DNA of 64,000 bases from Pseudomonas allokribbensis (GTDB lineage Bacteria; Pseudomonadota; Gammaproteobacteria; Pseudomonadales; Pseudomonadaceae), in NCBI RefSeq assembly GCF_014863605.1, contig NZ_CP062252.1, positions 1,497,001 to 1,561,000 on the forward strand, in the 5' to 3' direction. The notes under the pieces are model-generated. The model was not told the DNA's origin. It saw only the letters and a program-made list of their open reading frames with translations, and did no database searches. Shown here in pieces: positions 1 through 64,000 of this stretch. Numbering within the stretch: position 1 is the first letter of the stretch; each line of letters begins with the position of its first letter. Both the position numbers and the translations under genes were made by a program.

Positions 1-167
1 TCCATGTCCAGACCCAGTTCCGCGCCTTTCAGCTTGGCGTTGAACTCGCCGCTGAACACGTTGAAACGCAAGGCCTGGGCTTGCTGCAAGGCCTCGGCGC
101 CGATCAGGCGTTCGGCTTGCAGACGGCGTTCATTGCCGGTGTCGCTGATGCGGGCGATCTGAGTCAT
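1..167 (-). CDS. olsB: OlsB-type GNAT acyltransferase, N-terminal part (gene runs off the window)
   Basis: Only the first 55 codons are present; the gene continues beyond base 1. The reading begins [20 protein letters not shown] and contains the segment [11 protein letters not shown], which fits the start of the hemolysin-like/GNAT ornithine-lipid N-acyltransferases (OlsB) of Pseudomonas. That family transfers a 3-hydroxyacyl chain from ACP to ornithine at the inner membrane in the first step of ornithine lipid synthesis. The ATG (complement of 165-167) has a GGAGA ribosome site a few bases upstream. Its partner olsA would be expected outside the window. The catalytic GNAT core is not in view, so the assignment rests on the N terminus alone. 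Confidence 0.7.
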
Positions 168-320
168 TTGAATCTCCGTACGGGCCTTTAACCCGTCGTG
201 GGTTACAGCCGATCGACTTTCTTTATGCAGCCGTGTTGTGCAAAGTCAGGCTATGTAGCCCCGGTGTCATCGCCATGAATGTTTGGTGATGCTTATATGA
301 CAGCCCACGAGGAGCCTCTG

Positions 321-1226
321 ATGACCTGGTCGACCCTGCTTGAATGTCGCGAACGCCTGCCCGCCGTTGCCGATCTGGCGGAGGGTTTCGCCACGCTGCT
401 GCATCAACTGGGCAGCGTCACGCCGTTCGAACTGGCGGTGGCGGGAGGGCGGCGGATGGCGACGCCGGGGTTGGCGTTTCTGGTGGGCTATCAGGCGGCG
501 TTGCGGATGCTCTGGCCGAGCGCGCCGCCGAGCCTGGGTGCTTTGTGTGCGACGGAACAGCGCAGCCTGCGACCGGCGGACATGCAGACCCGGCTCACGG
601 ATCTGCGCCTTAGCGGGCAAAAGGATTTCGTCACCGCCGGCGATGCAGCGGACTGGCTGTTGATCGCCGCCCGCAGTGAGCAACCCGGCGAATTGCCGCG
701 CCTGAGCCTGGCGGTGGTGTACCCCGGCGAATCCGGCGTGCGCGTGGAAAAGCTCCCACCGTTGCCGTTGATGCCGGACATCAGCCATGGCCGCCTGTAT
801 CTCGACGACGCTCTGTGCGAACTGCTCGCCGGGGACGGTTGGGATGCCTACGTCAAACCGTTCCGCAGCCTTGAAGATGTCTATGTGCTCAGCGCAATGA
901 CCGCGTGGCTGTACGGCGTCGGTCAGGGCAGCGGCTGGCCGCAGCCGCTGCAATTGCGCTTGCTGGCGCTGTTGGCCGGTTGCGCGGAGGTCAGTCGGCA
1001 GCCACCGAACAATCCGGCGGGGCATGTGTTGCTCGGAGGCTTGTTTGCGCAGTTCGACGGGCTTAAAGCGGAAGTCGATCAGGCGCTGCTCGACGGCAAT
1101 CCGGAGTGGGCAGCGATGTGGCAGCGCGATCAGTCGGTCATGCAACTGGCCGCAGGTGCGCGGGCCAAACGTCTGGCCAAGGCGTTGGCGGCAAGTCAAA
1201 ACACATCTGTCATGAACGCCGGCTAG
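321..1226 (+). CDS. acyl-CoA dehydrogenase-like protein (truncated family member)
   Basis: Encodes 301 residues. I chose the ATG at 321 (MTWSTLLECRERLP) because a GGAG lies 7 bases upstream; the in-frame ATG at 279 has no such site. The segments LRPADMQTRLTDLRLSG and KDFVTAGDAADWLLIAA resemble the middle beta domain of acyl-CoA dehydrogenases, and the C-terminal half is helical. At 301 residues it is clearly shorter than the usual 380-residue enzyme and I see no clear catalytic glutamate, so activity is doubtful. It is divergent from the olsB-type gene, an arrangement I recall from other pseudomonads, which hints at a lipid-related role. That role is inference. Confidence 0.6.
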   Translation: MTWSTLLECRERLPAVADLAEGFATLLHQLGSVTPFELAVAGGRRMATPGLAFLVGYQAALRMLWPSAPPSLGALCATEQRSLRPADMQTRLTDLRLSGQKDFVTAGDAADWLLIAARSEQPGELPRLSLAVVYPGESGVRVEKLPPLPLMPDISHGRLYLDDALCELLAGDGWDAYVKPFRSLEDVYVLSAMTAWLYGVGQGSGWPQPLQLRLLALLAGCAEVSRQPPNNPAGHVLLGGLFAQFDGLKAEVDQALLDGNPEWAAMWQRDQSVMQLAAGARAKRLAKALAASQNTSVMNAG

Positions 1227-1257
1227 TCTTGTCAAGTTCATCCCCAGAGCCCTCACC

Positions 1258-2337
1258 ATGTTCAAAGGACTGTCCCTGTTTCTGCTGCTGATCAGCTTCA
1301 CGGTTCAGGCCGAACAATGGCCGGGCGAGCAGTGGTCGAGCGGCCCGAAACTCACCGGCCCGGCCGTCGATGCAATGGAGGCCTACGCCTTCCCGAGCCG
1401 CGATGACAACAACCGCCAGGGCATCCGCACCGACGCCTTGCTGGTGATCCGCGACGGCCAGCTCATCTATGAACGCTACGCCGCTGCGACCACCGCCGAC
1501 ACGCCGCACCTGACCTGGTCGATCAGCAAAAGCCTGATGGCCACGGTGTTCGGCGTGGCGTACGGCGAAGGCTTGTTCAAGCTCGATGATCCCGTCGCGA
1601 AGTTTTACCCGGTGCTGGAAAAACACCCGGCCATCACGATCCAGGATCTGCTGCACTGGGCCTCGGGCATCGACTGGCAGGAAGACTACGAATACGCCCC
1701 GCTGAAATCCTCGGTGGTGGCCATGCTCTACACCCGTGGTCATCGCGACATGGCCGCCTTCACCGCCGACCACGACAGCTACGCACCAGCGGGTCAGGCG
1801 TTCCGCTATTCCAGCGGCGACAGCAATTTGTTGGCCGCGGCGCTGAAAACCATCGTCGGCCCGCAGCGGTATCCCGACTATCCATGGACGGCACTTTTCG
1901 ATCCTTTGGGCATCCGCCATGCCACCTGGGAAACCGATGCCACGGGCACCTTCGTCGCGTCTTCATACGCTTACCTGACGGCGCGGGATCTGGCGCGAAT
2001 CGGCCTGCTGATGGAACGGGACGGACGCTGGAACGACCGGCAGTTGTTGCCCAAGGATTGGGTCGCCTTCAATCGCCAACCCTTCGCCGGCTACAAGGCT
2101 AATCAGGACGAAGCCGTGCCCGGCGGCCACTGGTGGCTCAATCGACCGGCAGACGGTGCCCCCTCGCCATGGCCCGACGCACCCCCCGACACCTTCGCCG
2201 CCCTCGGCCACTGGGGTCAGGCGCTGTACGTGATCCCGAGCGAAAAACTGGTGATCGTGCGCTACGGCGATGACCGCGATGGCAGCTATCGCCACAACGA
2301 ATTGCTCAAGCGTGTGTTCGGGGCGGTGCGGCCATGA
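1258..2337 (+). CDS. exported serine hydrolase, beta-lactamase/6-aminohexanoate-dimer-hydrolase family
   Basis: 359 residues. Residues 1-18 form a signal peptide ending VQA. The penicillin-recognising fold is shown by the SxxK motif S88-I-S-K91, the second motif Y184-S-S, and G317-H-W-G in place of the KTG triad. The HWG form is typical of 6-aminohexanoate-dimer hydrolases and esterase-like relatives rather than true class C beta-lactamases. It probably hydrolyses an amide or ester in the periplasm; the substrate cannot be read from sequence. The stop overlaps the next start by 4 bases (ATGA), so the two genes are likely translationally coupled. Confidence 0.8.
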   Translation: MFKGLSLFLLLISFTVQAEQWPGEQWSSGPKLTGPAVDAMEAYAFPSRDDNNRQGIRTDALLVIRDGQLIYERYAAATTADTPHLTWSISKSLMATVFGVAYGEGLFKLDDPVAKFYPVLEKHPAITIQDLLHWASGIDWQEDYEYAPLKSSVVAMLYTRGHRDMAAFTADHDSYAPAGQAFRYSSGDSNLLAAALKTIVGPQRYPDYPWTALFDPLGIRHATWETDATGTFVASSYAYLTARDLARIGLLMERDGRWNDRQLLPKDWVAFNRQPFAGYKANQDEAVPGGHWWLNRPADGAPSPWPDAPPDTFAALGHWGQALYVIPSEKLVIVRYGDDRDGSYRHNELLKRVFGAVRP

Positions 2338-2636
2338 AGTTGTTCAGACGAATCCTGCTGGTGCTGCTGGTCGTGCTGCTGGGCTGGGGCTGGCACGAGC
2401 GCGAGAATCTGTGGGCCTTCCCGGACATTATCAGCGCCTACACCGCCAAGGAATATTGCTCGTGCCGCTACGTCATGAACAACGACGCCGAGTATTGCCG
2501 TGGCTACGTGAAGCAATGGTTGCCCAGCGAACTGATCGATGACCGAACGCAAAAACTGGTTACCGCCAGCGGCATGGGGCGCAGCAACAGCGCCCGGTGG
2601 CAAGGCGAACGCCAAGGCTGTCGCCTGCAACCCTGA
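2334..2636 (+). CDS. small membrane-anchored cysteine-rich protein coupled to the serine hydrolase
   Basis: 100 residues, family not recognised with certainty; homologues may be annotated as amidase, which I cannot support. Residues 5-20 are a hydrophobic anchor or signal (RRILLVLLVVLLGWGW). The rest is a short periplasmic domain with a CSC pair and a further C near residue 55, plus one C close to the end, suggesting disulfides. The start codon overlaps the stop of the serine hydrolase gene, so the two products are probably made together. A role as partner or chaperone of the hydrolase is inference from coupling only. Confidence 0.65.
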   Translation: MKLFRRILLVLLVVLLGWGWHERENLWAFPDIISAYTAKEYCSCRYVMNNDAEYCRGYVKQWLPSELIDDRTQKLVTASGMGRSNSARWQGERQGCRLQP

Positions 2637-2780
2637 TCCGGTTCCACCCTGCGGAACCACATTCGATTGTCCTCTCGCGTGTCTCGCGGTTATCTGGCGG
2701 TGAGCACGACCTGCCGTTCATGTGTCGTGAAACAACACCGAACAACAAGACCGGGAAACACCCGCGCGAGGAGAACCGTC

Positions 2781-3956
2781 ATGCCCCGACATCAGCATAT
2801 TCTGGCCTGGCTCAACGACGTGGCCGGCGACCTGCACGCCACCCGCCAGGACATTCACGCTCACCCTGAACTCGGTTTCGAAGAAAGCCGCACCTCGGCG
2901 CTGGTCGCCCGCTCGCTCGAAGAGTGGGGCTATGAAGTCCACACTGGCGTCGGCAAGACTGGCGTGGTCGGCGTGCTGCGCAACGGCAGCAGCACACGCA
3001 AACTCGGGCTGCGGGCCGACATGGATGCGCTGCCGATCATCGAGAATACCGGTGTCGCTTACAGCAGCCGTCATCAGGGCTGCATGCACGCCTGCGGGCA
3101 TGACGGGCACACCGCGATGCTGCTCGGTGCGGCGCGTTATCTGGCGGCGACCCGTCAGTTCGACGGCACCCTGACGCTGATTTTCCAGCCCGCCGAAGAG
3201 GGGCAGGGCGGGGCCGAAGCGATGCTCGCTGATGGCCTGCTCGAACGCTTCCCGTGCGATGCGCTGTTCGGCATGCACAACATGCCGGGCCTGCCGGCAG
3301 GGCACCTGGGCTTTCGCGAAGGGCCGATGATGGCTTCGCAGGATCTGCTCACGGTGACCATCGAAGGCGTCGGCGGCCACGGATCGATGCCGCATCTGGC
3401 GGTGGATCCGCTGGTGGCGGCGGCCAGTGTGGTGATGGCTTTGCAAACCGTGGTCGCGCGCAACATCGATGCACAGCAGGCGGCGGTGGTGACCGTTGGC
3501 GCGTTGCAGGCCGGCGAAGCGGCAAACGTGATTCCGCAACAGGCGATCCTGCGCCTGAGTCTGCGTGCGCTGAACGCCGAAGTCCGCGTTCAGACACTGG
3601 ACCGCGTGCGCTCGATCATCGAAGCCCAGGCCGAAAGCTTCGGCTGCACCTCGACCCTCGAACACCGTCCTGCCTACCCGGTGCTGGTCAACCACGCCGC
3701 CGAAACCGAGTTCGCCCGTCAGGTCGGCGTCGAACTGGTCGGCGCCGACGCCATGGATGGCAACACACCAAAACTGATGGGTAGCGAGGACTTCGCCTGG
3801 ATGCTCCAGCGCTGCCCCGGCGCCTACCTGTTCATCGGCAACGGCGTGGCGCGGCCGATGGTGCATAACCCGGCCTACGACTTCAACGACGACATTCTGC
3901 TGACCGGCGCGGCGTATTGGGGCGCGCTCACCGAGAGCTGGCTCAAGCCGGCCTGA
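2781..3956 (+). CDS. M20 family metallo-amidohydrolase (hippurate hydrolase/aminoacylase type)
   Basis: 391 residues. The start at 2781 is chosen for its GAGGAG ribosome site; a longer in-frame reading from 2667 lacks one. Two-metal M20D motifs are visible: R78-A-D-M, H103-A-C-G-H-D-G-H110 and the acid pair E139-E140 in FQPAEEG. Cysteine 105 in HACGH is typical of aminoacylase and hippurate hydrolase members. These cytoplasmic enzymes hydrolyse N-acyl amino acids or similar amides. It is the first gene of a collinear group with an MHS symporter, an amidase and an IclR regulator, which suggests uptake and breakdown of an amide-bearing substrate. Confidence 0.85.
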   Translation: MPRHQHILAWLNDVAGDLHATRQDIHAHPELGFEESRTSALVARSLEEWGYEVHTGVGKTGVVGVLRNGSSTRKLGLRADMDALPIIENTGVAYSSRHQGCMHACGHDGHTAMLLGAARYLAATRQFDGTLTLIFQPAEEGQGGAEAMLADGLLERFPCDALFGMHNMPGLPAGHLGFREGPMMASQDLLTVTIEGVGGHGSMPHLAVDPLVAAASVVMALQTVVARNIDAQQAAVVTVGALQAGEAANVIPQQAILRLSLRALNAEVRVQTLDRVRSIIEAQAESFGCTSTLEHRPAYPVLVNHAAETEFARQVGVELVGADAMDGNTPKLMGSEDFAWMLQRCPGAYLFIGNGVARPMVHNPAYDFNDDILLTGAAYWGALTESWLKPA

Positions 3957-4035
3957 TTTCTTCATTTTTTGCTGCCGCTGGAACGCAGGTGTGCACGTGC
4001 CTGCGTGGTCTACCCACAGCTTCTGGAGAATCCCC

Positions 4036-5346
4036 ATGCAGACTTCGAACGCAGGCGTTTCGCGCACCCGGCAAGTGGTCGCCGCCGTCATCGGCAACGC
4101 CCTGGAATGGTACGACTTCATCGTTTACGGCTTTCTGGCGAGCATCATCGCCCGGCAGTTTTTCCCGTCCGACGACGACTACGCCTCGCTGCTGATGGCG
4201 CTGGCGACTTTCGGCGTCGGCTTTTTCATGCGCCCGGTGGGCGGCATCCTGCTGGGCATCTATTCCGACCGCAAAGGTCGCAAGGCTGCGATGCAGATGA
4301 TCATCCGCCTGATGACCGTGTCCATCGCCCTGATTGCGTTCGCGCCGAACTACGCCGCCATCGGCATGGGCGCGCCGTTGCTGATCGTGGTAGCGCGGAT
4401 GCTGCAGGGCTTTGCCACGGGCGGCGAATACGCCAGCGCCACGGCGTTTCTGGTGGAGAGCGCGCCGGCCCATCGCAAGGGCTTGTACGGTTCGTGGCAA
4501 CTGGTCGGGCAATGCCTGGCGGTGTTCAGTGGTGCGGCGATGGTGGCGCTGGTCACGCACCTGTTTTCCCCCGAAGCGCTGGACAGTTGGGGCTGGCGGA
4601 TTCCATTCGTGCTCGGTCTGTTGATCGGCCCGGTGGGCTTGTGGATTCGCAAACACATGGAAGAACCGGAAGAGTTTCTCGAAGCGCGCAAAAAAGCCAA
4701 AGGCGCCGCGCCCGGCCTTTGGCAGGTGCTGCGTGAACATCGCCGCAGCCTGCTGGTGTCGATGGGCCTGGCCTGCGGTGCGACGGTGTCGTTCTACGTG
4801 GTGCTGGTGAACATGCCGACTTTCGCCCACAAAAACCTCGGCCTGCCGCTGGATCAGGTGTTGCTGGTGCAGATGCTCGCGGTGGGGCTGATGACCGTGG
4901 TGATTCCGCTGTCCGGTGCCCTGTCCGATCGCCTCGGTCGGCGGCCGGTGCTGATGGCGTTCACCTTGGCGTTTTTCGTCATGGTCTATCCGCTCTATGT
5001 GTGGGTCGCGGCGGCGCCTTCGATCGAGCGCTTGCTGGTGATGCAACTGCTGCTGTGCACGGCGATTGGCGGGTTCTTCGGTCCGGCTCCAACTGCGCTC
5101 GCCGAGCAGTTCCCGATTGAAGTGCGCTCCACTGGCGTGTCGGTGGCCTACAACGTAGCGGTGATGGTGTTCGGTGGTTTCGCGCCGCTGATCGTCACTT
5201 GGCTGAGCAAAGTTCTGAACACCCCGGTGGCGCCGTCGTTCTATGTGTTGTTCGCTTGCCTGCTGACCCTGCTCGGTACTTACTGTTTGCAGGAGGCCCC
5301 GCGTGCAAAGAAACCCGTTGCGCTCAACCTGGGAGTGAAACCGTGA
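4036..5346 (+). CDS. MFS transporter, metabolite:H+ symporter (MHS) type
   Basis: 436 residues, about 12 hydrophobic segments. The opening NALEWYDFIVYGF and the loop YSDRKGRKAAMQ followed later by LSDRLGRRPVL are the MHS signatures also seen in citrate, proline/betaine and shikimate symporters. GGAG precedes the ATG by 7 bases. The stop overlaps the GTG start of the downstream amidase (GTGA). Its position between two amide hydrolases suggests that it imports their substrate by proton symport; the substrate itself is unknown. Confidence 0.85.
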   Translation: MQTSNAGVSRTRQVVAAVIGNALEWYDFIVYGFLASIIARQFFPSDDDYASLLMALATFGVGFFMRPVGGILLGIYSDRKGRKAAMQMIIRLMTVSIALIAFAPNYAAIGMGAPLLIVVARMLQGFATGGEYASATAFLVESAPAHRKGLYGSWQLVGQCLAVFSGAAMVALVTHLFSPEALDSWGWRIPFVLGLLIGPVGLWIRKHMEEPEEFLEARKKAKGAAPGLWQVLREHRRSLLVSMGLACGATVSFYVVLVNMPTFAHKNLGLPLDQVLLVQMLAVGLMTVVIPLSGALSDRLGRRPVLMAFTLAFFVMVYPLYVWVAAAPSIERLLVMQLLLCTAIGGFFGPAPTALAEQFPIEVRSTGVSVAYNVAVMVFGGFAPLIVTWLSKVLNTPVAPSFYVLFACLLTLLGTYCLQEAPRAKKPVALNLGVKP

Positions 5347-6800
5347 GTCCGTTAGCCATTGATCCGATTGTCGCCCTTGATGCCGATGCGCTGTCCCGGG
5401 CGATCCATGCCCGCAAGGTGTCGTGCCGCGAAGTGATGCAGGCCTACCTGACGCACATCGAACGCTTCAATCCGGCGGTCAACGCGCTGGTGTCGCTGCG
5501 TCCGCAGGACGTGCTGTTGCGCGAGGCTGATGAATGTGGCCGGCAACTGGATCGCGGCGAGTCCCGGGGCTGGATGCACGGCATGCCCCAGGCGATCAAG
5601 GACCTGGCGGCCACCGCCGGGTTGCGCACCACCCTGGGTTCGCCGTTGTTTGCCGAGCAAGTGCCGCAGCACGACGCGATCAGCGTGGCGCGGGTGCGGG
5701 ATTGCGGGGCGATCATCATCGGCAAGAGCAACGTCCCGGAGTTCGGCCTCGGTTCGCAGACCTACAACAGCGTGTTCGGCACCACCACCAACGCCTACGA
5801 TCCGGGCCTGATCGCCGGCGGCAGCAGCGGCGGGGCGGCGGTGGCACTGGCCCTGCGCCTGCTGCCGGTGGCCGATGGCAGCGACATGATGGGCTCGCTG
5901 CGCAACCCGGCAGCGTTCAACAACGTGTTCGGTTTCCGCCCGTCCCAGGGCCGCGTGCCCCATGGGCCGGCGCCGGAAGTGTTCGTCCAGCAACTGGCCA
6001 CCGAAGGGCCGATGGGGCGCACGGTCACCGACGTCGCGCGATTGCTCTCGACCCAGGCCGGTTACGATCCGCGCGTACCGCTGTCGCTGGCCGATGAACC
6101 ACGGGATTTCGGGCTGGATCTGCAACAGGACTGCAGCGGCCTGCGCCTCGGTTGGCTCGGTGATTACAACGGCTATCTGCCGATGGACGATGGCGTGTTG
6201 AGCCTGTGCGAATCGGCGCTGACGGATTTCAGTGCGCTGGGCTGTCAGGTCGAGGCTTGTCAGCCGGAGTTTTCCATGGAGCGCTTGTGGCAGACCTGGC
6301 TCACGCACCGGCATTTCCTGGTGCAGGGCAGCCTCGGCGCGGCCTATGCCGACCCGCAAAAACGCGCGCTGCTCAAACCCGAAGCACAATGGGAAATCGA
6401 GGGTGGTTTGCGTCTGACCGCTGCCGAGGTCTATCAGGCATCGGTCGCGCGCAGCGAGTGGTATCGCGCGTTGAGCGAGTTGTTCGAGCGTTACGATTTC
6501 CTGCTGTTGCCCACCGCCCAGGTGTTCCCTTTTGATGCACAGCAACCGTGGCCGCGAGTCGTCGGCGGGCAGACCATGGACACCTATCATCGCTGGATGG
6601 AAGTGGTGATCGGCCCGACACTGGCGGGGTTGCCGAGCATCAGCGTGCCGGTGGGCTTCAACCCGGCCGGGTTGCCGATGGGCCTGCAAATCATCGGCCC
6701 GGCCCAGGCGGATCGGGCGGTGCTGCAACTGGCCTATGCTCATGAGCAACTGACCCGCTGGGTCGAGCGGCGACCGCCGGCATGCCTGCAATCGGCCTGA
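5343..6800 (+). CDS. amidase signature family hydrolase
   Basis: 485 residues from the GTG at 5343, which overlaps the symporter stop and has GGGAG upstream; an in-frame ATG at 5199 lies inside the symporter gene and is rejected. The Ser-cisSer-Lys triad is visible as K86 (AIKD), S161 in GGSSGG and S185 in DMMGSLRNP, with the 24-residue spacing between the two serines that the family uses. The usual DTGGS block here reads DMMGS, a substitution next to the nucleophile. It should hydrolyse a carboxamide in the cytoplasm. The neighbouring M20 hydrolase and symporter suggest a two-step amide degradation route. Confidence 0.85.
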   Translation: MSPLAIDPIVALDADALSRAIHARKVSCREVMQAYLTHIERFNPAVNALVSLRPQDVLLREADECGRQLDRGESRGWMHGMPQAIKDLAATAGLRTTLGSPLFAEQVPQHDAISVARVRDCGAIIIGKSNVPEFGLGSQTYNSVFGTTTNAYDPGLIAGGSSGGAAVALALRLLPVADGSDMMGSLRNPAAFNNVFGFRPSQGRVPHGPAPEVFVQQLATEGPMGRTVTDVARLLSTQAGYDPRVPLSLADEPRDFGLDLQQDCSGLRLGWLGDYNGYLPMDDGVLSLCESALTDFSALGCQVEACQPEFSMERLWQTWLTHRHFLVQGSLGAAYADPQKRALLKPEAQWEIEGGLRLTAAEVYQASVARSEWYRALSELFERYDFLLLPTAQVFPFDAQQPWPRVVGGQTMDTYHRWMEVVIGPTLAGLPSISVPVGFNPAGLPMGLQIIGPAQADRAVLQLAYAHEQLTRWVERRPPACLQSA

Positions 6801-6859
6801 GCGGCCCGCATTTTGCTGCACGAAGTGATCTTTCACCCGCATCCACGGAGGTCGAACAC

Positions 6860-7630
6860 ATGGGCAGCAAGGCAGACACCGGCAGCGTGCGCTCGGTCGA
6901 ACGGGCGCTGGCCATCGTCGAGTTGCTCGGCGAGCATCAGGCGTTGGGACTCGAAGAGTTGCACTACCTGACCACCCTGCCCAAAGCCACGGTGTCGCGG
7001 ATGCTCGCCACCTTGCAGGAGCAGGGCTGGATCTATCGCGGCCTCAGCGACCGTCGCTACCGGTTGTGCGCCAAGCGGCTGTTCGGTGATCGTCAGCAAC
7101 GCTTCAAGCGCCATCTGGTGGAAAGCGCCGCGCCGATGCTGCTCGAACTCAGCGAGCGCACTGGGCTGGTGGCGGATCTGTCGTGCTTCGACGGCGAGCG
7201 GGTTGAAGTGATGGAAAGCGCGATCCCGCAAGTGCTGCGCAAACGCTATCCGAACAACTGTCAGATCGTCGGTCATCACGCGAGCCTGTTTCATTCGGCG
7301 ATGGGCCGGGCCTGTCTGGGAGAGCTCGACAGCCAGGACGTGCAGCGACTGGCCGAGCGCGAACAACTGGCGGATGACGGTGTGTTCCAGGCCACCGAGC
7401 AAGCCCTGCATCAGGGTTTCGGCCAGCGCACCGAAGGCTATTGGGAATACCCGGTGCGCCTGCCGTTCCTGATTCGCGCGGTGGCGTTGCCGATTCGTGC
7501 GCAGGGGCAACTGGTCGGCAGCATGGCGCTGCATTGGCCGATGGATCAGGCGCCGGTGGAGCGGGTGCTGAGCCTGCACCTCAACAGCCTCGCGGCGACT
7601 ATTGGCCAGGTGCAGCAGGCGTTGGTCTGA
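6860..7630 (+). CDS. IclR family transcriptional regulator
   Basis: 256 residues from the ATG at 6860, which has GGAGG 8 bases upstream; an in-frame start at 6782 would overlap the amidase. A winged helix-turn-helix occupies about residues 15-65 (SVERALAIVELL, then LPKATVSRMLATLQEQGW), followed by the IclR effector domain with the segment FHSAMGRACLG. It lies 59 bases downstream of the amidase gene on the same strand and is the likely local regulator of the M20/MHS/amidase cluster, with a pathway intermediate as its probable ligand. Confidence 0.85.
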   Translation: MGSKADTGSVRSVERALAIVELLGEHQALGLEELHYLTTLPKATVSRMLATLQEQGWIYRGLSDRRYRLCAKRLFGDRQQRFKRHLVESAAPMLLELSERTGLVADLSCFDGERVEVMESAIPQVLRKRYPNNCQIVGHHASLFHSAMGRACLGELDSQDVQRLAEREQLADDGVFQATEQALHQGFGQRTEGYWEYPVRLPFLIRAVALPIRAQGQLVGSMALHWPMDQAPVERVLSLHLNSLAATIGQVQQALV

Positions 7631-7711
7631 GCCTTTGCACAGACTGACAGTTTGCAATAGCGCCACGGCCAGTTAAGGTTCGTGCAGGTTTATCGGCCCC
7701 ACGAGTCTTCA

Positions 7712-8302
7712 ATGTTCAACCGTTCTCTGTGCAACGCCTTCGCCGGCCTGCTGCTGGGCGCCGTCGCGCTGCCGGCCCAGGCCAACTGGTATCTGGACGG
7801 CGAGTCGTCGCGGCTGTCATTCGTCAGCACGAAAAACGCCAACGTGTCCGAAGTGCAGCGCTTTCTGGTGCTGCACGGCAAGGTCGATCCCGATGGCCGC
7901 GCCGAAGTCGAGGTCGAGCTGGACTCGATCAACAGCGGCATCCCGCTGCGCGACGAACGCATGCGCAAGGAACTGTTCCAGATCGAGCAATTTCCCGAGG
8001 CGACCATCACCACGCAAATCGACCTGCGCCCGATCAACGATCTGGCCCCCGGCGCGCAACTTGAGTTGCGCCTGCCGCTGACCGTCAACCTGCACGGCAA
8101 ACAGCACGAATACCCCGCTGAACTGCTCGCCACTCGGCTTGATGACCGACGTTTTCAAGTGGTGACGCTGGAGCCGCTGGTGATCAGCGCCGAGGATTTC
8201 GATCTGCTGCCAGGGCTGGAAAACTTGCGCAAAATGGCCGGCCTGTCGGCCATCAGTCTGTCGGTGCCGGTGGGTGCGGTGCTGATCTTCACGGCGCGCT
8301 GA
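7712..8302 (+). CDS. YceI family periplasmic protein
   Basis: 196 residues from the ATG at 7712; the in-frame ATG at 7682 would place a non-signal extension before the signal peptide. A clear signal peptide ends PAQAN. The mature part begins WYLDGESSRLSFVSTKNANV and contains the alternating strands of the YceI lipocalin-like barrel, including LRDERMRKELFQIEQFPEA. Family members bind polyisoprenoid or other amphiphilic lipids in the periplasm. One base separates its stop from the next gene, a phospholipase-D-type enzyme, so the pair is probably cotranscribed and both may act on lipids. Confidence 0.85.
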   Translation: MFNRSLCNAFAGLLLGAVALPAQANWYLDGESSRLSFVSTKNANVSEVQRFLVLHGKVDPDGRAEVEVELDSINSGIPLRDERMRKELFQIEQFPEATITTQIDLRPINDLAPGAQLELRLPLTVNLHGKQHEYPAELLATRLDDRRFQVVTLEPLVISAEDFDLLPGLENLRKMAGLSAISLSVPVGAVLIFTAR

Positions 8303-8303
8303 C

Positions 8304-9461
8304 ATGCGCGGCGCAGTGTTCCCGTGGCGTGACGGCAACCGCTTCGAACTGTTGATCGACGGCCCGCAATTCTTCCCGCGCATGCTTGAGGAAATCGCCC
8401 GCGCCCGTGAGCAGATTGAACTGGAGCTGTATCTGGTAGAGGCCGGCGCCTGTGCCGAAACCGTGGTTCAGGCGTTGGTGCTGGCAGCCGAGCGGGGCGT
8501 GCGGGTGCGCTGCCTGTTCGATGATTACGGCAGCCTCGCCTTCACCCTGACCTTGCGTCAGCGTCTGACCCTCGCCGGTGTCGAGCTGCGTTTCTACAAT
8601 CGCCTGAACTGGCGGCGCTGGGTCGGCAATTTCTATCGCGATCACCGCAAGCTGTTGCTGGTCGATCAGCGTCTGGCGGTGGTTGGCGGCACCGGGGTGA
8701 CCGACGAATTCTGGACGCCGGGCCACGACACCAGCGAATGGCACGAAGTGATGGTGCAGATCACAGGTCCCTTGGTGCTCGACTGGCAATTGCTGTTCGA
8801 CCGCCAATGGATCGCCAACCGACATCGCCGCGCCTGGAAACCTCACGCGAATTTCGGCCTGCCGCGTTTGCCGCGCGTGCCCGACACCGGCGAGGGCATG
8901 GGCCGTGTGGCCTACGCCGACGCCCGCCAGCATCGCGACATTCTGCAATCACTGTTCCGCGCACTGAACAGCGGCCAGAAGCGCATCTGGCTGGCCACGC
9001 CGTACTTCCTGCCGACCTGGAAAATCCGCCGTTCTCTGCGCAAGGCCGCCGCCCGTGGCCTCGACGTGCGCCTGCTGCTGACCGGGCCGCGTACCGATCA
9101 CCCGTCGGTGCGTTACGCCGGGCATCGCTACTACCCGCGCCTGCTCAAGGCCGGGGTGAAGATCTTCGAATACCAGCCGTGTTTCCTGCACCTGAAAATG
9201 GTGCTGGTGGACGATTGGGTGAGCATCGGCTCATGCAATTTCGACCACTGGAATTTGCGCTTCAACCTTGAGGCGAATCTGGAGGCGCTGGATCCGTCAC
9301 TGACGGCAGCGGTGGTGGCGAGTTTCGAGAAGGACTTCGGCCTGAGTCAGCAGGTGAGTCTGGAGGAATGGCAGCGCCGGCCGTTGTGGCGGCGAGTGAA
9401 ACAGCGGATCTGGGGATGGGTGGATCGGGTGGTGGTCAACCTGCTGGATAGACGCGGCTAG
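8304..9461 (+). CDS. phospholipase D superfamily protein, cardiolipin-synthase (ClsB) like
   Basis: 385 residues. Two HKD active-site motifs are present: H114-x-K116-x4-D121 and H296-x-K298-x4-D303, each followed by a GG or GSCNFD element. The length and the lack of N-terminal membrane helices match ClsB (YbhO)-type enzymes rather than ClsA. Such enzymes exchange phosphatidyl groups to make cardiolipin at the inner membrane. It follows the YceI gene by one base. The C terminus is basic and tryptophan-rich (RRPLWRRVKQRIWGWVDR), suggesting peripheral membrane attachment. A nested palindromic repeat follows the gene. Confidence 0.8.
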   Translation: MRGAVFPWRDGNRFELLIDGPQFFPRMLEEIARAREQIELELYLVEAGACAETVVQALVLAAERGVRVRCLFDDYGSLAFTLTLRQRLTLAGVELRFYNRLNWRRWVGNFYRDHRKLLLVDQRLAVVGGTGVTDEFWTPGHDTSEWHEVMVQITGPLVLDWQLLFDRQWIANRHRRAWKPHANFGLPRLPRVPDTGEGMGRVAYADARQHRDILQSLFRALNSGQKRIWLATPYFLPTWKIRRSLRKAAARGLDVRLLLTGPRTDHPSVRYAGHRYYPRLLKAGVKIFEYQPCFLHLKMVLVDDWVSIGSCNFDHWNLRFNLEANLEALDPSLTAAVVASFEKDFGLSQQVSLEEWQRRPLWRRVKQRIWGWVDRVVVNLLDRRG

Positions 9462-9477
9462 TCGCCAACCCCCGATT

Positions 9478-9583
9478 GATCGTTCCCACGCTCTGCGTGG
9501 GAATGCCTCAATGGACGCTCTGCGTCCGCTTTGGGACGCGGAGCGTCCCGGGCTGCATTCCCACGCGGAGCGTGGGAACGATC
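9478..9583. repeat. 106-bp nested palindromic intergenic element
   Basis: The outer arms at 9478-9506 and 9555-9583 are near-perfect reverse complements. Each arm folds on itself (TTCCCACGC-TCT-GCGTGGGAA and TTCCCACGC-GGA-GCGTGGGAA), and the middle holds two further hairpins (GGACGC-TCT-GCGTCC and GGGACGC-GGA-GCGTCCC). The element separates the convergent phospholipase and bglX genes and could end transcription from either side. It belongs to the class of repeated extragenic palindromes seen in fluorescent pseudomonads. Only this copy occurs in the window. Confidence 0.8.
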
Positions 9584-9598
9584 GGTTAGCTTTAACAG

Positions 9599-11890
9599 TT
9601 ACAACAATTCAAAGCTCTGCTGCGTCACGTCCTGGGAATCCAGGCCGATCTGCACGTTGAACTTGCCAGGCTCTGCCGCGTACTTGAGCTGGGCGTTGTA
9701 GAACTTCAGGTCATCTTCGGTGATGGTGAAGTGCACGACTTTCTGCTCGCCGGCCTTGAGCATGATCTTCTGGAAGTTCTTCAGCTCCTTGACCGGACGG
9801 ATCATCGAGCCGGTGACGTCTTGGATGTACAGCTGCACCACGGTTTCGCCGTCACGCTTGCCGGTGTTTTTCACCGTGACACTGGCGTCGAGCTTGCCGG
9901 TGGTGTTCAGGGTGGTCGACGACAGCGCCATGTCGCTCAGGCTGAAATCGGTGTAGCTCAGGCCGTAACCGAACGGGAACAGGGGCCCGGTGGTGTCATC
10001 GAAATACTGCGAGGTGTAGTTGCCCGGTTTGCCCGGCGTGAACGGCCGGCCAATGCTCAGGTGGTTGTAGTAGGTCGGGATCTGACCCACGGAGCGCGGG
10101 AAGGTCACCGGCAGTTTGCCCGACGGGTTGTAGTCGCCGAACAGCACGTCGGCGATGGCGTTGCCGCCCTCGGTGCCGCTGAACCAGGTTTCCAGAATCG
10201 CGTCAGCCTGTTCCTTTTCCTGAAGGATCGTCAGCGGACGGCCGTTCATCAGCACCAGCACCAACGGCTTGCCGGTGGCTTTCAGGGCGCGGATCAACTC
10301 ACGCTGGTTTTCCGGGATGTTCAGGTCGGTACGGCTCGACGATTCGTGGGACATGCCACGGGACTCGCCCACGGCCGCAACGATTACGTCAGCGTCCTTG
10401 GCGGCTTTCACCGCTTCGTCGATCAGCACGTTGGCCGGGCGCGGGTCATCGACCACTTCCGGCGCATCGAAGTTGAGGAAGTTCAGGTAGTCGAGGACCT
10501 TCTTGTCGCTGGTGATGTTGGCACCACGGGCGTAGATCAGGTTCGACTTGTCGCCGATCACGCTGCTCATGCCGTCGAACAGGGTGACCGATTGCGCCGG
10601 ACGGCCAGCAGCGGCCCAGCTACCCATCATGTCGATCGGGGCCTTGGCCAGCGGACCGACCAGCGCGACTTTCGCGGATTTCTTCAGCGGCAGGGTTTCG
10701 TTCTGGTTTTTCAGCAGCACCAGGCTGCGACGGGCGACGTCACGGGCGTCGGCGCGGTGCAGGCGGCTGTCGGCGTAGGTGTCGGCCGGATCGTCTTCGG
10801 CCTTGCCGATGCGCAGGTACGGGTCCTTGAACAGGCCCATGTCGTACTTGGCCCCGAGCACTTCGCGCACGGCGTTGTCGATGTCTTTCTGTTCGATCTC
10901 ACCAGACTTGAGCAGCCCCGGCAGTTCTTTGCCGTACAGGGTGTCGTTCATGCTCATGTCGATGCCGGCCTTGATCGCCAGCTTCGCCGCTTCGCGACCG
11001 TCTGCTGCCACGCCGTGCTTGATCAGCTCGAAGATCGCGCCGTGGTCGCTGACCGCCAGGCCCTTGAAGCCCCATTCCTTGCGCAGCAGGTCGTTCATCA
11101 GCCAGGTGTTGGCGGTGGCCGGGATACCGTTGATCGAGTTCAGCGCGACCATCACGCCACCGGCGCCGGCATCAATCGCGGCGCGGTACGGTGGCAGATA
11201 GTCCTGGTACATCTTCACCGGGCTCATGTCGACGGTGTTGTAGTCGCGACCACCCTCGACCGCGCCGTACAGGGCGAAGTGCTTGACGCTGGCCATGATG
11301 CTGTCGGCCGCGCTCGGCGTGTCGCCCTGATAGGCCTTGACCATGACTTTGGCGATGCGCGAGGTCAGGTAGGTGTCTTCACCGAAACCTTCGGAGCTGC
11401 GGCCCCAGCGCGGGTCGCGGGAAATATCGACCATCGGCGCGAAGGTGATGTCGAGGCTGTCGGCTGCGGCCTCTTTGGCGGCCACGCGCCCGGACTGGCC
11501 GATGGCGTCCATGTCCCAGCTCGATGCGAGGGCCAATGGAATCGGGAAAATCGTACGGTGGCCGTGGATCACGTCGTACGCGAAAAACATCGGGATCTTC
11601 AGGCGGCTGCGCATGGCAGCGTCCTGCATCGGACGGTTTTCCGGGCGGGTGATCGAGTTGAACGTGCCACCGATGTTGCCGGCGGCGATCTCTTTGCGGA
11701 TCAGTTCGCGAGGCATCTCCGGGCCGATGCTGATCAGGCGCAACTGGCCGATCTTCTCGTCGAGGGTCATTTGTTTCATCAGGTTACTGATGAACGCATC
11801 CTTGTTTTCCAGGGGTACCGGGGTCGTGGCGGCCAGTACTTGATGACTGGCCAGGCTGACGAACAGGCCCAGCAAACACAGCTTCTTCAT
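9599..11890 (-). CDS. bglX: periplasmic beta-glucosidase, glycoside hydrolase family 3
   Basis: 763 residues. I start at the ATG at 11890, which opens a clean signal peptide MKKLCLLGLFVSLASHQVLA; an upstream in-frame TTG is unlikely. The GH3 N-terminal domain carries the nucleophile segment KGLAVSDHGA, where the aspartate in SDH is the catalytic base of the family. The GH3 C-terminal domain follows, then a fibronectin-III-like domain (VTVKNTGKRDGETVVQLYIQ). Length and order match E. coli BglX. It removes terminal glucose from beta-glucosides in the periplasm. It is monocistronic, and the convergent neighbour is separated by a palindromic repeat. Confidence 0.93.
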   Translation of the reverse strand: MKKLCLLGLFVSLASHQVLAATTPVPLENKDAFISNLMKQMTLDEKIGQLRLISIGPEMPRELIRKEIAAGNIGGTFNSITRPENRPMQDAAMRSRLKIPMFFAYDVIHGHRTIFPIPLALASSWDMDAIGQSGRVAAKEAAADSLDITFAPMVDISRDPRWGRSSEGFGEDTYLTSRIAKVMVKAYQGDTPSAADSIMASVKHFALYGAVEGGRDYNTVDMSPVKMYQDYLPPYRAAIDAGAGGVMVALNSINGIPATANTWLMNDLLRKEWGFKGLAVSDHGAIFELIKHGVAADGREAAKLAIKAGIDMSMNDTLYGKELPGLLKSGEIEQKDIDNAVREVLGAKYDMGLFKDPYLRIGKAEDDPADTYADSRLHRADARDVARRSLVLLKNQNETLPLKKSAKVALVGPLAKAPIDMMGSWAAAGRPAQSVTLFDGMSSVIGDKSNLIYARGANITSDKKVLDYLNFLNFDAPEVVDDPRPANVLIDEAVKAAKDADVIVAAVGESRGMSHESSSRTDLNIPENQRELIRALKATGKPLVLVLMNGRPLTILQEKEQADAILETWFSGTEGGNAIADVLFGDYNPSGKLPVTFPRSVGQIPTYYNHLSIGRPFTPGKPGNYTSQYFDDTTGPLFPFGYGLSYTDFSLSDMALSSTTLNTTGKLDASVTVKNTGKRDGETVVQLYIQDVTGSMIRPVKELKNFQKIMLKAGEQKVVHFTITEDDLKFYNAQLKYAAEPGKFNVQIGLDSQDVTQQSFELL

Positions 11891-12150
11891 GAATAGTTTT
11901 CTCAAGGGCCTAAACGGCGTTGCAATGCCGGCCAGCCAAAATTTAGGGAGCGACTATTGTTGTTCGGGTGCTGATTCAGAAAACGACAGCCGAATGTACA
12001 TCGTCAGTTTCGACGACGTGATCGCGCAGGGCCTCTTTTTAGCCCATCGGCCCGCCGCAATCCAGTGGCGCGGGCGATTATGCCCCAACCGCCGGCTGAG
12101 AATGTTTCGCGAGTCATTATTCATGAAATGTGCAAGGGAGCACCCGTCCG

Positions 12151-12759
12151 ATGAATGTCAGTCCTGTCTACCGCTCGCGTTTGCAGGTCGCCGCCTTGCT
12201 GGTGCTGGCCACGCTGTTGACCGCCTGCGGCATCAACAACATTCCCACCCTCGACGAACAGGCCAAGGCGGCTTGGGGCCAGGTGCAGAACCAGTATCAG
12301 CGCCGCGCCGACCTGATCCCCAATCTGGTGGAAACCGTGAAGGGTTATGCCAAGCACGAGGAGGAAACCCTGACGGCGGTGGTCGAGGCCCGGGCCAAGG
12401 CGACGTCGATCCAGGTCGATGCCAGCACCCTCGACAACCCGGAAAAGCTCAAGCAGTTCCAGCAGGCTCAGGATCAGCTGACCGGTGCCTTGAGCCGTTT
12501 GATGGTGGTGTCCGAACGCTATCCGGACCTGAAGGCCAACCAGAACTTCCTCGCCCTGCAATCGCAACTAGAAGGCACGGAAAACCGTATCGCCGTGGCC
12601 CGCCGGGATTTCATTCTGGCGGTGCAGAAGTACAACACCGAGATCCGCACTTTTCCCGGTCGCCTGTGGCACAGCGTGATGTACAGCGATCTGCCGATCC
12701 GCGAGACCTTCGAAGCCACCAGCCCCGGCGCGGACAAGGCCCCGGAAGTGAAGTTCTGA
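12151..12759 (+). CDS. LemA family lipoprotein-like membrane protein
   Basis: 202 residues from the ATG at 12151 (GGGAG upstream); a GTG at 12130 is possible but would spoil the N-terminal signal. The N terminus has a hydrophobic helix ending LLTACG, a lipobox-like sequence. The LemA core follows: YQRRADLIPNLVETVKGYA, then long helices with ERYPDLKANQNFLALQSQLE and the C-terminal YNTEIRTFPG. LemA proteins are exported, mostly helical and of unknown biochemical role. The two following genes encode TPM-domain proteins, a common partnership that suggests a shared envelope function. Confidence 0.88.
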   Translation: MNVSPVYRSRLQVAALLVLATLLTACGINNIPTLDEQAKAAWGQVQNQYQRRADLIPNLVETVKGYAKHEEETLTAVVEARAKATSIQVDASTLDNPEKLKQFQQAQDQLTGALSRLMVVSERYPDLKANQNFLALQSQLEGTENRIAVARRDFILAVQKYNTEIRTFPGRLWHSVMYSDLPIRETFEATSPGADKAPEVKF

Positions 12760-12772
12760 GCCGGGGATGCCC

Positions 12773-13525
12773 ATGCGTGTGTTGAAGATGGGCCTGGTGC
12801 TGATGCTGTGGCTGTTCGCCGTCAGCGCCCGGGCCGAGTTGACCTTTCCGGCGCTGACCGGGCGGGTGGTGGACGACGCGCAGATGATCGAGCCGTCGGT
12901 GCGTGCACAACTGAATCAGCAGTTGCAGGCCCACGAACAGGCAACCGGCGAGCAGTTGGTGGTCGTGACCTTGCCGAATCTGCAAGGCTCCACTATCGAG
13001 GACTACGGCGTCGAGCTCGGCCGGCACTGGGGCATCGGCCAGAAGGACAAAAACAACGGCGCACTGTTGATCGTCGCCCGGGACGAGCGCAAATTGCGCA
13101 TCGAAGTCGGCTACGGGCTGGAGGATCGCCTGACCGATGCCCAGAGTTCGGTGATCATCCATCAGGTCATCACACCGGCGTTCAAGGCCGGCAATTACAG
13201 CAAGGGCATCAGTGACGGCGTGGCGGCGATGCTGGTGGTGCTGGGCGGCAATCCGCTGGACGAACCTTCCACGGTGTATGAATCGGCCGGCGATCCGTCG
13301 GACGATTTCGTCTCGCGGCACCCGGCGTTGTTCGTATTTCTGGTGATGTTGTTCATCCTGACTGTTTTTATCTGCCAGATGCTCGGTATCCTTCCCGCCG
13401 GCCGGGGCGGCTCCGGAGGAGGGGGCGGCTTCGGTGGCGGAGGTTTTGGCGGCGGCGGTGGAGGCGGGGGCTTCAGTGGCGGCGGTGGCAGTTTCGGCGG
13501 AGGCGGGTCCTCCGGCGGCTGGTGA
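12773..13525 (+). CDS. TPM domain (YgcG family) exported membrane protein
   Basis: 250 residues from the ATG at 12773, for which GGGGA gives better spacing than for the ATG at 12767. A signal peptide ends SARA. The TPM domain spans roughly residues 25-165 (LTGRVVDDAQMIEPSVR, then EDYGVELGRHWGIG and LRIEVGYGLEDRLTD). A transmembrane helix (LFVFLVMLFILTVFICQ) follows. The C terminus is almost entirely glycine with scattered serine and phenylalanine, usual for YgcG proteins. It lies 13 bases after the lemA-family gene and is probably cotranscribed with it. Confidence 0.85.
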   Translation: MRVLKMGLVLMLWLFAVSARAELTFPALTGRVVDDAQMIEPSVRAQLNQQLQAHEQATGEQLVVVTLPNLQGSTIEDYGVELGRHWGIGQKDKNNGALLIVARDERKLRIEVGYGLEDRLTDAQSSVIIHQVITPAFKAGNYSKGISDGVAAMLVVLGGNPLDEPSTVYESAGDPSDDFVSRHPALFVFLVMLFILTVFICQMLGILPAGRGGSGGGGGFGGGGFGGGGGGGGFSGGGGSFGGGGSSGGW

Positions 13526-13553
13526 TAACAATAATGAGCAGGCACTTCACGAC

Positions 13554-14171
13554 ATGGCATTACTGACTGAACACGAACAACGCAAGGTCGCCGAGGCCAT
13601 CGCCCGGGTCGAGCGCGACACCGACGCCGAACTGGTGACGGTGCTGGCGGCCCGCGCCGACGACTACGCGTACATCCCGCTGCTGTGGGCCAGCCTGCTG
13701 GCGCTGGTGGTGCCGGGCATCGTGCATTACCTGACCGGCTGGCTGACGATGCACAGTCTGCTGCTGGTGCAGTGGGTCAGTTTTGTCGTGCTGTGCCTGG
13801 TGTTTCGTCTGCCCAAGGTCACCACCCATCTGATTCCGCGCCACGTCCGCCACTGGCGTGCCTCAAACCTGGCGCGGCGGCAGTTTCTCGAACAGAACCT
13901 GCATCACACGGTAGGCAGCACCGGCATGCTGATTTTTGTCTGCGAGGCCGAGCGCTACGTGGAGATCCTGGTGGACGAAGGGATTTCCAGAAAACTGGAC
14001 AACAAGAGCTGGGATTCGATTGTCGCGGTGTTTACCGAGCAGGTGCGGCAGGGGCAAACGTTGCAGGGCTTCGTGACCTGCATCGAGGCGTGCGGCGAGT
14101 TGCTCAAGGTGCATGTGCCGGTGACGCAGGTGAGGAATGAGTTGCCGAATCGGTTGGTGGTGCTGGGATAA
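13554..14171 (+). CDS. TPM domain membrane protein, second of the cluster
   Basis: 205 residues from the ATG at 13554 (MALLTEHEQRKVAEAIARVE); an upstream in-frame extension to 13434 is only the shifted reading of the glycine repeat and is rejected. The N-terminal helix and DTDAELVTVLAARADDY begin the TPM domain. Two hydrophobic helices interrupt it (IPLLWASLLALVVPGIVHYL and LLLVQWVSFVVLCLVF), and the domain resumes at GMLIFVCEAERYVEILVDEGI. Unlike the previous gene there is no signal peptide, so it is an inner-membrane protein. It is 28 bases downstream of the first TPM gene. Confidence 0.8.
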   Translation: MALLTEHEQRKVAEAIARVERDTDAELVTVLAARADDYAYIPLLWASLLALVVPGIVHYLTGWLTMHSLLLVQWVSFVVLCLVFRLPKVTTHLIPRHVRHWRASNLARRQFLEQNLHHTVGSTGMLIFVCEAERYVEILVDEGISRKLDNKSWDSIVAVFTEQVRQGQTLQGFVTCIEACGELLKVHVPVTQVRNELPNRLVVLG

Positions 14172-14261
14172 GCCGTTCGGGAAATTAGCCGTGCCCTTGA
14201 ACGCCATCCCCCCTAAACTAGCGGCCATTCCCGATTTGCCTGTCCGAGGCCGCTTTTTCCC

Positions 14262-15488
14262 ATGTCCGTTACCGCCCCATCTGCCAAACCGGCGCCCGAT
14301 CACCACGCCCAGTTCATCGAGCTGCTGCAAACCAGCCTCGAACAGAACGGCTTCATCAAACTGGTGCTGGCCAAGTACGTCGGCGAAGAAGCGGACCTGC
14401 AGCGGATCATCATCAAGCCGGTGACGGTCAAGGCGCAGCCGTGCCTGTCGTTCGTTTATCGCTACAAGACCCGCGACATCACCAAGAACCTGCCGCTGGA
14501 CGAGGCGGTGACGACGATTGCCGGGCTGTTGCCGGCCGCGTTCAAAAATGCGCATTTGCTCACGCTGACTGACGAAGCCCAGCTCGAATACAGCAAAAAG
14601 GGCAAAAGCTCGCTGTTCATGAGCAAACCCCAGCAATTGCGCGAAGTGCCGTCCGCCGAACACAACCGCGAGAAGAACCGCTTCCTCGATCTGAACCGAC
14701 CGTTCCTCAAGGACCTGGGCGTCACCAACGCGCAACACGAGCTGATCCCGGCGATGTCGCGCAAGTGGAAGCAGATCAACAAGTTCATCGAAGTCTTCAG
14801 TCACGCCCTGACGTCCTCGCCGCTGGCCCTGGACAAACCGGTACGGGTGGCGGATTTCGGTTCCGGCAAGGGTTACCTGACGTTCGCCATCCATGACTAT
14901 CTGCGCAACACCTTGAAGGCCGAGGGCGAAGTCACCGGCGTCGAATTGCGCGAAGAGATGGTCAATCTGTGCAACACCGCCGCACAGAAGTTGGAACACC
15001 CAGGGCTGGTGTTCAAGTGCGGCGATGTGCGCAGCGTGGCGCCGAGCGAGCTGGAAGTGATGATCGCTTTGCATGCCTGCGACATCGCCACCGACTACGC
15101 GATCCACACCGGCATCCGTTCTGGCGCAGCGATCATCATGTGCTCGCCGTGCTGCCACAAACAGATCCGCTTGCAGATCCAGAGTCCGGCGCTGCTCAAA
15201 CCGATGCTGCAATACGGCCTGCATCTGGGGCAGCAGGCGGAAATGGTCACTGACAGCCTGCGTGCGCTGTTCCTCGAAGCCTGCGGTTACGAGACCAAAG
15301 TGTTCGAGTTCATCTCCCTGGACCACACCAACAAGAACAAGATGATCCTTGCCGTGAAGCGCGCCGAGCCGGTGGACCCGGCCCAGTTGCTGGTGAAAAT
15401 TCAGGAGCTCAAGGCGTTCTACCAGATCAGCGAGCACTGCCTCGAAACGCTGCTGCTCGCCGATGGCCTGCTGCCGCTCAAGGCTTGA
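14262..15488 (+). CDS. class I SAM-dependent methyltransferase (Methyltransf_32-like)
   Basis: 408 residues. The N-terminal 190 residues are a separate domain (FIELLQTSLEQNGFIKLVLA, FVYRYKTRDITKNLPLDEA). The methyltransferase domain starts at VRVADFGSGKGYLTFAIHDY, the SAM-binding loop, continues with VTGVELREEMV and includes MIALHACDIATDYAI and MCSPCCHKQIR. The HACD and CSPCCH segments are characteristic of the GSTCD/Methyltransf_32 group, whose substrate is uncertain but may be RNA. The last 11 bases overlap the 3' end of the convergent DMT transporter gene. Confidence 0.75.
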   Translation: MSVTAPSAKPAPDHHAQFIELLQTSLEQNGFIKLVLAKYVGEEADLQRIIIKPVTVKAQPCLSFVYRYKTRDITKNLPLDEAVTTIAGLLPAAFKNAHLLTLTDEAQLEYSKKGKSSLFMSKPQQLREVPSAEHNREKNRFLDLNRPFLKDLGVTNAQHELIPAMSRKWKQINKFIEVFSHALTSSPLALDKPVRVADFGSGKGYLTFAIHDYLRNTLKAEGEVTGVELREEMVNLCNTAAQKLEHPGLVFKCGDVRSVAPSELEVMIALHACDIATDYAIHTGIRSGAAIIMCSPCCHKQIRLQIQSPALLKPMLQYGLHLGQQAEMVTDSLRALFLEACGYETKVFEFISLDHTNKNKMILAVKRAEPVDPAQLLVKIQELKAFYQISEHCLETLLLADGLLPLKA

Positions 15489-16392
15489 GCTGAACCCCGG
15501 CCGGTAACGTGCCCGGTTGAGCCGGGCGCACCGCCGTCTTGCGCCCGAGCATCACTGTCGCGATCACCCCGCAGGCGAACAGCCAGGTGATCGGCTCCAC
15601 ATGTTCGCCGAAGAACAGCGCGGAAAACGCGATGGTGAAGAAGATCTGCAACAACTGGATCTGACTGACCCGGGCAATGCCGCCCATGGCCAGCCCGGCG
15701 TACCAGGCGAAGAACCCCAGGAACTGCGAAAACAGCGCGACGTAACCGAAGGCCCACCAGGTTTTCGTCGAGACCGCGCCCTGATGCTGGATCGCCAGAT
15801 ACAGCACCGGGCCGATCAGCAACGGCGTCGACAGCACCAGCGCCCAGCAGATCACCTGCCAGCCGCCCATCTCCCGGGCCAGGCGACCGCCCTCGGCATA
15901 ACCCAGACCGCCCACCGCAATCGCCCCGAGCATCAGCAAATCACCGGCCTGAATGCTGCCGGCGCCGGTGTACAACGCATAACCCAGCACCAGCGCACTG
16001 CCTAACGCGGCGCAGGCCCAGAAGGCTTTCGACGGACGCTCATGGGACAGCCACGCGGCGTACAGCGCCACGCACAGCGGCTGCAAACCGTTGACCAGCG
16101 CACCGTGGGATGCCGGCAAGGTCTGCATGGCCCATGCGGAGAGCACCGGGAATCCGAGAATCACCCCGGCGATCACCAGGCTCAGGCCTTTGACCTGTTG
16201 CCAGGTCGGCCACTTTTCCCGTCGCCACAACAACAGTAACGCCGCCGGAATCGCCGCGAACAACGCACGGCCGAGGCCGTTGAGCAGAGGGTGAAGTTCC
16301 TGCACCACGATACGGGTGAAGGGCAGGGTGAGGCTGAAAATCACCACGCCGAGCAGGCCGAGGGCCATGCCGGTGTTTTCGCGCGAAGACAT
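15478..16392 (-). CDS. DMT superfamily (EamA) transporter
   Basis: 304 residues from the ATG at 16392 ([20 protein letters not shown]); upstream in-frame codons lack a ribosome site and would add a hydrophilic lead. Ten hydrophobic segments in two EamA repeats are readable, for example [20 protein letters not shown] and [17 protein letters not shown]. Family members are inner-membrane exporters of metabolites such as amino acids; the substrate is unknown. Its 3' end overlaps the convergent methyltransferase gene by 11 bases. Confidence 0.82.
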
Positions 16393-16561
16393 GAGGGCAA
16401 CCCGATTAGAAGGTGGCAGGGAGGTGGCTTCATCTAGCCACAAACCTTGCGCATCGTGCTGTTACAGTCAGGCGCAGAGTTATCCATACAGTTTGCGGAC
16501 GTCATCGCGAACCTTGGACTACTTTGAATACTCCTGTGCATTCACCAGAGGAGTCCTGTCC

Positions 16562-17143
16562 ATGGCCGCGAAAACGATTCTGATGCTGGTCGGCGATTAC
16601 GTCGAAGACTACGAAGTGATGGTGCCGTTCCAGGCCCTGCAAATGGTCGGTCACACCGTGCACGCCGTGTGCCCGGACAAGGCCGCCGGTAAGACTGTGC
16701 GCACCGCGATCCATGATTTCGAAGGCGATCAGACCTACAGCGAGAAGCCCGGTCACCTGTTTGCCCTGAACTTCGATTTCGCCAAGGTCGATGCCAAGGA
16801 TTACGACGCGTTGCTGGTGCCCGGTGGTCGCGCGCCGGAATACCTGCGGCTGAACGAAAAAGTCCTGGAACTGGTGCGAGCCTTCGACAAGGCCGGCAAG
16901 CCGATTGCTGCTGTCTGCCATGGCGCGCAACTGCTGGCGGCGGCGGGGATTCTCGAAGGCCGCGAGTGCAGCGCCTATCCGGCCTGTGCCCCGGAAGTGC
17001 GGCTGGCCGGTGGCACCTACATCGATATTCCGGTGACCGAGGGCCACGTCCAGGGCAATCTGGCCACCGCCCCGGCCTGGCCGGCGCATCCGAACTGGCT
17101 GGCCGGTTTCCTCGGGTTGCTCGGAACCAAAATCACCCTGTGA
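16562..17143 (+). CDS. DJ-1/PfpI family protein
   Basis: 193 residues from the ATG at 16562, preceded by AGAGGAG. The class I glutamine amidotransferase-like fold is shown by [19 protein letters not shown] at the start, [15 protein letters not shown], and the nucleophile elbow [10 protein letters not shown] whose cysteine is the conserved reactive residue. The acidic residue after GDYVED fits the glutamate that polarises the cysteine. Members act as deglycases, small-molecule hydratases or stress chaperones; this one cannot be placed more precisely. It is monocistronic, with a strong hairpin just after the stop. Confidence 0.85.
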
Positions 17144-17150
17144 GCGTGAG

Positions 17151-17178
17151 GCCCATCGCGAGCGTGTTCGCGATGGGC
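17151..17178. repeat. 11-bp inverted repeat after the PfpI gene, probable transcription stop or REP-like hairpin
   Basis: Arms GCCCATCGCGA and TCGCGATGGGC around a 6-base loop lie between the convergent PfpI and TonB-receptor genes. There is no T-tract on either side, so it may be a REP-type hairpin or a weak, protein-assisted terminator rather than a classic intrinsic one. Confidence 0.6.
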
Positions 17179-17191
17179 AAGCCCGGACGGA

Positions 17192-19750
17192 TCAGAAGAA
17201 CCGCGTCACGCTGACCTTGGCATTGCGTCCCTGACTGTAAGCCCGATCACCGCTCAGCGCCGGGCGGTAATCTTCGTTGAACAGGTTGTCGACGGTGAGG
17301 TTGACCTCGGTGCCCTTGAGGTACGGCTGCTGCGGTTTCCATTTGGCGAACAGACCCTGCACGTTGTAGCGGTCGTTGGCGTACTGGTCGTAGAACACGT
17401 CACCCAGGGTGTTTTTGCTCGAGCCGTACTTGTCGCTCGGCAGGCGATCGGTCTGGCGCACGAACTCTCCTTGCCAGCCGACCTGGGCATCCCAGCTCGG
17501 AATCTTCACGCCGAGCACGGCAATCCATTTGCTCGGTGGAACGTCCCGCACCCAGACGTCCGGTCCCCATGGATTGGTGTAGGCGCCTTCGTGCTTGCCG
17601 GTCATCCACGAGTAGGACAGCGAACCGAACAGGTACGTCGAGTCATAGAAGCTTTCGACTTCAAAGCCCTTGATGGTCAGCCCGCCGATGTTGCGGTAGT
17701 TGCCCATGGGGCCGGAACCCTTGCAGTCCGAGGCGATGCTGCCGCCCTTGATGGCCTGGTTCTCGCAGCCTATGCCGGTGGCCTTGAAGATCTCGTCGTC
17801 GATCTTGTTGCGGAACAGCGTGGTGCGGACCTGCACGTTGTCGTGGTCTGTGAACACGTTGGCGAAGTGGCTGATATTACCGGCACGCCAACCGGTGATG
17901 CGTTCCGGGTCGAGGTCGACGCTGGTGGCGGTGCGGCTGCCCAGACCCTGCACTTCGTACTGCTCGTCGATGACCGGCGCGCGCCAGGTCTTGCTGTAGT
18001 CGACGAAGAAGCCGACGTCCGGGGTCATCCGCCAGAACGCCGACAGACGCGGCGACCAACCGGTGTAAGTGCGGTCGCTGTAGTCGTGGCCGAAGCTCGG
18101 GTCCGGGTTGTCGTAGTAAGGCGCGTCGTTGGCTTCGCCGCGATTGCGCACATGGTCGTAGCGCACGGACGGGGTCAGGGTGAAATCGCCCAGTGTGATC
18201 GCGTCTTGCAGATAAACGCTGTTGGTGTCGACCTTGCCCTGGGGCATGAAACTCGGCTGGAAGTAGCCGTAGTTGTACTTCGGCACTTCGTAGGTCTTGC
18301 CCGGCATCCACATTTCCGTGTCGCGGCTGTGCTTGCGGATTTGCACACCGCCGGTGACCGCGTGAGACAGCACGCCGGTTTCGAACAGGCTGATGTTGCT
18401 CGCCTCGACGATGCGGTCCTTGTAGGCGGTGTCCATCTTGCGTCCGCCGGTGGACGTCTGGAAGAACGCCGTGGCATCGCGCTCGTCGGTCTGATCGGTG
18501 TTGGACTCGGAATAGCTCAGCTTGAAATCGATCAGGCGATTGTCCAGCGGCTGGTACTGATACTTGGCCGACCACGTGGTGTCGGTGGTCTCGCGGTTGG
18601 CGAGGAAACGCTTGAGGGCGTTTTCGTAGCCGTATTGCTTGATGTTGGCGCGGGTCGGCGGGGTCGGATAACTGGCCGACGAAAACGGCGCCCAGCGCTC
18701 GCTTTGCGAGCGCGAATACGACAGACCGACGCTGTGCTCGTCGTTCAGGTGCAGGTTGAACTTGAGCAGTTGGCCGTCCAGATCCAGCGCGCTGTTGGGC
18801 AGGCGCCGAGGGTTGATCGGGTACTGATTGTCCGGATCGGGCGGGGTGCCGGCCAGCTTCATGTCGCCGCCATCGCGCTTGGTCAGGTACACCAGCGCAT
18901 CGGCGCGACCGTCGTCGGTGCGACCGAACACGGCACCGGTGTAGGTTTGCTGATGGTCGTTGCTGGCGTAACCGTACTTGACCATCGCACCGCTGTTGCG
19001 ACCTTCCTGCAATAGGTCCGGGGCGTCTTTGGTTTCCATGTGCACGGTGCCACCGAAACCGCCGTTGCCGGTGAGCATCGAGTGCGGGCCTTTTTCCACT
19101 TCAATGCGTTTGATCAGCTCCGGTTCGATGAAAATCGTGCCTTGCTGGTAGCGCTCGAAACCGCTTTTGGTGGCGCCGTCGACGGTCAACGGCACGTCCT
19201 CGGCATCGCCCAGGCCCCAGATGTTGATGGTCTGGCCGCCCGGTTTCATCGAACCGCCCATGCTCACGCCAGGCAGGGTCGCCAGCAGGCTGGGAATGTT
19301 GTTTGGCTGGTGGCGGTCGATGTCGGCCTGGGTCAGGGTCGAGCGGCCGACGGTGCTGGAGTCGACTTCGGTGCCGCTGCCGATCACGCTCAGGGCGTCG
19401 AGCTGGATGCCGTCACCGCTGCTGGTGACCGGCTCTTCCGGGCGCACGACGTAGGTCTGGTTGACCTTGATCAGACCGAACTGGCTGTTGTCGAGCAACG
19501 TGCGAATCGCCGCTTCCGCGCTGTATTCACCGTCGAGGGCCGGGGCCTTGAGGTTGCGCAGTTGCGCCTCATCGAACAGCAACTGGATCTTCGCCTGTTG
19601 GGCGACCTGACTCAGCGACGTTGCCAAGGGTTGCGCCGGCAAATGCAGGCTCAGGTCAGCGGCATGGGCTTGTACGCTGAACGCAAGGCAAGTGGCGAGC
19701 AGGGTCGGTCGAAGGCAGGTGAGCGGGTACGGCGAAAACACGCGAAACAT
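17192..19750 (-). CDS. TonB-dependent receptor with N-terminal signalling (STN) domain
   Basis: 852 residues. A signal peptide ends QAHAA. The STN domain covers about residues 31-110 (LPAQPLATSLSQVAQQAKIQ, then TYVVRPEE), followed by the plug (PNNIPSLLATLPGV) and a 22-strand barrel ending in the terminal phenylalanine RFF. The segment GPHSMLTGNGGFGGTVHMETK is the plug end seen in heme/hemoglobin-type receptors, so heme is a reasonable ligand. However, no histidine lies between the WRAP and DLDPERITG boxes, where heme receptors usually carry one, and no hasA or transporter genes follow. It forms a cell-surface signalling unit with the fecI- and fecR-type genes upstream. Confidence 0.85.
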   Translation of the reverse strand: MFRVFSPYPLTCLRPTLLATCLAFSVQAHAADLSLHLPAQPLATSLSQVAQQAKIQLLFDEAQLRNLKAPALDGEYSAEAAIRTLLDNSQFGLIKVNQTYVVRPEEPVTSSGDGIQLDALSVIGSGTEVDSSTVGRSTLTQADIDRHQPNNIPSLLATLPGVSMGGSMKPGGQTINIWGLGDAEDVPLTVDGATKSGFERYQQGTIFIEPELIKRIEVEKGPHSMLTGNGGFGGTVHMETKDAPDLLQEGRNSGAMVKYGYASNDHQQTYTGAVFGRTDDGRADALVYLTKRDGGDMKLAGTPPDPDNQYPINPRRLPNSALDLDGQLLKFNLHLNDEHSVGLSYSRSQSERWAPFSSASYPTPPTRANIKQYGYENALKRFLANRETTDTTWSAKYQYQPLDNRLIDFKLSYSESNTDQTDERDATAFFQTSTGGRKMDTAYKDRIVEASNISLFETGVLSHAVTGGVQIRKHSRDTEMWMPGKTYEVPKYNYGYFQPSFMPQGKVDTNSVYLQDAITLGDFTLTPSVRYDHVRNRGEANDAPYYDNPDPSFGHDYSDRTYTGWSPRLSAFWRMTPDVGFFVDYSKTWRAPVIDEQYEVQGLGSRTATSVDLDPERITGWRAGNISHFANVFTDHDNVQVRTTLFRNKIDDEIFKATGIGCENQAIKGGSIASDCKGSGPMGNYRNIGGLTIKGFEVESFYDSTYLFGSLSYSWMTGKHEGAYTNPWGPDVWVRDVPPSKWIAVLGVKIPSWDAQVGWQGEFVRQTDRLPSDKYGSSKNTLGDVFYDQYANDRYNVQGLFAKWKPQQPYLKGTEVNLTVDNLFNEDYRPALSGDRAYSQGRNAKVSVTRFF

Positions 19751-19828
19751 GGAATCCCCCAGGGCGGCGAAAAGGCCAGAAAGGCCTGCGTACGAAGCGC
19801 AGACCGGAGGAAGACGCGGCAGGTAAAA

Positions 19829-19871
19829 AAAACCTCACATGCGAATGCAAAATATTCTCATGTAAGGTTTT
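19829..19871 (-). terminator. hairpin with U-tract between the fecR-type gene and the receptor gene
   Basis: On the minus strand the arms AAAACCTTACATG and CATGTGAGGTTTT pair with one G-U, and the transcript continues with a run of eight U. It starts right after the fecR-type stop, 79 bases before the receptor start, so it looks like an attenuator or terminator that separates regulator from receptor expression. The loop contains GAGAATATTTTGCATTCGC, which resembles a degenerate Fur box, so the same DNA could carry an operator for the receptor. Confidence 0.7.
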
Positions 19872-19872
19872 G

Positions 19873-20832
19873 TCAGCGGTTTTCGAGGCGGATACTGCCA
19901 TCGGCCAGCGCGACGGTTCTCACCGGTACCAGGGCTGGCAGGGCGTTGATCAGGGCGTCCGGGTCCTCGACGTCGAGGTTGCCGGAGACCTTGATCTGCC
20001 CCAGTTTTGCGTTGGCCAGCAGCACCGGACGCGGGCGATAGAGGTTCAGCTCATCCACCAGACTGGCCAGCTCACGGTTGCGAAAGGACAGATGCCCGGT
20101 GCGCCAGTCGGCCACCTGGCTGGCTGCAAGACTGTGTTGCTGCAAGGCGCCGCTGGCCAGGTCGACCGCGACTTGCTGCTGTGCGCCGAGCAGCAGCGGT
20201 GCGCGGCTGTCCGGTGTGAACGCGACCTGACCGTGGGCGACGCTGACCACCAGTTGTCGCTCGCTGCGCCGCACGTCAAAGCCGGTGCCGACCACGCGGA
20301 TCGTGGCGTCGCCGGTCTGCACCCACAGCGGCCGTTCCTTGTCCGGGGCAACGTCGATGTAGAACTGTCCGCGATCAAGCGTGAGCCGGCGCTGGTGGCT
20401 GTCGAAGTCGACACGCAGTTGCGTGTTGGCGTTCACTGACAAGGTGCTGCCGTCAGGCAGTTCGAAGGTGCGCAGGCCTTTGGCGTGGGTAGCAATCTGC
20501 TGCTGATAGACCTCATGTGACGTGCCCAGAGGCGTAGCCAGTATCGCAACGATCAGCGCGGCGGCCATCGCCAGCGCGGGTCGCCAGCGGTTTTTTGAGC
20601 GATTTACCGGCAGCGGCGTTGGCCGGTTCAGTTGCTGCAATTCACCAAGCTCGGCCCACAACACTTCAAATGAACGATAGGCGCTGGCATGCGCCGGCTC
20701 GCTCAGCCATTGCTCGAATGCCTGGCGCTCTGCGGGCTGCTGATCCTGACGATTGCGGGTAAACCAGGCGGCGGCTTGAGCGTCGATGCTGTCGTCGGGC
20801 AGTTCCTCGGTGAAGTCGTGAGAACGGTTCAT
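19873..20832 (-). CDS. FecR family anti-sigma/sigma-regulator membrane protein
   Basis: 319 residues from the ATG at 20832, which overlaps the sigma-factor stop in an ATGA. The cytoplasmic N-terminal domain has AAAWFTRNRQDQQPAERQAF and FEQWLSEPAHASAYRS (the DUF4880 and tryptophan pattern of FecR). One transmembrane helix (ALAMAAALIVAILATPL) follows. The periplasmic FecR domain has TFELPDGSTLSVNANTQLRV and the C-terminal secretin/TonB-like part. It relays ligand occupancy of the receptor to the ECF sigma factor. Order sigma-FecR-receptor on one strand is classic. Confidence 0.92.
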   Translation of the reverse strand: MNRSHDFTEELPDDSIDAQAAAWFTRNRQDQQPAERQAFEQWLSEPAHASAYRSFEVLWAELGELQQLNRPTPLPVNRSKNRWRPALAMAAALIVAILATPLGTSHEVYQQQIATHAKGLRTFELPDGSTLSVNANTQLRVDFDSHQRRLTLDRGQFYIDVAPDKERPLWVQTGDATIRVVGTGFDVRRSERQLVVSVAHGQVAFTPDSRAPLLLGAQQQVAVDLASGALQQHSLAASQVADWRTGHLSFRNRELASLVDELNLYRPRPVLLANAKLGQIKVSGNLDVEDPDALINALPALVPVRTVALADGSIRLENR

Positions 20833-21365
20833 TCTGGCTGCTCCATGCCGTTGTCGTGATCCAGGCGTTGCTTGCAATGCAGCAGTGCGAAGGCAATGTG
20901 TTTTTCCACCATGCTCAGCGAAATCCCCATGCGCTCGGCAATCTGCGCCTGACTCAGGCCTTCGAAGCGGTGCAGCACAAGCGCCTCGCGCCGACGTGGC
21001 GAGAGTTCGCCCAGCACGGCTTTGAGTTGCTCTAGCCGTTGCTGGCGTTGCGCGGCCGCCATCGGATCGTGATGCTCATCGGCCAGTGGTTCGGCATCGT
21101 TGTCTTGAGTGGGCTGCACGATGTACCGCACCTTTTGGCGGCGCCAGTGGTCACGCAGCAGGTTGCGCGCCATTTGAAACAGAAAGGCCCGCGGCTGCTC
21201 GACCTTGGCCCGGTCGCGATAGTCGAGCCATTGGGTGAACACGTCCTGGGTCATGTCCGCCGCGTCACTGGGATTGTCCGTGCGTTTGCGCAGGTAATGC
21301 AGGATGTCCCCGTAAAACCGGCGAAACGAATCGGCCGACAGAGGATCGGGCGTGAGGCGGGGCAT
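20829..21365 (-). CDS. FecI-type ECF sigma factor (iron-starvation sigma factor)
   Basis: 178 residues. Region 2 spans FRRFYGDILHYLRKRTDN to QPRAFLFQMARNLLRDHWRR, with DAADMTQDVFTQWL as the core-binding helix. Region 4 is LSPRRREALVLHRFEGLSQA with the helix-turn-helix IAERMGISLSMVEKHI. This is the FecI/PvdS/FpvI type that directs RNA polymerase to a receptor gene when its FecR partner signals. A Fur-box-like sequence lies 50 bases upstream, so it should be expressed under iron limitation. The stop overlaps the fecR-type start. Confidence 0.92.
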   Translation of the reverse strand: MPRLTPDPLSADSFRRFYGDILHYLRKRTDNPSDAADMTQDVFTQWLDYRDRAKVEQPRAFLFQMARNLLRDHWRRQKVRYIVQPTQDNDAEPLADEHHDPMAAAQRQQRLEQLKAVLGELSPRRREALVLHRFEGLSQAQIAERMGISLSMVEKHIAFALLHCKQRLDHDNGMEQPE

Positions 21366-21414
21366 GACTATCCTTCTCGACGAAGCGGGGGGTGCAGAAA
21401 GTCGCGGATGATAT

Positions 21415-21433
21415 GAGAATGATTGTCATTTGT
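21415..21433. promoter_or_regulatory. Fur box upstream of the ECF sigma-factor gene
   Basis: GAGAATGATTGTCATTTGT matches 13-14 of the 19 bases of the Fur consensus GATAATGATAATCATTATC. It lies 50 bases upstream of the sigma-factor start, where Fur would cover the promoter. It predicts derepression of the signalling operon in low iron. Confidence 0.75.
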
Positions 21434-21522
21434 CATGTTCACATTCGCGCCTGTCAGTGCGGAGTGGCTAAACCGTCGAAACGGTCTTTACTTGCGGGGA
21501 TTCAATCGACAGGAGCAGCGAC

Positions 21523-21867
21523 ATGTCCGGATGGTACGAGTTGAGTAAAAGCAGCAACGGCCAGTTCAGGTTCGTGCTGAAAGCGGCAAACGCCGAAACG
21601 ATTCTGACCAGCGAGCTGTACACCACCCGCAGCGCCGCCGATAACGGCATCGCCTCGGTGCAGGTCAACAGCCCGCTGGACGAGCGCTACGAGAAGAAAT
21701 CGACGAAGGACGGGCATCCGTATTTCAACCTCAAGGCGGCCAATCACCAGATCATCGGTAGCAGCGAATCCTATTCGTCCGAGGCTGCGTGTGCCAAAGG
21801 CATCGCCGCCGTGAAGGCCAACGGGCCTACGACGGTGATCAAGGACAAAACCCTGCCGGTGCTCTGA
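21523..21867 (+). CDS. YegP family protein (two DUF1508 repeats)
   Basis: 114 residues, ribosome site AGGAG. Two tandem repeats are visible: WYELSKSSNGQFRFVLKAAN with LYTTRSAADNGIASVQVN, and YEKKSTKDGHPYFNLKAANH with SYSSEAACAKGIAAVKAN. This is the complete YegP layout; the family forms small alpha/beta domains of unknown function and is often stress- or growth-phase-induced. It is monocistronic with a strong terminator after it. Confidence 0.9.
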   Translation: MSGWYELSKSSNGQFRFVLKAANAETILTSELYTTRSAADNGIASVQVNSPLDERYEKKSTKDGHPYFNLKAANHQIIGSSESYSSEAACAKGIAAVKANGPTTVIKDKTLPVL

Positions 21868-21882
21868 GTTCACCTCCAGCAC

Positions 21883-21926
21883 AAAAACCTGTGGGACCGG
21901 CAGCGTGCCGATCCCACAGGTTTTTT
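21883..21926. terminator. bidirectional intrinsic terminator between yegP and the DapA-family gene
   Basis: Arms AAAAACCTGTGGGACCGGCA and TGCCGATCCCACAGGTTTTT pair over about 20 bases with one mismatch and a very short loop (GCG). Runs of A before and T after the stem make it work in both directions between the convergent genes. Confidence 0.88.
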
Positions 21927-21940
21927 GTCGTGCTTGACGA

Positions 21941-22822
21941 TCAGCGCAGGGTTTTGAGAATGGCCTGCAACTGGTTGCGCCCGGCCTCGCTCAACGGGAA
22001 CACCGGCAAGCGTGGATCGCCGACTTCCAGCCCGGTGTCACGCAGACCGGCCTTGATCGTCGCCGGCAACCCGCCCTTGAGGATGAAGTCCAGCAGCGGC
22101 AACTGGCGGTAGAACAGTTCCCGCGCCTTGCCCAGATCCCCCGCCAGTGTGGCCTCGTACAAATCCAGATTGAGTTGCGGAATCAGGTTCGGTGCTGCCG
22201 TGCACCAGCCCTTGGCCCCGGCCGCAAAGGCTTCCAGCGCCAGTGGATTGCAGCCGTTGTAGAACGGCACCTGGCCTTCGCCGAGCAGTTGCAGCTTGTG
22301 CATGCGCTGGATGTCGCCGGTGCTCTCCTTGACCATGGTCACGTTTTCCACGCCGTTGACGATGCGCAGAATCAGTTCCACCGACATGTCGGTGCCGCTG
22401 GTGGCCGGGTTGTTGTAGAGCATGATCGGCACGCCGATGCTGTCGCCGATGGCGCGGTAATGGGCGAGGATTTCCGCCTCGGTCAGCTTCCAGTAGGACG
22501 CCGGCAGCACCATCACCACGTCGGCGCCGTGGGCTTCGGCAAAGCGTGCGCGACGCACGGCTTTGGCGGTGGTCAGGTCGGAGACGCTGACCACGGTCGG
22601 CACGCGTTTGGCCACGTGCCTGATGCTGAATTCGGCGACCTGGTCCCACTCCGCATCGCTCAGGTAGGCGCCTTCGCCGGTGCTGCCCAGCGGCGCGATG
22701 GCATGGACGCCGCCGTCGATCAGCCGATCGATCGAACGACCCAGGGCCGGCAGATCAAGACCTTCGCCTTTGGCGCCGAACGGGGTGATGGTATAGCCGA
22801 TGATGCCGTGAATGTTGGACAT
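21941..22822 (-). CDS. DapA/NAL-family pyruvate-type aldolase or dehydratase
   Basis: 293 residues from the ATG at 22822 with GGAG upstream. The TIM-barrel family signs are ITPFGAKGEGLD, the phosphate-type loop PLGSTGEGAYL, the tyrosine of YNNPATSG, and the Schiff-base lysine in TMVKESTGD. The GSTGE motif and length fit dihydrodipicolinate synthase relatives that cleave or dehydrate 2-oxo sugar acids; the true dapA of Pseudomonas lies in another context. It is 26 bases downstream of a class II aldolase gene, and both are divergent from an XRE-cupin regulator, suggesting a catabolic operon. Confidence 0.82.
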   Translation of the reverse strand: MSNIHGIIGYTITPFGAKGEGLDLPALGRSIDRLIDGGVHAIAPLGSTGEGAYLSDAEWDQVAEFSIRHVAKRVPTVVSVSDLTTAKAVRRARFAEAHGADVVMVLPASYWKLTEAEILAHYRAIGDSIGVPIMLYNNPATSGTDMSVELILRIVNGVENVTMVKESTGDIQRMHKLQLLGEGQVPFYNGCNPLALEAFAAGAKGWCTAAPNLIPQLNLDLYEATLAGDLGKARELFYRQLPLLDFILKGGLPATIKAGLRDTGLEVGDPRLPVFPLSEAGRNQLQAILKTLR

Positions 22823-22848
22823 GAGAGTGCTCCGCAAGGATGAGTTGT

Positions 22849-23631
22849 TCAGTTCAGGCAATCGGCGTGCTGACGCAGGTTCTGCCGGGCGTAGTAGTTG
22901 AATGCAGCGGCGTGGCGTTTGGGTTTCGACACCCAGTCATGGGCCTCGCGACCCAGCTCGGGAATGATCGGTTTGATCGTCCCGGCAGCCATTGCCAGCA
23001 ATTGCAGTTTGGCGGCGCGCTCGATCAGTTGTGCGATGACGCAGGCTTCCTCGATGGTCGTGCCGGTGGACAGTTGACCGTGGTGGGAAAGCAGGATCGC
23101 CCGTTTATCGCCCAACGCCCCGGCAATCAATTCGCCTTCTTCGTTACCGACCGGCACGCCCGGCCAGCCCTCAAGGAACGCGCAATCGTCGTACAACGGA
23201 CACAGGTCCATGTGGGAAATCTGCAACGGTACTTCCAGCATCGACAGCGCGGCAATGTGCGTCGGGTGGGTGTGGATGATGCAGTTCACGTCCGGCCGTG
23301 CGCGGTACACCCAGCTGTGGAAACGGTTGGCCGGGTTGGCCATGCCGTGGCCTTCGAGCACTTCCAGGTCTTCGTTGACCAGCAGCAGATTGCTCGCGGT
23401 GATTTCGTCGAAGCCCAGCCCCAGTTGCTGAGTGTAGTAAGTGCCCGGCTGCGGGCCACGGGCGGTAATCTGCCCGGCGAGGCCCGAATCGTGGCCGTTC
23501 TCGAAGAGGATCCGGCAGGTCAGGGCCAGCTTTTGCCGGTCTGTCCACGTATTATCCGCCAGGCTTTTTTGCATCTGGGTCAGCGCTTGCTTGACCAGTT
23601 CGTCTTTGGGTAGTGCTAATGTCTTCGCCAT
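22849..23631 (-). CDS. class II aldolase/adducin family protein
   Basis: 260 residues. The metal-binding motif HTHPTH, the later histidine of LSHHGQLSTG and the segment SGLAGQITARGPQPGTYYTQ show the class II aldolase fold (AraD/FucA-like, zinc-dependent). Family members cleave phosphorylated or free hydroxy acids, or decarboxylate or epimerise related compounds. It is the first gene of the two-gene operon with the DapA-family enzyme. The 108-base gap to the divergent regulator holds a perfect 7-3-7 palindrome, the probable operator. Confidence 0.85.
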   Translation of the reverse strand: MAKTLALPKDELVKQALTQMQKSLADNTWTDRQKLALTCRILFENGHDSGLAGQITARGPQPGTYYTQQLGLGFDEITASNLLLVNEDLEVLEGHGMANPANRFHSWVYRARPDVNCIIHTHPTHIAALSMLEVPLQISHMDLCPLYDDCAFLEGWPGVPVGNEEGELIAGALGDKRAILLSHHGQLSTGTTIEEACVIAQLIERAAKLQLLAMAAGTIKPIIPELGREAHDWVSKPKRHAAAFNYYARQNLRQHADCLN

Positions 23632-23658
23632 ATCCGTGTCCTGTGGTGGTTGCCATGG

Positions 23659-23694
23659 ATGACACTTAAGAGGCTATATGACACTTTGTGTCAT
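23659..23694. promoter_or_regulatory. probable operator of the XRE-cupin regulator
   Basis: A perfect palindrome ATGACAC-TTT-GTGTCAT lies at 23678-23694, and an extra half-site ATGACACTT lies 19 bases away at 23659-23667, i.e. nearly two helical turns. Both are in the gap between the aldolase gene and the divergent regulator gene, ideal for joint control of both promoters. Confidence 0.7.
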
Positions 23695-23739
23695 TGGCAA
23701 GGACAAATCGTCTTTCCTTTGCTGGATTAATCGCTTCGC

Positions 23740-24282
23740 ATGTCTATCCGTTTGAAATTATTGAGAAAAAAACTTGGCGTAACCCTTGAAGCACTGGCCG
23801 AGAAATCCGGCATGACCAAGAGTTATCTGTCGAAAGTCGAACGCGGGTTGAACACGCCGTCGATCGCCGCCGCGTTGAAACTGGCGAAAGCGCTGAACGT
23901 GAAGGTCGAGGAATTGTTCTCCGAAGACAACGTCAGCCTCGACAGCTACAGCCTGGTGCGCATCCACGAGCGCCAGTCGCTGGCGGCCAACGACCACAGC
24001 CCGGGTTATGCGGTGCTGGCCCATCAGGTCAGCGAGCGCAGTTTGCTGCCGTTCATCATTTACCCGCCGAGCGAATTCACCGACAAGACCTTCAAGGAAC
24101 ACTTGGGCGAGGAGTTCCTGTTCGTCCACGAAGGCCGGGTCGAAGTGGACTTCGTGAACGAACGGGTGCTGCTGGAGCGGGGGGACGCGCTGCATTTCAA
24201 TGCGCAGAAACCCCATCGCATCCGCTCAGTGGGCGAGGTGCAGGCGCAGTTGCTGGTGGTGGTGCACAGCAGCGAGGAGTGA
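23740..24282 (+). CDS. XRE family regulator with C-terminal cupin domain
   Basis: 180 residues. The lambda-repressor helix-turn-helix occupies residues 1-60 (LRKKLGVTLEALAEKSGMTK, then YLSKVERGLNTPSIAAALKL). A cupin domain fills about 105-178 (HLGEEFLFVHEGRVEVDFVN, then GDALHFNAQKPHRI). This is the PuuR/MmsR-like one-component layout in which a small ligand binds the cupin. It is divergent from the aldolase operon, which is its likely target, and probably also controls itself. Its stop abuts that of the convergent DUF4917 gene without a gap. Confidence 0.88.
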   Translation: MSIRLKLLRKKLGVTLEALAEKSGMTKSYLSKVERGLNTPSIAAALKLAKALNVKVEELFSEDNVSLDSYSLVRIHERQSLAANDHSPGYAVLAHQVSERSLLPFIIYPPSEFTDKTFKEHLGEEFLFVHEGRVEVDFVNERVLLERGDALHFNAQKPHRIRSVGEVQAQLLVVVHSSEE

Positions 24283-25302
24283 TCAGACCTCGACCGGCAC
24301 CGACAGCTTCGGATGTCCCAGCGCATGGCTCTTCGAATCAAAGAACCGCAACTCGGCGCCCGTGCTTTCGAACACTTTTGCGTAGTGGCGCTTCTGGTGC
24401 TGGATGAACGCCGCGCTGCGCGGGTAGATCGAGATCGCCACGGTCTGCGGTTTCGCCAGGCGCAGGGCGCGCACGATGTGGTTGTCCTGCTCGCCCAGGG
24501 CATGGCCGAAGATGCACAGACTGTCGCCGTGCGCGAGTAGCTGGTCGTAGCAGAACGACAGGTAATCGGAACTGCGGATGGTCTTGAGCTTGTCCGCGCT
24601 CGGCCCCTCGTTGACGAACAGCGGCACATCATCAAGCGTCTTGATCGTGTTGTTGATCGCAAAACTGCCCAGCAGCGTGCCTTCGGTGGCGGTCATTTTG
24701 CGGGCGCTGCCGTTCAGGTTGCGCACCAGATGCAGGCCACCGTGCAGGTACAGCAGACGCGGTTTTTCGGTGTGGCTTTCGCACAAGTCGAAACTGGCGT
24801 CGGGACCGTTGAACAGGTCGTCGATGGCCTCGCTCTGGTGTTGCAGGGCCCAGTAGTTGAGCAGGTCGTAATTGGTGGTGAACACCGTGCGATAACTGGC
24901 CAGTTCGCGGTTCAGAATGCTCAGGGTCGAGGCTTCGACCAGTCGCCACGGAATGTGCAAATCGTGGACGGCGTTGATCAGCGCTTCCTTGATCGCGTAG
25001 TAGCGGTTGCGCGGCGCAGCCGAGCTGACGGCCAATGCCTTGTTGACCCGACTGGTGGTTTTCAGGGCGCCAAGTACCTGTTCGAAACTGCGCGTCTGCA
25101 TCGCGTCGAACACGCTCAGTTCCGACAGGCTCAGGGGTTTTTCTTCCACCGTGCGGGCGCTTTCGAACAGCGAGTCGTAGCCGAAATCGTCCCACACCGC
25201 GCGGCTGGCGCCGTTGCCCACCAGCAAACCACGGAAGTCGGTGGTGGCGCGCAACGCGTTCCAGTCTTCGAGTGTGGCGTCGACATCCAGAAAATCGGTC
25301 AT
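24283..25302 (-). CDS. DUF4917 family protein with SIR2-like motifs
   Basis: 339 residues from the ATG at 25302; codons further upstream lack a ribosome site. The order of motifs is that of SIR2/Rossmann NAD-binding proteins: GLLVGNGAS at 26-33, TTNYDLLNY at 142-150, LLYLHGGLHLV at 184-193 and LCIFGHALGEQDNHI at 262-276. I recognise it as DUF4917, whose biochemical role is unknown to me. The same motif order occurs in SIR2-type NAD-depleting phage-defence effectors, but here there is no obvious partner: the neighbours are a regulator and an alcohol dehydrogenase. Enzymatic activity is inference. Confidence 0.75.
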   Translation of the reverse strand: MTDFLDVDATLEDWNALRATTDFRGLLVGNGASRAVWDDFGYDSLFESARTVEEKPLSLSELSVFDAMQTRSFEQVLGALKTTSRVNKALAVSSAAPRNRYYAIKEALINAVHDLHIPWRLVEASTLSILNRELASYRTVFTTNYDLLNYWALQHQSEAIDDLFNGPDASFDLCESHTEKPRLLYLHGGLHLVRNLNGSARKMTATEGTLLGSFAINNTIKTLDDVPLFVNEGPSADKLKTIRSSDYLSFCYDQLLAHGDSLCIFGHALGEQDNHIVRALRLAKPQTVAISIYPRSAAFIQHQKRHYAKVFESTGAELRFFDSKSHALGHPKLSVPVEV

Positions 25303-25385
25303 TGCAGGGCACGTCTCAAAACTAAGGGGCAGATGGGCGGCGACTTTATCACGAGCGGGCATTGAGCCAGATCAACATCCGCCGT

Positions 25386-25437
25386 GACCGATCGGTCGAT
25401 CCTGTATGCATCCGCCGAATCGCAGGAGTCGATTCGG
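25386..25437. promoter_or_regulatory. two inverted repeats upstream of yiaY
   Basis: A perfect 12-base palindrome GACCGATCGGTC at 25386-25397 has the form of TetR-family operators. A second repeat CCGAATCG-N7-CGATTCGG at 25415-25437 can form an 8-bp stem just before the ribosome site (CAGGAG at 25445-25450). Both sit in the short gap upstream of yiaY and the divergent DUF4917 gene. Confidence 0.55.
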
Positions 25438-25457
25438 CCCCTGTCAGGAGACGCACC

Positions 25458-26606
25458 ATGAGCAGCACCTTTTTCATTCCCGCAGTAAACATCATGGGCA
25501 GCGGCTGCCTCGACGAGGCGATGAATGCGATCCGCAACTACGGTTTTCGCAAGGCGCTGATCGTCACCGACGCCGGGTTGGCCAAGGCTGGCGTGGCGAC
25601 CATGATCGCCGAGAAACTGGCGATGCAGGACATCGACTCGGTGATCTTCGACGGCGCCAAGCCAAATCCGAGCATTGCCAATGTCGAGGCCGGGCTGGCG
25701 CTGCTCAAGGACAGTCGCTGCGATTTCGTGGTGTCCCTTGGCGGCGGCTCGCCCCACGACTGCGCCAAGGGCATCGCCCTGTGCGCGACCAACGGCGGGC
25801 AGATCCGCGACTATGAAGGCGTCGATCAATCGGCCAAGCCGCAATTGCCGCTGATCGCCATCAACACCACCGCCGGCACAGCCAGCGAGATGACCCGTTT
25901 CTGCATCATCACCGATGAAACCCGCCATGTGAAAATGGCCATCGTCGACCGTAACGTCACGCCGCTGCTGTCGGTCAACGACCCGGCGCTGATGGTCGCC
26001 ATGCCGAAAAGCCTGACCGCTGCCACCGGCATGGACGCACTGACCCACGCGATCGAGGCCTACGTCTCCACCGCCGCCAACCCGATCACCGACGCTTGCG
26101 CCTTGAAGGCGATGACCCTGATCAGCAACAACCTGCGCCTGGCGGTTCGCGACGGCAGCGACCTCGCCGCGCGGGAAAACATGGCCTACGCGCAGTTCCT
26201 CGCCGGCATGGCGTTCAACAATGCATCGCTTGGCTTCGTGCATGCGATGGCGCACCAGTTGGGCGGTTTCTACGATTTGCCTCACGGGGTGTGCAACGCG
26301 GTGCTGTTGCCCCATGTGCAGACGTTCAACGCGCTGGTCTGCGCCGATCGCCTCACCGACGTCGCCCATGCCATGGGCGCCGACATTCGTGGTTTCAGCC
26401 CGGAGGAGGGTGCGCAAGCCGCGATTGCCGCGATCCGTTGCCTGGCCAAGGACGTCGACATCCCCGGTGGCTTGCGTGACCTCGGCGCCAAATGCACCGA
26501 CATCCCGATACTCGCCGCCAACGCCCTGAAAGACGCCTGCGGTTTGACCAACCCACGGGCGGCGGATCAACGGCAGATCGAAGAGATTTTCCGCAGCGCG
26601 TTTTAA
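25458..26606 (+). CDS. yiaY: iron-containing alcohol dehydrogenase
   Basis: 382 residues from the ATG at 25458 with CAGGAG upstream. The protein closely follows E. coli YiaY along its length: STFFIPAVN at the start, the NAD loop [31 protein letters not shown], and the iron ligands in [12 protein letters not shown] and [17 protein letters not shown]. Group III iron ADHs oxidise or reduce short alcohols and aldehydes with NAD; YiaY-type enzymes are also linked to threonine or ethanol metabolism. Its stop overlaps the convergent MFS gene by 4 bases. Palindromes upstream suggest local repression. Confidence 0.88.
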
Positions 26607-27769
26607 GCGGGCTGGCGACCGGGCGCGAACCTCACGCAGAGCACCGCGCCCAACGCCAGTACACAACACAGCAGCGACAGCGGCCACGCTTGCGGACTGG
26701 CGAACAGGCTGGCCACGGCGCCGATCAGTGCAGCCATCAATTGGTGGATGAAACCGCTCAGGGCCATCGCGTAGGCGCCGGCAATCGGCGCTCCATCGTT
26801 GGCCCGTGACAGGCTGATCGGGTAGTTCAACGACTGGCCGAACACCGCTACGCAGTAAGGCAGCCAAAGCAGCCAGGCCATCGAGCTGGCCAACAGGCTG
26901 CCGGCCAGCATCACCCCACTGCCGGCCATCACCAACCCGACCCCCAGTGTCATCAACCGGTGCTGACCCGTGCGCAAGACAAAGCGATTGACCGCCAACG
27001 CGCCCAGAAAATACGCCGCACTGATCGGCCAGCCCAACAGCCCATATTCGGTCGTTGTCCAACCGAGCGGGCCTTGCAGAATCAACGGCGCAGCGCTGTT
27101 GAACGCGATGATCACGCCATAACCCAGACCGCCCGCGAGCGCCGGCAGAAGAAACGCCCGACAGGTCAGAATCCTTCCGTAGACCGCCCAGGGCGACGCG
27201 GTTGCGGGTGCCTCGACAAGCTCCGGAAAATTCAGGCGCGAGACAATCGCGGCCATCAACAGACTGACCGCACCCAGCAGATAAAAGATCGCCTGCCAGC
27301 CCAGCGTCACCTGAATGAGCGAGCCGGCGTATTGCCCGATGCCGAGCGCGACAACGAACGAAATCGAAATCCACGACAGCGCCTTCGCCAGCAGATCGCC
27401 CCGGAAACTGTCACGAATCAGCACCCGCGCCATCACCGAAATGCCGCTGGCGCCGATCCCCTGAAGCAGGCGCATCAGCAGGAACGACTCCAGTGTCGAG
27501 CCCAGCGGCAGCACCAGATTCGCCAGCCCATAAATCCCCAGCGCCGCCAACAGCACCGGTTTACGGCCGATGCGCTGCGCCAGACTGCCCCAGAGCAGCA
27601 TCGGCAGCGCCATGCCGATCAGGTACAGCGACAAGCCCCAGGCCACCTGCGGTGCATCGACCTGCAAGTGCCCGGCGATCTGTGGCAACGCCGGCAGGTA
27701 AATGCTCATGCCCAGTTGGGCGAGAAACACGGTGGAGCAGGTGATGAGCAGGATGAGGCTGGGGTTCAT
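26603..27769 (-). CDS. MFS exporter, Bcr/CflA type
   Basis: 388 residues, 12 hydrophobic segments. [20 protein letters not shown] is the loop 2-3 motif, and [20 protein letters not shown] is the drug-exporter motif C region of Bcr/CflA transporters. It starts 17 bases after the oxoamine-synthase-family gene on the same strand, so the two form an operon in which this protein would export the product of the enzyme. A role in drug efflux alone is the alternative. Confidence 0.82.
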
Positions 27770-27786
27770 GAGTCGTCCGTGAAGGT

Positions 27787-29022
27787 TCAGCGGTCGCGAT
27801 GGCCGCTGTGAGTCAGTAACAATCCGGTGATCAAATCACAGAAGTGGTGGATCAGTGTCGATTCCATGTCGGCGCGCAGCGTAACGCGGATCGCGGCTTT
27901 ACCTTGAGCCACCACCGGGAAAAATACCGCGCTGGTGAAAAAGCCGTGTTCGGCCAGTTCGATGGCAATTCGAGTGGCCAGGGCGGCCTCGCCGCAGTTG
28001 ATCAGGCGGATGGCCATGGGGCTGCCGTGTTGTTCGGTGCTCAGCAGGCTGTCGAACAGGCGAATATTGGCCTGGAGCCGAATCTGCAATGCACGCAGCT
28101 CTGCACTGCGATGCAGTTGGATCGACGCCAGACCCGCACCAATGGCAGCGCAATTGAGGCTTTGCGACCAATTGCTCGGACCGCCGTAACGCTGGATCAA
28201 TTTTTTCTGGCGCTGATTGCCGAGCATCACCAGACCGCCGCTGGCACCGAACGACTTGGCCAGCGAAGCGACGATCAGGCAATCCTCTTCCAGCGCCGGC
28301 ATTCTTGGCCGTACAAGGCCGGCGCCGTTGCTGCCGACCGCCGACAACGCGTGGGAGTCATCGAGATATAGAAACAAGCCATAACGTTCCTTCAGGTACA
28401 GCAGACCGTCCAGATTTGCCACGCCACCCATGCTGTAGGCACCGTCGGCGATGTAGGCGACGGTGGAGTGGCGTTGGCACACCGATTCGAGAAAATCCAT
28501 GTCGTTGTGGGGCGATGTCAGCACTTGAGTTTCATCGGCGCAGCTGGCTTTCAGGTGATGCATCGAATAGTGGGCCAGGCGATCGAACACCATCACCGGC
28601 GGGCGGTTTTGCGTGAACACGCCACTGGCCAGCAACGGCAGGATGCCGGCACTCGCGGCGCTGCAGGACAGACTGCTCAGACACACCGCGCCAAACAAGT
28701 GCGACAGCTCGCTTTCGTATTGATCGAGCAGCGCCAGCTTGCAGCGATTTTTCGAGTTGGCTACGCGCAGTGTGCCGGTTTCCCGAAGGGCCGATATGGC
28801 ACCTTCAAGCAGGGCCGGGTGGTGGTCGAGGCCCAGATAGGACGTGGTGCAAAAGTGATGGAACTGGCGCCCGTGTTGATCGAGCAAGTGGTTGCAGCCT
28901 TTGACCTCGACATTGAGAGCCGCGACTTTTCCGGCTTCGGCAGCCTCCCAGTCGTGGTCTGCCAGCGCGATGACTTTGCGATAGTTGGAGAAGGTGTTGA
29001 GGGAATCCGTCAGATGATTCAA
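27787..29022 (-). CDS. alpha-oxoamine synthase family PLP enzyme (AONS/KBL/CqsA-like)
   Basis: 411 residues if translation starts at the TTG at 29022, which has a perfect AAGGAG site 7 bases upstream; an in-frame ATG at 29052 has none. PLP fold type I signs are FDRLAHYSMH (ring-stacking histidine), YLDDSHALSAVGSNGAG (the D-x-H pair) and the Schiff-base lysine in VASLAKSFGASGG. This lysine block reads more like the CqsA autoinducer synthase than biotin-pathway BioF. Family members condense an amino acid with an acyl thioester to give an amino ketone. No biotin or heme genes are near. With the downstream exporter this looks like a small-molecule synthesis and export operon. Confidence 0.8.
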   Translation of the reverse strand: MNHLTDSLNTFSNYRKVIALADHDWEAAEAGKVAALNVEVKGCNHLLDQHGRQFHHFCTTSYLGLDHHPALLEGAISALRETGTLRVANSKNRCKLALLDQYESELSHLFGAVCLSSLSCSAASAGILPLLASGVFTQNRPPVMVFDRLAHYSMHHLKASCADETQVLTSPHNDMDFLESVCQRHSTVAYIADGAYSMGGVANLDGLLYLKERYGLFLYLDDSHALSAVGSNGAGLVRPRMPALEEDCLIVASLAKSFGASGGLVMLGNQRQKKLIQRYGGPSNWSQSLNCAAIGAGLASIQLHRSAELRALQIRLQANIRLFDSLLSTEQHGSPMAIRLINCGEAALATRIAIELAEHGFFTSAVFFPVVAQGKAAIRVTLRADMESTLIHHFCDLITGLLLTHSGHRDR

Positions 29023-29231
29023 AGGCAGCTCTCCTTGAGCATGGCAATCCATGGGGTGTTTCAATTTGTGTGTGTTGCCAGACTTTAAAGAGAGCTTTGC
29101 AGGGTCAGAATCGGCTGTATCCGATAGTGCTGAGGGCTGTTGGAGTTTTGTTTGTAGGGCGATGCCTCGCCGGGTTGTAAGGCGATGAAATGCCCGACAA
29201 CCCTTAGAGTGAAGGGCTTACCTTTGCCCTG

Positions 29232-29720
29232 TTATCCGACGGCTGCGGCGCTCTTTTCCAGCGCCGGGGAAAACTGGATCAGCACCACGCCCGCCATCAA
29301 CAGCACCGCGCCGAATACCCGAGACAATGTGAGTTGCTTCTCCAGCAGCCCGAACAACCCGAAGTGGTCCAGCACCATCGACGCCAGCACTTGTCCGGCC
29401 AACGCGAGCGCGACAAACCCCGATGCCCCGAGTTTCGGCACCAACACCACCGCCAATGCCACAAAACACACCCCGAACGCGCCACCGGCCCACATCCACA
29501 GCGGCGCCTTGCCGATGAACGCCAGTGATGGCAACGGTAATCGCAGCGCGACGATCACCGGCAACAACACCAGAACGCTGACCAGCAATGACGCCAATGT
29601 CGCCCACAACGGATGGCCCAGGCCCCGGGCCAGATTGGTGTTGATCGCACTTTGAAAAGGCACCACCGCCCCGGCCAATACCGCCAGCAACAACAGACCG
29701 GCCCACTGCAACGTACTCAT
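29232..29720 (-). CDS. YdcZ/DUF606 family DMT transporter
   Basis: 162 residues with five hydrophobic helices: LLLLAVLAGAVVPFQSAINT, LASLLVSVLVLLPVIVAL, WAGGAFGVCFVALAVVLVP, ASGFVALALAGQVLASMVLD and FGAVLLMAGVVLI. The half-size five-helix layout and PFQSAINTNLARG are typical of YdcZ proteins, which probably dimerise as exporters. GGAG precedes the ATG. It is divergent from a LysR regulator, its likely controller, with a 78-base shared promoter gap. Confidence 0.85.
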   Translation of the reverse strand: MSTLQWAGLLLLAVLAGAVVPFQSAINTNLARGLGHPLWATLASLLVSVLVLLPVIVALRLPLPSLAFIGKAPLWMWAGGAFGVCFVALAVVLVPKLGASGFVALALAGQVLASMVLDHFGLFGLLEKQLTLSRVFGAVLLMAGVVLIQFSPALEKSAAAVG

Positions 29721-29798
29721 GATCGTTCTCCAGCAAGGTTTTGCTGGACTCTAGGGTATTCGTCGCGCAGATTTAAATTCTGTTTTGTCATCCGGAAC

Positions 29799-30710
29799 AT
29801 GCATCAGATGAATGATCTTCGGCGCATCGACCTCAACCTGCTGGTGATCCTCGACGCCTTGCTCAGCGAGCAGCACGTCACCCGCGCCGCCGAGCGTCTG
29901 CACTTGAGTCAACCGGCGGTCAGCCATGCGTTGGCCCGACTGCGTGACTTGCTCGGTGATCCATTGCTGGTGCGGGCCGGTTCGGGGCTGGCGCCCACCG
30001 CTCGGGCGCTGGAACTGGTGGCGCCGCTGGCCGAGGCCCTGGCCCAGGTGCAATCGCTGCTGGCGCCCAACACCTTTGACCCGGCCAGCGCGCGCCGGAC
30101 CTTTCGGCTTGCGATGTCGGACTACGGCGCGGCGATCATCCTGCCTCGCCTGATTCGTACATTGCGCGCGGAAGCGCCGGGCATCGACCTGCAAATCAGC
30201 CATGCCAGCCGCGAAGGCATGGTCGAAGGTTTGCTCAACGGCGACATCGACCTCGCTGCCGGTGTGCTCCCGGAACTCCCCGGCGAATTGCACAGCACGC
30301 CGCTGTTCGAGGAGCGCTACGTCTGCCTGCTGGATCGCCAGAGCCTTCCCGCCGGAGGTGTTCTCGACCTGCCAACCTACCTTTCCCGTCCGCACGTTCT
30401 GCTGGAAATGCGCGGCAGCGGCACCCCGGAAATCGAACGCACCCTGACCGCCCTGCGTGAGCGCCGCCGTGTCGCCATCAGCCTGCCGCACTGGAGCGTT
30501 GCGCCGCAGTTCATCAGCGGCACGGATCTGATCCTGACCGTGGCTTCGCGGGCGTTGAACGATATTGATGAAGAGGCACTGATCATCGTGCCGCCGCCGT
30601 TCGAGATCGCGCCGTTCACCTTTGTCTCGGCGTGGCACAAGCGGCGGGGTGGGGATCAGGCGTTGAACTGGTTGAATCGGCGGATCGGGGAGGGGATAGT
30701 GCGCGGCTGA
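29799..30710 (+). CDS. LysR family transcriptional regulator
   Basis: 303 residues from the ATG at 29799; the ATG at 29808 (MNDLRRIDLNLL) is an equal alternative. The N-terminal helix-turn-helix is clear: LNLLVILDALLSEQHVTRAA then LSQPAVSHALARLRDLLGDP. The effector domain follows (TFRLAMSDYGAAIILPRLI, then GDIDLAAGVLPELPGELHS), of the NodD/SyrM-like subgroup. It is divergent from the ydcZ-type gene and most likely regulates it; the effector is unknown. Confidence 0.88.
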   Translation: MHQMNDLRRIDLNLLVILDALLSEQHVTRAAERLHLSQPAVSHALARLRDLLGDPLLVRAGSGLAPTARALELVAPLAEALAQVQSLLAPNTFDPASARRTFRLAMSDYGAAIILPRLIRTLRAEAPGIDLQISHASREGMVEGLLNGDIDLAAGVLPELPGELHSTPLFEERYVCLLDRQSLPAGGVLDLPTYLSRPHVLLEMRGSGTPEIERTLTALRERRRVAISLPHWSVAPQFISGTDLILTVASRALNDIDEEALIIVPPPFEIAPFTFVSAWHKRRGGDQALNWLNRRIGEGIVRG

Positions 30711-30730
30711 AAAACATCGAGGAGCGGGGC

Positions 30731-31462
30731 GTGACAGTGAAGTCTGGGGTTATTGGGTGTATGGCGCTTTGCGGCGCGTTGATGGCGGGGCAGGTGTTGG
30801 CTGATTGTGTGCCTGCGCCGGTGGCTAACGAGCGGGATTTTTCTGTTTGCAAGGAGTGGCCGGCGTATCCCGGGCTGATCATCAACGCCAAATCGGAGCG
30901 CGTCGATGCACCTGAAAATACCGAGATGATCGCTTCCTACGATTTGGATGTGTCTGTTCTGAAAGACGGCCAAACGGATCCGATTGCAACTCATCACCAG
31001 GCTTCTGCCTTCAAAACAGATGGCATAGCGTTCCGGGAACTTGCGCTCGATACGGCTCGATACACGCTCGCCCCTGATCTTCGAGCTTTTGGAGTCCGGG
31101 TGCAGTTCACCAACGGATCTCGCCTCATTCCGCTTGAAGAAACGCATCTCTCTCTTTATGTGAGAGACGGCGCCAAGTTGCGCCCCGTCCTGCAGCGATT
31201 AGTGGTTTATCAGTACGGCGGCGAATGGGACGGTGAATGCACCGGCGAGCGATATGAGACAACCAGAACGCTAGAAATCGCCAAGACCAGCTCCCATGGT
31301 TATGCCGACCTGATTATCAAAACCCGACAGACAGGGACGACCAATGTCGTCGAAGGCGATGCTTGTGAAGACAAGACCAGTGTCGGCAGCCCTGAACTGA
31401 CAACCCTTCGCTACGATGGAAAATCATACGTCTTGCCTAAAGGTTTCCAGGCGATCGAGTGA
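30731..31462 (+). CDS. exported four-cysteine protein of unknown function, paralogue 1
   Basis: 243 residues from the GTG at 30731, which has GAGGAG upstream; the longer in-frame reading from 30632 overlaps the LysR gene and is rejected. A signal peptide ends QVLAD. The mature protein has two cysteines near the start (ADC and VCKEWPAYPG) and two in the second half (GECTGE and GDACEDK). It shares the block DTARYTLAPDLRAFGVR, then YVRDGAKLRPVL, with the next gene. I do not recognise the family. The pair is clearly a tandem duplication of a periplasmic or secreted protein. Confidence 0.75.
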   Translation: MTVKSGVIGCMALCGALMAGQVLADCVPAPVANERDFSVCKEWPAYPGLIINAKSERVDAPENTEMIASYDLDVSVLKDGQTDPIATHHQASAFKTDGIAFRELALDTARYTLAPDLRAFGVRVQFTNGSRLIPLEETHLSLYVRDGAKLRPVLQRLVVYQYGGEWDGECTGERYETTRTLEIAKTSSHGYADLIIKTRQTGTTNVVEGDACEDKTSVGSPELTTLRYDGKSYVLPKGFQAIE

Positions 31463-31497
31463 TACAGAACCAACGCGACTCTTATCAAGGAAGAACA

Positions 31498-32217
31498 ATG
31501 CTCACCCCAACCCGACTTTTCATCGCCCTCGGTTTTCTGGCCATCACCACTCAGGCCCACGCCGCCTGTGAGGTAAAGAAATTCGACGGTCACTCCCTGT
31601 CACGCTGCAAAGTGTGGCCGGCCTTCCCGGACAAGGCGATCTCGGTGAAGTCCACGTTCGTGTCCGACTCCGAAGGTGACCACGACGGTGTGTTCGACCT
31701 GGAGCTGTCGCTCCTCAACGCTTCCGACGCCAAACCGCTGGCGACTTACGTAAAGCCTGGCGCCTACAATTCCGACGCGATCAGCTTCAATGACTTGAAG
31801 ATCGATACCGCTCGATACCGTCTGGCGTCGGACGTTCGCGCCTTTGGCCTGCGTTCGGATTTCGCCGACCATCTCTCAAGAGCCAATCCCTACGCGAAAA
31901 CCGATCTGGCGCTGTATGTACGTGAAGGCAGCAAGTTGCGGCCGGTGCTGGAAGGTCTGGTCATTCGCAAGGAGTTTGGTGAGGGTAGCGGTGAGTGCGA
32001 CACCAAGGACACGAAAATCCTCAGAAGCGTGGAAATCGGCTCGTCCAGCCATAACGGTTTCGCTGATCTGATCGTTTCCTCAAGTGGTGTGGTGTACACA
32101 TCGACCCAGTCAGGCAAAGAGTGCGTTTCCAAAACCACTAACCTGAAGAACACCCAAATCACCCTGACCTACGATGGCAAGCAATACCTCGTCCCCGAAG
32201 ACCTCCGAGGTTACTGA
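31498..32217 (+). CDS. exported four-cysteine protein of unknown function, paralogue 2
   Basis: 239 residues, ribosome site AAGGAAG. A signal peptide ends QAHAA. Cysteines at AACEV and SRCKVWPAFP and later at GECDTK and KECVSK match those of the upstream paralogue, as do DTARYRLASDVRAFGLR and LYVREGSKLRPVLEGLVIR. Divergence is substantial, so the duplication is not recent. The downstream fosA gene starts 3 bases after the stop, which suggests readthrough or an operon. Function is unknown. Confidence 0.78.
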   Translation: MLTPTRLFIALGFLAITTQAHAACEVKKFDGHSLSRCKVWPAFPDKAISVKSTFVSDSEGDHDGVFDLELSLLNASDAKPLATYVKPGAYNSDAISFNDLKIDTARYRLASDVRAFGLRSDFADHLSRANPYAKTDLALYVREGSKLRPVLEGLVIRKEFGEGSGECDTKDTKILRSVEIGSSSHNGFADLIVSSSGVVYTSTQSGKECVSKTTNLKNTQITLTYDGKQYLVPEDLRGY

Positions 32218-32220
32218 CCG

Positions 32221-32637
32221 ATGCTCACCGGCCTCAACCACCTGACCCTCGCCGTCACCGACCTGGATCGCAGCCTCGCGTTCTACCGCGACGTGCTGCG
32301 CTTGCGGGTCGAGGCCACGTGGGACGCCGGTGCCTACCTGTCGCTCCCTGGATTGTGGTTGTGCCTGTCGCTCGACGCGCAACGCAAATCCGAGCCCGCC
32401 GCCGAGTACACCCATTACGCCTTCAGCCTCGACGCAGCGGACTTTCCACGGTTCGTGCAAAAGCTTCGCGCCGCGAACGTGCAGGAATGGCGCGACAACC
32501 GCAGCGAAGGTGCGTCGTTCTACTTCCTCGATCCGGACGGCCACAAGCTCGAAGCGCATGTTGGCGATCTGGCCTCGCGACTGGCCGCATGTCGGCAAAA
32601 GCCCTACGCAGGCATGCGTTTTTTCAACGAGTCGTGA
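32221..32637 (+). CDS. fosA: fosfomycin glutathione transferase FosA
   Basis: 138 residues of the VOC fold. Metal ligands H7 (GLNHLTLAV), H65 (YTHYAF) and E111 (KLEAHVGDL) are all in place, as is the phosphate/fosfomycin loop [18 protein letters not shown] and the C-terminal [10 protein letters not shown]. Length and motifs match chromosomal FosA of P. aeruginosa. The cytoplasmic enzyme adds glutathione to fosfomycin using manganese and potassium. It follows the secreted paralogue gene by 3 bases, an unusual pairing that may be fortuitous. Confidence 0.92.
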
Positions 32638-32697
32638 ATATTCACAAACCGCTGGGATAGACTGGCGGCCACGTTTTCCGGCACTTGCAGGTTTTCC

Positions 32698-33336
32698 ATG
32701 ACTCCATCGTTGCTTATGGCCGTGCTGGCCTCGGGTTTCATCTACGGCATCACGCCGGGGCCGGGTGTGCTGGCGGTGTTCGGCATCGGCGCTGCGCGGG
32801 GCCGACGGGCCGGGGCGGGGTTCCTGTGCGGGCATCTGCTGGGCGATGTGATCTGGTGCAGCACGGCGTTGATTGCGATTGTCGGCGCCCGGGAAATCGG
32901 CAGTACCGCGTTCGATGTGCTCGGTGTACTCAGCGGTCTGTACCTGTTCTGGCTCGGCTGGCGCGCCGTGCGGGCCAAACGCAGCAACGGCGATCAGCCA
33001 CAGGGCGCTGCGCGTCAGCCGTTCTGGCACGGCATCCTGTTCGGGCTGACCAACCCCAAGGCCTACCCGGTGGCAGTGGCGACGTTCACCGCGCTGCTGT
33101 CGAGCCGCGCCGAACTGCTCAACTGGTCGATGCTGCCGATGCTGATCGCTTTGAGCTTCCTCGGTGGATTGCTCGCCTACGCTATTCTCATTGGCATTGT
33201 CGGCGCCCGACAGGTGCGCACGCTGTATCAGCGCCATGAACTGGCCATCACCCGGTTGTGCGGGGTAATGTTTATCGGTTTCGCCATCAACGCCCTGGTG
33301 CATGCGCTACCGGGGCTGATGCCGAACAAGACTTGA
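32698..33336 (+). CDS. LysE/RhtB family exporter
   Basis: 212 residues with six hydrophobic segments. The N-terminal GITPGPGVLAVFGIGAARGR and HGILFGLTNPKAYPVAVATF are the two characteristic family motifs. Members export amino acids or related compounds; the substrate is not predictable. A perfect 12-base palindrome GTGAATATTCAC (32634-32645) lies just upstream, over the fosA stop, and could be a regulator site. Only a weak AGG ribosome site is visible. Confidence 0.85.
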   Translation: MTPSLLMAVLASGFIYGITPGPGVLAVFGIGAARGRRAGAGFLCGHLLGDVIWCSTALIAIVGAREIGSTAFDVLGVLSGLYLFWLGWRAVRAKRSNGDQPQGAARQPFWHGILFGLTNPKAYPVAVATFTALLSSRAELLNWSMLPMLIALSFLGGLLAYAILIGIVGARQVRTLYQRHELAITRLCGVMFIGFAINALVHALPGLMPNKT

Positions 33337-33413
33337 ATGTGATCGCTGGGATGCGAGGTCGAGGTCAGGGACGGTTGATCAGTGCTGCATTGCCCGGACA
33401 CCCACGCTGAACC

Positions 33414-34763
33414 ATGGAAAGTCGAAATTCTGCACCGTTGGCGAGTTATATCGATCTGTTGCTGGACGCCGTGTGCGCAGTCGACAAGCAGGGTCGTTTC
33501 GTTTTTGTCAGCGCGGCCTGCGAGCGGATTCTCGGCTATACGCCTGACGAACTGATCGGCCAGTCGATGATCGACTACGTCTATCCCGCCGACCGTGAAC
33601 GCACCTTGTCCGCCGCCAGTGACATCATGGGCGGCGAGCCCAAGCACAATTTCGAAAACCGCTACGTGCGCAAGGACGGCAGCGTCGTGCACATTCTGTG
33701 GTCGGCGCGCTGGTCTGAAGTCGATCAACTGCGCATTGCCGTGGCTCGGGACATCACCGAGCGCAAACTCGCCGAATCCCGTCAGGCGGCGTTGTATGCG
33801 ATCTCCGAAGCGGCGCATGCGGCGGAGGATCTGCTGGCGCTGTTCAAGCGCATTCACATGATTATTGGCGAGTGGTTGCCGGCGCTGAATTTCTCCGTGG
33901 CGCTGTACGACGAACACTGCGCACAGCTGAATTTTCCCTATCACGTCGACGATGACGAGTTGCAACCGGAGCAGCCCGGCACCGTGACCGGTCGGCTGTG
34001 CGCCGAAGTGATCCGCAGCGGTCAGCCGATCCTGCTGACCCCGGATTGCCCGCACGCACCGCCAGGTTTCGAAGCGTTGGTGGCGGGGCAGCAATCGCCA
34101 TGCTGGCTCGGCGTGCCGCTGAACTCGAAGAACGGCACCATCGGCGCGCTGATCGTCAAAAGCCTGGCCGGCGGCGAGCGCTACACCGAGCGCGACAAGG
34201 AACTGCTGCAATACGTCTGCGCCCAGGTCGCCACGGCCATCGAGCGTCAGCAATTGCACGCCCGTCTGCGGCGCATGGCGCAATACGATCAGTTGACCCA
34301 GTTGCCCAACCGCGAATTGCTGCGTGATCGGCTCAAGGCTGCGCTTGCGGGTGCGCGGGAGCAGTCGGGGTTCATGGCGCTGCTGTATGTCGATCTGGAT
34401 CGCTTCAAACAGGTCAACGACACCTTCGGCCACGCCGTTGGCGACATGCTGCTGCAAACCGTGGCCAACCGCCTCAAGGGCTGCGTACGCGACACCGACA
34501 CCGTGGCGCGCATTGGTGGCGATGAATTCGTGGTGCTGCTGCACAGCGTTCACGCCGCCGAAGATGCCGACAGCGTGGCGGAAAAAATCCGACAGATTCT
34601 GGTGCAACCGATGCGTCTGGACGGGCACAACCTGCACATCGAACCGAGCATCGGCGTCGCCCGTTATCCCGAGCACGGCAGCGAAGAACAGCAACTGTTC
34701 CGCCACGCCGACCAGGCCATGTATGCCGCCAAACGGCAGAATCACCGGGCGCGGGATATCTGA
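33414..34763 (+). CDS. PAS-GAF-GGDEF diguanylate cyclase
   Basis: 449 residues without a signal or membrane helix. A PAS domain covers about 11-118 (FVFVSAACERILGYTPDELI), a GAF domain about 130-280 (LGVPLNSKNGTIGALIVKS), and a GGDEF domain about 288-445. The catalytic loop is intact (RIGGDEF, GGDEF at 368-372) and the inhibitory I-site RxxD is present (R359-D-T-D362) five residues upstream. It should make cyclic di-GMP in response to cytoplasmic signals sensed by PAS/GAF and be feedback-inhibited. No phosphodiesterase is adjacent. Confidence 0.92.
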   Translation: MESRNSAPLASYIDLLLDAVCAVDKQGRFVFVSAACERILGYTPDELIGQSMIDYVYPADRERTLSAASDIMGGEPKHNFENRYVRKDGSVVHILWSARWSEVDQLRIAVARDITERKLAESRQAALYAISEAAHAAEDLLALFKRIHMIIGEWLPALNFSVALYDEHCAQLNFPYHVDDDELQPEQPGTVTGRLCAEVIRSGQPILLTPDCPHAPPGFEALVAGQQSPCWLGVPLNSKNGTIGALIVKSLAGGERYTERDKELLQYVCAQVATAIERQQLHARLRRMAQYDQLTQLPNRELLRDRLKAALAGAREQSGFMALLYVDLDRFKQVNDTFGHAVGDMLLQTVANRLKGCVRDTDTVARIGGDEFVVLLHSVHAAEDADSVAEKIRQILVQPMRLDGHNLHIEPSIGVARYPEHGSEEQQLFRHADQAMYAAKRQNHRARDI

Positions 34764-34879
34764 CTGACATCATCCGTTCGTCGCGGCAACGGCAACTTTT
34801 CTAAACCTTTGGCGGCTGGCGAATTCTCAATCCAGGCGGGCAGCAGCTCGCTACGATCAATACCAAGAGGTAGAGAATC

Positions 34880-35035
34880 ATGCCTAACTCAAGAAACTCG
34901 AACTCGGGAAACTTCGCCAACGATCGAACCAAGGCGTCTGAAGCCGGTCGCAAAGGTGGGAAAACCACCACCACGACGGTCGACAAAGAGCCTAAAACCG
35001 ACATGGGCCGCAAGCCCGCTCAGAAATCGAAGTAG
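34880..35035 (+). CDS. KGG-repeat stress-induced small protein (YciG/GsiB-like)
   Basis: 51 residues, too short for most ORF callers. It begins MPNSRNSNSGNFANDRTKAS and contains one KGG block (EAGRKGGK), followed by a lysine- and threonine-rich tail ending AQKSK. Hydrophilic KGG proteins are general-stress proteins, commonly RpoS-controlled. AGAGGTAGAGA provides the ribosome site. It precedes the DUF4142 gene by 75 bases on the same strand. Confidence 0.85.
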   Translation: MPNSRNSNSGNFANDRTKASEAGRKGGKTTTTTVDKEPKTDMGRKPAQKSK

Positions 35036-35110
35036 TCGGCGAAGGTTGTTTTGATTGAGAGGCGGGGGCGAAAGCTCCCGCTTGAATTTCAAGAGAAGGA
35101 GGGCGCGACC

Positions 35111-35614
35111 ATGAACCGGATGGCCACCCGAGTACGCAACTTCAGTTTTGTCACCCTGCTGGGGCTGTGCGCCGGCAGTGCGTTCGCCCAGTCGCCCGCC
35201 GACTTCATCAACGAAGCTTCGGCCAAAGGCATGGCCGACATCGAGGCCAGTCGTCTGGCGCACCAGAAGTCCGAGTCCAAAGAGGTCAAGGACTACACCA
35301 TCGTGGTCATCAACGACCGCACCACCGCCAATCAGCATTTGGCAAAAATCGCCAAGAAGCTGGACTTGCCTGTCGCCCCCCGTGAAGAGGTCGCCGACAA
35401 GGCCAAGGCATTGATGCCGGAGGTGAAGGACGGCGCAACCTTCGATCAGGCCTACGCCGCCAGTCAGGTCAAAGCCACGGAAGAGGCGATCGAACAGATT
35501 CAGCAGGAAGCCCAGACCACCGACGTGCCAGAAATCAAAGCCTTCGCCAACGAGACCCTGCCGAAACTGCAAAATCACCTGCAAATGGCCCGGGCTCTAC
35601 AGGCCAGCCGCTGA
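35111..35614 (+). CDS. DUF4142 periplasmic protein
   Basis: 167 residues from the ATG at 35111 with AAGGAGGG upstream. A signal peptide ends AFAQS. The mature protein is helical: FINEASAKGMADIEASRLAH, KDYTIVVINDRTTANQHLAK and ATEEAIEQIQQEAQTTDVPE. This is the ferritin-like four-helix DUF4142 layout, often with stress genes. The KGG gene just upstream fits a stress setting. A strong terminator follows 20 bases after the stop. Confidence 0.87.
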   Translation: MNRMATRVRNFSFVTLLGLCAGSAFAQSPADFINEASAKGMADIEASRLAHQKSESKEVKDYTIVVINDRTTANQHLAKIAKKLDLPVAPREEVADKAKALMPEVKDGATFDQAYAASQVKATEEAIEQIQQEAQTTDVPEIKAFANETLPKLQNHLQMARALQASR

Positions 35615-35633
35615 TATCGGGTTAAACAAAAAG

Positions 35634-35655
35634 CGGCGCTCAGGCGCCGTTTTTT
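35634..35655 (+). terminator. intrinsic terminator after the DUF4142 gene
   Basis: Stem CGGCGC / GCGCCG with loop TCAG is followed by TTTTTT on the plus strand and preceded by a run of A, so it also serves the convergent iron-permease-family gene, which ends 5 bases away. Confidence 0.85.
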
Positions 35656-35659
35656 CTGC

Positions 35660-36070
35660 TCAGCATTCATTCAAGTCCTGCTTCGGTTTGCTCTTGTGGC
35701 CGAGCCCCTCAAGATCGAACACCTCACCTTCACCCATGGCGCGGTAGTGCCTGCGCAGAGCCTCCAGTTGCTTGAGGTCCAGCGACTCCAGCCCGAGCAT
35801 CGCGTTCTGCGCCTCCTTGTTCACCCGCAGCAACTCATCGAGTTTCAAATGCAGAATGTCGGTGTCGCGGTTCTGGGTGTTCTGGATCAGAAACACCATC
35901 AGAAACGTAATGATCGTGGTCGAGGTATTGATGATCAGTTGCCAGGTGTCATTGAAATGAAAAAACGGCCCGCTCAACCCCCACAACCCAATCAGAATCA
36001 AAGCCCCCATGAACGTCTTGGGGCTGCCGGCCCAGAGTGCCAGCGTTTGCGAAATCTTTGCGAATTTCAT
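35660..36070 (-). CDS. low-affinity iron permease family protein
   Basis: 136 residues. Two hydrophobic helices (FMGALILIGLWGLSGPFF and LIINTSTTIITFLMVFLIQN) are followed by NTQNRDTDILHLKLDELLRV, the signature of the FET4-related low-affinity iron permease family. The small bacterial members have not been shown to carry iron in general, so transport is uncertain. Monocistronic and convergent with the DUF4142 gene. Confidence 0.85.
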   Translation of the reverse strand: MKFAKISQTLALWAGSPKTFMGALILIGLWGLSGPFFHFNDTWQLIINTSTTIITFLMVFLIQNTQNRDTDILHLKLDELLRVNKEAQNAMLGLESLDLKQLEALRRHYRAMGEGEVFDLEGLGHKSKPKQDLNEC

Positions 36071-36284
36071 GGCTGTGTTCCTTGTAGGGGAGCGCTTGAA
36101 ATTCAGACATCGGGGTGGGTGTGAAAATTCTGCTTATCGATGCTTGTTGCCTCTGGGGATTGATTGTTCTGCATCACGGTTTTAGTGGAGAAACTTTCAT
36201 TGTGTTGGTTTGCGTCTAGGATCAGATGGCAGTCAATTTGCCAGTATGCGAGTACACGGATAGAAAATCAGTCAGAGGCCGCTC

Positions 36285-37370
36285 ATGGAATTCTTCGAAA
36301 AGTTAGCCAGTCTTGCCGCCAAAGTCCGGTTGCAGAGCGCTGCAATCCAGACAGAAGAAGCGACAAAAAACGCGTTTGTCATGCCTTTCATCAGTACCGT
36401 TCTGGGTTACGACGTGTTTGACCCGACAGAGGTGACTCCAGAGTTTGTCTGCGATGTCGGTACGAAGAAGGGCGAAAAAATTGATTACGCCATCATGAAA
36501 GAGGGTGAAGTGCAGATCCTCATTGAGTGCAAGAAAATCGGCGAGCCATTGCACATCAATCACGCCTCGCAGCTGTTTCGTTACTTCCACGTTACCAGCG
36601 CCCGAATTTCGATTCTCACCAACGGTCAGGTCTACAAGTTCTTCACTGACCTGGACGCGCCGAACAAAATGGATGAGAAACCATTCCTTGAACTGGATCT
36701 TCTGGATATCGATGAATATTCGGTGCCTGAACTCATCAAACTCACCAAGTCCGCGTTCGACGTCGATTCGATCATCAACGCGGCCGGTGAATTGAAGTAC
36801 GTCAGCCAGATCAAGAAAGTCATCGCATCGCAGGTCAGCAAACCGGATGACGACTTCGTCAAAGTGTTTGCTTCGCGAGTCTACGACGGAGTCATTACGC
36901 AAAAGGTGCGGGATCAGTTCCATGAACTGACGAAGAAAGCGGTTGTGCAGTTCCTCAACGATCAGATCAATGATCGCCTGAAGTCTGCAATGAGCGGTGC
37001 TATCCAGCCGGCGCTGGCTTCATTGCCGTCGGCTTCTGCGGGAACTGATCCCGTCGATACGCGGGATGAGTCGGACGATAAGGTTCTGACGACTCTGGAG
37101 GAGTTGGAGGGTTACCACATCGTTCGTGCATTGGTTCGATCCGTGGTCGATGCCAAGCGAATCGTTCAGCGCGATACACAGAGCTACTTCGGCATTCTGC
37201 TGGACGATAACAACCGCAAGCCGATTTGCCGTCTGCATTTCAACCGTTCGCAGAAGTACATCGGTATCTTCGATGAAGAGAAAAACGAAACGCGCCATCC
37301 GATTAACTCAGTCGATGACATCTACGAGTACTCGGATCATCTGAAAAAGACAGTTGGCTACTACGACTGA
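36285..37370 (+). CDS. orphan type I restriction-like nuclease (HsdR_N, PD-(D/E)XK)
   Basis: 361 residues. The N-terminal domain has E25 in TEEATKNAFVMPF, D67 in EKIDYAIM and E81-C-K83 in IECKK, then Q96 in SQLFRYF: the full PD-(D/E)XK array of HsdR N-terminal nucleases. No helicase or translocase domain follows, and there is no hsdM or hsdS nearby. The C-terminal 95 residues (YHIVRALVRSVVDAKRIVQR, then FGILLDDNNRKPICRLHFN) form a separate domain. Coding composition is less GC-rich than in flanking genes, which suggests acquisition. It could be a stand-alone defence or DNA-repair nuclease; that is inference. Confidence 0.8.
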   Translation: MEFFEKLASLAAKVRLQSAAIQTEEATKNAFVMPFISTVLGYDVFDPTEVTPEFVCDVGTKKGEKIDYAIMKEGEVQILIECKKIGEPLHINHASQLFRYFHVTSARISILTNGQVYKFFTDLDAPNKMDEKPFLELDLLDIDEYSVPELIKLTKSAFDVDSIINAAGELKYVSQIKKVIASQVSKPDDDFVKVFASRVYDGVITQKVRDQFHELTKKAVVQFLNDQINDRLKSAMSGAIQPALASLPSASAGTDPVDTRDESDDKVLTTLEELEGYHIVRALVRSVVDAKRIVQRDTQSYFGILLDDNNRKPICRLHFNRSQKYIGIFDEEKNETRHPINSVDDIYEYSDHLKKTVGYYD

Positions 37371-37371
37371 C

Positions 37372-37401
37372 AAAAAAACCGGCCCAAGTGGCCGGTTTTT
37401 T
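37372..37401. terminator. bidirectional terminator between nuclease and PixA-family gene
   Basis: Arms AAAAACCGGCC and GGCCGGTTTTT with loop CAAGT, flanked by A and T runs, lie just after the nuclease stop and 5 bases from the end of the convergent PixA-family gene. Confidence 0.88.
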
Positions 37402-37405
37402 ACGA

Positions 37406-37948
37406 CTAGTTCGTCACCTCTATATTTGCAGCCCACCTGAAATACCCCACGGCCTCACATTGCTGATTGACCAGCATGAAGTTCATTTCGAGTCTGGCCA
37501 TGCCCGATGCCTTGGTCGTGCACGCCCAGAAATGATCGTGGGCTTTCTGGCTAACGGGTTCGGTTGGAGCGCTGGGGTTGGGAGCGGGAATGGTGAGGTC
37601 CGGGTGAACTTCCAGGTGAAGCCCTGAAAGGACGTTGCTGGTATCGATTGTCATGTCGTAGACCACAACACTGTACTCGGCGATGAGGCTGACGGTTCTC
37701 CCGCGCAAATGAACAATACGACCAATGTCGATAGGTAAGGTTATATTGCTGTCATTTCTGGCTTTTTTTTGAGAGCTGTCATCTGTAGCAAAAAAGATGA
37801 ACCCATCGCTGATGCTTGTCGGTGAACTGGCATCCAGACTGGGGGCCGGATAGCGCGAGCGTATTGATTCGGCATCGACGATCAACAGAATGTTGTGCGC
37901 ATTCTCGGTGACGGAAGACGGTGAGGGGATCGGTTCGGAGGTCATCAT
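37406..37948 (-). CDS. AidA/PixA family inclusion-body protein, distal copy
   Basis: 180 residues. The family outline is seen in NILLIVDAESIRSRYPAPSL at the start, then IGRIVHLRGRTVSLIAEYSV, DHFWACTTKASGMARLEMNF and FMLVNQQCEAVGYFRWAANI at the end, parallel to the neighbouring copy. AidA/PixA proteins accumulate as cytoplasmic inclusions and are often controlled by quorum sensing or growth phase. It carries more serine, threonine and isoleucine than the neighbour and looks diverged. It lies 120 bases downstream of the first copy on the same strand. Confidence 0.8.
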   Translation of the reverse strand: MMTSEPIPSPSSVTENAHNILLIVDAESIRSRYPAPSLDASSPTSISDGFIFFATDDSSQKKARNDSNITLPIDIGRIVHLRGRTVSLIAEYSVVVYDMTIDTSNVLSGLHLEVHPDLTIPAPNPSAPTEPVSQKAHDHFWACTTKASGMARLEMNFMLVNQQCEAVGYFRWAANIEVTN

Positions 37949-38068
37949 GGATTCCTTTCATGATGTTGGCGCAAGACGCCAACCGCTTCGGCCGGCCGTG
38001 CATCCTGGTATGGCCGAGGCGGTAGCGAATCCGTCGGGCCCCTTGTCGCCAAGGAGCCCGAGGCAACG

Positions 38069-38572
38069 TCAGTTGTGAATGGAAATGAACGGATCCCACG
38101 AGCAGCAGCCGATGATCTGGCAGTTGCGGTCAACGATCAGGAAGTGGAAGTGATAGGTCACGCGACCGCACGAAAGGGTTTCCGACGACCAGTAGTGGTT
38201 ATCGACTTTCTGGCAGCTGGGCACCGATGGATTGCTGGTGTTTGGCACCGCAACACAGGCCGTAGCCTTGCGCGGCGAGGGTGGGGAGATCAGGTCGGCG
38301 CCCTGGTTGCCTATGAATTTGTAGAAGATCACGGCGGTTTCGAAGCTTTGCGACAGGCTGGTTTCACGCCAGCGAATCAAATCGCCGACCTGTGCCTTCA
38401 GGTCCAGTTCACCACCGGCCTGGCCGCTGACCACGTTGTCCTGGTTGGTGACCATGTACACATGATGCCAGTCGATCAGCGTCGGGTTCTTCGGGTCTTT
38501 GCTGATGCCGGGATACTTTTTCAGAATGGTTTCGGTGTCGATCGTGACCAGCACATCCGTGACTCGAGACAT
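38069..38572 (-). CDS. AidA/PixA family inclusion-body protein, proximal copy
   Basis: 167 residues with a strong AAGGAG ribosome site. Diagnostic features are DVLVTIDTETILKKYPGISK, the DWHHVYMVTNQ segment, VGDLIRWRETSLSQSFETAV, and the C-terminal YHFHFLIVDRNCQIIGCCSW. This is a typical AidA/PixA protein of soil and host-associated bacteria. The upstream region has a near-consensus sigma-70 promoter and a 5' leader hairpin, which predicts strong expression. A hairpin lacking a T-tract lies just after the stop (38037-38062). Confidence 0.87.
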   Translation of the reverse strand: MSRVTDVLVTIDTETILKKYPGISKDPKNPTLIDWHHVYMVTNQDNVVSGQAGGELDLKAQVGDLIRWRETSLSQSFETAVIFYKFIGNQGADLISPPSPRKATACVAVPNTSNPSVPSCQKVDNHYWSSETLSCGRVTYHFHFLIVDRNCQIIGCCSWDPFISIHN

Positions 38573-38598
38573 GGTAAAGCTCCTTGTTCATAGTGATT

Positions 38599-38618
38599 GC
38601 CTGATGTTTTTTTCAGGC
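38599..38618 (-). promoter_or_regulatory. 5' leader hairpin before the PixA-family ribosome site
   Basis: GCCTGA and TCAGGC arms around an A-rich loop lie about 12-15 bases upstream of the AAGGAG site of the proximal PixA-family gene. It may stabilise the mRNA or tune translation of a highly made protein. Confidence 0.5.
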
Positions 38619-38749
38619 ACGACAACGTTGCTTGCCATTCGGCCGTTGCGAGCACACTACTGCCGGAACCCATCGGTCACGAGAGATGAGCGGACCTGCT
38701 CCCTGCAGGACAACTGATAGATCGGGTTCCTTCCGATTGCCGCAAATTG

Positions 38750-38777
38750 ACTATAGGCAGGTATTTTAGGCTGTCAA
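38750..38777 (-). promoter_or_regulatory. sigma-70 promoter for the PixA-family genes
   Basis: On the minus strand TTGACA, 16 bases and TATAGT form a near-consensus promoter about 180 bases upstream of the proximal gene, implying a leader of roughly 170 bases. The 372-base gap between this gene and tam otherwise contains only the leader hairpin and the tam ribosome site. Confidence 0.7.
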
Positions 38778-38944
38778 AATTGCGCTTAATCAGTTCGACG
38801 GACGGTCAACTGAGTGATAAGTCCCAGCGATTTGGCGATAAGCATCGAAACGCCGGACATGGTTTGCAATCTGTCGGTCTGGAGCTGAGTGCTGCCCAGC
38901 CTGTATCGTAAAGAACCGCTGGAATGCCCCGACAGGAGAACGCA

Positions 38945-39715
38945 ATGACCTGGTCCGCCAAGCAATACGTCGCTTTTGAAGATGAACGCACCCGCCCGGC
39001 CCGCGACTTGCTGGCGGCGATTCCCACGCCCGAGGCGCGCTCCGTGGTTGATATCGGGTGTGGCCCCGGCAACTCGACCGAGCTTCTGGTGGAGCGTTTT
39101 CCGGGGGCGAAAGTGCAGGGGCTCGACAGCTCGGCGGACATGATCGCCGCCGCGCGCAAGCGTCTGCCGCAGTTGCAGTTCGAGGTGGCGGACATTGATA
39201 AATGGGCCGATGAAGGGCCATTCGATGTGGTCTTCGCCAACGCGGTGTTGCAGTGGGTGCCGGATCACGCGACGTTGCTGCCGACGTTGGCAGGCAAGTT
39301 GGCGTCGGGTGGCAGTCTGGCGATCCAGATGCCGGACAACCTGAATGAGCCGTCTCACCGGTTGATGCGCGAAGTGGCCGCTAATGGACCGTGGGCCAGC
39401 AAACTGGCGGGTGCGGCGGGGCAACGGACCGAAATGGCGGATGCCAGTGCCTATTTCTCGATGCTGCGCCCGCATTGCGCGCGGGTCGATGTGTGGCGCA
39501 CCACGTATCACCATCAATTGGCGGGCGGGGCTTCAGGCGTCGTTGAATGGTTCAAGGGCAGCGGTTTGATTCCGTTCCTCAGTCCGCTGACGGAAACGGA
39601 GCGGGCGGATTATCTGGCGCAATATCTGGTGGAGGTTGCCAAGGCTTATCCGGCGTTGTCGGATGGTTCGGTGTTGTTGCCGTTCCCTCGGTTGTTCATT
39701 GTCGCCACACGTTGA
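38945..39715 (+). CDS. tam: trans-aconitate 2-methyltransferase
   Basis: 256 residues from the ATG at 38945 with CAGGAG upstream. It starts MTWSAKQYVAFEDERTRPAR, has the SAM loop SVVDIGCGPGNSTELLVERF, then VQGLDSSADMIAAARKRLPQ, FANAVLQWVPDH and the Tam-specific region QMPDNLNEPSHRLMREVA. The cytoplasmic enzyme methylates trans-aconitate, a by-product that inhibits aconitase. Length and motifs match E. coli Tam. It is convergent with another methyltransferase gene across a shared terminator. Confidence 0.9.
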   Translation: MTWSAKQYVAFEDERTRPARDLLAAIPTPEARSVVDIGCGPGNSTELLVERFPGAKVQGLDSSADMIAAARKRLPQLQFEVADIDKWADEGPFDVVFANAVLQWVPDHATLLPTLAGKLASGGSLAIQMPDNLNEPSHRLMREVAANGPWASKLAGAAGQRTEMADASAYFSMLRPHCARVDVWRTTYHHQLAGGASGVVEWFKGSGLIPFLSPLTETERADYLAQYLVEVAKAYPALSDGSVLLPFPRLFIVATR

Positions 39716-39720
39716 TACGA

Positions 39721-39752
39721 AAAAGGGCCGATTTGATCGGCCCTTTCTTTTT
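39721..39752. terminator. bidirectional terminator between tam and the next methyltransferase gene
   Basis: Arms AAAGGGCCGAT and ATCGGCCCTTT with loop TTG are followed by CTTTTT; the A-run on the other side lets it serve both convergent genes. Confidence 0.88.
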
Positions 39753-39755
39753 CGG

Positions 39756-40484
39756 TCAGCGCTGTACGGCGACCAGCATCATCATCGGCCGCTCGCGCTC
39801 TTCGGCGAGAGCCGGTTGCGCGGCCACTTCAGCATCGCTCGGGCCCCATTCATTGACGTGTTGAATGGTGAACCCGGCGCCAATCAACGCGTTGAGCAGC
39901 GTCCCGACCGTACGATGCTGCTTGATCACGCCGTCGGCCAGCCAGTTGGTCACCCGTTCGCCTTCCATCTGATAACTGTCCAGCGGCCAGCGCTTGTTGC
40001 CTTCGCCGTCGATCAGCCAGCCCGGATTGTGCGGCGCCATGAAGATCGGATGCTCGATGGAAAACACAAAATGTGCACCCGGTTTAAGCGCCGCATGCAG
40101 TTTGGCGAACAGACCCGAGAGATCTTTGATGTAGTGAAGGGCCAACGAGCTGTAGGCCAGATCGAAAGTGCACACAGGCAAGTCGAGGTGTTCCAGGTCG
40201 GCACGCTCGTAGCGGATGTTCGCGGCGGAGGTGGTTTCCTTCGCCCGTTCGAGCATTTTCTCCGAGACATCCAGCCCCAGTACCTCGGCTGCGCCCTGTT
40301 CACTGGCCCAGCGGCAGAACCAACCGTAGCCGCAGCCCAGATCCACCACCTGTAAACCGTGCAGGGGCGGTAACAAGGCTTTCAGCGCCGGCCATTCCGG
40401 TGCGGCATCGAGGCCGCCAATGGAGCGGTTCATCTGGCTGTAGCCCTGGAAAAATTCGGGGTCGTCGTAGATGTTCTGGGTCAT
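39756..40484 (-). CDS. class I SAM-dependent methyltransferase
   Basis: 242 residues. The SAM loop is LQVVDLGCGYGWFCRWASEQ, followed by VLGLDVSEKMLERAKE and FDLAYSSLALHYIKDLSGLF (Methyltransf_11/25 type). The substrate is unknown; UbiE-like and small-molecule methylases share this outline, and SIEHPIFMAPHNPGW is not in a family I can name. It is monocistronic. The next 280 bases upstream (40485-40763) hold no gene that I can support. Confidence 0.78.
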   Translation of the reverse strand: MTQNIYDDPEFFQGYSQMNRSIGGLDAAPEWPALKALLPPLHGLQVVDLGCGYGWFCRWASEQGAAEVLGLDVSEKMLERAKETTSAANIRYERADLEHLDLPVCTFDLAYSSLALHYIKDLSGLFAKLHAALKPGAHFVFSIEHPIFMAPHNPGWLIDGEGNKRWPLDSYQMEGERVTNWLADGVIKQHRTVGTLLNALIGAGFTIQHVNEWGPSDAEVAAQPALAEERERPMMMLVAVQR

Positions 40485-40732
40485 GGGTTTGCTGCTCTTT
40501 TGAATTTGATTTGGGTGGCTTGGGGGCCACGGTTTTGAATCCCTCGAAAGGTGATGGCGCGTATTCGTCGATGGCCGCGCAGGGGGAGGGTGGTGGGCGA
40601 TGGGGAAATGCTAGCGGGTCGTGGCGAGCGTGAGAACAGGCGGAGTGTTGGGGATCTGTAATCGCGGTTTTTCGATTCGGGATGTTTAAAGAGTGGGTTC
40701 CGTTTACTGAACCTTCCCACAAGGTTTTCAGG

Positions 40733-40761
40733 TTGTCCGTCGGAAGTGCGGGCTCTAGCCT
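40733..40761 (+). promoter_or_regulatory. tentative sigma-70 promoter for the DUF6124 leader
   Basis: TTGTCC and TAGCCT are separated by 17 bases and end 2 bases before the structured leader begins. Both boxes deviate from consensus. The placement, rather than the match, is the argument. Confidence 0.35.
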
Positions 40762-40763
40762 GT

Positions 40764-40976
40764 GTGGGTCGCTGATGAATTGGCGATCGGGATTGGAACC
40801 CCCGCGACTTCACTGAATGCAAAGCGCCGTTCATGACGTATGCTTGCGCACCTTGATGGTGTGCACTCTGTTATGGCGGCTGTGCGCGGGAGACTTCGAG
40901 TCTGTCGGGTTTTGCTCAGTGGCCCGGGTTCCAACCTGCGTACAGCTGCCACCCCTTCGCGTGGAACCGAATGGGT
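40764..40976 (+). ncRNA. highly structured 5' leader RNA upstream of the DUF6124 gene
   Basis: Five helices fit on the plus strand. An outer stem pairs GTG/GTCGC (40764-40772) with GCGAC/CAC (40804-40813). A hairpin follows at 40845-40865 (TGCGCACC-TTGAT-GGTGTGCA). A 16-bp stem pairs 40875-40890 with 40935-40950 with every base paired (13 Watson-Crick, 3 G-U), enclosing two hairpins (AGACT-TCG-AGTCT and CGGG...CCCG). A last hairpin lies at 40951-40976. It ends 31 bases before the DUF6124 start, which lacks a clear ribosome site. An in-frame coding extension to 40840 exists, but the pairing argues for RNA. I believe similar leaders recur in pseudomonads; this was not checked. Confidence 0.6.
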
Positions 40977-41007
40977 CAGCTCTAACCATCACACTGGGTA
41001 TCAAATC

Positions 41008-41376
41008 ATGTTCAAACCAACGCCGAATCCACCCGAAGTCGAAACCGATCCAACCTCCCCCTACACCTCAATCGACTCCAGAAAACTCAACGACGCCGCC
41101 AACCGCGCCCTCGATCACTACCTTTGCCCCGGCGCCCATGTCATGGGCACGATCAACCAACCCGACCCGATGTACTTCGCCAACCCGGCTTACGACACCG
41201 AATCCTTGCTGGCCAACGCCAGCGAATCACTGGGCTCGGCCAGCGAAATGCTCAACAACTTTGCCGCCACCCTTGACCCCGCCCACCGCAGAACCGCGAT
41301 AGGCATTGCGCAACTGGTGATGCTGGGTGAATTGGCGGTGAATCAGGCGCTGGATCATGTTGAGGTGAAGGACTGA
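41008..41376 (+). CDS. DUF6124 family small protein
   Basis: 122 residues from the ATG at 41008 (MFKPTPNPPEVETDPTSPYT). A proline-rich N terminus is followed by SRKLNDAANRALDHYLCPGA and a C-terminal helical block TESLLANASESLGSASEMLN with HRRTAIGIAQLVMLGELAVN. These small pseudomonad proteins (DUF6124/DUF3077-like) have no known function and usually occur as several paralogues per genome. An in-frame reading extends upstream to 40840, but that stretch is an RNA-like leader, so I keep the shorter protein. A terminator follows 24 bases later. Confidence 0.85.
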   Translation: MFKPTPNPPEVETDPTSPYTSIDSRKLNDAANRALDHYLCPGAHVMGTINQPDPMYFANPAYDTESLLANASESLGSASEMLNNFAATLDPAHRRTAIGIAQLVMLGELAVNQALDHVEVKD

Positions 41377-41400
41377 ATTACAGCTGTTCTGGCAGGCATA

Positions 41401-41430
41401 AAAAAACCGGTCATCGCGACCGGTTTTTTT
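41401..41430. terminator. bidirectional terminator between the DUF6124 gene and higA
   Basis: Arms AAAAAACCGGTC and GACCGGTTTTTT with loop ATCGC, flanked by A and T runs, separate the two convergent genes. Confidence 0.9.
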
Positions 41431-41456
41431 GTTTCCGTATCCCTGGATGTTTTCTG

Positions 41457-41816
41457 TCAAGAAACGCCTGAAAGCAAACTTTCATAAGGAATTCGCAATC
41501 CATCGTGCAGACGTTTAATCATCGACAGGCTCAGTTTTCGTTTGCGGTTCAGTACTTCTGACACGCGTCCGCTGGTGCCAATGAAAGGCTCCAGGTCACG
41601 AGGAGTCAGGCCTTGCTGTTCCATGCGAAATTTAATTGCCTCAATCGGATCAGACGGCGGTATTGGGTAATGTTCTTCTTCGTACTTCTCGATGAGTAGC
41701 ACGAGGATTTCCAGTTCATCACCTTCAGTCGAGCCGACTTCAGCTCCCCAGAGCTGTTCCACTCGTGTCAACGCCGCAGTCAGGTCTTCCGGGCTGCGAA
41801 TTGGCTTGATGTTCAT
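41457..41816 (-). CDS. higA: HigA-type antitoxin (XRE helix-turn-helix)
   Basis: 119 residues. The N-terminal half (TAALTRVEQLWGAEVGSTEG, then LLIEKYEEEHYPI) is the HigA extension, and the C-terminal half is an XRE domain (FRMEQQGLTPRDLEPFIGTS, then VSEVLNRKRKLSLSMIKRLH). It should neutralise the HigB RNase and repress the operon. Gene order is toxin first, as in other higBA loci, and the two reading frames overlap by one base. The shared operator is the palindrome upstream of higB. Confidence 0.88.
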   Translation of the reverse strand: MNIKPIRSPEDLTAALTRVEQLWGAEVGSTEGDELEILVLLIEKYEEEHYPIPPSDPIEAIKFRMEQQGLTPRDLEPFIGTSGRVSEVLNRKRKLSLSMIKRLHDGLRIPYESLLSGVS

Positions 41817-42118
41817 TACACGGTCTCCGCGTTGATCTGGTCATACTGGGCATGGGTGCCGACGAACCGGATGAAGCCAAGCTGCCGCTGGTAATCAATT
41901 GCCAGAATCACTCGATATTTATTGCCACCGATATTGAAGACAACCCTTGCACCCTTGAGGATGCTGGCTGTTCTGAGTTCGGCCTTGATCTCTTGTGGCG
42001 TGCGGTAGAGTGCCTTTTCCATATGGCGATACCATTCAACCAGCGGGGTCTGGGAATCAAAGTGAGCCGGATTGTTCTCCCAAAATTCCCGCAAGGTTGC
42101 TCTTGCAATTATCCGCAT
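41816..42118 (-). CDS. higB: HigB-type mRNA interferase toxin
   Basis: 100 residues. It has the HigB_toxin pattern: ATLREFWENNPAHFDSQTPL, EWYRHMEKALYRTPQEIKAE, ARVVFNIGGNKYRVILAIDY and the C-terminal FIRFVGTHAQYDQI. The histidine of GTHAQYD and the arginine in KYRV are family-conserved and catalytic in related RelE-fold enzymes. It cleaves mRNA, in related toxins on the ribosome. Its ribosome site GGAGG is partly inside a small hairpin CTCCC-AAAAC-GGGAG, which may limit translation. Confidence 0.88.
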   Translation of the reverse strand: MRIIARATLREFWENNPAHFDSQTPLVEWYRHMEKALYRTPQEIKAELRTASILKGARVVFNIGGNKYRVILAIDYQRQLGFIRFVGTHAQYDQINAETV

Positions 42119-42142
42119 CCATGCCTCCTCCCGTTTTGGGAG

Positions 42143-42177
42143 ATATTAGTCTTCGCCTAGCAGAGATGCAATCTCTG
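42143..42177 (-). promoter_or_regulatory. higBA promoter with palindromic operator
   Basis: A perfect palindrome CAGAGAT-GCA-ATCTCTG lies at 42161-42177. On the minus strand its centre supplies a -35-like TTGCAT, with TAATAT 17 bases downstream (42143-42148), 25-30 bases before higB. A repressor on the palindrome would block the -35, as expected for HigA autoregulation. Confidence 0.68.
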
Positions 42178-42300
42178 ATATCCATTGAGCAAAGCGGGTG
42201 AGTCGCTTTGTCGTAAGCGTAGGGGCCCACGTTGAAGCATGTGATCTGAATTATTTATCAAGGAGTGACGGCTTGGGGTTTCATCAAATGACGGACATTA

Positions 42301-42326
42301 AAAAACCGGTCATCAGGACCGGTTTC
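42301..42326 (-). terminator. intrinsic terminator downstream of hicB
   Basis: Stem AAACCGGTC / GACCGGTTT with loop ATCAG lies 12 bases after the hicB stop. On the minus strand it is followed by U-rich sequence. It is nearly the same sequence as the terminator after higA. Confidence 0.8.
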
Positions 42327-42337
42327 TCAATTCATCT

Positions 42338-42745
42338 TCAACGTTGCTGCAAAACCTTGAGCGCCGCCGAGGCCAGGAATCCGGAGCGGCTTTTCTCTTC
42401 CGGGTGGTGCAACACGTATTCATCGATACGATTGAGTAGATAGCCCGGCAATGTGATGTTGAGTTTCTGAGCTTTGCCCAGGTATTTGGTTACATCGATG
42501 TCCACCAACGCCCACGTGCAGCCAGCGTATTTTGGATTGGCGGCATGCAACGTGACCTTGTTGGCGGGCGGGATCGGTGAACCGTCTTCGGCCAGAATCT
42601 CGAAGTGGCCTTCGATGGCTTCTCGGGCCATGGCCATTGCGTCGTCCAGATCATCTCCAGCGGAGAAGCAGCCCGGAATATCCGGCACCTCCACTCCCCA
42701 GGCATGTCCTTCATCACCCATTGAAATCGCGATCGGGTAAAGCAT
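42338..42745 (-). CDS. hicB: HicB family antitoxin
   Basis: 135 residues with AGGAGG upstream. The degenerate RNase H-like HicB domain is seen in AWGVEVPDIPGCFSAGDDLD, then AREAIEGHFEILAEDGSPIP. The C-terminal 50 residues form a ribbon-helix-helix DNA-binding domain (LNITLPGYLLNRIDEYVLHH). It should inactivate HicA and repress the operon. It follows hicA by 36 bases on the same strand. Confidence 0.92.
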   Translation of the reverse strand: MLYPIAISMGDEGHAWGVEVPDIPGCFSAGDDLDDAMAMAREAIEGHFEILAEDGSPIPPANKVTLHAANPKYAGCTWALVDIDVTKYLGKAQKLNITLPGYLLNRIDEYVLHHPEEKSRSGFLASAALKVLQQR

Positions 42746-42781
42746 ATGTGTTGTCCTCCTGGACGCTGCTGACCGAGCGAG

Positions 42782-42961
42782 TCAAAGCAACGCCTGCTGC
42801 AAAATACTGATGGCCGTTTTCTTGAGCAGATCTTTCTTCGGGTGAGGCACCGTAACCAGACCAGGTTTGGTCGGATGCTTGAAGTGATGATGACTACCCT
42901 TGATCCGCACCAGATACCAACCGTCTGCGACGAGTTGGCCAATTAGAAAACGGCTATTCAC
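42782..42961 (-). CDS. hicA: HicA family mRNA interferase toxin
   Basis: 59 residues from a GTG start at 42961, easily missed because of its size. It reads MNSRFLIGQLVADGWYLVRI, then KGSHHHFKHP and VPHPKKDLLKKTAISILQQA, the double-stranded-RNA-binding-like HicA fold with the catalytic histidine in KGSHHHF. The toxin cleaves mRNA until bound by HicB. Its AAGGAGG ribosome site lies only 4 bases from the GTG and can fold into ACACC-N7-GGTGT, so translation is probably held low. Confidence 0.9.
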   Translation of the reverse strand: MNSRFLIGQLVADGWYLVRIKGSHHHFKHPTKPGLVTVPHPKKDLLKKTAISILQQALL

Positions 42962-42987
42962 AACACCTCCTTGTGGTGTGCTTGGTG

Positions 42988-43018
42988 GGTACTATACCTA
43001 CGATTTTTTCTCGATCAA
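42988..43018 (-). promoter_or_regulatory. hicAB promoter with overlapping inverted repeat
   Basis: On the minus strand TTGATC, 16 bases and TATAGT form the promoter about 30 bases before hicA. The inverted repeat GGTA-CTA-TACC (42988-42998) overlaps the -10 box and is a likely HicB site. Confidence 0.6.
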
Positions 43019-43040
43019 CACTATAACCACCGAGCGGTCA

Positions 43041-43250
43041 TCATCCTTTGATGGAGCTGGTGTTCACGAAGGAGTCTAGGCGGGGATACTTCAGCAGGAT
43101 TGGGAGTGTATTGCGGGCCGTTTCCATGAAATCCAATGGGTTGGTGTTGAGGCTGAACAGACGTGGGTCCCTGATCAAAGTAAATTTTTGAGGCAGGTTC
43201 TAACTCCAATATTTTGGGGCTTATCCCGATTTGGGCGCGATAACCCACAG
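43041..43250 (-). pseudogene. possible decayed protein-coding remnant
   Basis: One minus-strand frame reads like a protein fragment (KFTLIRDPRLFSLNTNPLDF, then METARNTLPILLKYPRLDSF, ending NTSSIKG) but is broken by stop codons and has no start or ribosome site. Another frame is open for 75 residues (43021-43248) but has an unlikely composition. I do not know the parent gene. It may equally be a conserved non-coding repeat. Confidence 0.3.
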
Positions 43251-43324
43251 TTAAATGGAGTTAAGCAGTCGAAGTAATGTCCGCCCCCGGCGTATTGGGG
43301 GGATTCGCTCCAAATCCCAGACAC

Positions 43325-43354
43325 AAAAAAACCGGCCATCAAGGCCGGTTTTTT
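43325..43354 (-). terminator. terminator after tRNA-Gly
   Basis: Arms AAAAACCGGCC and GGCCGGTTTTT with loop ATCAA and flanking A and T runs lie 49 bases past the 3' end of the tRNA gene. Confidence 0.85.
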
Positions 43355-43402
43355 CTGTTTCCGTATCCCCCGTCAAACCACGACGCAGGACATAAATTCG
43401 AT

Positions 43403-43476
43403 TGGAGCGGGTGAAGGGAATCGAACCCTCGTTATCAGCTTGGGAAGCTGGAGTAATGCCATTATACGACACCCGC
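43403..43476 (-). tRNA. tRNA-Gly (anticodon CCC)
   Basis: 74 bases including an encoded CCA. The acceptor arms GCGGGTG and CACCCGC pair fully, the T loop is GGTTCGATTCC, and the anticodon loop TTCCCAA gives CCC (reads GGG glycine codons). The T stem has a G-rich and C-rich pair (GAGGG/CCCTT with one wobble). The gene is monocistronic with its own terminator. tRNA genes are common integration sites, but no duplicated 3' end was found nearby. Confidence 0.93.
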
Positions 43477-43645
43477 TCAGAGCGGCTGACTTTGTACCAG
43501 ACTCGGCCACGGATTTGAAGTTTTCTTTGCGTGTGGCGAGCGGAAAAGCCTGAATCAGAGCCAGATCGGTCAATCACGGGCAAGCGCTACGGGCTGGAGG
43601 ACGGCTGAATCTCAGCCTCGCAGGCTTGCTCGCGACGACACTGTT

Positions 43646-44530
43646 TCAAATGGCCAATGCATGGTGATCCTGGACTAACGGGTAACGCGTTCGGCTGGCC
43701 TGTTGCGCCGGTTTCAGGAAACCGAGCAGGGCGTTCTGGCTGTCACGGCAGGCCGACTTGTGTTCCATGTCGAGGAAGTGACCAGTGGCTTGCAGGGTGG
43801 TGAAGGTACTCTGCGCCACATGGTTGCCGAACAGGCGCGCATCTTCGGCGGCGGTGTATTCGTCCCATTCGCCGTTCATGAACAGCACAGGTACGTTGAT
43901 TTTCTTCGCCGCGTTCAAATAGCACTGGCGATCACTGTGCAGCACGTTGCTGATGTGAAAGTGCATCTGCCCGTATTCGTGCTCGGCGAGGCTGCTGACA
44001 TGGCGATAGTTGAAGCGCTTGAACAGCGACGGCAGGTGTTTGCCGATGGTGTTGTTGACCAAATGGCCAACCCGGTCGCCGTCGCGTTTACCGAGGCATT
44101 CGACGCCGCGCTCAAGGTAATCGAGCATGTGCGCGTTGACCACCGGAGAGAACGAGCTGATCACGGCTTTTTCGATGCGCCGGGGTTGGTGCGCAAGGGC
44201 GACCATGGTCGCGGCGCCACCCCAGGAAAACGACAGCACGTGTTCGGCCGCGAAGTGGTCGATCAGCTCCAGCAGGATCAGACCTTCGACTTCTTTCGTC
44301 AGATGTTTCTCGTGGCGGTTATGGACTTTCGACTTGCCCGCGTAGGGCTGGTCGTAGCAGACCACGTTGAATTGCGGGTGCAGATTTTTCACGGTTTGTG
44401 CAAACGACGCAGTCGTGGCCATCGAGCCGTTGACCAGGATGATGGTCTTTTCTGCGGCGTCTGCGCGATAGAACTCCGTGTAAACCCGATACTGACCCTG
44501 TATATCCAGCACAGCGATTTCTGGCCTCAT
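43646..44530 (-). CDS. phaG: (R)-3-hydroxyacyl-ACP thioesterase/transacylase PhaG
   Basis: 294 residues from the ATG at 44530 (MRPEIAVLDIQGQYRVYTEF) with AGGAG upstream. It matches PhaG from start to end: IILVNGSMATTASFAQTVKN, the nucleophile elbow SFSWGGAAT, GKHLPSLFKRFNYRHVSSLA, NGEWDEYTAAEDARLF and the terminal ATGHFLDME histidine. PhaG diverts 3-hydroxyacyl-ACP from fatty acid synthesis to medium-chain polyhydroxyalkanoate when cells grow on sugars; RhlA of rhamnolipid synthesis is a close relative. An 18-base inverted repeat lies about 205 bases upstream. Confidence 0.92.
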   Translation of the reverse strand: MRPEIAVLDIQGQYRVYTEFYRADAAEKTIILVNGSMATTASFAQTVKNLHPQFNVVCYDQPYAGKSKVHNRHEKHLTKEVEGLILLELIDHFAAEHVLSFSWGGAATMVALAHQPRRIEKAVISSFSPVVNAHMLDYLERGVECLGKRDGDRVGHLVNNTIGKHLPSLFKRFNYRHVSSLAEHEYGQMHFHISNVLHSDRQCYLNAAKKINVPVLFMNGEWDEYTAAEDARLFGNHVAQSTFTTLQATGHFLDMEHKSACRDSQNALLGFLKPAQQASRTRYPLVQDHHALAI

Positions 44531-44734
44531 GTCATAAGACTCCTGGCAAGCAAGCGGGTATGCGCGCAAATAGAGATTGCACGAGCTTTGTGACAGGTAG
44601 GCATACGCCTGGAATTTTGGAGCCCATGTCGATCCGTTACGGCAGGTCGACGGGTATTGTTATTGGCGGGCAGTCTGTCGGCTGAGGCGGAGCCTTGAGG
44701 CTCTCTACCGACAAAAAGTTTCTTAGAAGTTATG

Positions 44735-44752
44735 TGTGACTCATCGGTCACA
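44735..44752. promoter_or_regulatory. inverted repeat in the phaG-rsuA gap
   Basis: TGTGAC-TCATCG-GTCACA is a perfect 6-6-6 inverted repeat in the 315-base gap between the rsuA-type gene and phaG. The gap holds no gene that I can support. The site could bind a dimeric regulator of phaG; the regulator is unknown. Confidence 0.4.
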
Positions 44753-44845
44753 ATTTGGCCGACGTCCTGATTCAAGCAGGGGGATCCGGATCGCGCAAGT
44801 GCCGTTGGTAAATTGTTCGACAACTTCTGCTGAGCGGTCGGCTGC

Positions 44846-45538
44846 TTAGAACAAATGAATCTCTTCGGTGCGCAAGGCGCGGTACTCGCCCGGTTTTAGC
44901 GCGTGATCCAGCGGCAGCGGGCCCATGGATTCGCGGTGCAGGCGCAGCACTTTGTTGTTGAAGTGGCCGAACATGCGCTTCACCTGGTGGTAGCGTCCCT
45001 CGACGATGCTCAGTCGCGCCGTTCGCGGGCCGAGCAGCTCCAGCTGCGCCGGTTGGGTGGTCAGGTCCTCGAAGGCGAAGTAGATCCCCTCGGCGAACTT
45101 GATCGCATATTCCGGGCCGATGTCCTGTTCGGTCTCGACGTAATAGACCTTCGGCAGTTTGGTCTGCGGCTGGGTCAGGCGCCGGGACCAGGTGCCGTCG
45201 TTGGTGATCAGCATCAGGCCGGTGGTGTTGAAGTCCAGGCGCCCGGCGATGTGCAGGTCGTCCTTGTCCGGCTCGTGGATCAGGTCGAGGACGGTCGGGT
45301 GCTCGGGATCGCGTGTGGCGCTGACGCAGCCCTGCGGTTTGTACAACATGAAATAGCGCGCCGGTTTGCCGCTTTGCAGCACTTCGTCGTCGACTTCGAC
45401 ACGGCTGAATTCCAGGACTTCGCTGTGAGGGTCGCTGACGACTTTTCCGTCGATGCGCACGCGCTTTTCCACCAGCAACAGGCGAACCTGCTTGCGGTTG
45501 TAGCGGGGCAGGTTACTGAGGAAACGGTCGACGCGCAT
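44846..45538 (-). CDS. rsuA: 16S rRNA pseudouridine(516) synthase
   Basis: 230 residues. The N-terminal S4 domain is MRVDRFLSNLPRYNRKQVRL and the catalytic domain has HIAGRLDFNTTGLMLITNDG, whose aspartate is the pseudouridine synthase nucleophile, then PKVYYVETE and EGRYHQVKRMF. Length and the short S4 domain match RsuA rather than RluB/E/F. It modifies U516 of 16S rRNA during small-subunit assembly. Confidence 0.9.
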   Translation of the reverse strand: MRVDRFLSNLPRYNRKQVRLLLVEKRVRIDGKVVSDPHSEVLEFSRVEVDDEVLQSGKPARYFMLYKPQGCVSATRDPEHPTVLDLIHEPDKDDLHIAGRLDFNTTGLMLITNDGTWSRRLTQPQTKLPKVYYVETEQDIGPEYAIKFAEGIYFAFEDLTTQPAQLELLGPRTARLSIVEGRYHQVKRMFGHFNNKVLRLHRESMGPLPLDHALKPGEYRALRTEEIHLF

Positions 45539-45571
45539 GATCAGGAATCGGCAGGTAGCGGGGCGCGCATC

Positions 45572-45790
45572 TTACGGGATCGACGGCTTGGCCGCTTGCA
45601 GTTGCGCCTCGACCTGGGCGCAACGCGGGCACAGACAGGATTGGTCGCGCAGTTCCGGCGGCAGGGCTTCGAGCACTGCCGGGTCGATGCTCACGCCGTA
45701 GCACCAGCAGGCACGGTCGGCGGTGCGCGGGTCGGCCAGAGTGCAGTCGTTGCGGGCGCCGCAGGCCGGGCAGAGGTCAGGTTTGTTCAT
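45572..45790 (-). CDS. cysteine-rich CWC family protein
   Basis: 72 residues from the ATG at 45790 (MNKPDLCPACGARNDC); an ATG at 45802 that overlaps the upstream cyclase stop is an alternative. The pattern CPACGARNDC, then CWCYG, then CLCPRC is the CWC zinc-ribbon-like family of unknown function. It sits 5 bases after the cyclase gene and is probably cotranscribed and perhaps translationally coupled with it. Confidence 0.82.
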   Translation of the reverse strand: MNKPDLCPACGARNDCTLADPRTADRACWCYGVSIDPAVLEALPPELRDQSCLCPRCAQVEAQLQAAKPSIP

Positions 45791-45794
45791 GTTG

Positions 45795-47282
45795 TCAGGC
45801 ATAGGTCGATTGGTGCATTTCCACGCAGGTGCGGTTGCGGCCGGTCTGTTTGGCCCGGTACATCGCATGATCGGCCCGGGACAGCAGGCTGTGCAAGGTG
45901 TCATCCCGTTGCAGGGTGGTGGCGCCGATGCTGACCGTCAGATTCAGGGTGTGACCGTTGTAGGCATAGTCCTGCTGTTCGACGTGTTGGCGGATCTTCT
46001 CGGCAATCTTCTGACCGGTCTCGCCGTCGGTGTCCTTCAGCAGAACGATAAATTCCTCACCGCCCCAACGGCAGACGATGTCGGAATGGCGCAGGCAGCT
46101 TTGCAGGTCCCGGGCAAAACCGATCAAAACCTGATCGCCGGCCATGTGCCCGTAGGTGTCGTTCAACACCTTGAAGTGATCGAGATCCAGCAGCAACGCC
46201 GTCAATGGTTTCGGCTCACGGTGAGCTTCGTGCAGAGCTTGCACGGCGAGCAGGTCGAAACCGCGCCGGTTGGGCAGTTCGGTCAGGCTGTCGAGGGTGG
46301 CCTGGGCCTGGATCTTTTCCTGATAGCGCCGGATCAACCGGTTGACCAGGGCCAGCACGATCAGCGTCACCAACAGGCAGATCAGCAGATTGAGGTACAG
46401 CGACTGGCGGATTTCGCTGAGCGCGCCGTCTTCGCGTTTATCGACGAACAGGTACCAGTTCAGCTCCGGAATGAACCGCACGTTGAGGAAATGTCCCTGA
46501 CCGTGTGCGGAATATTCGTAGCTGCCGCTGTGAGGTTTGGGCAACTGGGCGACCAGGCTTTTCATGCTGTCGAGATCCGTCAGGCTTTTCCCGACCCGCG
46601 CACCTTCCGGCCCGCCCTCGGCGCCGGTCAGTACCAGCCGGCCGAAGGTGTCGACGAAGTAAACGCTGCGTTGATAGCGCTGCTGGTACTTGTCGATCAG
46701 CTTGATGACCGCATCCACGGTCAGCCCCACGCCGGCGGCGCCGATGAAGCGATCGTTGTAGTCGTAGACCTTGTAGTTGATGAAGAAGGTCATGTTGTCT
46801 TTGTTGGCCAGGTCCGGGTCGACGTTGATCTCGTACGGATCCTTCATGTCGCGCACGCGGAAGTACCAGGCGTCGCGCGGCTCGTCGATTTTCACCTGCT
46901 TGAGCACGCCCTTGGCGTGGTAGTAGGTGTGGCTGCTGTTGGAGACGAAGAACGCCGTGTAGGCGCCGTAATGAGTCATGACCTCGTCGAGATAGCGGGT
47001 CATCTGATCACTGTCTTTCTCACCGTTCACCACCCAGTCGCGCATGAAGGTGTCGCGGGACATCATCGAGGAAATAAGGATCGGTCTGACGAGGTCTTTC
47101 TGGATTTCCGAATACACCGTATCGGACGTCAGCGGCAGTTCGGTGTTGACGATGTTGTCGCGGATCGACGCCCGCGAGGCGTAGTAGCTGAGCAGCGAGG
47201 TGGCGAGGAAGCCTGCGCCGAGGAGGGCGACCAGCGTCAGTACCAGCGAACGTTGGGAGTAAAACGCAGATCTGAGCGGCAT
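45795..47282 (-). CDS. membrane diguanylate cyclase with periplasmic dCache domain
   Basis: 495 residues from the ATG at 47282. An N-terminal helix (SLVLTLVALLGAGFLATSLL) and a second helix near residue 300 (LLICLLVTLIVLALV) bracket a periplasmic double-Cache sensor (FFVSNSSHTYYHAKG, WYFRVRDMKDPYEINVDPDL, FINYKVYDYNDRFIGAAGVG). The GGDEF domain has an intact GGEEF at about 407-411 and the I-site R398-H-S-D401. It should make cyclic di-GMP in response to a small extracellular ligand. A small CWC protein gene follows directly. Confidence 0.92.
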   Translation of the reverse strand: MPLRSAFYSQRSLVLTLVALLGAGFLATSLLSYYASRASIRDNIVNTELPLTSDTVYSEIQKDLVRPILISSMMSRDTFMRDWVVNGEKDSDQMTRYLDEVMTHYGAYTAFFVSNSSHTYYHAKGVLKQVKIDEPRDAWYFRVRDMKDPYEINVDPDLANKDNMTFFINYKVYDYNDRFIGAAGVGLTVDAVIKLIDKYQQRYQRSVYFVDTFGRLVLTGAEGGPEGARVGKSLTDLDSMKSLVAQLPKPHSGSYEYSAHGQGHFLNVRFIPELNWYLFVDKREDGALSEIRQSLYLNLLICLLVTLIVLALVNRLIRRYQEKIQAQATLDSLTELPNRRGFDLLAVQALHEAHREPKPLTALLLDLDHFKVLNDTYGHMAGDQVLIGFARDLQSCLRHSDIVCRWGGEEFIVLLKDTDGETGQKIAEKIRQHVEQQDYAYNGHTLNLTVSIGATTLQRDDTLHSLLSRADHAMYRAKQTGRNRTCVEMHQSTYA

Positions 47283-47489
47283 TGGCAATTCCGTCGACGG
47301 TGGCCCGATGGCAGCATTCTAGTGGCAGTGACGGGGAAAAGGTTGCGGCATATTGGTCTGAAATGAGCCGCCTGTTGCGCCGCTGATCCGAAGGGCGCTG
47401 GAAGTTGGCACTCGGTAGCGGTTTGCCAGTCAAAACTCTTGTCAGCCGGTCTGTGCCGACTGCTGTCGCAGGTCTTTCAGGAGGCCGTC

Positions 47490-47753
47490 ATGCGTATTTC
47501 AAAATGGCTGCGTCGGGGGCTGCTGGGAGCAGTACTCGGTCTTGGGCTGTCCGGTTGTTACTACTATGGTGGCGGCTACGATGTTTACTCCCCGCCTTAC
47601 TACTACCCCGGTTACTACTCGCCCTATTACTACGGTGGATATTACGGGCCGCGCTACTACGGTGGCGGCCGCTATTACTACGGCGGCTATGGGTATCGTG
47701 GGGGTTACGGACGGGGTTATCACGGCGGTGGATACCACGGCGGCCACCACTAA
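47490..47753 (+). CDS. tyrosine/glycine-rich small lipoprotein, copy 1
   Basis: 87 residues from the ATG at 47490 with AGGAGG upstream. The signal peptide ends LGLGLSGC, a lipobox. The mature part is almost only Y, G, P and a few R and H (CYYYGGGYDVYSPPYYYPGY, then GYHGGGYHGGHH). Low-complexity YG proteins of this kind are found on cell surfaces, but no function is known. It shares its ribosome-site context (aggaggccgtc/gcc) and lipobox with the next gene, so the two look like diverged paralogues. Confidence 0.78.
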   Translation: MRISKWLRRGLLGAVLGLGLSGCYYYGGGYDVYSPPYYYPGYYSPYYYGGYYGPRYYGGGRYYYGGYGYRGGYGRGYHGGGYHGGHH

Positions 47754-47931
47754 TCAGTAGCTGAATGACGGCGTTTGCCGATGAACAAGATTTCATGAAT
47801 CACTTGTATCAAGTTGTTACTGAAACGCACCAGATTCGGAAAACGCTGTCAGATATTTCGTCAGTCGCCGAATGAAAGACTGACGCCTGCCAGCGTCGCT
47901 GGTGTGGCTACCCGCGGTCCAGGAGGCCGCC

Positions 47932-48333
47932 ATGTATCGCCGAATTCTTCTGCTTGCCGTGATGCTTTTTTCGATTGGCGGTTGCGTCCCTTATTCCTAT
48001 GGAGATGGCTACTACACCTCAGAGGTCTACACCTCCCAGTCTCCTTCGTACTACAACAGCGGTGGCACTTATTACAGCGGCGGCAGCACCTACTATTCGG
48101 CCCCGCGTTACTACCAGCCAGCGCCGCGCTATTACCAACCGGCTCCACGTTATTACTCGGCGCCTCGTTACTACCAACCGGCCCCGCGCTATTACGAGAG
48201 CCGCCGCTGGCATGGCGATGATCGCGGACGCTGGGATGGCCACCGTCGCGGTGGTTGGGATGATCACCGGGGTCGTGGCGACTATGACCGCCATAGCGGA
48301 CGCGGCGATCACTGGCGCGGTAACCGCTGGTAA
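47932..48333 (+). CDS. tyrosine-rich repeat lipoprotein, copy 2
   Basis: 133 residues from the ATG at 47932. The signal peptide ends MLFSIGGC, a lipobox. Residues 54-88 hold the repeats YYSAPR and YYQPAPR, five units in all, followed by a basic/acidic tail rich in R, H, D, G and W (RWDGHRRGGWDDHRGRGDYD). The tyrosine-proline repeat and charged tail suggest an adhesive or cell-wall-binding surface protein; this is inference. A terminator follows. Confidence 0.78.
   Translation: MYRRILLLAVMLFSIGGCVPYSYGDGYYTSEVYTSQSPSYYNSGGTYYSGGSTYYSAPRYYQPAPRYYQPAPRYYSAPRYYQPAPRYYESRRWHGDDRGRWDGHRRGGWDDHRGRGDYDRHSGRGDHWRGNRW
48091..48195 (+). repeat. in-frame tandem repeats coding YYSAPR/YYQPAPR
   Basis: Units of 18 and 21 bases (TACTATTCGGCCCCGCGT and CTACCAGCCAGCGCCGCG types) alternate as S, Q, Q, S, Q. 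The codons of the copies differ, so the array is not a recent slippage product, but unit number could still vary between strains. Confidence 0.8.
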
Positions 48334-48341
48334 CTACCCGC

Positions 48342-48373
48342 AAAAAAGCGGCGCATTGAGCGCCGCTTTTTTT
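48342..48373. terminator. bidirectional terminator after the repeat lipoprotein
   Basis: Arms AAAGCGGCGC and GCGCCGCTTT with loop ATTGA and flanking A and T runs separate the lipoprotein gene from the convergent enoyl-CoA-hydratase-family gene. Confidence 0.88.
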
Positions 48374-48384
48374 GTGCCCGGATT

Positions 48385-49497
48385 TCAGTAACTGGAGAGG
48401 TCCGCCAACGGGTGCCGCCCCTCCCAGACCTTGTGAAAGTGCGCCTCGACCACCGCATCCGGCACCCGTGTGATGTCCGGCCAATGCCAGTGCGGTTTGT
48501 GATCCTTGTCGATCAAACGCGACCGAACCCCTTCGCTGAACTCCGGATGCCGGCAGCAATTGAGGCTCAGGGTGTATTCCATCTGAAAGACTTCGGCCAG
48601 CGACAAGTGGCGGGCGCGGACAATCTGCTCCCAGACCAGATGCGCGGTCAGCGGCGAGCCTTCGCTCATGGTTTTCGCCGCCCGGGCAATCAAAAGATCG
48701 TTGCTGTCCCGTTGCAGGCTGATGGCTTTCCAGGCGCAGGTCACGTCGCTGACATCCAGCAGTTCATCGATCTGCCGACGGCGCGGCAACCACTGCGCTT
48801 CCGGCATCTGCGCCACCGCTTCCTGCTGCAACGCCTTGAGCAGGCTGTTGAGTTGCATGGCGGTCTGTTCCTGCCAGTTCAGTTGCAGCAGGCCATCGAT
48901 CAGTTCCTGCTGCTGTTCGTCGAGCAGGAAGCGGTCGGCCAGATCCAGATCGATCGCATCGCGACCGTTCATGTGCGCGCCGGTCAAACCAAGGAACAAA
49001 CCGAGCTTGCCCGGCAGTCTTGACAGAAACCAACTGGCACCGACATCCGGGTACAGGCCGATGCTGATTTCCGGCATCGCCAGACGACTGCTCGGCGTGA
49101 CGATCCGGATGCTCGCGCCTTGCAGCAGACCCATGCCGCCGCCCAGCACATAACCATGGCCCCAGCAGATCAACGGTTTCGGGTAGGTGTGCAGGCTGTA
49201 GTCCAGCCGGTATTCAGCGTTGAAAAACTGTGCGGCCAGCGGCGGCACTTCGCCGGGGTGTGCGCGACAGGCCTCCACCAGGCTGCGCACCTCGCCACCG
49301 GCACAGAAGGCCTTGGCGCCATTGCCGCGCAGCAGCACGCAGACGATTTGCGGATCCTTGGTCCAGGCGTTCAGTTTGTCGCTCAGGGCATGGATCATCG
49401 GCAGGGACAGCGCATTGAGCGACTTTTCGGCATCCAGACTGGCCACGCCGATGCGCGCGCCGTCGGTGCCGGTGAGTTCTTCGAAGTGCAGATTCAT
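48385..49497 (-). CDS. 3-hydroxyisobutyryl-CoA hydrolase-type crotonase family enzyme
   Basis: 370 residues. The crotonase fold is seen in LDAEKSLNALSLPMIHALSD, VLLRGNGAKAFCAGGEVRSL (oxyanion hole), HGYVLGGGMGLLQGASIRI and AMPEISIGLYPDVGASWFLS. The extra C-terminal part (LVWEQIVRARHLSLAEVFQM, then DKDHKPHWHWPDI) distinguishes 3-hydroxyisobutyryl-CoA hydrolases from plain enoyl-CoA hydratases. It would act in valine catabolism. No valine genes adjoin it. The start has GAGG upstream. In P. aeruginosa crotonase-family genes also lie beside ung. Confidence 0.85.
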   Translation of the reverse strand: MNLHFEELTGTDGARIGVASLDAEKSLNALSLPMIHALSDKLNAWTKDPQIVCVLLRGNGAKAFCAGGEVRSLVEACRAHPGEVPPLAAQFFNAEYRLDYSLHTYPKPLICWGHGYVLGGGMGLLQGASIRIVTPSSRLAMPEISIGLYPDVGASWFLSRLPGKLGLFLGLTGAHMNGRDAIDLDLADRFLLDEQQQELIDGLLQLNWQEQTAMQLNSLLKALQQEAVAQMPEAQWLPRRRQIDELLDVSDVTCAWKAISLQRDSNDLLIARAAKTMSEGSPLTAHLVWEQIVRARHLSLAEVFQMEYTLSLNCCRHPEFSEGVRSRLIDKDHKPHWHWPDITRVPDAVVEAHFHKVWEGRHPLADLSSY

Positions 49498-49629
49498 CGT
49501 GACCTCGATCGGGAATTTGAACGATCAGTATGATCGCTGTGTGGGAAAGTGCCGGATCTGCGTCAGATCAATTGACAAGCGTGGTCGGCTTTCCTAGGGT
49601 TCGCCCCATTGTTTTTGCCGGGTATGACC

Positions 49630-50325
49630 ATGACTGCTGACGACCGTATCAAACTCGAACCGAGCTGGAAGGAGGCACTGCGTGCCGAATTCGACCAGCC
49701 CTACATGGCAGAGTTGCGCACTTTTCTGCAGCAGGAGCGGGCGGCCGGCAAGGAAATCTATCCGCCGGGCCCGATGATTTTCAATGCGCTGAACTCGACG
49801 CCGCTGGACAAGGTGAAAGTGGTCATCCTCGGCCAGGACCCTTACCACGGCCCGGGCCAGGCCCACGGCTTGTGCTTCTCGGTGCAACCGGGCGTGCCGG
49901 CGCCGCCGTCGCTGGTCAACATTTATAAAGAGTTGAAACGCGACCTGAACATCGACATCCCCAACCACGGCTATCTGCAGAGCTGGGCCGATCAGGGCGT
50001 GTTGATGCTCAACACCACCATGACCGTCGAGCGTGCCAACGCCAATGCGCACAAGGACAAGGGCTGGCAGTTCTTTACGGACCGGATCATCGAGGTGGTC
50101 AGCCAACAGCAACCGCATCTGGTGTTCATGCTTTGGGGCGCGCATGCGCAGAGCAAGCAGAAGCTGATCGATGCCACCAAGCATCTGGTGCTGACGTCGG
50201 TGCACCCGTCGCCGCTGTCGGCCTATCGCGGTTTCCTCGGCTGCGGGCACTTCAGCCGTACCAACAAATTCCTTGAGCAGAATGGCGAAGCGCCGATCGA
50301 GTGGCGTTTGCCGTCGGTGGTCTGA
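49630..50325 (+). CDS. ung: uracil-DNA glycosylase
   Basis: 231 residues from the ATG at 49630; the ATG at 49624 adds two residues. Family 1 UDG motifs are complete: [14 protein letters not shown] (water-activating aspartate), [10 protein letters not shown] and [11 protein letters not shown] (histidine and leucine of the intercalation loop). It removes uracil from DNA in base-excision repair. It is the first gene of the segment that keeps the P. aeruginosa PA0750-PA0764 order. Confidence 0.95.
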
Positions 50326-50328
50326 TCT

Positions 50329-51357
50329 TCAGGGCTGGCGGTTCCAGTATTTGAACAACGGTTCCGCCAGAAACAACACAAACAACAGCCGCATCACCTG
50401 CATCGCCGTCACCAGCGGCACCGACAGTTGCAGGGTTTCCGCCGTCAGGCTCATCTCTGCGATCCCGCCGGGCATCATGCCCAGCGTCAACGATCGCAGA
50501 TCCAAATGCGTCATTGCACTCAGTCCCAACGCCGCCAGCGTTGCGATCAACATGGTCAGCGCCGTGCCGATCAACGTACGCCCCATGAACGACGGCGCGC
50601 GGCGGAAGAACTGCCGGTTGAAGTGACAACCCAGACCGCTGCCGATCAGCCACTGGCCAATCTGACTGCCACCATTGGGCAGACCGATGTGCAGATCCCA
50701 ACCGATACTCACCGCCGCGCTGACCAGCAACGGCCCGAACAGCCATGGATTGGGTTGACGCAGGCGTTGCCAGAGCCACGCGAGCAAGCCGCCCGCTGGA
50801 AACAGAATCGCCAGCCAGCGCCAGTCGACGCTGCCGGCGTGAGAAATCGGATTGCCATCGCCCAGCAGATATTTGAACGCCGCCGGCACACACAGCACCA
50901 CCACCAGCACTCGCAAGCTTTGCCCGGCCGCGACATGGCTGAGCATCGCGCCGTTACGCGCGCCGAGGTTGACCATCTCGCCGGAGCCGCCGGGCATGCT
51001 GGAGAAAAACGCCGTGGCGCGATCTTCACCGGTGCGGCGCATCAGCCACACGCCGACCACCGCCGACAGGCTGGTGACCAGCGCCCCGAAGAAGATCAGG
51101 CCAAAGTGACTCAGCACCTGCTCCATCACCAGCGGGGTGAAGTGCAGGCCGATGCCGATCCCGACGATCCACTGGCCGCACTTGCGGCCGCCAGGGATTT
51201 CCGTCAGTTGCCACGGGGTCAGGCAGCGCACCAGGATGATCGCCAGCAACGAGCCGACCATCCACGGCAGCGGCCAGCCGATCTGGCTGGCGATGTAACC
51301 GCCCAGCAGACCGACCAGCGGGGTTCCCCACCAGGTTTTGAAGGACCGATCAAACAT
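50329..51357 (-). CDS. AbrB family membrane protein (putative ammonia monooxygenase/regulator annotation)
   Basis: 342 residues from the ATG at 51357, which overlaps the tctA stop by 8 bases; a GTG at 51369 is also possible. Two repeated halves each have about five hydrophobic helices, with the family motifs SSMPGGSGEMVNLGARNGA and MMPGGIAEMSLTAETLQLSV. The name AbrB comes from an E. coli regulator hypothesis; these are integral membrane proteins of unknown transport role. Overlap with tctA puts it in the tricarboxylate operon. Confidence 0.85.
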   Translation of the reverse strand: MFDRSFKTWWGTPLVGLLGGYIASQIGWPLPWMVGSLLAIILVRCLTPWQLTEIPGGRKCGQWIVGIGIGLHFTPLVMEQVLSHFGLIFFGALVTSLSAVVGVWLMRRTGEDRATAFFSSMPGGSGEMVNLGARNGAMLSHVAAGQSLRVLVVVLCVPAAFKYLLGDGNPISHAGSVDWRWLAILFPAGGLLAWLWQRLRQPNPWLFGPLLVSAAVSIGWDLHIGLPNGGSQIGQWLIGSGLGCHFNRQFFRRAPSFMGRTLIGTALTMLIATLAALGLSAMTHLDLRSLTLGMMPGGIAEMSLTAETLQLSVPLVTAMQVMRLLFVLFLAEPLFKYWNRQP

Positions 51358-52864
51358 CGGCCACAGCACGCCGTGCGACCGAACGTTTACGCCAGATGCG
51401 GATGATCGGCACCAGCAGCATCGCCACGATCAGCCCCCAGACGCTGAGGGTGATCCCGCTCGACCAGAGGATGTCCAGCGAACCGTTGGAGATCGACAGC
51501 GCGCGACGCAGGTTTTGCTCCATCAGACCGCCGAGGATGAACCCCAGCAGCACCGGCGACAGCGGGAAATCGAGCTTGCGCAGGATGTAGCCGAAGATAC
51601 CGATGCCGATCATCAGGAACAGATCGAACGTGGTCGCATGCACCGCGTACACGCCAATGGCGGTGATGATCGCGATCATCGGCACCAGTGCCCAGTTCGG
51701 CACGGCGAGGATGCGGGTGAAGATGCGGATCATCGGGATGTTCAGGATCACCAGCATGATGTTGGCGATGAACAGCGACGCGATCAGGCCCCAGACGATG
51801 TCCGGTTGTTGCTGGAACAGCAGCGGGCCGGGGGTGATGTTGTACAGCGACAGCGCGCCGATCATCACCGCCGTGGTGCCCGAACCTGGAACGCCGAGGG
51901 TCAGCATCGGCACCAGCGCACCGCAGGCTTCGGCACCGATAGCGGTTTCCGGTGCGGCCAGACCACGCTTGTCGCCCTGTCCGAACTTTCCGTTCGGGCC
52001 GGCGATTTTCTTCTCGGTCATGTAGGCCACGGCGCTGGCCAGCGTGGCGCCGGCACCCGGCAATACGCCCATGATGAAACCGAGCACGCCACAGCGCAGG
52101 TTCACCGCGAACACCGACGCGGCTTCCTTGAAATTGAACATCATGCGTCCGGTGGCCTTGAACGCTTCCTGGCCACGGTGGGTTTTTTCCAGCAGCAGAA
52201 GGATTTCGCTGATGGAGAACAAGCCCAGCACCAACACCACAAACTGGATGCCGTCGGTGAGGTGGATGTTGTCCCCGGTGAAACGATAGACGCCGCTGTT
52301 GGCGTCGATCCCGACGGTGGACAGGAACAGGCCGATCAACGCGGCGATGAAGGTTTTCAGCGGTCGGTCACCGGCCATGCCGCCGAGACAGACAATCGCG
52401 AACACCATCAACACGAAGTATTCGGCGGGGCCGAAGGCGATCGCCCACTTCGCCAGGATCGGCGCAAAGATCACCATGCCGCAGGTCGCGATGAACGCAC
52501 CGATGAACGAACTCCAGGCCGACAGTGACAACGCCACACCGGCCAGGCCCTGACGAGCCATCGGGTAACCGTCGAGCGTGGTCATCACGGTGGAGGCTTC
52601 GCCCGGGATGTTCAGCAGGATCGAACTGATCCGGCCGCCGTATTCGCAACCCAGGTACACCGCCGCCAGCAGGATCAGCGCCGATTCCGGTGGCAGGCCG
52701 AGAGCAAAGGCAATCGGGATCAACAGCGCCACGCCGTTGATCGGACCCAGGCCCGGCAACAGGCCGACGATGGTGCCGATCAAGGTGCCGCTCAGGGCGG
52801 TGACGAGGTTGTAGGGCGTCAGCGCGACCCCGAAACCGTGACTCAAATATCCAAGCGTATCCAT
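51350..52864 (-). CDS. tctA: tripartite tricarboxylate transporter large membrane subunit
   Basis: 504 residues with about 12 helices. TctA signatures include GLLPGLGPINGVALLIPIAF, SILLNIPGEASTVMTTLDGY and GVLPGAGATLASAVAYMTEK, with the later TLGVPGSGTTAVMIGAL. It is the transmembrane channel of a TctABC system and is driven by the sodium or proton gradient, not ATP. It is separated from tctB by one base and overlaps the AbrB-type gene. Confidence 0.95.
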   Translation of the reverse strand: MDTLGYLSHGFGVALTPYNLVTALSGTLIGTIVGLLPGLGPINGVALLIPIAFALGLPPESALILLAAVYLGCEYGGRISSILLNIPGEASTVMTTLDGYPMARQGLAGVALSLSAWSSFIGAFIATCGMVIFAPILAKWAIAFGPAEYFVLMVFAIVCLGGMAGDRPLKTFIAALIGLFLSTVGIDANSGVYRFTGDNIHLTDGIQFVVLVLGLFSISEILLLLEKTHRGQEAFKATGRMMFNFKEAASVFAVNLRCGVLGFIMGVLPGAGATLASAVAYMTEKKIAGPNGKFGQGDKRGLAAPETAIGAEACGALVPMLTLGVPGSGTTAVMIGALSLYNITPGPLLFQQQPDIVWGLIASLFIANIMLVILNIPMIRIFTRILAVPNWALVPMIAIITAIGVYAVHATTFDLFLMIGIGIFGYILRKLDFPLSPVLLGFILGGLMEQNLRRALSISNGSLDILWSSGITLSVWGLIVAMLLVPIIRIWRKRSVARRAVADV

Positions 52865-52865
52865 A

Positions 52866-53324
52866 TCAGTTCTCCAGAACGTCGAGCAGGCCCAGAGGCA
52901 GTGGAACGTCCATGACTTTGTCGAACAGCAGGTACAGGCCGATGCTCAGCAAACTGATGATGATCGCGCCGGGCAGCCAGCGGCCGCCGTACAGACGGGC
53001 CATCGGGATGCCGACCAGAATGCTGCTGAGGATGAAGCCCAAGGGTTCGAACAGGCCGGCGAACACCACCAGCAGCAACACGCAGACACCGATTTTCTTC
53101 AGCGTTTCGCGGTCCAGCGGCGGGTCTTCTTCGGTGTGCTTGATCGGGGAGGGGCGGTAGATCATGTAGACCAGCGCCAGCCCCATCAGCCCGAGCATCA
53201 GCAACGGGAAGGCGCGCGGGCCGATCGGTTCGTAGGAAAAGGGTGCCTGGTAAGGCCAGGCCATCAGTATCAGGCTGACACAGGCCAGCAGCAGTACCGA
53301 CGCAAAGATGCGTTGAACGAGCAT
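52866..53324 (-). CDS. tctB: tripartite tricarboxylate transporter small membrane subunit
   Basis: 152 residues from the ATG at 53324, which has CAGGAG 7 bases upstream; a GTG at 53342 is less likely. Four hydrophobic helices are present, with FSYEPIGPRAFPLLMLGLMG as the conserved N-terminal element and FEPLGFILSSILVGIPMARL in the second half. TctB is the small partner of TctA. It lies 58 bases downstream of tctC. Confidence 0.92.
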   Translation of the reverse strand: MLVQRIFASVLLLACVSLILMAWPYQAPFSYEPIGPRAFPLLMLGLMGLALVYMIYRPSPIKHTEEDPPLDRETLKKIGVCVLLLVVFAGLFEPLGFILSSILVGIPMARLYGGRWLPGAIIISLLSIGLYLLFDKVMDVPLPLGLLDVLEN

Positions 53325-53382
53325 GAGGAACTCCTGGGCCACGACCTCGATGCGCGAGGCCGTGGCCGCTAGACAGAGACGA

Positions 53383-54360
53383 TCACTGGATCAGGCCGAA
53401 CTCTTTGGCCAGCACTTTGTAGTCCGCGACTTGCTTCTTCACGTAGGTGTCCAGCTCCGGGCCGGTCATGGCGAACGGGAAGAGTTCGCGCTGATCACGC
53501 AGCTTGGCGAAGTCTTCGGAGGCCAGCAGTTTGTCGAAGGCGTCCTTCCACCAGGCGTAGTCTTCGTCGCTGACTTTCGGCCCGAGGTAGAAGCCGCGAA
53601 CCACCGGCCAGACGATGTCGTAGCCTTGTTCCCTGGCGGTCGGGATTCCTTTCATTTCCGGCTCGTCGAGGCGGTTTTCGGCGAAGACTGCCAGCAGGCG
53701 CATGTCACCGCTCTGGATGTGCGGCATGGAGTCGGAGATGTCGGTGCTGCCAACCTGGATGTGGCCACCGAGCAGGGCGGTGGCAATCTCGCCGCCACCT
53801 TCGAGGGCGACGTAGCGCAGGTCGCGCGGGTTGATCCCGGCGGCTTTTGCGATCAACGCCGTCTGCATCCAGTCCTGGCTACCAACGGTGCCGCCGGAAC
53901 CGATTACCACTTTGCTCGGATCTTTCTTCAGCGCCTGTACCAGATCGTCGAGGTTCTTGTAGGGCGAATCGCTTTTCACCGCGATGGCACCGTAACTGGT
54001 GCCGACCGCCGCCAGCCAGCGCACGTTGGTTTCATCGAAACGGCCGAACTTGCCTTGTGCCAGGTTCAGCAGCGAACCGCTGGACCACGCCACCAGCGTG
54101 CCCGCATCCGCCGGACGCTGGGCCACCACCGCGTTGTACGCCACTGCGCCGACACCGCCGGGCATGTAAGTCACGCGCATCGGCTTGGTCAGCAGTTTTT
54201 CGTTGACCAGCGCGCTTTGCGCCAGTTTGCAGGTCAGGTCGAAACCGCCGCCGGGGGAGGCCGGGGCGATGCATTCCGGGCGCTTGGGTTCGGCCATCAG
54301 TTGGCCGGCGAACAGCATGACGCCAGCGGCTAGAGCAACTTTACGCAGTGATAAGTTCAT
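53383..54360 (-). CDS. tctC: tricarboxylate periplasmic binding protein
   Basis: 325 residues. A signal peptide ends QLMAE. The mature protein has IAPASPGGGFDLTCKLAQSA (the conserved ligand loop), MPGGVGAVAYNAV, IGSGGTVGSQDW and GGHIQVGSTDISD, as in TctC/BugE-type binding proteins. It captures citrate or related tricarboxylates in the periplasm for TctAB. It is transcribed after the OpdH porin gene. The leader holds an AACAACAA motif before the AAGGAG ribosome site. Confidence 0.93.
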   Translation of the reverse strand: MNLSLRKVALAAGVMLFAGQLMAEPKRPECIAPASPGGGFDLTCKLAQSALVNEKLLTKPMRVTYMPGGVGAVAYNAVVAQRPADAGTLVAWSSGSLLNLAQGKFGRFDETNVRWLAAVGTSYGAIAVKSDSPYKNLDDLVQALKKDPSKVVIGSGGTVGSQDWMQTALIAKAAGINPRDLRYVALEGGGEIATALLGGHIQVGSTDISDSMPHIQSGDMRLLAVFAENRLDEPEMKGIPTAREQGYDIVWPVVRGFYLGPKVSDEDYAWWKDAFDKLLASEDFAKLRDQRELFPFAMTGPELDTYVKKQVADYKVLAKEFGLIQ

Positions 54361-54377
54361 CTATGTCTCCTTGGGAG

Positions 54378-54385
54378 TTGTTGTT
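54378..54385 (-). promoter_or_regulatory. CA motif (AANAANAA) in the tctC leader
   Basis: On the minus strand AACAACAA lies just before the CCCAAGGAG ribosome site of tctC. The form AANAANAA is the known Hfq/Crc recognition motif of pseudomonads, so it predicts catabolite repression of translation. Confidence 0.6.
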
Positions 54386-54399
54386 ATGGACGTACTGAA

Positions 54400-55692
54400 T
54401 TACCAAAGGGCAACGCTATAGCTCACCAGCAGACGCACTTCATCGGCATCGCGAGCGGAGTAGTTGGAACGGTAAGTGGCATTACGCAAACGCACGGCAA
54501 CGTCCTTCAGGGCGCCGCTTTGTACTACATATTTGATCTCGGTGTTGCGCTCCCACTCTTTGCCTTCGTCACCGTTCTTGAGCTTGATGTTGTCACCGCT
54601 CAAGTAACGGCTCATGAAGCTCAGGCCGGGGATGCCGAGTTTGGCGAAGTCGAAGTCGTAGCGCGCCTGCCAGGAGCGTTCTTCGGCGCCGGCGAAGTCG
54701 TTGATCTGGACGAAGTTGACCAGGTACGGGTCGCTGCCATCGACATACGGGAACGCGCTGTCGCCGGACATGTGCTGATAACCGGCGGTGAACTTGTGGC
54801 CGCTCAGGGCATAGCTGACCAGACCGTTGAGCGAGCGGTTGTCGATCTCCCCTCCACGGGCAGCACCTTGATCGTCACTGACGGCGAAGCGCAGGTCGGT
54901 GGCGAAAGTGCCCGGGCCCATCGGCCGCGAAGCGACCAGTCCGAAGAAGTGCTGGTTGTAGACTTCGTCGAGTTGCGCGAAGTGGTAACTGCCGGTGATC
55001 TTGTCGGTGAACTTGTAGTCCACGCCGGCAAAATCGAAGTGCTTGCCGGCAACGGTGCCAGCAAAGCGGCCGTTCTTGTTGTTGAGGGCAATGTCCTCGA
55101 AATCGGTGCTGTCGCGGTCCTTGGCCTTGTCCAGGCGCCCGCCGGTGAAGGTCAGGTTCTTTATCTCTTTGGAGGTCAGCAAGCCGCCTTCGAAGGTCTG
55201 CGGCAGGATTCGCCCGTCGTTCGGCTTGAGGATCGGCAGTTCCGGAATCAGGCTGCCGATCTTCAGTTCGGTGGCGGAGATCTTCACTTTGCCGGTCAGG
55301 CCGACCTTGGAGTATTCGTCCGCCGCGCGCCCGTCATCGTGGGTCGGCAGCAGGCCGGTGCCGGTGCGGTCCGGGCTCGAATCGAGCTTGACCCCCAGCA
55401 TCCCCAGCGCATCGACACCGAACCCCACGGTGCCGTCGGTGTAACCCGATTGCAGGTTGAGCATGAACCCCTGTGCCCACTCGTCGCGCTTGGACTGTTG
55501 GGCGCTGGTGCCGTCGCGAAAGTCGCGGTTGAAATACATGTTGCGGGTTTCGAAGGTGGCGGAACTGTCTTCGATGAAATCGGCGTAGCTCATCGGCGCG
55601 AAACCGGCGAGGGCGGCGGCACTGGCAAGGGCGGTGTGGCTGAAACGGGAAGGACGAACAGGCGTAAGAGCCTTGGTCTGCAAGGACGGCAT
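54400..55692 (-). CDS. opdH: OprD-family outer-membrane porin, tricarboxylate type
   Basis: 430 residues. A signal peptide ends PMSYAD after a longish basic lead. The OprD family is shown by DSSATFETRNMYFNRDFRDG, WAQGFMLNLQSGYTDGTVGF, LGVKLDSSPDRTGTGLLP and the 18-strand barrel ending LVSYSVALW. Its place directly before tctCBA matches opdH of P. aeruginosa, which takes up tricarboxylates. The leader has a double CA motif upstream of the CGGAG ribosome site, and the divergent tctDE genes are its likely regulators. Confidence 0.92.
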   Translation of the reverse strand: MPSLQTKALTPVRPSRFSHTALASAAALAGFAPMSYADFIEDSSATFETRNMYFNRDFRDGTSAQQSKRDEWAQGFMLNLQSGYTDGTVGFGVDALGMLGVKLDSSPDRTGTGLLPTHDDGRAADEYSKVGLTGKVKISATELKIGSLIPELPILKPNDGRILPQTFEGGLLTSKEIKNLTFTGGRLDKAKDRDSTDFEDIALNNKNGRFAGTVAGKHFDFAGVDYKFTDKITGSYHFAQLDEVYNQHFFGLVASRPMGPGTFATDLRFAVSDDQGAARGGEIDNRSLNGLVSYALSGHKFTAGYQHMSGDSAFPYVDGSDPYLVNFVQINDFAGAEERSWQARYDFDFAKLGIPGLSFMSRYLSGDNIKLKNGDEGKEWERNTEIKYVVQSGALKDVAVRLRNATYRSNYSARDADEVRLLVSYSVALW

Positions 55693-55708
55693 GCGAGGTG
55701 TACTCCGT

Positions 55709-55722
55709 TTATTGTTCTTATT
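55709..55722 (-). promoter_or_regulatory. double CA motif (AANAANAA) in the opdH leader
   Basis: On the minus strand AATAAGAACAATAA contains two overlapping AANAANAA motifs 3 bases before the CGGAG ribosome site. This is the Hfq/Crc target form of pseudomonads, matching the motif in the tctC leader. Confidence 0.65.
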
Positions 55723-55809
55723 GGTCGAAAACGCTTCGAGGCGTTTTTCTTATCGCTGTGTGGCATCAGCGACGGCAGTCGGAACTGTCCGTGGGCCGAC
55801 TCTAACGGC

Positions 55810-55830
55810 CTAACCTTTCGCTAACCTTTC
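55810..55830. promoter_or_regulatory. tandem direct repeat, probable TctD binding site
   Basis: CTAACCTTTC occurs twice with an 11-base period (55810-55819 and 55821-55830) in the opdH/tctD divergent gap. Direct repeats at one helical turn are the usual site form for OmpR-family regulators, to which TctD belongs. Confidence 0.6.
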
Positions 55831-55929
55831 AGCTGACTTTCCCGGATTTCGGGCTTCACAGCGGCGGTTGCGGCTGTAAACTCCGCGGCAAAGAATGGCG
55901 TCGGCCATCCCTGAATGAGGTAGAGATCC

Positions 55930-56601
55930 ATGCGTGTTCTGCTCGTCGAAGACCATTTGCCACTGGCCGAAAGTGTCGCCCAGGCGCTCAAGAGCACCGG
56001 TCTGACCGTGGACGTGTTGCACGATGGCGTGGCCGCTGACCTGGCCTTGGGCAGCGAGGAGTACGCGATGGCGATCCTCGATGTCGGCCTGCCGCGCATG
56101 GACGGATTTGAAGTGCTGGCGCGCCTGCGGGCCCGGGGCAAGAACCTGCCGGTGCTGATGCTCACGGCCCGCAGCGACGTCAAGGATCGGGTCCATGGGC
56201 TCAACCTCGGTGCCGACGATTATCTGGCCAAACCGTTCGAGCTGACCGAGCTTGAGGCGCGGGTCAAAGCCCTGCTGCGCCGCAGTGTGCTCGGCGGCGA
56301 ACGGCAGCAGCGTTGTGGGGTGCTGGCTTACGATCTGGATACCCGGCGCTTCACCCTCGGCGAAGAACTGCTGACGCTGACCTCCCGCGAGCAAGCGGTG
56401 CTTGAAGCGCTGATCGCGCGCCCGGGCCGGGTGATGAGCAAGGAGCAACTGGCGTCGCAAGTGTTCGGTCTCGACGAAGAGGCCAGCCCCGACGCCATCG
56501 AAATCTACGTGCATCGCCTGCGCAAGAAACTCGACGGCCATGCGGTGGCCATCGTGACCTTCCGCGGTCTTGGCTACTTGCTGGAAAGCCGTGATGCATA
56601 A
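55930..56601 (+). CDS. tctD: OmpR-family response regulator of tricarboxylate transport
   Basis: 223 residues. The receiver domain has acidic E7-D8, the phospho-acceptor D51 (MAILDVGLPRMDGFEVL), T79 and K101 (DYLAKPFEL). The C-terminal winged helix has LTSREQAVLEALIARPGRVM and DAIEIYVHRLRKKLDG. It is divergent from opdH-tctCBA, whose transcription it should activate when TctE senses a tricarboxylate. Its stop overlaps the tctE start by 8 bases. Confidence 0.94.
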   Translation: MRVLLVEDHLPLAESVAQALKSTGLTVDVLHDGVAADLALGSEEYAMAILDVGLPRMDGFEVLARLRARGKNLPVLMLTARSDVKDRVHGLNLGADDYLAKPFELTELEARVKALLRRSVLGGERQQRCGVLAYDLDTRRFTLGEELLTLTSREQAVLEALIARPGRVMSKEQLASQVFGLDEEASPDAIEIYVHRLRKKLDGHAVAIVTFRGLGYLLESRDA

Positions 56602-57979
56602 GCCCAGCAGCCTGCGCTGGCGGTTGTTGTGGAACCTCGCGCTGTTGCTGGTGGTGTTGATGCTGGCCAGCGGCCTGAGCGCTTACTGGAACGGACGCGA
56701 AGCCGCCGACACTGCTTATGACCGCACCTTGCTGGCGTCGGCGCGGACCATCGCCGCTGGCCTCTCGCAGCGAGACGGCAGCCTCAGTGCCGACGTCCCT
56801 TATGTGGCACTCGACACCTTCGCCTACGACAGCGCGGGGCGCATCTATTACCAGGTCAACGACATCCATCAGAAGCTGATTTCCGGTTACGAAAACCTGC
56901 CAGGCCCACCACCGGGAACACCGAGAACCGACAGCTACCCGGCGCTCGCGCGTTTTTACAACGCCACGTATCAGGGGCAGAACGTGCGCGTCGTCAGTCT
57001 GTTGAAAGCCGTGACCGAGCCGAACATGAACGGCATGGCGGAAATCCGTGTCGCCGAAACCGACGAAGCACGCGTCAGCATGGCCCGCAGTCTGGCGGCC
57101 GACACCTTGCTGCGATTGGGCATGTTGGCGATTGGCGCATTGTTGCTGGTGTGGTTTGCGGTCAGCGCGGCGTTGCGTCCGATCGAGCGTTTGCGCACCG
57201 CGGTCGAAGAGCGTCAGCCCGACGATCTGCGGCCCTTGCCGTTGGTGGAGGTGCAGCACGAATTGTGGCCGTTGGTGCGGGCGCTCAATCACTTCACCGA
57301 GCGCTTGCGCGGGCAGTTCGAGCGTCAGGCGCAATTCATCGCCGATGCGGCCCACGAACTGCGCACGCCGCTGGCGGCGCTCAAGGCGCGACTTGAGTTG
57401 GGCCTGCGCTCAAACGAGCCGCAGACCTGGCGCGACACGCTGGAATCATCGGCGCAAAGCACGGATCGCCTGACCCATCTGGCCAACCAATTGCTATCAC
57501 TGGCACGGGTGGAGAACGGCGCCAGGGCGATTGCCGAAGGCGGCGCGCAGTTGCTTGATCTGAGCCAATTGGCCCGGGAGCTGGGCATGGCCATGGCGCC
57601 GCTGGCCCATGCTCGCGGCGTGGCGTTGGCGCTGGAAGCGGACGAACCGGTCTGGCTGCGCGGCGAGCCGACATTGCTCAACGAACTGTTGAGCAATCTG
57701 GTGGACAACGCGCTGGCGCACACGCCGTCGGGCGGTAACGTGATCTTGCGGGTGCTGTCGCCGGCAGTGCTGGAGGTTGAAGACGACGGCCCGGGCATTC
57801 CGCAGGATGAGCGTGACCGGGTGTTCGAGCGTTTCTACCGTCGCAACCAGCAGGTTGCCGGTTCCGGGCTGGGGCTGGCGATTGTCGGGGAAATCTGCCG
57901 CGCGCATCTGGCGCAGATCACGCTGCACGATGGCGAGCAGGCGGGGTTGAAGGTGCGGGTGAGCTTTATTGCCGGCTAA
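56594..57979 (+). CDS. tctE: sensor histidine kinase of tricarboxylate transport
   Basis: 461 residues from the ATG at 56594. Two transmembrane helices (LLWNLALLLVVLMLASGLSA and LLRLGMLAIGALLLVWFAV) bracket a periplasmic sensor of about 130 residues. A HAMP-like linker follows, then the H box with H254 (IADAAHELRTPLAALKARLE), the N box (LLSNLVDNALAHTPSGG) and G boxes (VEDDGPGIPQDERDRVFERF, GSGLGLAIVGEICRAH). It phosphorylates TctD on citrate-type signals. The stop is 3 bases from the convergent HDOD gene. Confidence 0.93.
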   Translation: MHKPSSLRWRLLWNLALLLVVLMLASGLSAYWNGREAADTAYDRTLLASARTIAAGLSQRDGSLSADVPYVALDTFAYDSAGRIYYQVNDIHQKLISGYENLPGPPPGTPRTDSYPALARFYNATYQGQNVRVVSLLKAVTEPNMNGMAEIRVAETDEARVSMARSLAADTLLRLGMLAIGALLLVWFAVSAALRPIERLRTAVEERQPDDLRPLPLVEVQHELWPLVRALNHFTERLRGQFERQAQFIADAAHELRTPLAALKARLELGLRSNEPQTWRDTLESSAQSTDRLTHLANQLLSLARVENGARAIAEGGAQLLDLSQLARELGMAMAPLAHARGVALALEADEPVWLRGEPTLLNELLSNLVDNALAHTPSGGNVILRVLSPAVLEVEDDGPGIPQDERDRVFERFYRRNQQVAGSGLGLAIVGEICRAHLAQITLHDGEQAGLKVRVSFIAG

Positions 57980-57982
57980 GGA

Positions 57983-58804
57983 TCAGTAAAACATCGACCG
58001 CGATTCTTCCAGGTCGGCACACAGCACTTTGTTGTCCGGATCGATCCCCAGTTTGCGGAAGGCCGGCACACTGAAAGGGTCGATGCGGGCGAGGGGATGG
58101 TCAGTGTCCTTGTGGCAATACAGGCTGGCCACTTGCACCAGATCCACGTAATCGATCTGCGACGAATCGCGTTTCAGATCCTGATACAGCCCCGGCAACT
58201 CCACCAGCCGCTCGGGAAATTCCCAGACCCGCAGCAATTTGTCGCCCAGCAGCGGATGAATGTGGTCGATCACATGGTTGAGGCTGACCGGGTCGGACAG
58301 CAATTCGTAGTGGTCTTCGGCATAGGTCAGGATTGGCAGCACACCGATCTGGTGCACCAGTCCGCCCAGCGCCGCCTGGTCAGGTTTGAGCTGGGTATAG
58401 CGGCGGCACAGTGCGTAGCTGACCCCGGCGATTTCCAGGCTCTTGCGCCAGACTTCGCGCATCTTCTGTTCGACCACGTCGGAGCGGGCGTGGAAGATCT
58501 GCTCCATCACCAGACCGATCGCCAGGTTGCTGCTGTAGTTGACGCCCAGCCGGGTGATCGCGGTGTGCAGGTCGGTGACTTCCTGGGTCGCGCGCAACAA
58601 CGGGCTGTTGACCACTTTGATCAGGCGCGCCGACAGCGCCGTGTCACGGCCGATCACTTTGCTCAGGTCGCTGACGCTGATATCCGGGTCTTCAGCGGCC
58701 TTGCGAATCTGCAGGGCCACTTCCGGTAACGTTGGCAGAACCAGGTCATCGTTATCGATGGCCTCAACCAAATCCTGTTGGACCTTATCCGCCAGCTCAC
58801 TCAT
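57983..58804 (-). CDS. HDOD domain signal-transduction protein
   Basis: 273 residues. The HDOD domain spans about 15-215: LVLPTLPEVALQIRKAAEDP, SVSDLSKVIGRDTALSARLI, KVVNSPLLRATQEVTDLHTA and LGGLVHQIGVLPILTYAEDH. HDOD proteins are degenerate HD-domain regulators used in diverse signalling, often together with cyclic di-GMP. There is no attached output domain. The position matches PA0758 in P. aeruginosa. It is convergent with tctE across 3 bases and lies downstream of ygfZ on the same strand. Confidence 0.88.
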   Translation of the reverse strand: MSELADKVQQDLVEAIDNDDLVLPTLPEVALQIRKAAEDPDISVSDLSKVIGRDTALSARLIKVVNSPLLRATQEVTDLHTAITRLGVNYSSNLAIGLVMEQIFHARSDVVEQKMREVWRKSLEIAGVSYALCRRYTQLKPDQAALGGLVHQIGVLPILTYAEDHYELLSDPVSLNHVIDHIHPLLGDKLLRVWEFPERLVELPGLYQDLKRDSSQIDYVDLVQVASLYCHKDTDHPLARIDPFSVPAFRKLGIDPDNKVLCADLEESRSMFY

Positions 58805-58838
58805 GTCGTTTCTCTAGGGTGTTGCACAAATACTGCGA

Positions 58839-59780
58839 TCAACGCTGGATTTCGCGGTCGCGATCCAGTTCGTAAGGCAGGTCGAGCAAGTGCAGCGTCG
58901 GACCTTCGGCCGTGCCCAGATGCAAATCGCCCGCTTCGGCAGCTTCGGCCTGCAACACCGCCAGCAGTTCAATATTTTTCTCGGCGCGGGCGGCCAGCAC
59001 CACTTCGCCGATGGAGCTGCCGTGGCTCGGGGCGAACAGCGGGGTGCCCGGCTCCGGCAATTCGCTGGCGTCCAGTTGCACTCGGTACAGGCGACGCTTG
59101 AGCTTGCCCAGGTATTGCATGCGCGCAACGATTTCCTGGCCGGTGTAGCAGCCTTTCTTGAAACTCACGCCGCCGACGGCTTGCAGGTTGAGCATCTGCG
59201 GGATGAACAGCTCACGGGTGCTCGGCATGACTTGACCGATACCGGCGCGGATCTGGCCCAGCAGCCATTGATTGAGTTCGGCTTCGCTCAGTTGTGCGGA
59301 CAGCTTGCCTTTGATGCTGTCGGCCTGATCGGTCGGTACCCAGAGTTCGGCACGGTTCGGGGAGACGCGAATGGCGATCAGGCCTTCGTGGCGGGCCACG
59401 CTGTCGGTTTCTGCCGGCAGTTCCAGACTCAGGCTGCTCAGGGCAGCATCGCCATGATCGAGGCCGAAGCGCACCCAGGAGGCGCTTTCGTCGGTCAGTT
59501 TCGATTTGGAGAACACCGCGTACTTTTTCAGATCCGCCAGTTGCGGCTCCAGCAGCTCGCCGGCCATGGCCAGCAGCACGCCGTCGCCTTCAAGCACGAT
59601 GCGGAAACTCGACTGCATCCGGCCTTTCTGCGTGCAGCGGGCACCGAGGCTGGCCTGGGTATCACTCAAGTAATTGATGTTGCAGGTCAGCTGGCCTTGC
59701 AGGAATTTGCCGGCATCCGCGCCGCGAACCGCGAGAACGCCTTCATGAGACAGGGTGCAGAAAAAAGCAGAATCGGCCAT
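58839..59780 (-). CDS. ygfZ: tRNA-modifying protein / iron-sulfur assembly factor YgfZ
   Basis: 313 residues. The folate-binding GcvT-like fold is clear and the diagnostic K-G-C-Y-x-G-Q-E motif is present (KKGCYTGQEIVARMQYLGKL). The N terminus (LSHEGVLAVRGADAGKFLQG) and C-terminal LGPTLHLLDL-like end complete it. YgfZ helps build or repair iron-sulfur clusters of enzymes such as MiaB with folate. It is divergent from sdhE, a common partnership. Confidence 0.92.
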   Translation of the reverse strand: MADSAFFCTLSHEGVLAVRGADAGKFLQGQLTCNINYLSDTQASLGARCTQKGRMQSSFRIVLEGDGVLLAMAGELLEPQLADLKKYAVFSKSKLTDESASWVRFGLDHGDAALSSLSLELPAETDSVARHEGLIAIRVSPNRAELWVPTDQADSIKGKLSAQLSEAELNQWLLGQIRAGIGQVMPSTRELFIPQMLNLQAVGGVSFKKGCYTGQEIVARMQYLGKLKRRLYRVQLDASELPEPGTPLFAPSHGSSIGEVVLAARAEKNIELLAVLQAEAAEAGDLHLGTAEGPTLHLLDLPYELDRDREIQR

Positions 59781-59929
59781 GGGTCATCGCAGGGTAAATA
59801 GACTGGGGCACATCATAAGGGGGTGGTGTTGAAATGGGTAGTTCATAAAGGATCGGTGGTGCCCGACCAAAGCCGACTGTTCGCCCCGTGTCGGGCCTGT
59901 ATACTTGCCGCCTATTTGAGGAGGGCTCC

Positions 59930-60184
59930 ATGGTCGAACAAGTTGAACTGAATCGCCTCTTTTGGCACAGCCGTCGCGGCATGCTTGAGCTTGACGTGCT
60001 GCTGGTGCCGTTCGTGAAAGAGGTCTACGCGAATCTGAACGAGGTGGATCGCGCGCTGTATGTCCGCCTGCTCGAGTGCGAGGATCAGGACATGTTCGGC
60101 TGGTTCATGGAGCGCAGCGAGTCTGAAGACCCGGAGCTGCAACGCATGGTTCGCATGATTCTGGATCGTGTCCAGCCCAAGTAA
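59930..60184 (+). CDS. sdhE: succinate dehydrogenase assembly factor SdhE
   Basis: 84 residues from the ATG at 59930 with GAGGAGGG upstream; a -10-like TATACT lies at 59900-59905. The motif [20 protein letters not shown], containing the RGxxE-type sequence, and the C-terminal [20 protein letters not shown] match SdhE/YgfY. It promotes covalent FAD attachment to SdhA. The next gene ygfX overlaps its end by 17 bases. Confidence 0.92.
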
Positions 60185-60620
60185 CACGTTCGAATGCCGC
60201 TGGCAGGCCTCACGGCAATTGCTGGCGGCGTATCTCCTGGCCCAGGCGTTCGCCCTGTGCGCTCTGTTTCTGCTTGTCCTGCCTTTCTGGGTCAGTCTGC
60301 TCGGTGCGGTAGCCTGTCTGAGCCACGCTGCCTGGGTGTTGCCCCGCCAGATTCTGTTGAGTCATCCCAAGGCTTTCTGCGGATTGCGTCGTGACGCCGA
60401 TGGCTGGCAGTTGTGGAATCAGACCGATGGCTGGCAGCCGGTGCAGTTGCGTCCGGACAGTCTGGCGCTGCCATTGATCGTGGTTTTGCGCTTTCGATTG
60501 CGTGGGGAGTGGCGGGTCAGGTCGATCTGCGTGCCCCGGGACTCGCAGACGGCGGATTTGCACCGACGCCTGCGAGTACGCCTCAAGTTCAGCCGGCGTA
60601 GGTGGGCGGCACCAGAATAG
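60168..60620 (+). CDS. ygfX: YgfX family membrane protein
   Basis: 150 residues from the GTG at 60168, inside the last codons of sdhE (17-base overlap). Two adjacent hydrophobic helices ([20 protein letters not shown] and [16 protein letters not shown]) are followed by a conserved [20 protein letters not shown] cytoplasmic domain. In enterobacteria the sdhE-ygfX pair has been called a toxin-antitoxin, but this is disputed; an envelope or respiratory role fits the pair as well. The 3' end overlaps convergent nadB by 32 bases. Confidence 0.85.
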
Positions 60621-62205
60621 TGTCGAGCGCTTCGGGCAGCAGATCCGGGTAGTCGAGGGTGTAATGCAGGCCTCGGCTCTCTTTGCGCTCCATGGCTGAG
60701 CGGATCATCAATTCCGCCACTTGCGCCAGGTTGCGCAGCTCGATCAGGTCGCGACTGACTTTATAGTTGCTGTAGAACTCGTCGATTTCGTCCAGCAACA
60801 GACGCACGCGATGTTGTGCGCGTTGCAGACGTTTGTTGGTGCGCACGATGCCGACGTAGTCCCACATGAAGCGTCGTAGCTCGTCCCAGTTGTGCGCGAT
60901 GATCACGTCTTCGTCGGAGTCGGTTACCTGGCTTGCATCCCAGGCGGGCAGGGCGCGGGGGATGGCGATGTCGGATAATTGCTCGAGAATGTCCGCCGCA
61001 GCCGAGCGGGCATAAACGAAGCATTCCAGCAGCGAGTTGCTGGCCATGCGGTTGGCGCCGTGCAGCCCGGTGAAGCTGGTTTCGCCGATGGCGTACAGCC
61101 CGGGCACGTCGGTGCGACCCTGTTGGTCCACCATGACGCCGCCGCAGGTGTAGTGCGCCGCCGGGACGACCGGGATCGGTTGCTTGGTGATGTCGATGCC
61201 GAATCCGAGGCAGCGCTCGTAGACGGTCGGGAAGTGCGTCTTGATGAACGCTTCGGGTTTGTGGCTGATGTCGAGATAGACGCAATCGACACCCAGGCGC
61301 TTCATCTCGTGGTCGATGGCCCGAGCGACGATGTCCCGTGGCGCCAGTTCGGCGCGCGGGTCGAAACGCTGCATGAAGCGCTCACCGTTCGGCAGTTTCA
61401 AATGCGCGCCTTCGCCGCGCAGGGCTTCGGTGATCAGGAAACTCTTGGCCTGCGGGTGATACAGGCAAGTGGGGTGGAACTGATTGAACTCCAGGTTCGC
61501 CACCCGGCAGCCCGAACGCCAGGCCATGGCGATGCCATCACCGCAGGCGCCGTCGGGGTTGCTGGTATAGAGGTAGACCTTGGCGGCGCCGCCAGAAGCC
61601 AGAATCACGAACCGGGCGCCGTAGGTGTCGACTTCGCCGGTCTTGCGGTTGAGCACGTAGGCGCCGAGGCAGCGGTCGCCGTCCAGTCCCAGGCGTCGTT
61701 CGGTGATCAGATCGACGGCGACGCGCTGTTCCAGCAGCTCTATATTCGGGCGTTGTTTGGCTTGGGCCAGCAAGGTTGTGAAGATCGCAGCACCGGTGGC
61801 GTCGGCGGCGTGAATGATGCGGCGGTGGCTGTGGCCGCCTTCGCGGGTGAGGTGGAACTCGAAGCCGCCATCTTCTGTGCCGGACTGCTCATCTCGGGTG
61901 AACGGCACGCCCTGGTCAATCAGCCACTGGATCGCCTCTTTGCTGTGCTCGACAGTGAAACGTACCGCGTCTTCATGGCACAGGCCGCCACCGGCATTGA
62001 GCGTGTCGTCGACGTGGGATTCGACAGTGTCGGTGTCATCCAGCACGGCCGCGACGCCACCCTGGGCCCAATAGGTCGAACCGTTGGCGAGATCGCCCTT
62101 GCTCAATACGGCGATGCGCAAGTGACCGGGCAGGGTCAGCGCGAGACTCAAACCGGCAGCGCCGCTGCCAATCACCAGAACATCGTGTTGAAACTGTTGG
62201 CTCAT
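60589..62205 (-). CDS. nadB: L-aspartate oxidase
   Basis: 538 residues from the ATG at 62205 ([20 protein letters not shown]); the longer in-frame reading to 62316 crosses the promoter area. The FAD dinucleotide motif GSGAAG, the [15 protein letters not shown] segment, [16 protein letters not shown], the [20 protein letters not shown] region and [15 protein letters not shown] match NadB. It oxidises aspartate to iminoaspartate, the first step of NAD synthesis. It is divergent from algU; the 558-base gap carries algU promoters. Confidence 0.96.
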
Positions 62206-62483
62206 TTCAGGATTCCGCTCAAAGCGACCCGGGTCGGGGTTGGCGCAAGACAGGCGGATGGGCGAGTCGAGACAGCCACACAGCCCACTAGTATATAGAG
62301 GGGTGGGGCGGCACAATAGCCGGGCCGATATGGCATTGTGAAACTACCGTGACGGAAAAATACGGAAGCTTTGTCGGATGTTTTTTTCGCCGGTTTTGGG
62401 AAAAAGCGACTGTATCGCAGATGAAACATGCTTTTTCCGCTCACGGTTGCCCAATGTCGGCGTGGCGCGTCTATAAATATTTG

Positions 62484-62511
62484 GAACTTTTGCCAGAGGG
62501 CCAAGATCAAT
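62484..62511 (+). promoter_or_regulatory. distal AlgU-type promoter of algU
   Basis: GAACTT at 62484-62489, 17 bases, then TCAAT at 62507-62511. The -35 is exact for AlgU/RpoE promoters, the -10 is weaker. It lies about 250 bases upstream of algU and predicts self-activation under envelope stress. Confidence 0.5.
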
Positions 62512-62677
62512 AGACAGTTGCCCGAAACAAGGGACAGTGTCGGCTTCAATGCGGAACCTGCGGTTGGGTTCTAGCCGGCGAGCCGATTAAAAGATTATTC
62601 GCGCAGCCGGTTTATCCCGCGCTGCGTTTTTCGTGCGTGCCAAATCAGAGCCCGCAGGAAACTTGCTTGGAGGGGGA

Positions 62678-62704
62678 GAACTTTTGCGAAAAGCCCGAGT
62701 CTAT
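62678..62704 (+). promoter_or_regulatory. proximal AlgU-type promoter of algU
   Basis: GAACTT at 62678-62683, 16 bases, then TCTAT at 62700-62704, close to the AlgU consensus GAACTT-N16/17-TCTGA and 60 bases upstream of the algU start. This corresponds to an autoregulated algU promoter as known in P. aeruginosa. Confidence 0.7.
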
Positions 62705-62763
62705 GTTTGCAAGTCCGGTCGTTTAGTCATGCAAGCTTCCTCCGAGTTTATCGAGGAGTGTTC

Positions 62764-63345
62764 ATGCTAACCCAGGAAGAGGATCAGCAGCTGGTCGAGC
62801 GCGTTCAGCGCGGTGACAAGCGAGCTTTCGATCTGCTCGTGTTGAAGTATCAACACAAAATTCTCGGGTTGATCGTGCGTTTCGTGCACGACACCCATGA
62901 AGCCCAGGATGTTGCTCAAGAAGCCTTTATCAAGGCTTACCGGGCACTAGGAAATTTCCGCGGAGACAGTGCGTTTTATACGTGGCTTTACCGCATCGCC
63001 ATCAACACGGCGAAAAACTATCTGGTTTCACGCGGCCGCCGGCCGCCGGATAGCGATGTCAGTTCTGAAGATGCAGAGTTCTATGACGGCGATCACGGCC
63101 TGAAGGATCTCGAATCTCCTGAACGCGCATTGCTGCGGGATGAGATCGAAGGCACCGTCCATCGAACCATTCAGCAACTGCCAGAGGATTTGCGCACGGC
63201 TTTAACTTTGCGCGAATTCGACGGTCTGAGTTACGAGGACATCGCGAGCGTCATGCAATGTCCGGTTGGTACCGTGCGCTCCCGGATTTTCCGCGCCCGG
63301 GAGGCCATCGATAAAGCCCTGCAGCCGTTGTTGCAGGAAAACTAA
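62764..63345 (+). CDS. algU: extracytoplasmic-function sigma factor AlgU/RpoE
   Basis: 193 residues from the ATG at 62764 with GAGGAG upstream. Region 2 is VERVQRGDKRAFDLLVLKYQ to DVAQEAFIKAYRALGNFRGD and WLYRIAINTAKNYLVSRGRR; region 4 is LREFDGLSYEDIASVMQCPV with VRSRIFRAREAIDKAL. Length and sequence match P. aeruginosa AlgU. It drives alginate, osmotic and envelope stress genes and is held by MucA. mucA follows after 31 bases. Confidence 0.97.
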   Translation: MLTQEEDQQLVERVQRGDKRAFDLLVLKYQHKILGLIVRFVHDTHEAQDVAQEAFIKAYRALGNFRGDSAFYTWLYRIAINTAKNYLVSRGRRPPDSDVSSEDAEFYDGDHGLKDLESPERALLRDEIEGTVHRTIQQLPEDLRTALTLREFDGLSYEDIASVMQCPVGTVRSRIFRAREAIDKALQPLLQEN

Positions 63346-63376
63346 AGACAGCGGCGACAGCCAAGAGAGGAACGCC

Positions 63377-63964
63377 ATGAGTCGTGAAGCCCTGCAGGAA
63401 TCGCTGTCCGCAGTGATGGATAACGAAGCGGACGAACTGGAATTGCGTCGGGTGCTCAATGCACTGGACGATGTTGAAACCCGTGAAACCTGGGCTCGTT
63501 ATCAGATCGCTCGGGCAGCCATGCACAAGGATCTGCTGCTTCCACGGCTGGATCTCGCTGCGGCAGTGTCTGCTGCGCTGGAAGACGAAGCCACTCCAGC
63601 CAAAGTGTCCCGCGGTCCATGGCGCAGCCTGGGTCGTCTGGCCGTTGCAGCCTCGGTGACCGTTGCCGTTCTGGCGGGTGTTCGTCTGTATAACCACGAC
63701 GAAATTGCCGGTGTTGAACTGGCGCAGCAATCCAATCAGCCTGCATTGGCCGTTCCTCAAGTCAAAGGCCCGGCTGTATTGGCAGGCTACAATGAGAGTT
63801 CGGAAGCCACCGGCCCTATGGCCAATGGTGTGCTGCAAGGCCAGCCAGGCTGGCACGATCAGCGTCTACCAGGTTACCTGCGCCAACACGCTCAACAAGC
63901 TGCGCTGAAAGGTACTGAAAGCGCATTGCCTTACGCGCGTGCAGCAAGCCTGGAAAACCGTTAA
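63377..63964 (+). CDS. mucA: anti-sigma factor MucA
   Basis: 195 residues from the ATG at 63377. The N-terminal RseA-type domain that grips AlgU is EALQESLSAVMDNEADELEL, then NALDDVETRETWARYQIARA. One transmembrane helix (LAVAASVTVAVLAGVRLY) lies near residue 85, and the rest is periplasmic, including the stretch bound by MucB. It is full length, without the premature stop known from mucoid strains, so the locus should be non-mucoid. mucB starts 9 bases later. Confidence 0.96.
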   Translation: MSREALQESLSAVMDNEADELELRRVLNALDDVETRETWARYQIARAAMHKDLLLPRLDLAAAVSAALEDEATPAKVSRGPWRSLGRLAVAASVTVAVLAGVRLYNHDEIAGVELAQQSNQPALAVPQVKGPAVLAGYNESSEATGPMANGVLQGQPGWHDQRLPGYLRQHAQQAALKGTESALPYARAASLENR

Positions 63965-63972
63965 GGAGGATC

Positions 63973-64000
63973 ATGCGCGCCATACCTCTACTTTCGCTTC
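63973..64000 (+). CDS. mucB: periplasmic anti-sigma partner MucB, first codons only (runs off the window)
   Basis: The ATG at 63973 with AAGGAGGA upstream opens MRAIPLLSL, the beginning of a signal peptide, right after mucA. In Pseudomonas mucB always occupies this place; its product protects MucA from proteolysis. Only nine codons are in view, so the call depends on synteny. Confidence 0.85.

Follow-up and report, generated by a model that had tools for sequence, protein, structure and literature searches.

Upstream of a DUF6124 gene in Pseudomonas allokribbensis lies a densely folded leader, which raises the question of what kind of RNA it is and whether it governs the gene behind it. In a preliminary description of the window (the whole 64,000-nucleotide stretch of DNA that was analysed), positions 40764-40976 were proposed to form a structured RNA that controls translation or is released, to be overlapped by a potentially misleading protein reading and to match no named layout.

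Fold and identity of the leader

The dense folding of 40764-40976 was reproduced: its minimum free energy was -90.6 kcal/mol, a value neither beaten nor equalled by any of 200 dinucleotide shuffles (mean -77.7, sd 4.3; native z -3.0). Every position of the 16-bp stem 40875-40890/40935-40950 does pair, with three G-U pairs, and one extra pair, U40874-A40951, brings this stem to 17 pairs. The supposed absence of a named layout did not hold, as the core is the Rfam C4 antisense RNA (RF01695), which scored 57 bits against a cut-off of 45. A riboswitch identity was rejected, since no Rfam riboswitch family reached its cut-off in the window; further, the mode of action of C4 is that of an antisense RNA and not of a riboswitch. 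The positions of the leader elements are collected in Table 1.

Compensatory changes in the stem, which had been named beforehand as a supporting check, were present in the alignment of the 26 C4 sequences found in the host genome. RNAalifold predicted 25 pairs for this alignment, 19 of them changed on both sides. In the C4 structure as counted (26 pairs in 26 sequences), 96.1% of the cells were paired, compared to 85.2% in column shuffles and 35–43% when the structure was slid along the alignment, over which it is favoured by having been derived from the same sequences. Double changes affected 19 of the 26 pairs and 83 cells, which none of 500 shuffles equalled, and all three helices of C4 had covariation support. 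In four of seven window orthologues, inspection of the alignment by eye showed A-U in place of G-C in the long stem. GG stands at the start of the C4 stem in 26 of 26 sequences and the CC after the stem is conserved as well, flanks that would fit cutting by RNase P, by analogy with the phage RNAs discussed below.

The same bases are also covered by an open frame (40840-41376) in which they would encode the N-terminal part of a 178-aa protein, and a cluster of 178-aa proteins, P0002, does exist. Nevertheless, we give this reading practically no credence. Of 26 paralogous modules, 18 have in-frame stops in the stretch from the C4 5' end to the start codon, as do four of seven loci orthologous to the window, which rules out a protein-coding extension for the family; the base-pair covariation of the C4 region speaks against coding, and the DUF6124 domain lies entirely inside the 122-aa part. 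The frame is thus open in the window and unconserved, and it was rightly suspected of being misleading. The proteins of P0002 are 93% identical, and their start was probably called through C4, a likely start-site error that the C4 assignment corrects.

The remark that the gene has no evident ribosome site was nearly correct, the sequence at -12 being CTGGGT in the window as against GGAG or AGGA in most paralogues. The promoter listed in Table 1 is absent from the sites of a strict sigma-70 scan, and the hairpin behind the DUF6124 gene is missing from the output of the scan for terminator-like structures.

Table 1. Features of the C4/DUF6124 locus (positions within the window; duplex energies in kcal/mol)
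Feature	Position	Strand	Basis
Probable promoter, TTGTCC-17 nt-TAGCCT	40733..40761	+	Placement and spacing as conserved TTGTGC-17-TATCGT in many paralogous modules
c4-a1b1-like target element	40755..40808	+	RF03163, 29.4 bits, E 2.4e-05; cut-off 46.7 not reached
a1, hairpin-loop element	40793..40800	+	Complements a'; duplex -17.1
b1	40811..40823	+	Complements b' with 2-nt bulge; duplex -17.3
Spacer hairpin directly 5' of C4	40845..40865	+	8-pair stem; terminator-like scan, z -2.5
C4 antisense RNA	40869..40956	+	RF01695, 57 bits, cut-off 45; covariation
C4 stem P1	40874-40890/40935-40951	+	C4 fold
C4 stem P2	40891-40895/40899-40903	+	C4 fold
C4 stem P3	40905-40909/40923-40927	+	C4 fold
Loop b' (UGCUCAGUG)	40913..40921	+	9-bp duplex with b2, -13.4
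Strand a' (GGUUCCAA)	40927..40934	+	7-bp duplex with a2, -12.1
a2 (UGGAACC)	40962..40968	+	Partner of a'
b2 (CACUGGGUA), across Shine-Dalgarno position	40992..41000	+	Partner of b'
DUF6124 gene, 122 aa	41008..41376	+	PF19619, 65 bits, cut-off 27
Terminator-like hairpin and U run 3' of DUF6124 gene	41405..41430	+	Read from sequence

AlphaFold models the DUF6124 protein as a hairpin of two helices, at residues 64-86 and 91-116 (pLDDT 74.7 on average, pTM 0.47). Foldseek returned no hit at E ≤ 0.001 for this model, the best values being 2.0 in PDB and 0.47 in viral models; the best sequence match in PDB, at E 0.024, was a designed protein, and the protein matched nothing in PADLOC, PHROGs or NCBIfam. 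Beyond the module, on the minus strand, lie a HigB toxin-type gene with its neighbour (41457-42118) and a HicAB pair (42338-42961), a stretch that adjoins a tRNA at 43406-43476. The HigB-type gene and its neighbour matched the PADLOC PD-Lambda-2 A and B models, the B model over the first 119 of its 402 positions.

Modules of the host genome and their pairing codes

The host genome (6.57 Mb, one contig) contained at least 26 C4 matches, 25 of them above the cut-off, with 150 of 1954 candidates scored, together with 23 c4-a1b1 matches (10 above the cut-off, that of the window below it) and 27 DUF6124 matches. In 22 of the 26 cases the distance from C4 to the start of a downstream DUF6124 gene is about 50 nt, and the remaining four have no DUF6124 downstream. 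One of these, M01 (L001, G000:C1:6314360-6314446), precedes a Bro-N/anti-repressor Ant-like gene, a target of the type known from P1; M03 is followed by a 53-aa reading frame with no family match, and M25 and M26 by small genes with no significant Pfam match. Five of the 27 DUF6124 matches lack C4, among them the second gene of a tandem, a fragment and one preceded by a1b1 only. At L068 (G000:C1:6374094) and L072 (G000:C1:2485420), a1b1 stands immediately before small genes, with no intervening C4.

In the window, b' matches the ribosome site and a' the site upstream of it (-13.4 and -12.1 kcal/mol). The specificity of this match was analysed over the 26 modules with duplex energies from RNAduplex, which ignore internal folding. 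The b'/b2 duplex averaged -14.24 kcal/mol with the own target and -6.98 with foreign ones, a difference reached in none of 10000 permutations, and the own b2 ranked first for b' in 20 of the 26 modules (second in the window). With reversed targets the difference all but disappeared (-7.93 and -6.99), yet only 177 of 10000 permutations reached the observed value, which indicates that shared descent adds some apparent match.

The other three pairings were less private. For b'/b1 the own and foreign means were -11.05 and -8.45, with the own target first in 6 of 26; for a'/a2 they were -10.01 and -7.17 (5 of 26), and for a'/a1 -13.08 and -8.80 (12 of 26). As none of 10000 permutations reached the observed value in the reversed-target control of a'/a1 either, that signal may partly reflect descent. 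Within subfamilies a' is common, and most of the distinction is carried by b'. When a2 and b2 were summed, the own target came first in 22 of 26 modules, and 13 of 650 foreign combinations lay no more than 2 kcal behind the own one or surpassed it. Among these were the reciprocal combinations of M12 and M13 and that of M05 with the window target, the C4 of M05 being predicted to bind there at -23.5 and on its own target at -22.6. To judge from sequence, then, the host genome would hold about two dozen C4 modules, most of them keyed to themselves.

Code switches and distribution among relatives

The window region has counterparts of 90–93% identity at six loci. In L126, L128 and L129 the match extends to both sides of the module, while in L127, L076 and L077 it is limited to the module and its upstream flank, the downstream flank not being common. 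These loci and the window fall into three codes, one in the window, a second in L126 and L076 and a third in L127, L128, L129 and L077. Energies of b'/b2 ranged from -11.2 to -15.5 within a code and from -3.1 to -8.8 across codes; b1 was less discriminating (-11.1 to -19.4 within, -5.1 to -16.6 across). The alignment has three patches that vary, namely b1, b' and b2, set among conserved a1, stems and a2. The DUF6124 gene itself had dN/dS values of 0.09–0.17 versus the six orthologous loci and is thus under purifying selection. Between the codes, b' and b2 changed jointly, while the stems, the protein and at least the upstream flank were kept alike.

The same pattern was observed in a larger set of named DUF6124 loci, the best 80 of at least 547 confirmed in named genomes. 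A C4 above the cut-off lies just upstream in 79 of these 80, the sole exception, L200, having a1b1 without C4. Among the 79, with 45 distinct loop types, b'/b2 averaged -14.29 with the own target and -7.76 with foreign ones, and the own target came first in 25 of the 45. Both flanks were common in 40 locus pairs, 8 with the same b' and 32 with different ones; in the latter, own pairing averaged -14.29 and swapped pairing -8.78, and the swap was at least 3 kcal weaker in 24 of the 32. With one flank sufficing, 150 of 186 pairs, which are not independent of one another, differed in b' (own -14.25, swapped -8.61), and swapped pairing beat own pairing in 8 of the 150; this comparison omits L164, whose flank is short, and M21, M22 and M24-M26. 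The Rfam P10 sRNA was found less than 1 kb from DUF6124 genes in 4 of the 80 named loci (L136, L139, L152 and L191).

Of 149 Pseudomonas genomes, 138 had a C4 match and 118 a DUF6124 match. Every genome with DUF6124 also had C4, whereas 20 had C4 without DUF6124 and 11 had neither. At least 10 C4 were found in 91 of these genomes and at least 20 in 55, with at most 27 scored per genome, and the numbers of C4 and DUF6124 correlated with a Spearman coefficient of 0.87, uncorrected for descent. In a set of 194 genomes from 96 genera of the order, DUF6124 occurred in two Pseudomonas genomes only. At 20 chosen C4 loci of other genomes, C4 was followed in ten by similar 52–57-aa frames and in others by DUF3077/DUF6124-type proteins; four of these downstream proteins, when compared with Pfam, had DUF3077, DUF6124 or both.

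Phages and plasmids were rejected as the source of DUF6124, which was present in one phage record and no plasmid. C4-like DNA was detected by blastn, with no Rfam check and always with partial query cover, in 32 phage records with the C4 of M01 as query and in 4 with that of the window. In phages phiAH14b (L206) and vB_Pae_U10 (L208), such DNA lies in small elements of 17 and 10 kb, respectively, next to genes for AlpA and Rha or flanked by integrase and primase genes.

A further alternative is a dispersed repeat with no regulatory role, of which R178 of P. fluorescens would be an example. This repeat, as given in the accessible text of PMC2718517, is 101 bp long with 62% GC and an 11-bp internal inverted repeat, and has 18, 28 and 9 copies in three strains. 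It is near C4 in size and number and, to judge from this description, may be C4. Since neither a fixed place before one gene family nor matched changes of loop and target are expected of a mere repeat, we regard this explanation as very improbable.

Proposed regulation and its significance

RNase P releases the C4 RNAs of phages P1 and P7 from a longer transcript, and the loops of these RNAs bind around the ribosome site and block translation, according to the accessible text of PMC5320573, PMC12197685 and PMC8198154. The C4 at 40869-40956 shares with them a score above the cut-off of the RF01695 model, the three-helix fold and an a' and a b' that match a site before the next gene and its ribosome site; specificity through a few bases is a further likeness, as far as the text of PMC5320573 and PMC12197685 goes. 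The phage RNAs differ in their targets, which are icd and ant there and DUF6124 on the chromosome here, so that the locus is no P1-type c4-icd-ant immunity operon with icd and antirepressor targets; the host genome further differs in having about two dozen modules, most with their own code.

C4 homology, a covarying fold, the position and private complementarity across paralogues and relatives are observed. On this basis we propose, with a probability of roughly 80%, that a processed C4 RNA represses translation of DUF6124 as in P1/P7, in keeping with the early suggestion that the structured RNA may govern DUF6124 translation or be released. The promoter, a1/b1, C4, a2/b2 and the DUF6124 gene would form a chromosomal C4 module on one transcript. 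C4 would be excised from it, as in the phages; a' would pair with a2 and b' with b2, covering the ribosome site at about -12, and DUF6124 would consequently not be translated. The copies of the target sites in a1/b1, upstream of C4, may serve as a decoy and in this way lift repression. Processing and repression, like the role of a1/b1 and any trigger, are put forward by analogy.

Alternatively, C4 might stay in the mRNA as a leader acting only in cis, folding back on its own a2/b2 with no released RNA, given that all partners lie within 200 nt on one predicted transcript. We hold this to be unlikely: the family is known from P1/P7 as a processed antisense RNA, Group 1 C4-like RNAs of A. baumannii are described by their authors as having processing-like read patterns (both in the accessible text of PMC5320573), and private keys within one genome matter mainly with trans-acting RNAs.

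The a1/b1 element leaves somewhat more room for another emphasis, namely that it is a trans activator like IsrK of the prophage Gifsy-1 and the module chiefly a switch that a short 5' RNA operates. All eight isrK (RF01394) matches in the host genome, each sub-threshold, fall on a1b1 elements of the C4 family, so that IsrK of Salmonella and c4-a1b1 may represent a single type of element, and IsrK activates translation of the downstream orf45-anrP, as the available portion of PMC4825925 reports; from this likeness and this activation the decoy role suggested above was drawn. Both c4-a1b1 (RF03163) and IsrK resemble the element in the window in being leaders with target-site copies before C4. However, the window scores below both cut-offs, with 29.4 of 46.7 bits for the former and 18.7 of 50 (E 0.15) for the latter, whose weak match overlaps its a1b1 element. 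The window does have a terminator-like hairpin between a1b1 and C4; such a hairpin, with z < -1, occurs in just 14 of the 26 modules and is weak or missing in 12, and a universal terminator at this place was rejected. Activation by a1/b1, which as the main principle we consider doubtful, could supplement rather than replace repression by C4.

C4 and c4-a1b1 had been listed for Proteobacteria and gamma-Proteobacteria with phages (accessible text of PMC2864571), and a single Acinetobacter genome has already been reported to carry a large group of C4-like RNAs. The Group 1 sRNAs of A. baumannii resemble the present set in being many per genome with variable loops, but their targets were not narrowed down beyond phage or bacterial RNAs, whereas here a matched target stands beside each C4, before DUF6124 (for both A. 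baumannii points, available portion of PMC5320573). Within the open-licence literature, outside which most subscription papers lie, DUF6124 was unmentioned and DUF3077 was named once, in another context; no tie of C4 to either family and no privately keyed sets appeared there.

The C4 assignment gives a name with a function to the leader before a widespread Pseudomonas gene family. It also reveals, in individual genomes, natural sets of matched antisense/target pairs whose codes switched independently between species and which are usable for studying the divergence and insulation of RNA recognition codes. Tentatively, the modules of the host genome could be some two dozen naturally occurring antisense locks, most of them mutually insulated and each shutting a small protein of one family, with a code that is rewritten at fixed chromosomal places, in b' and b2 together, without loss of the protein. 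This turnover would be in line with a conflict in which DUF6124 is a costly or phage-responsive effector derived from phage control genes and the locks must resist being opened or closed by foreign C4 or decoy RNAs of phages. As a whole, the findings suggest that a phage immunity device has been turned into a large chromosomal gene family.
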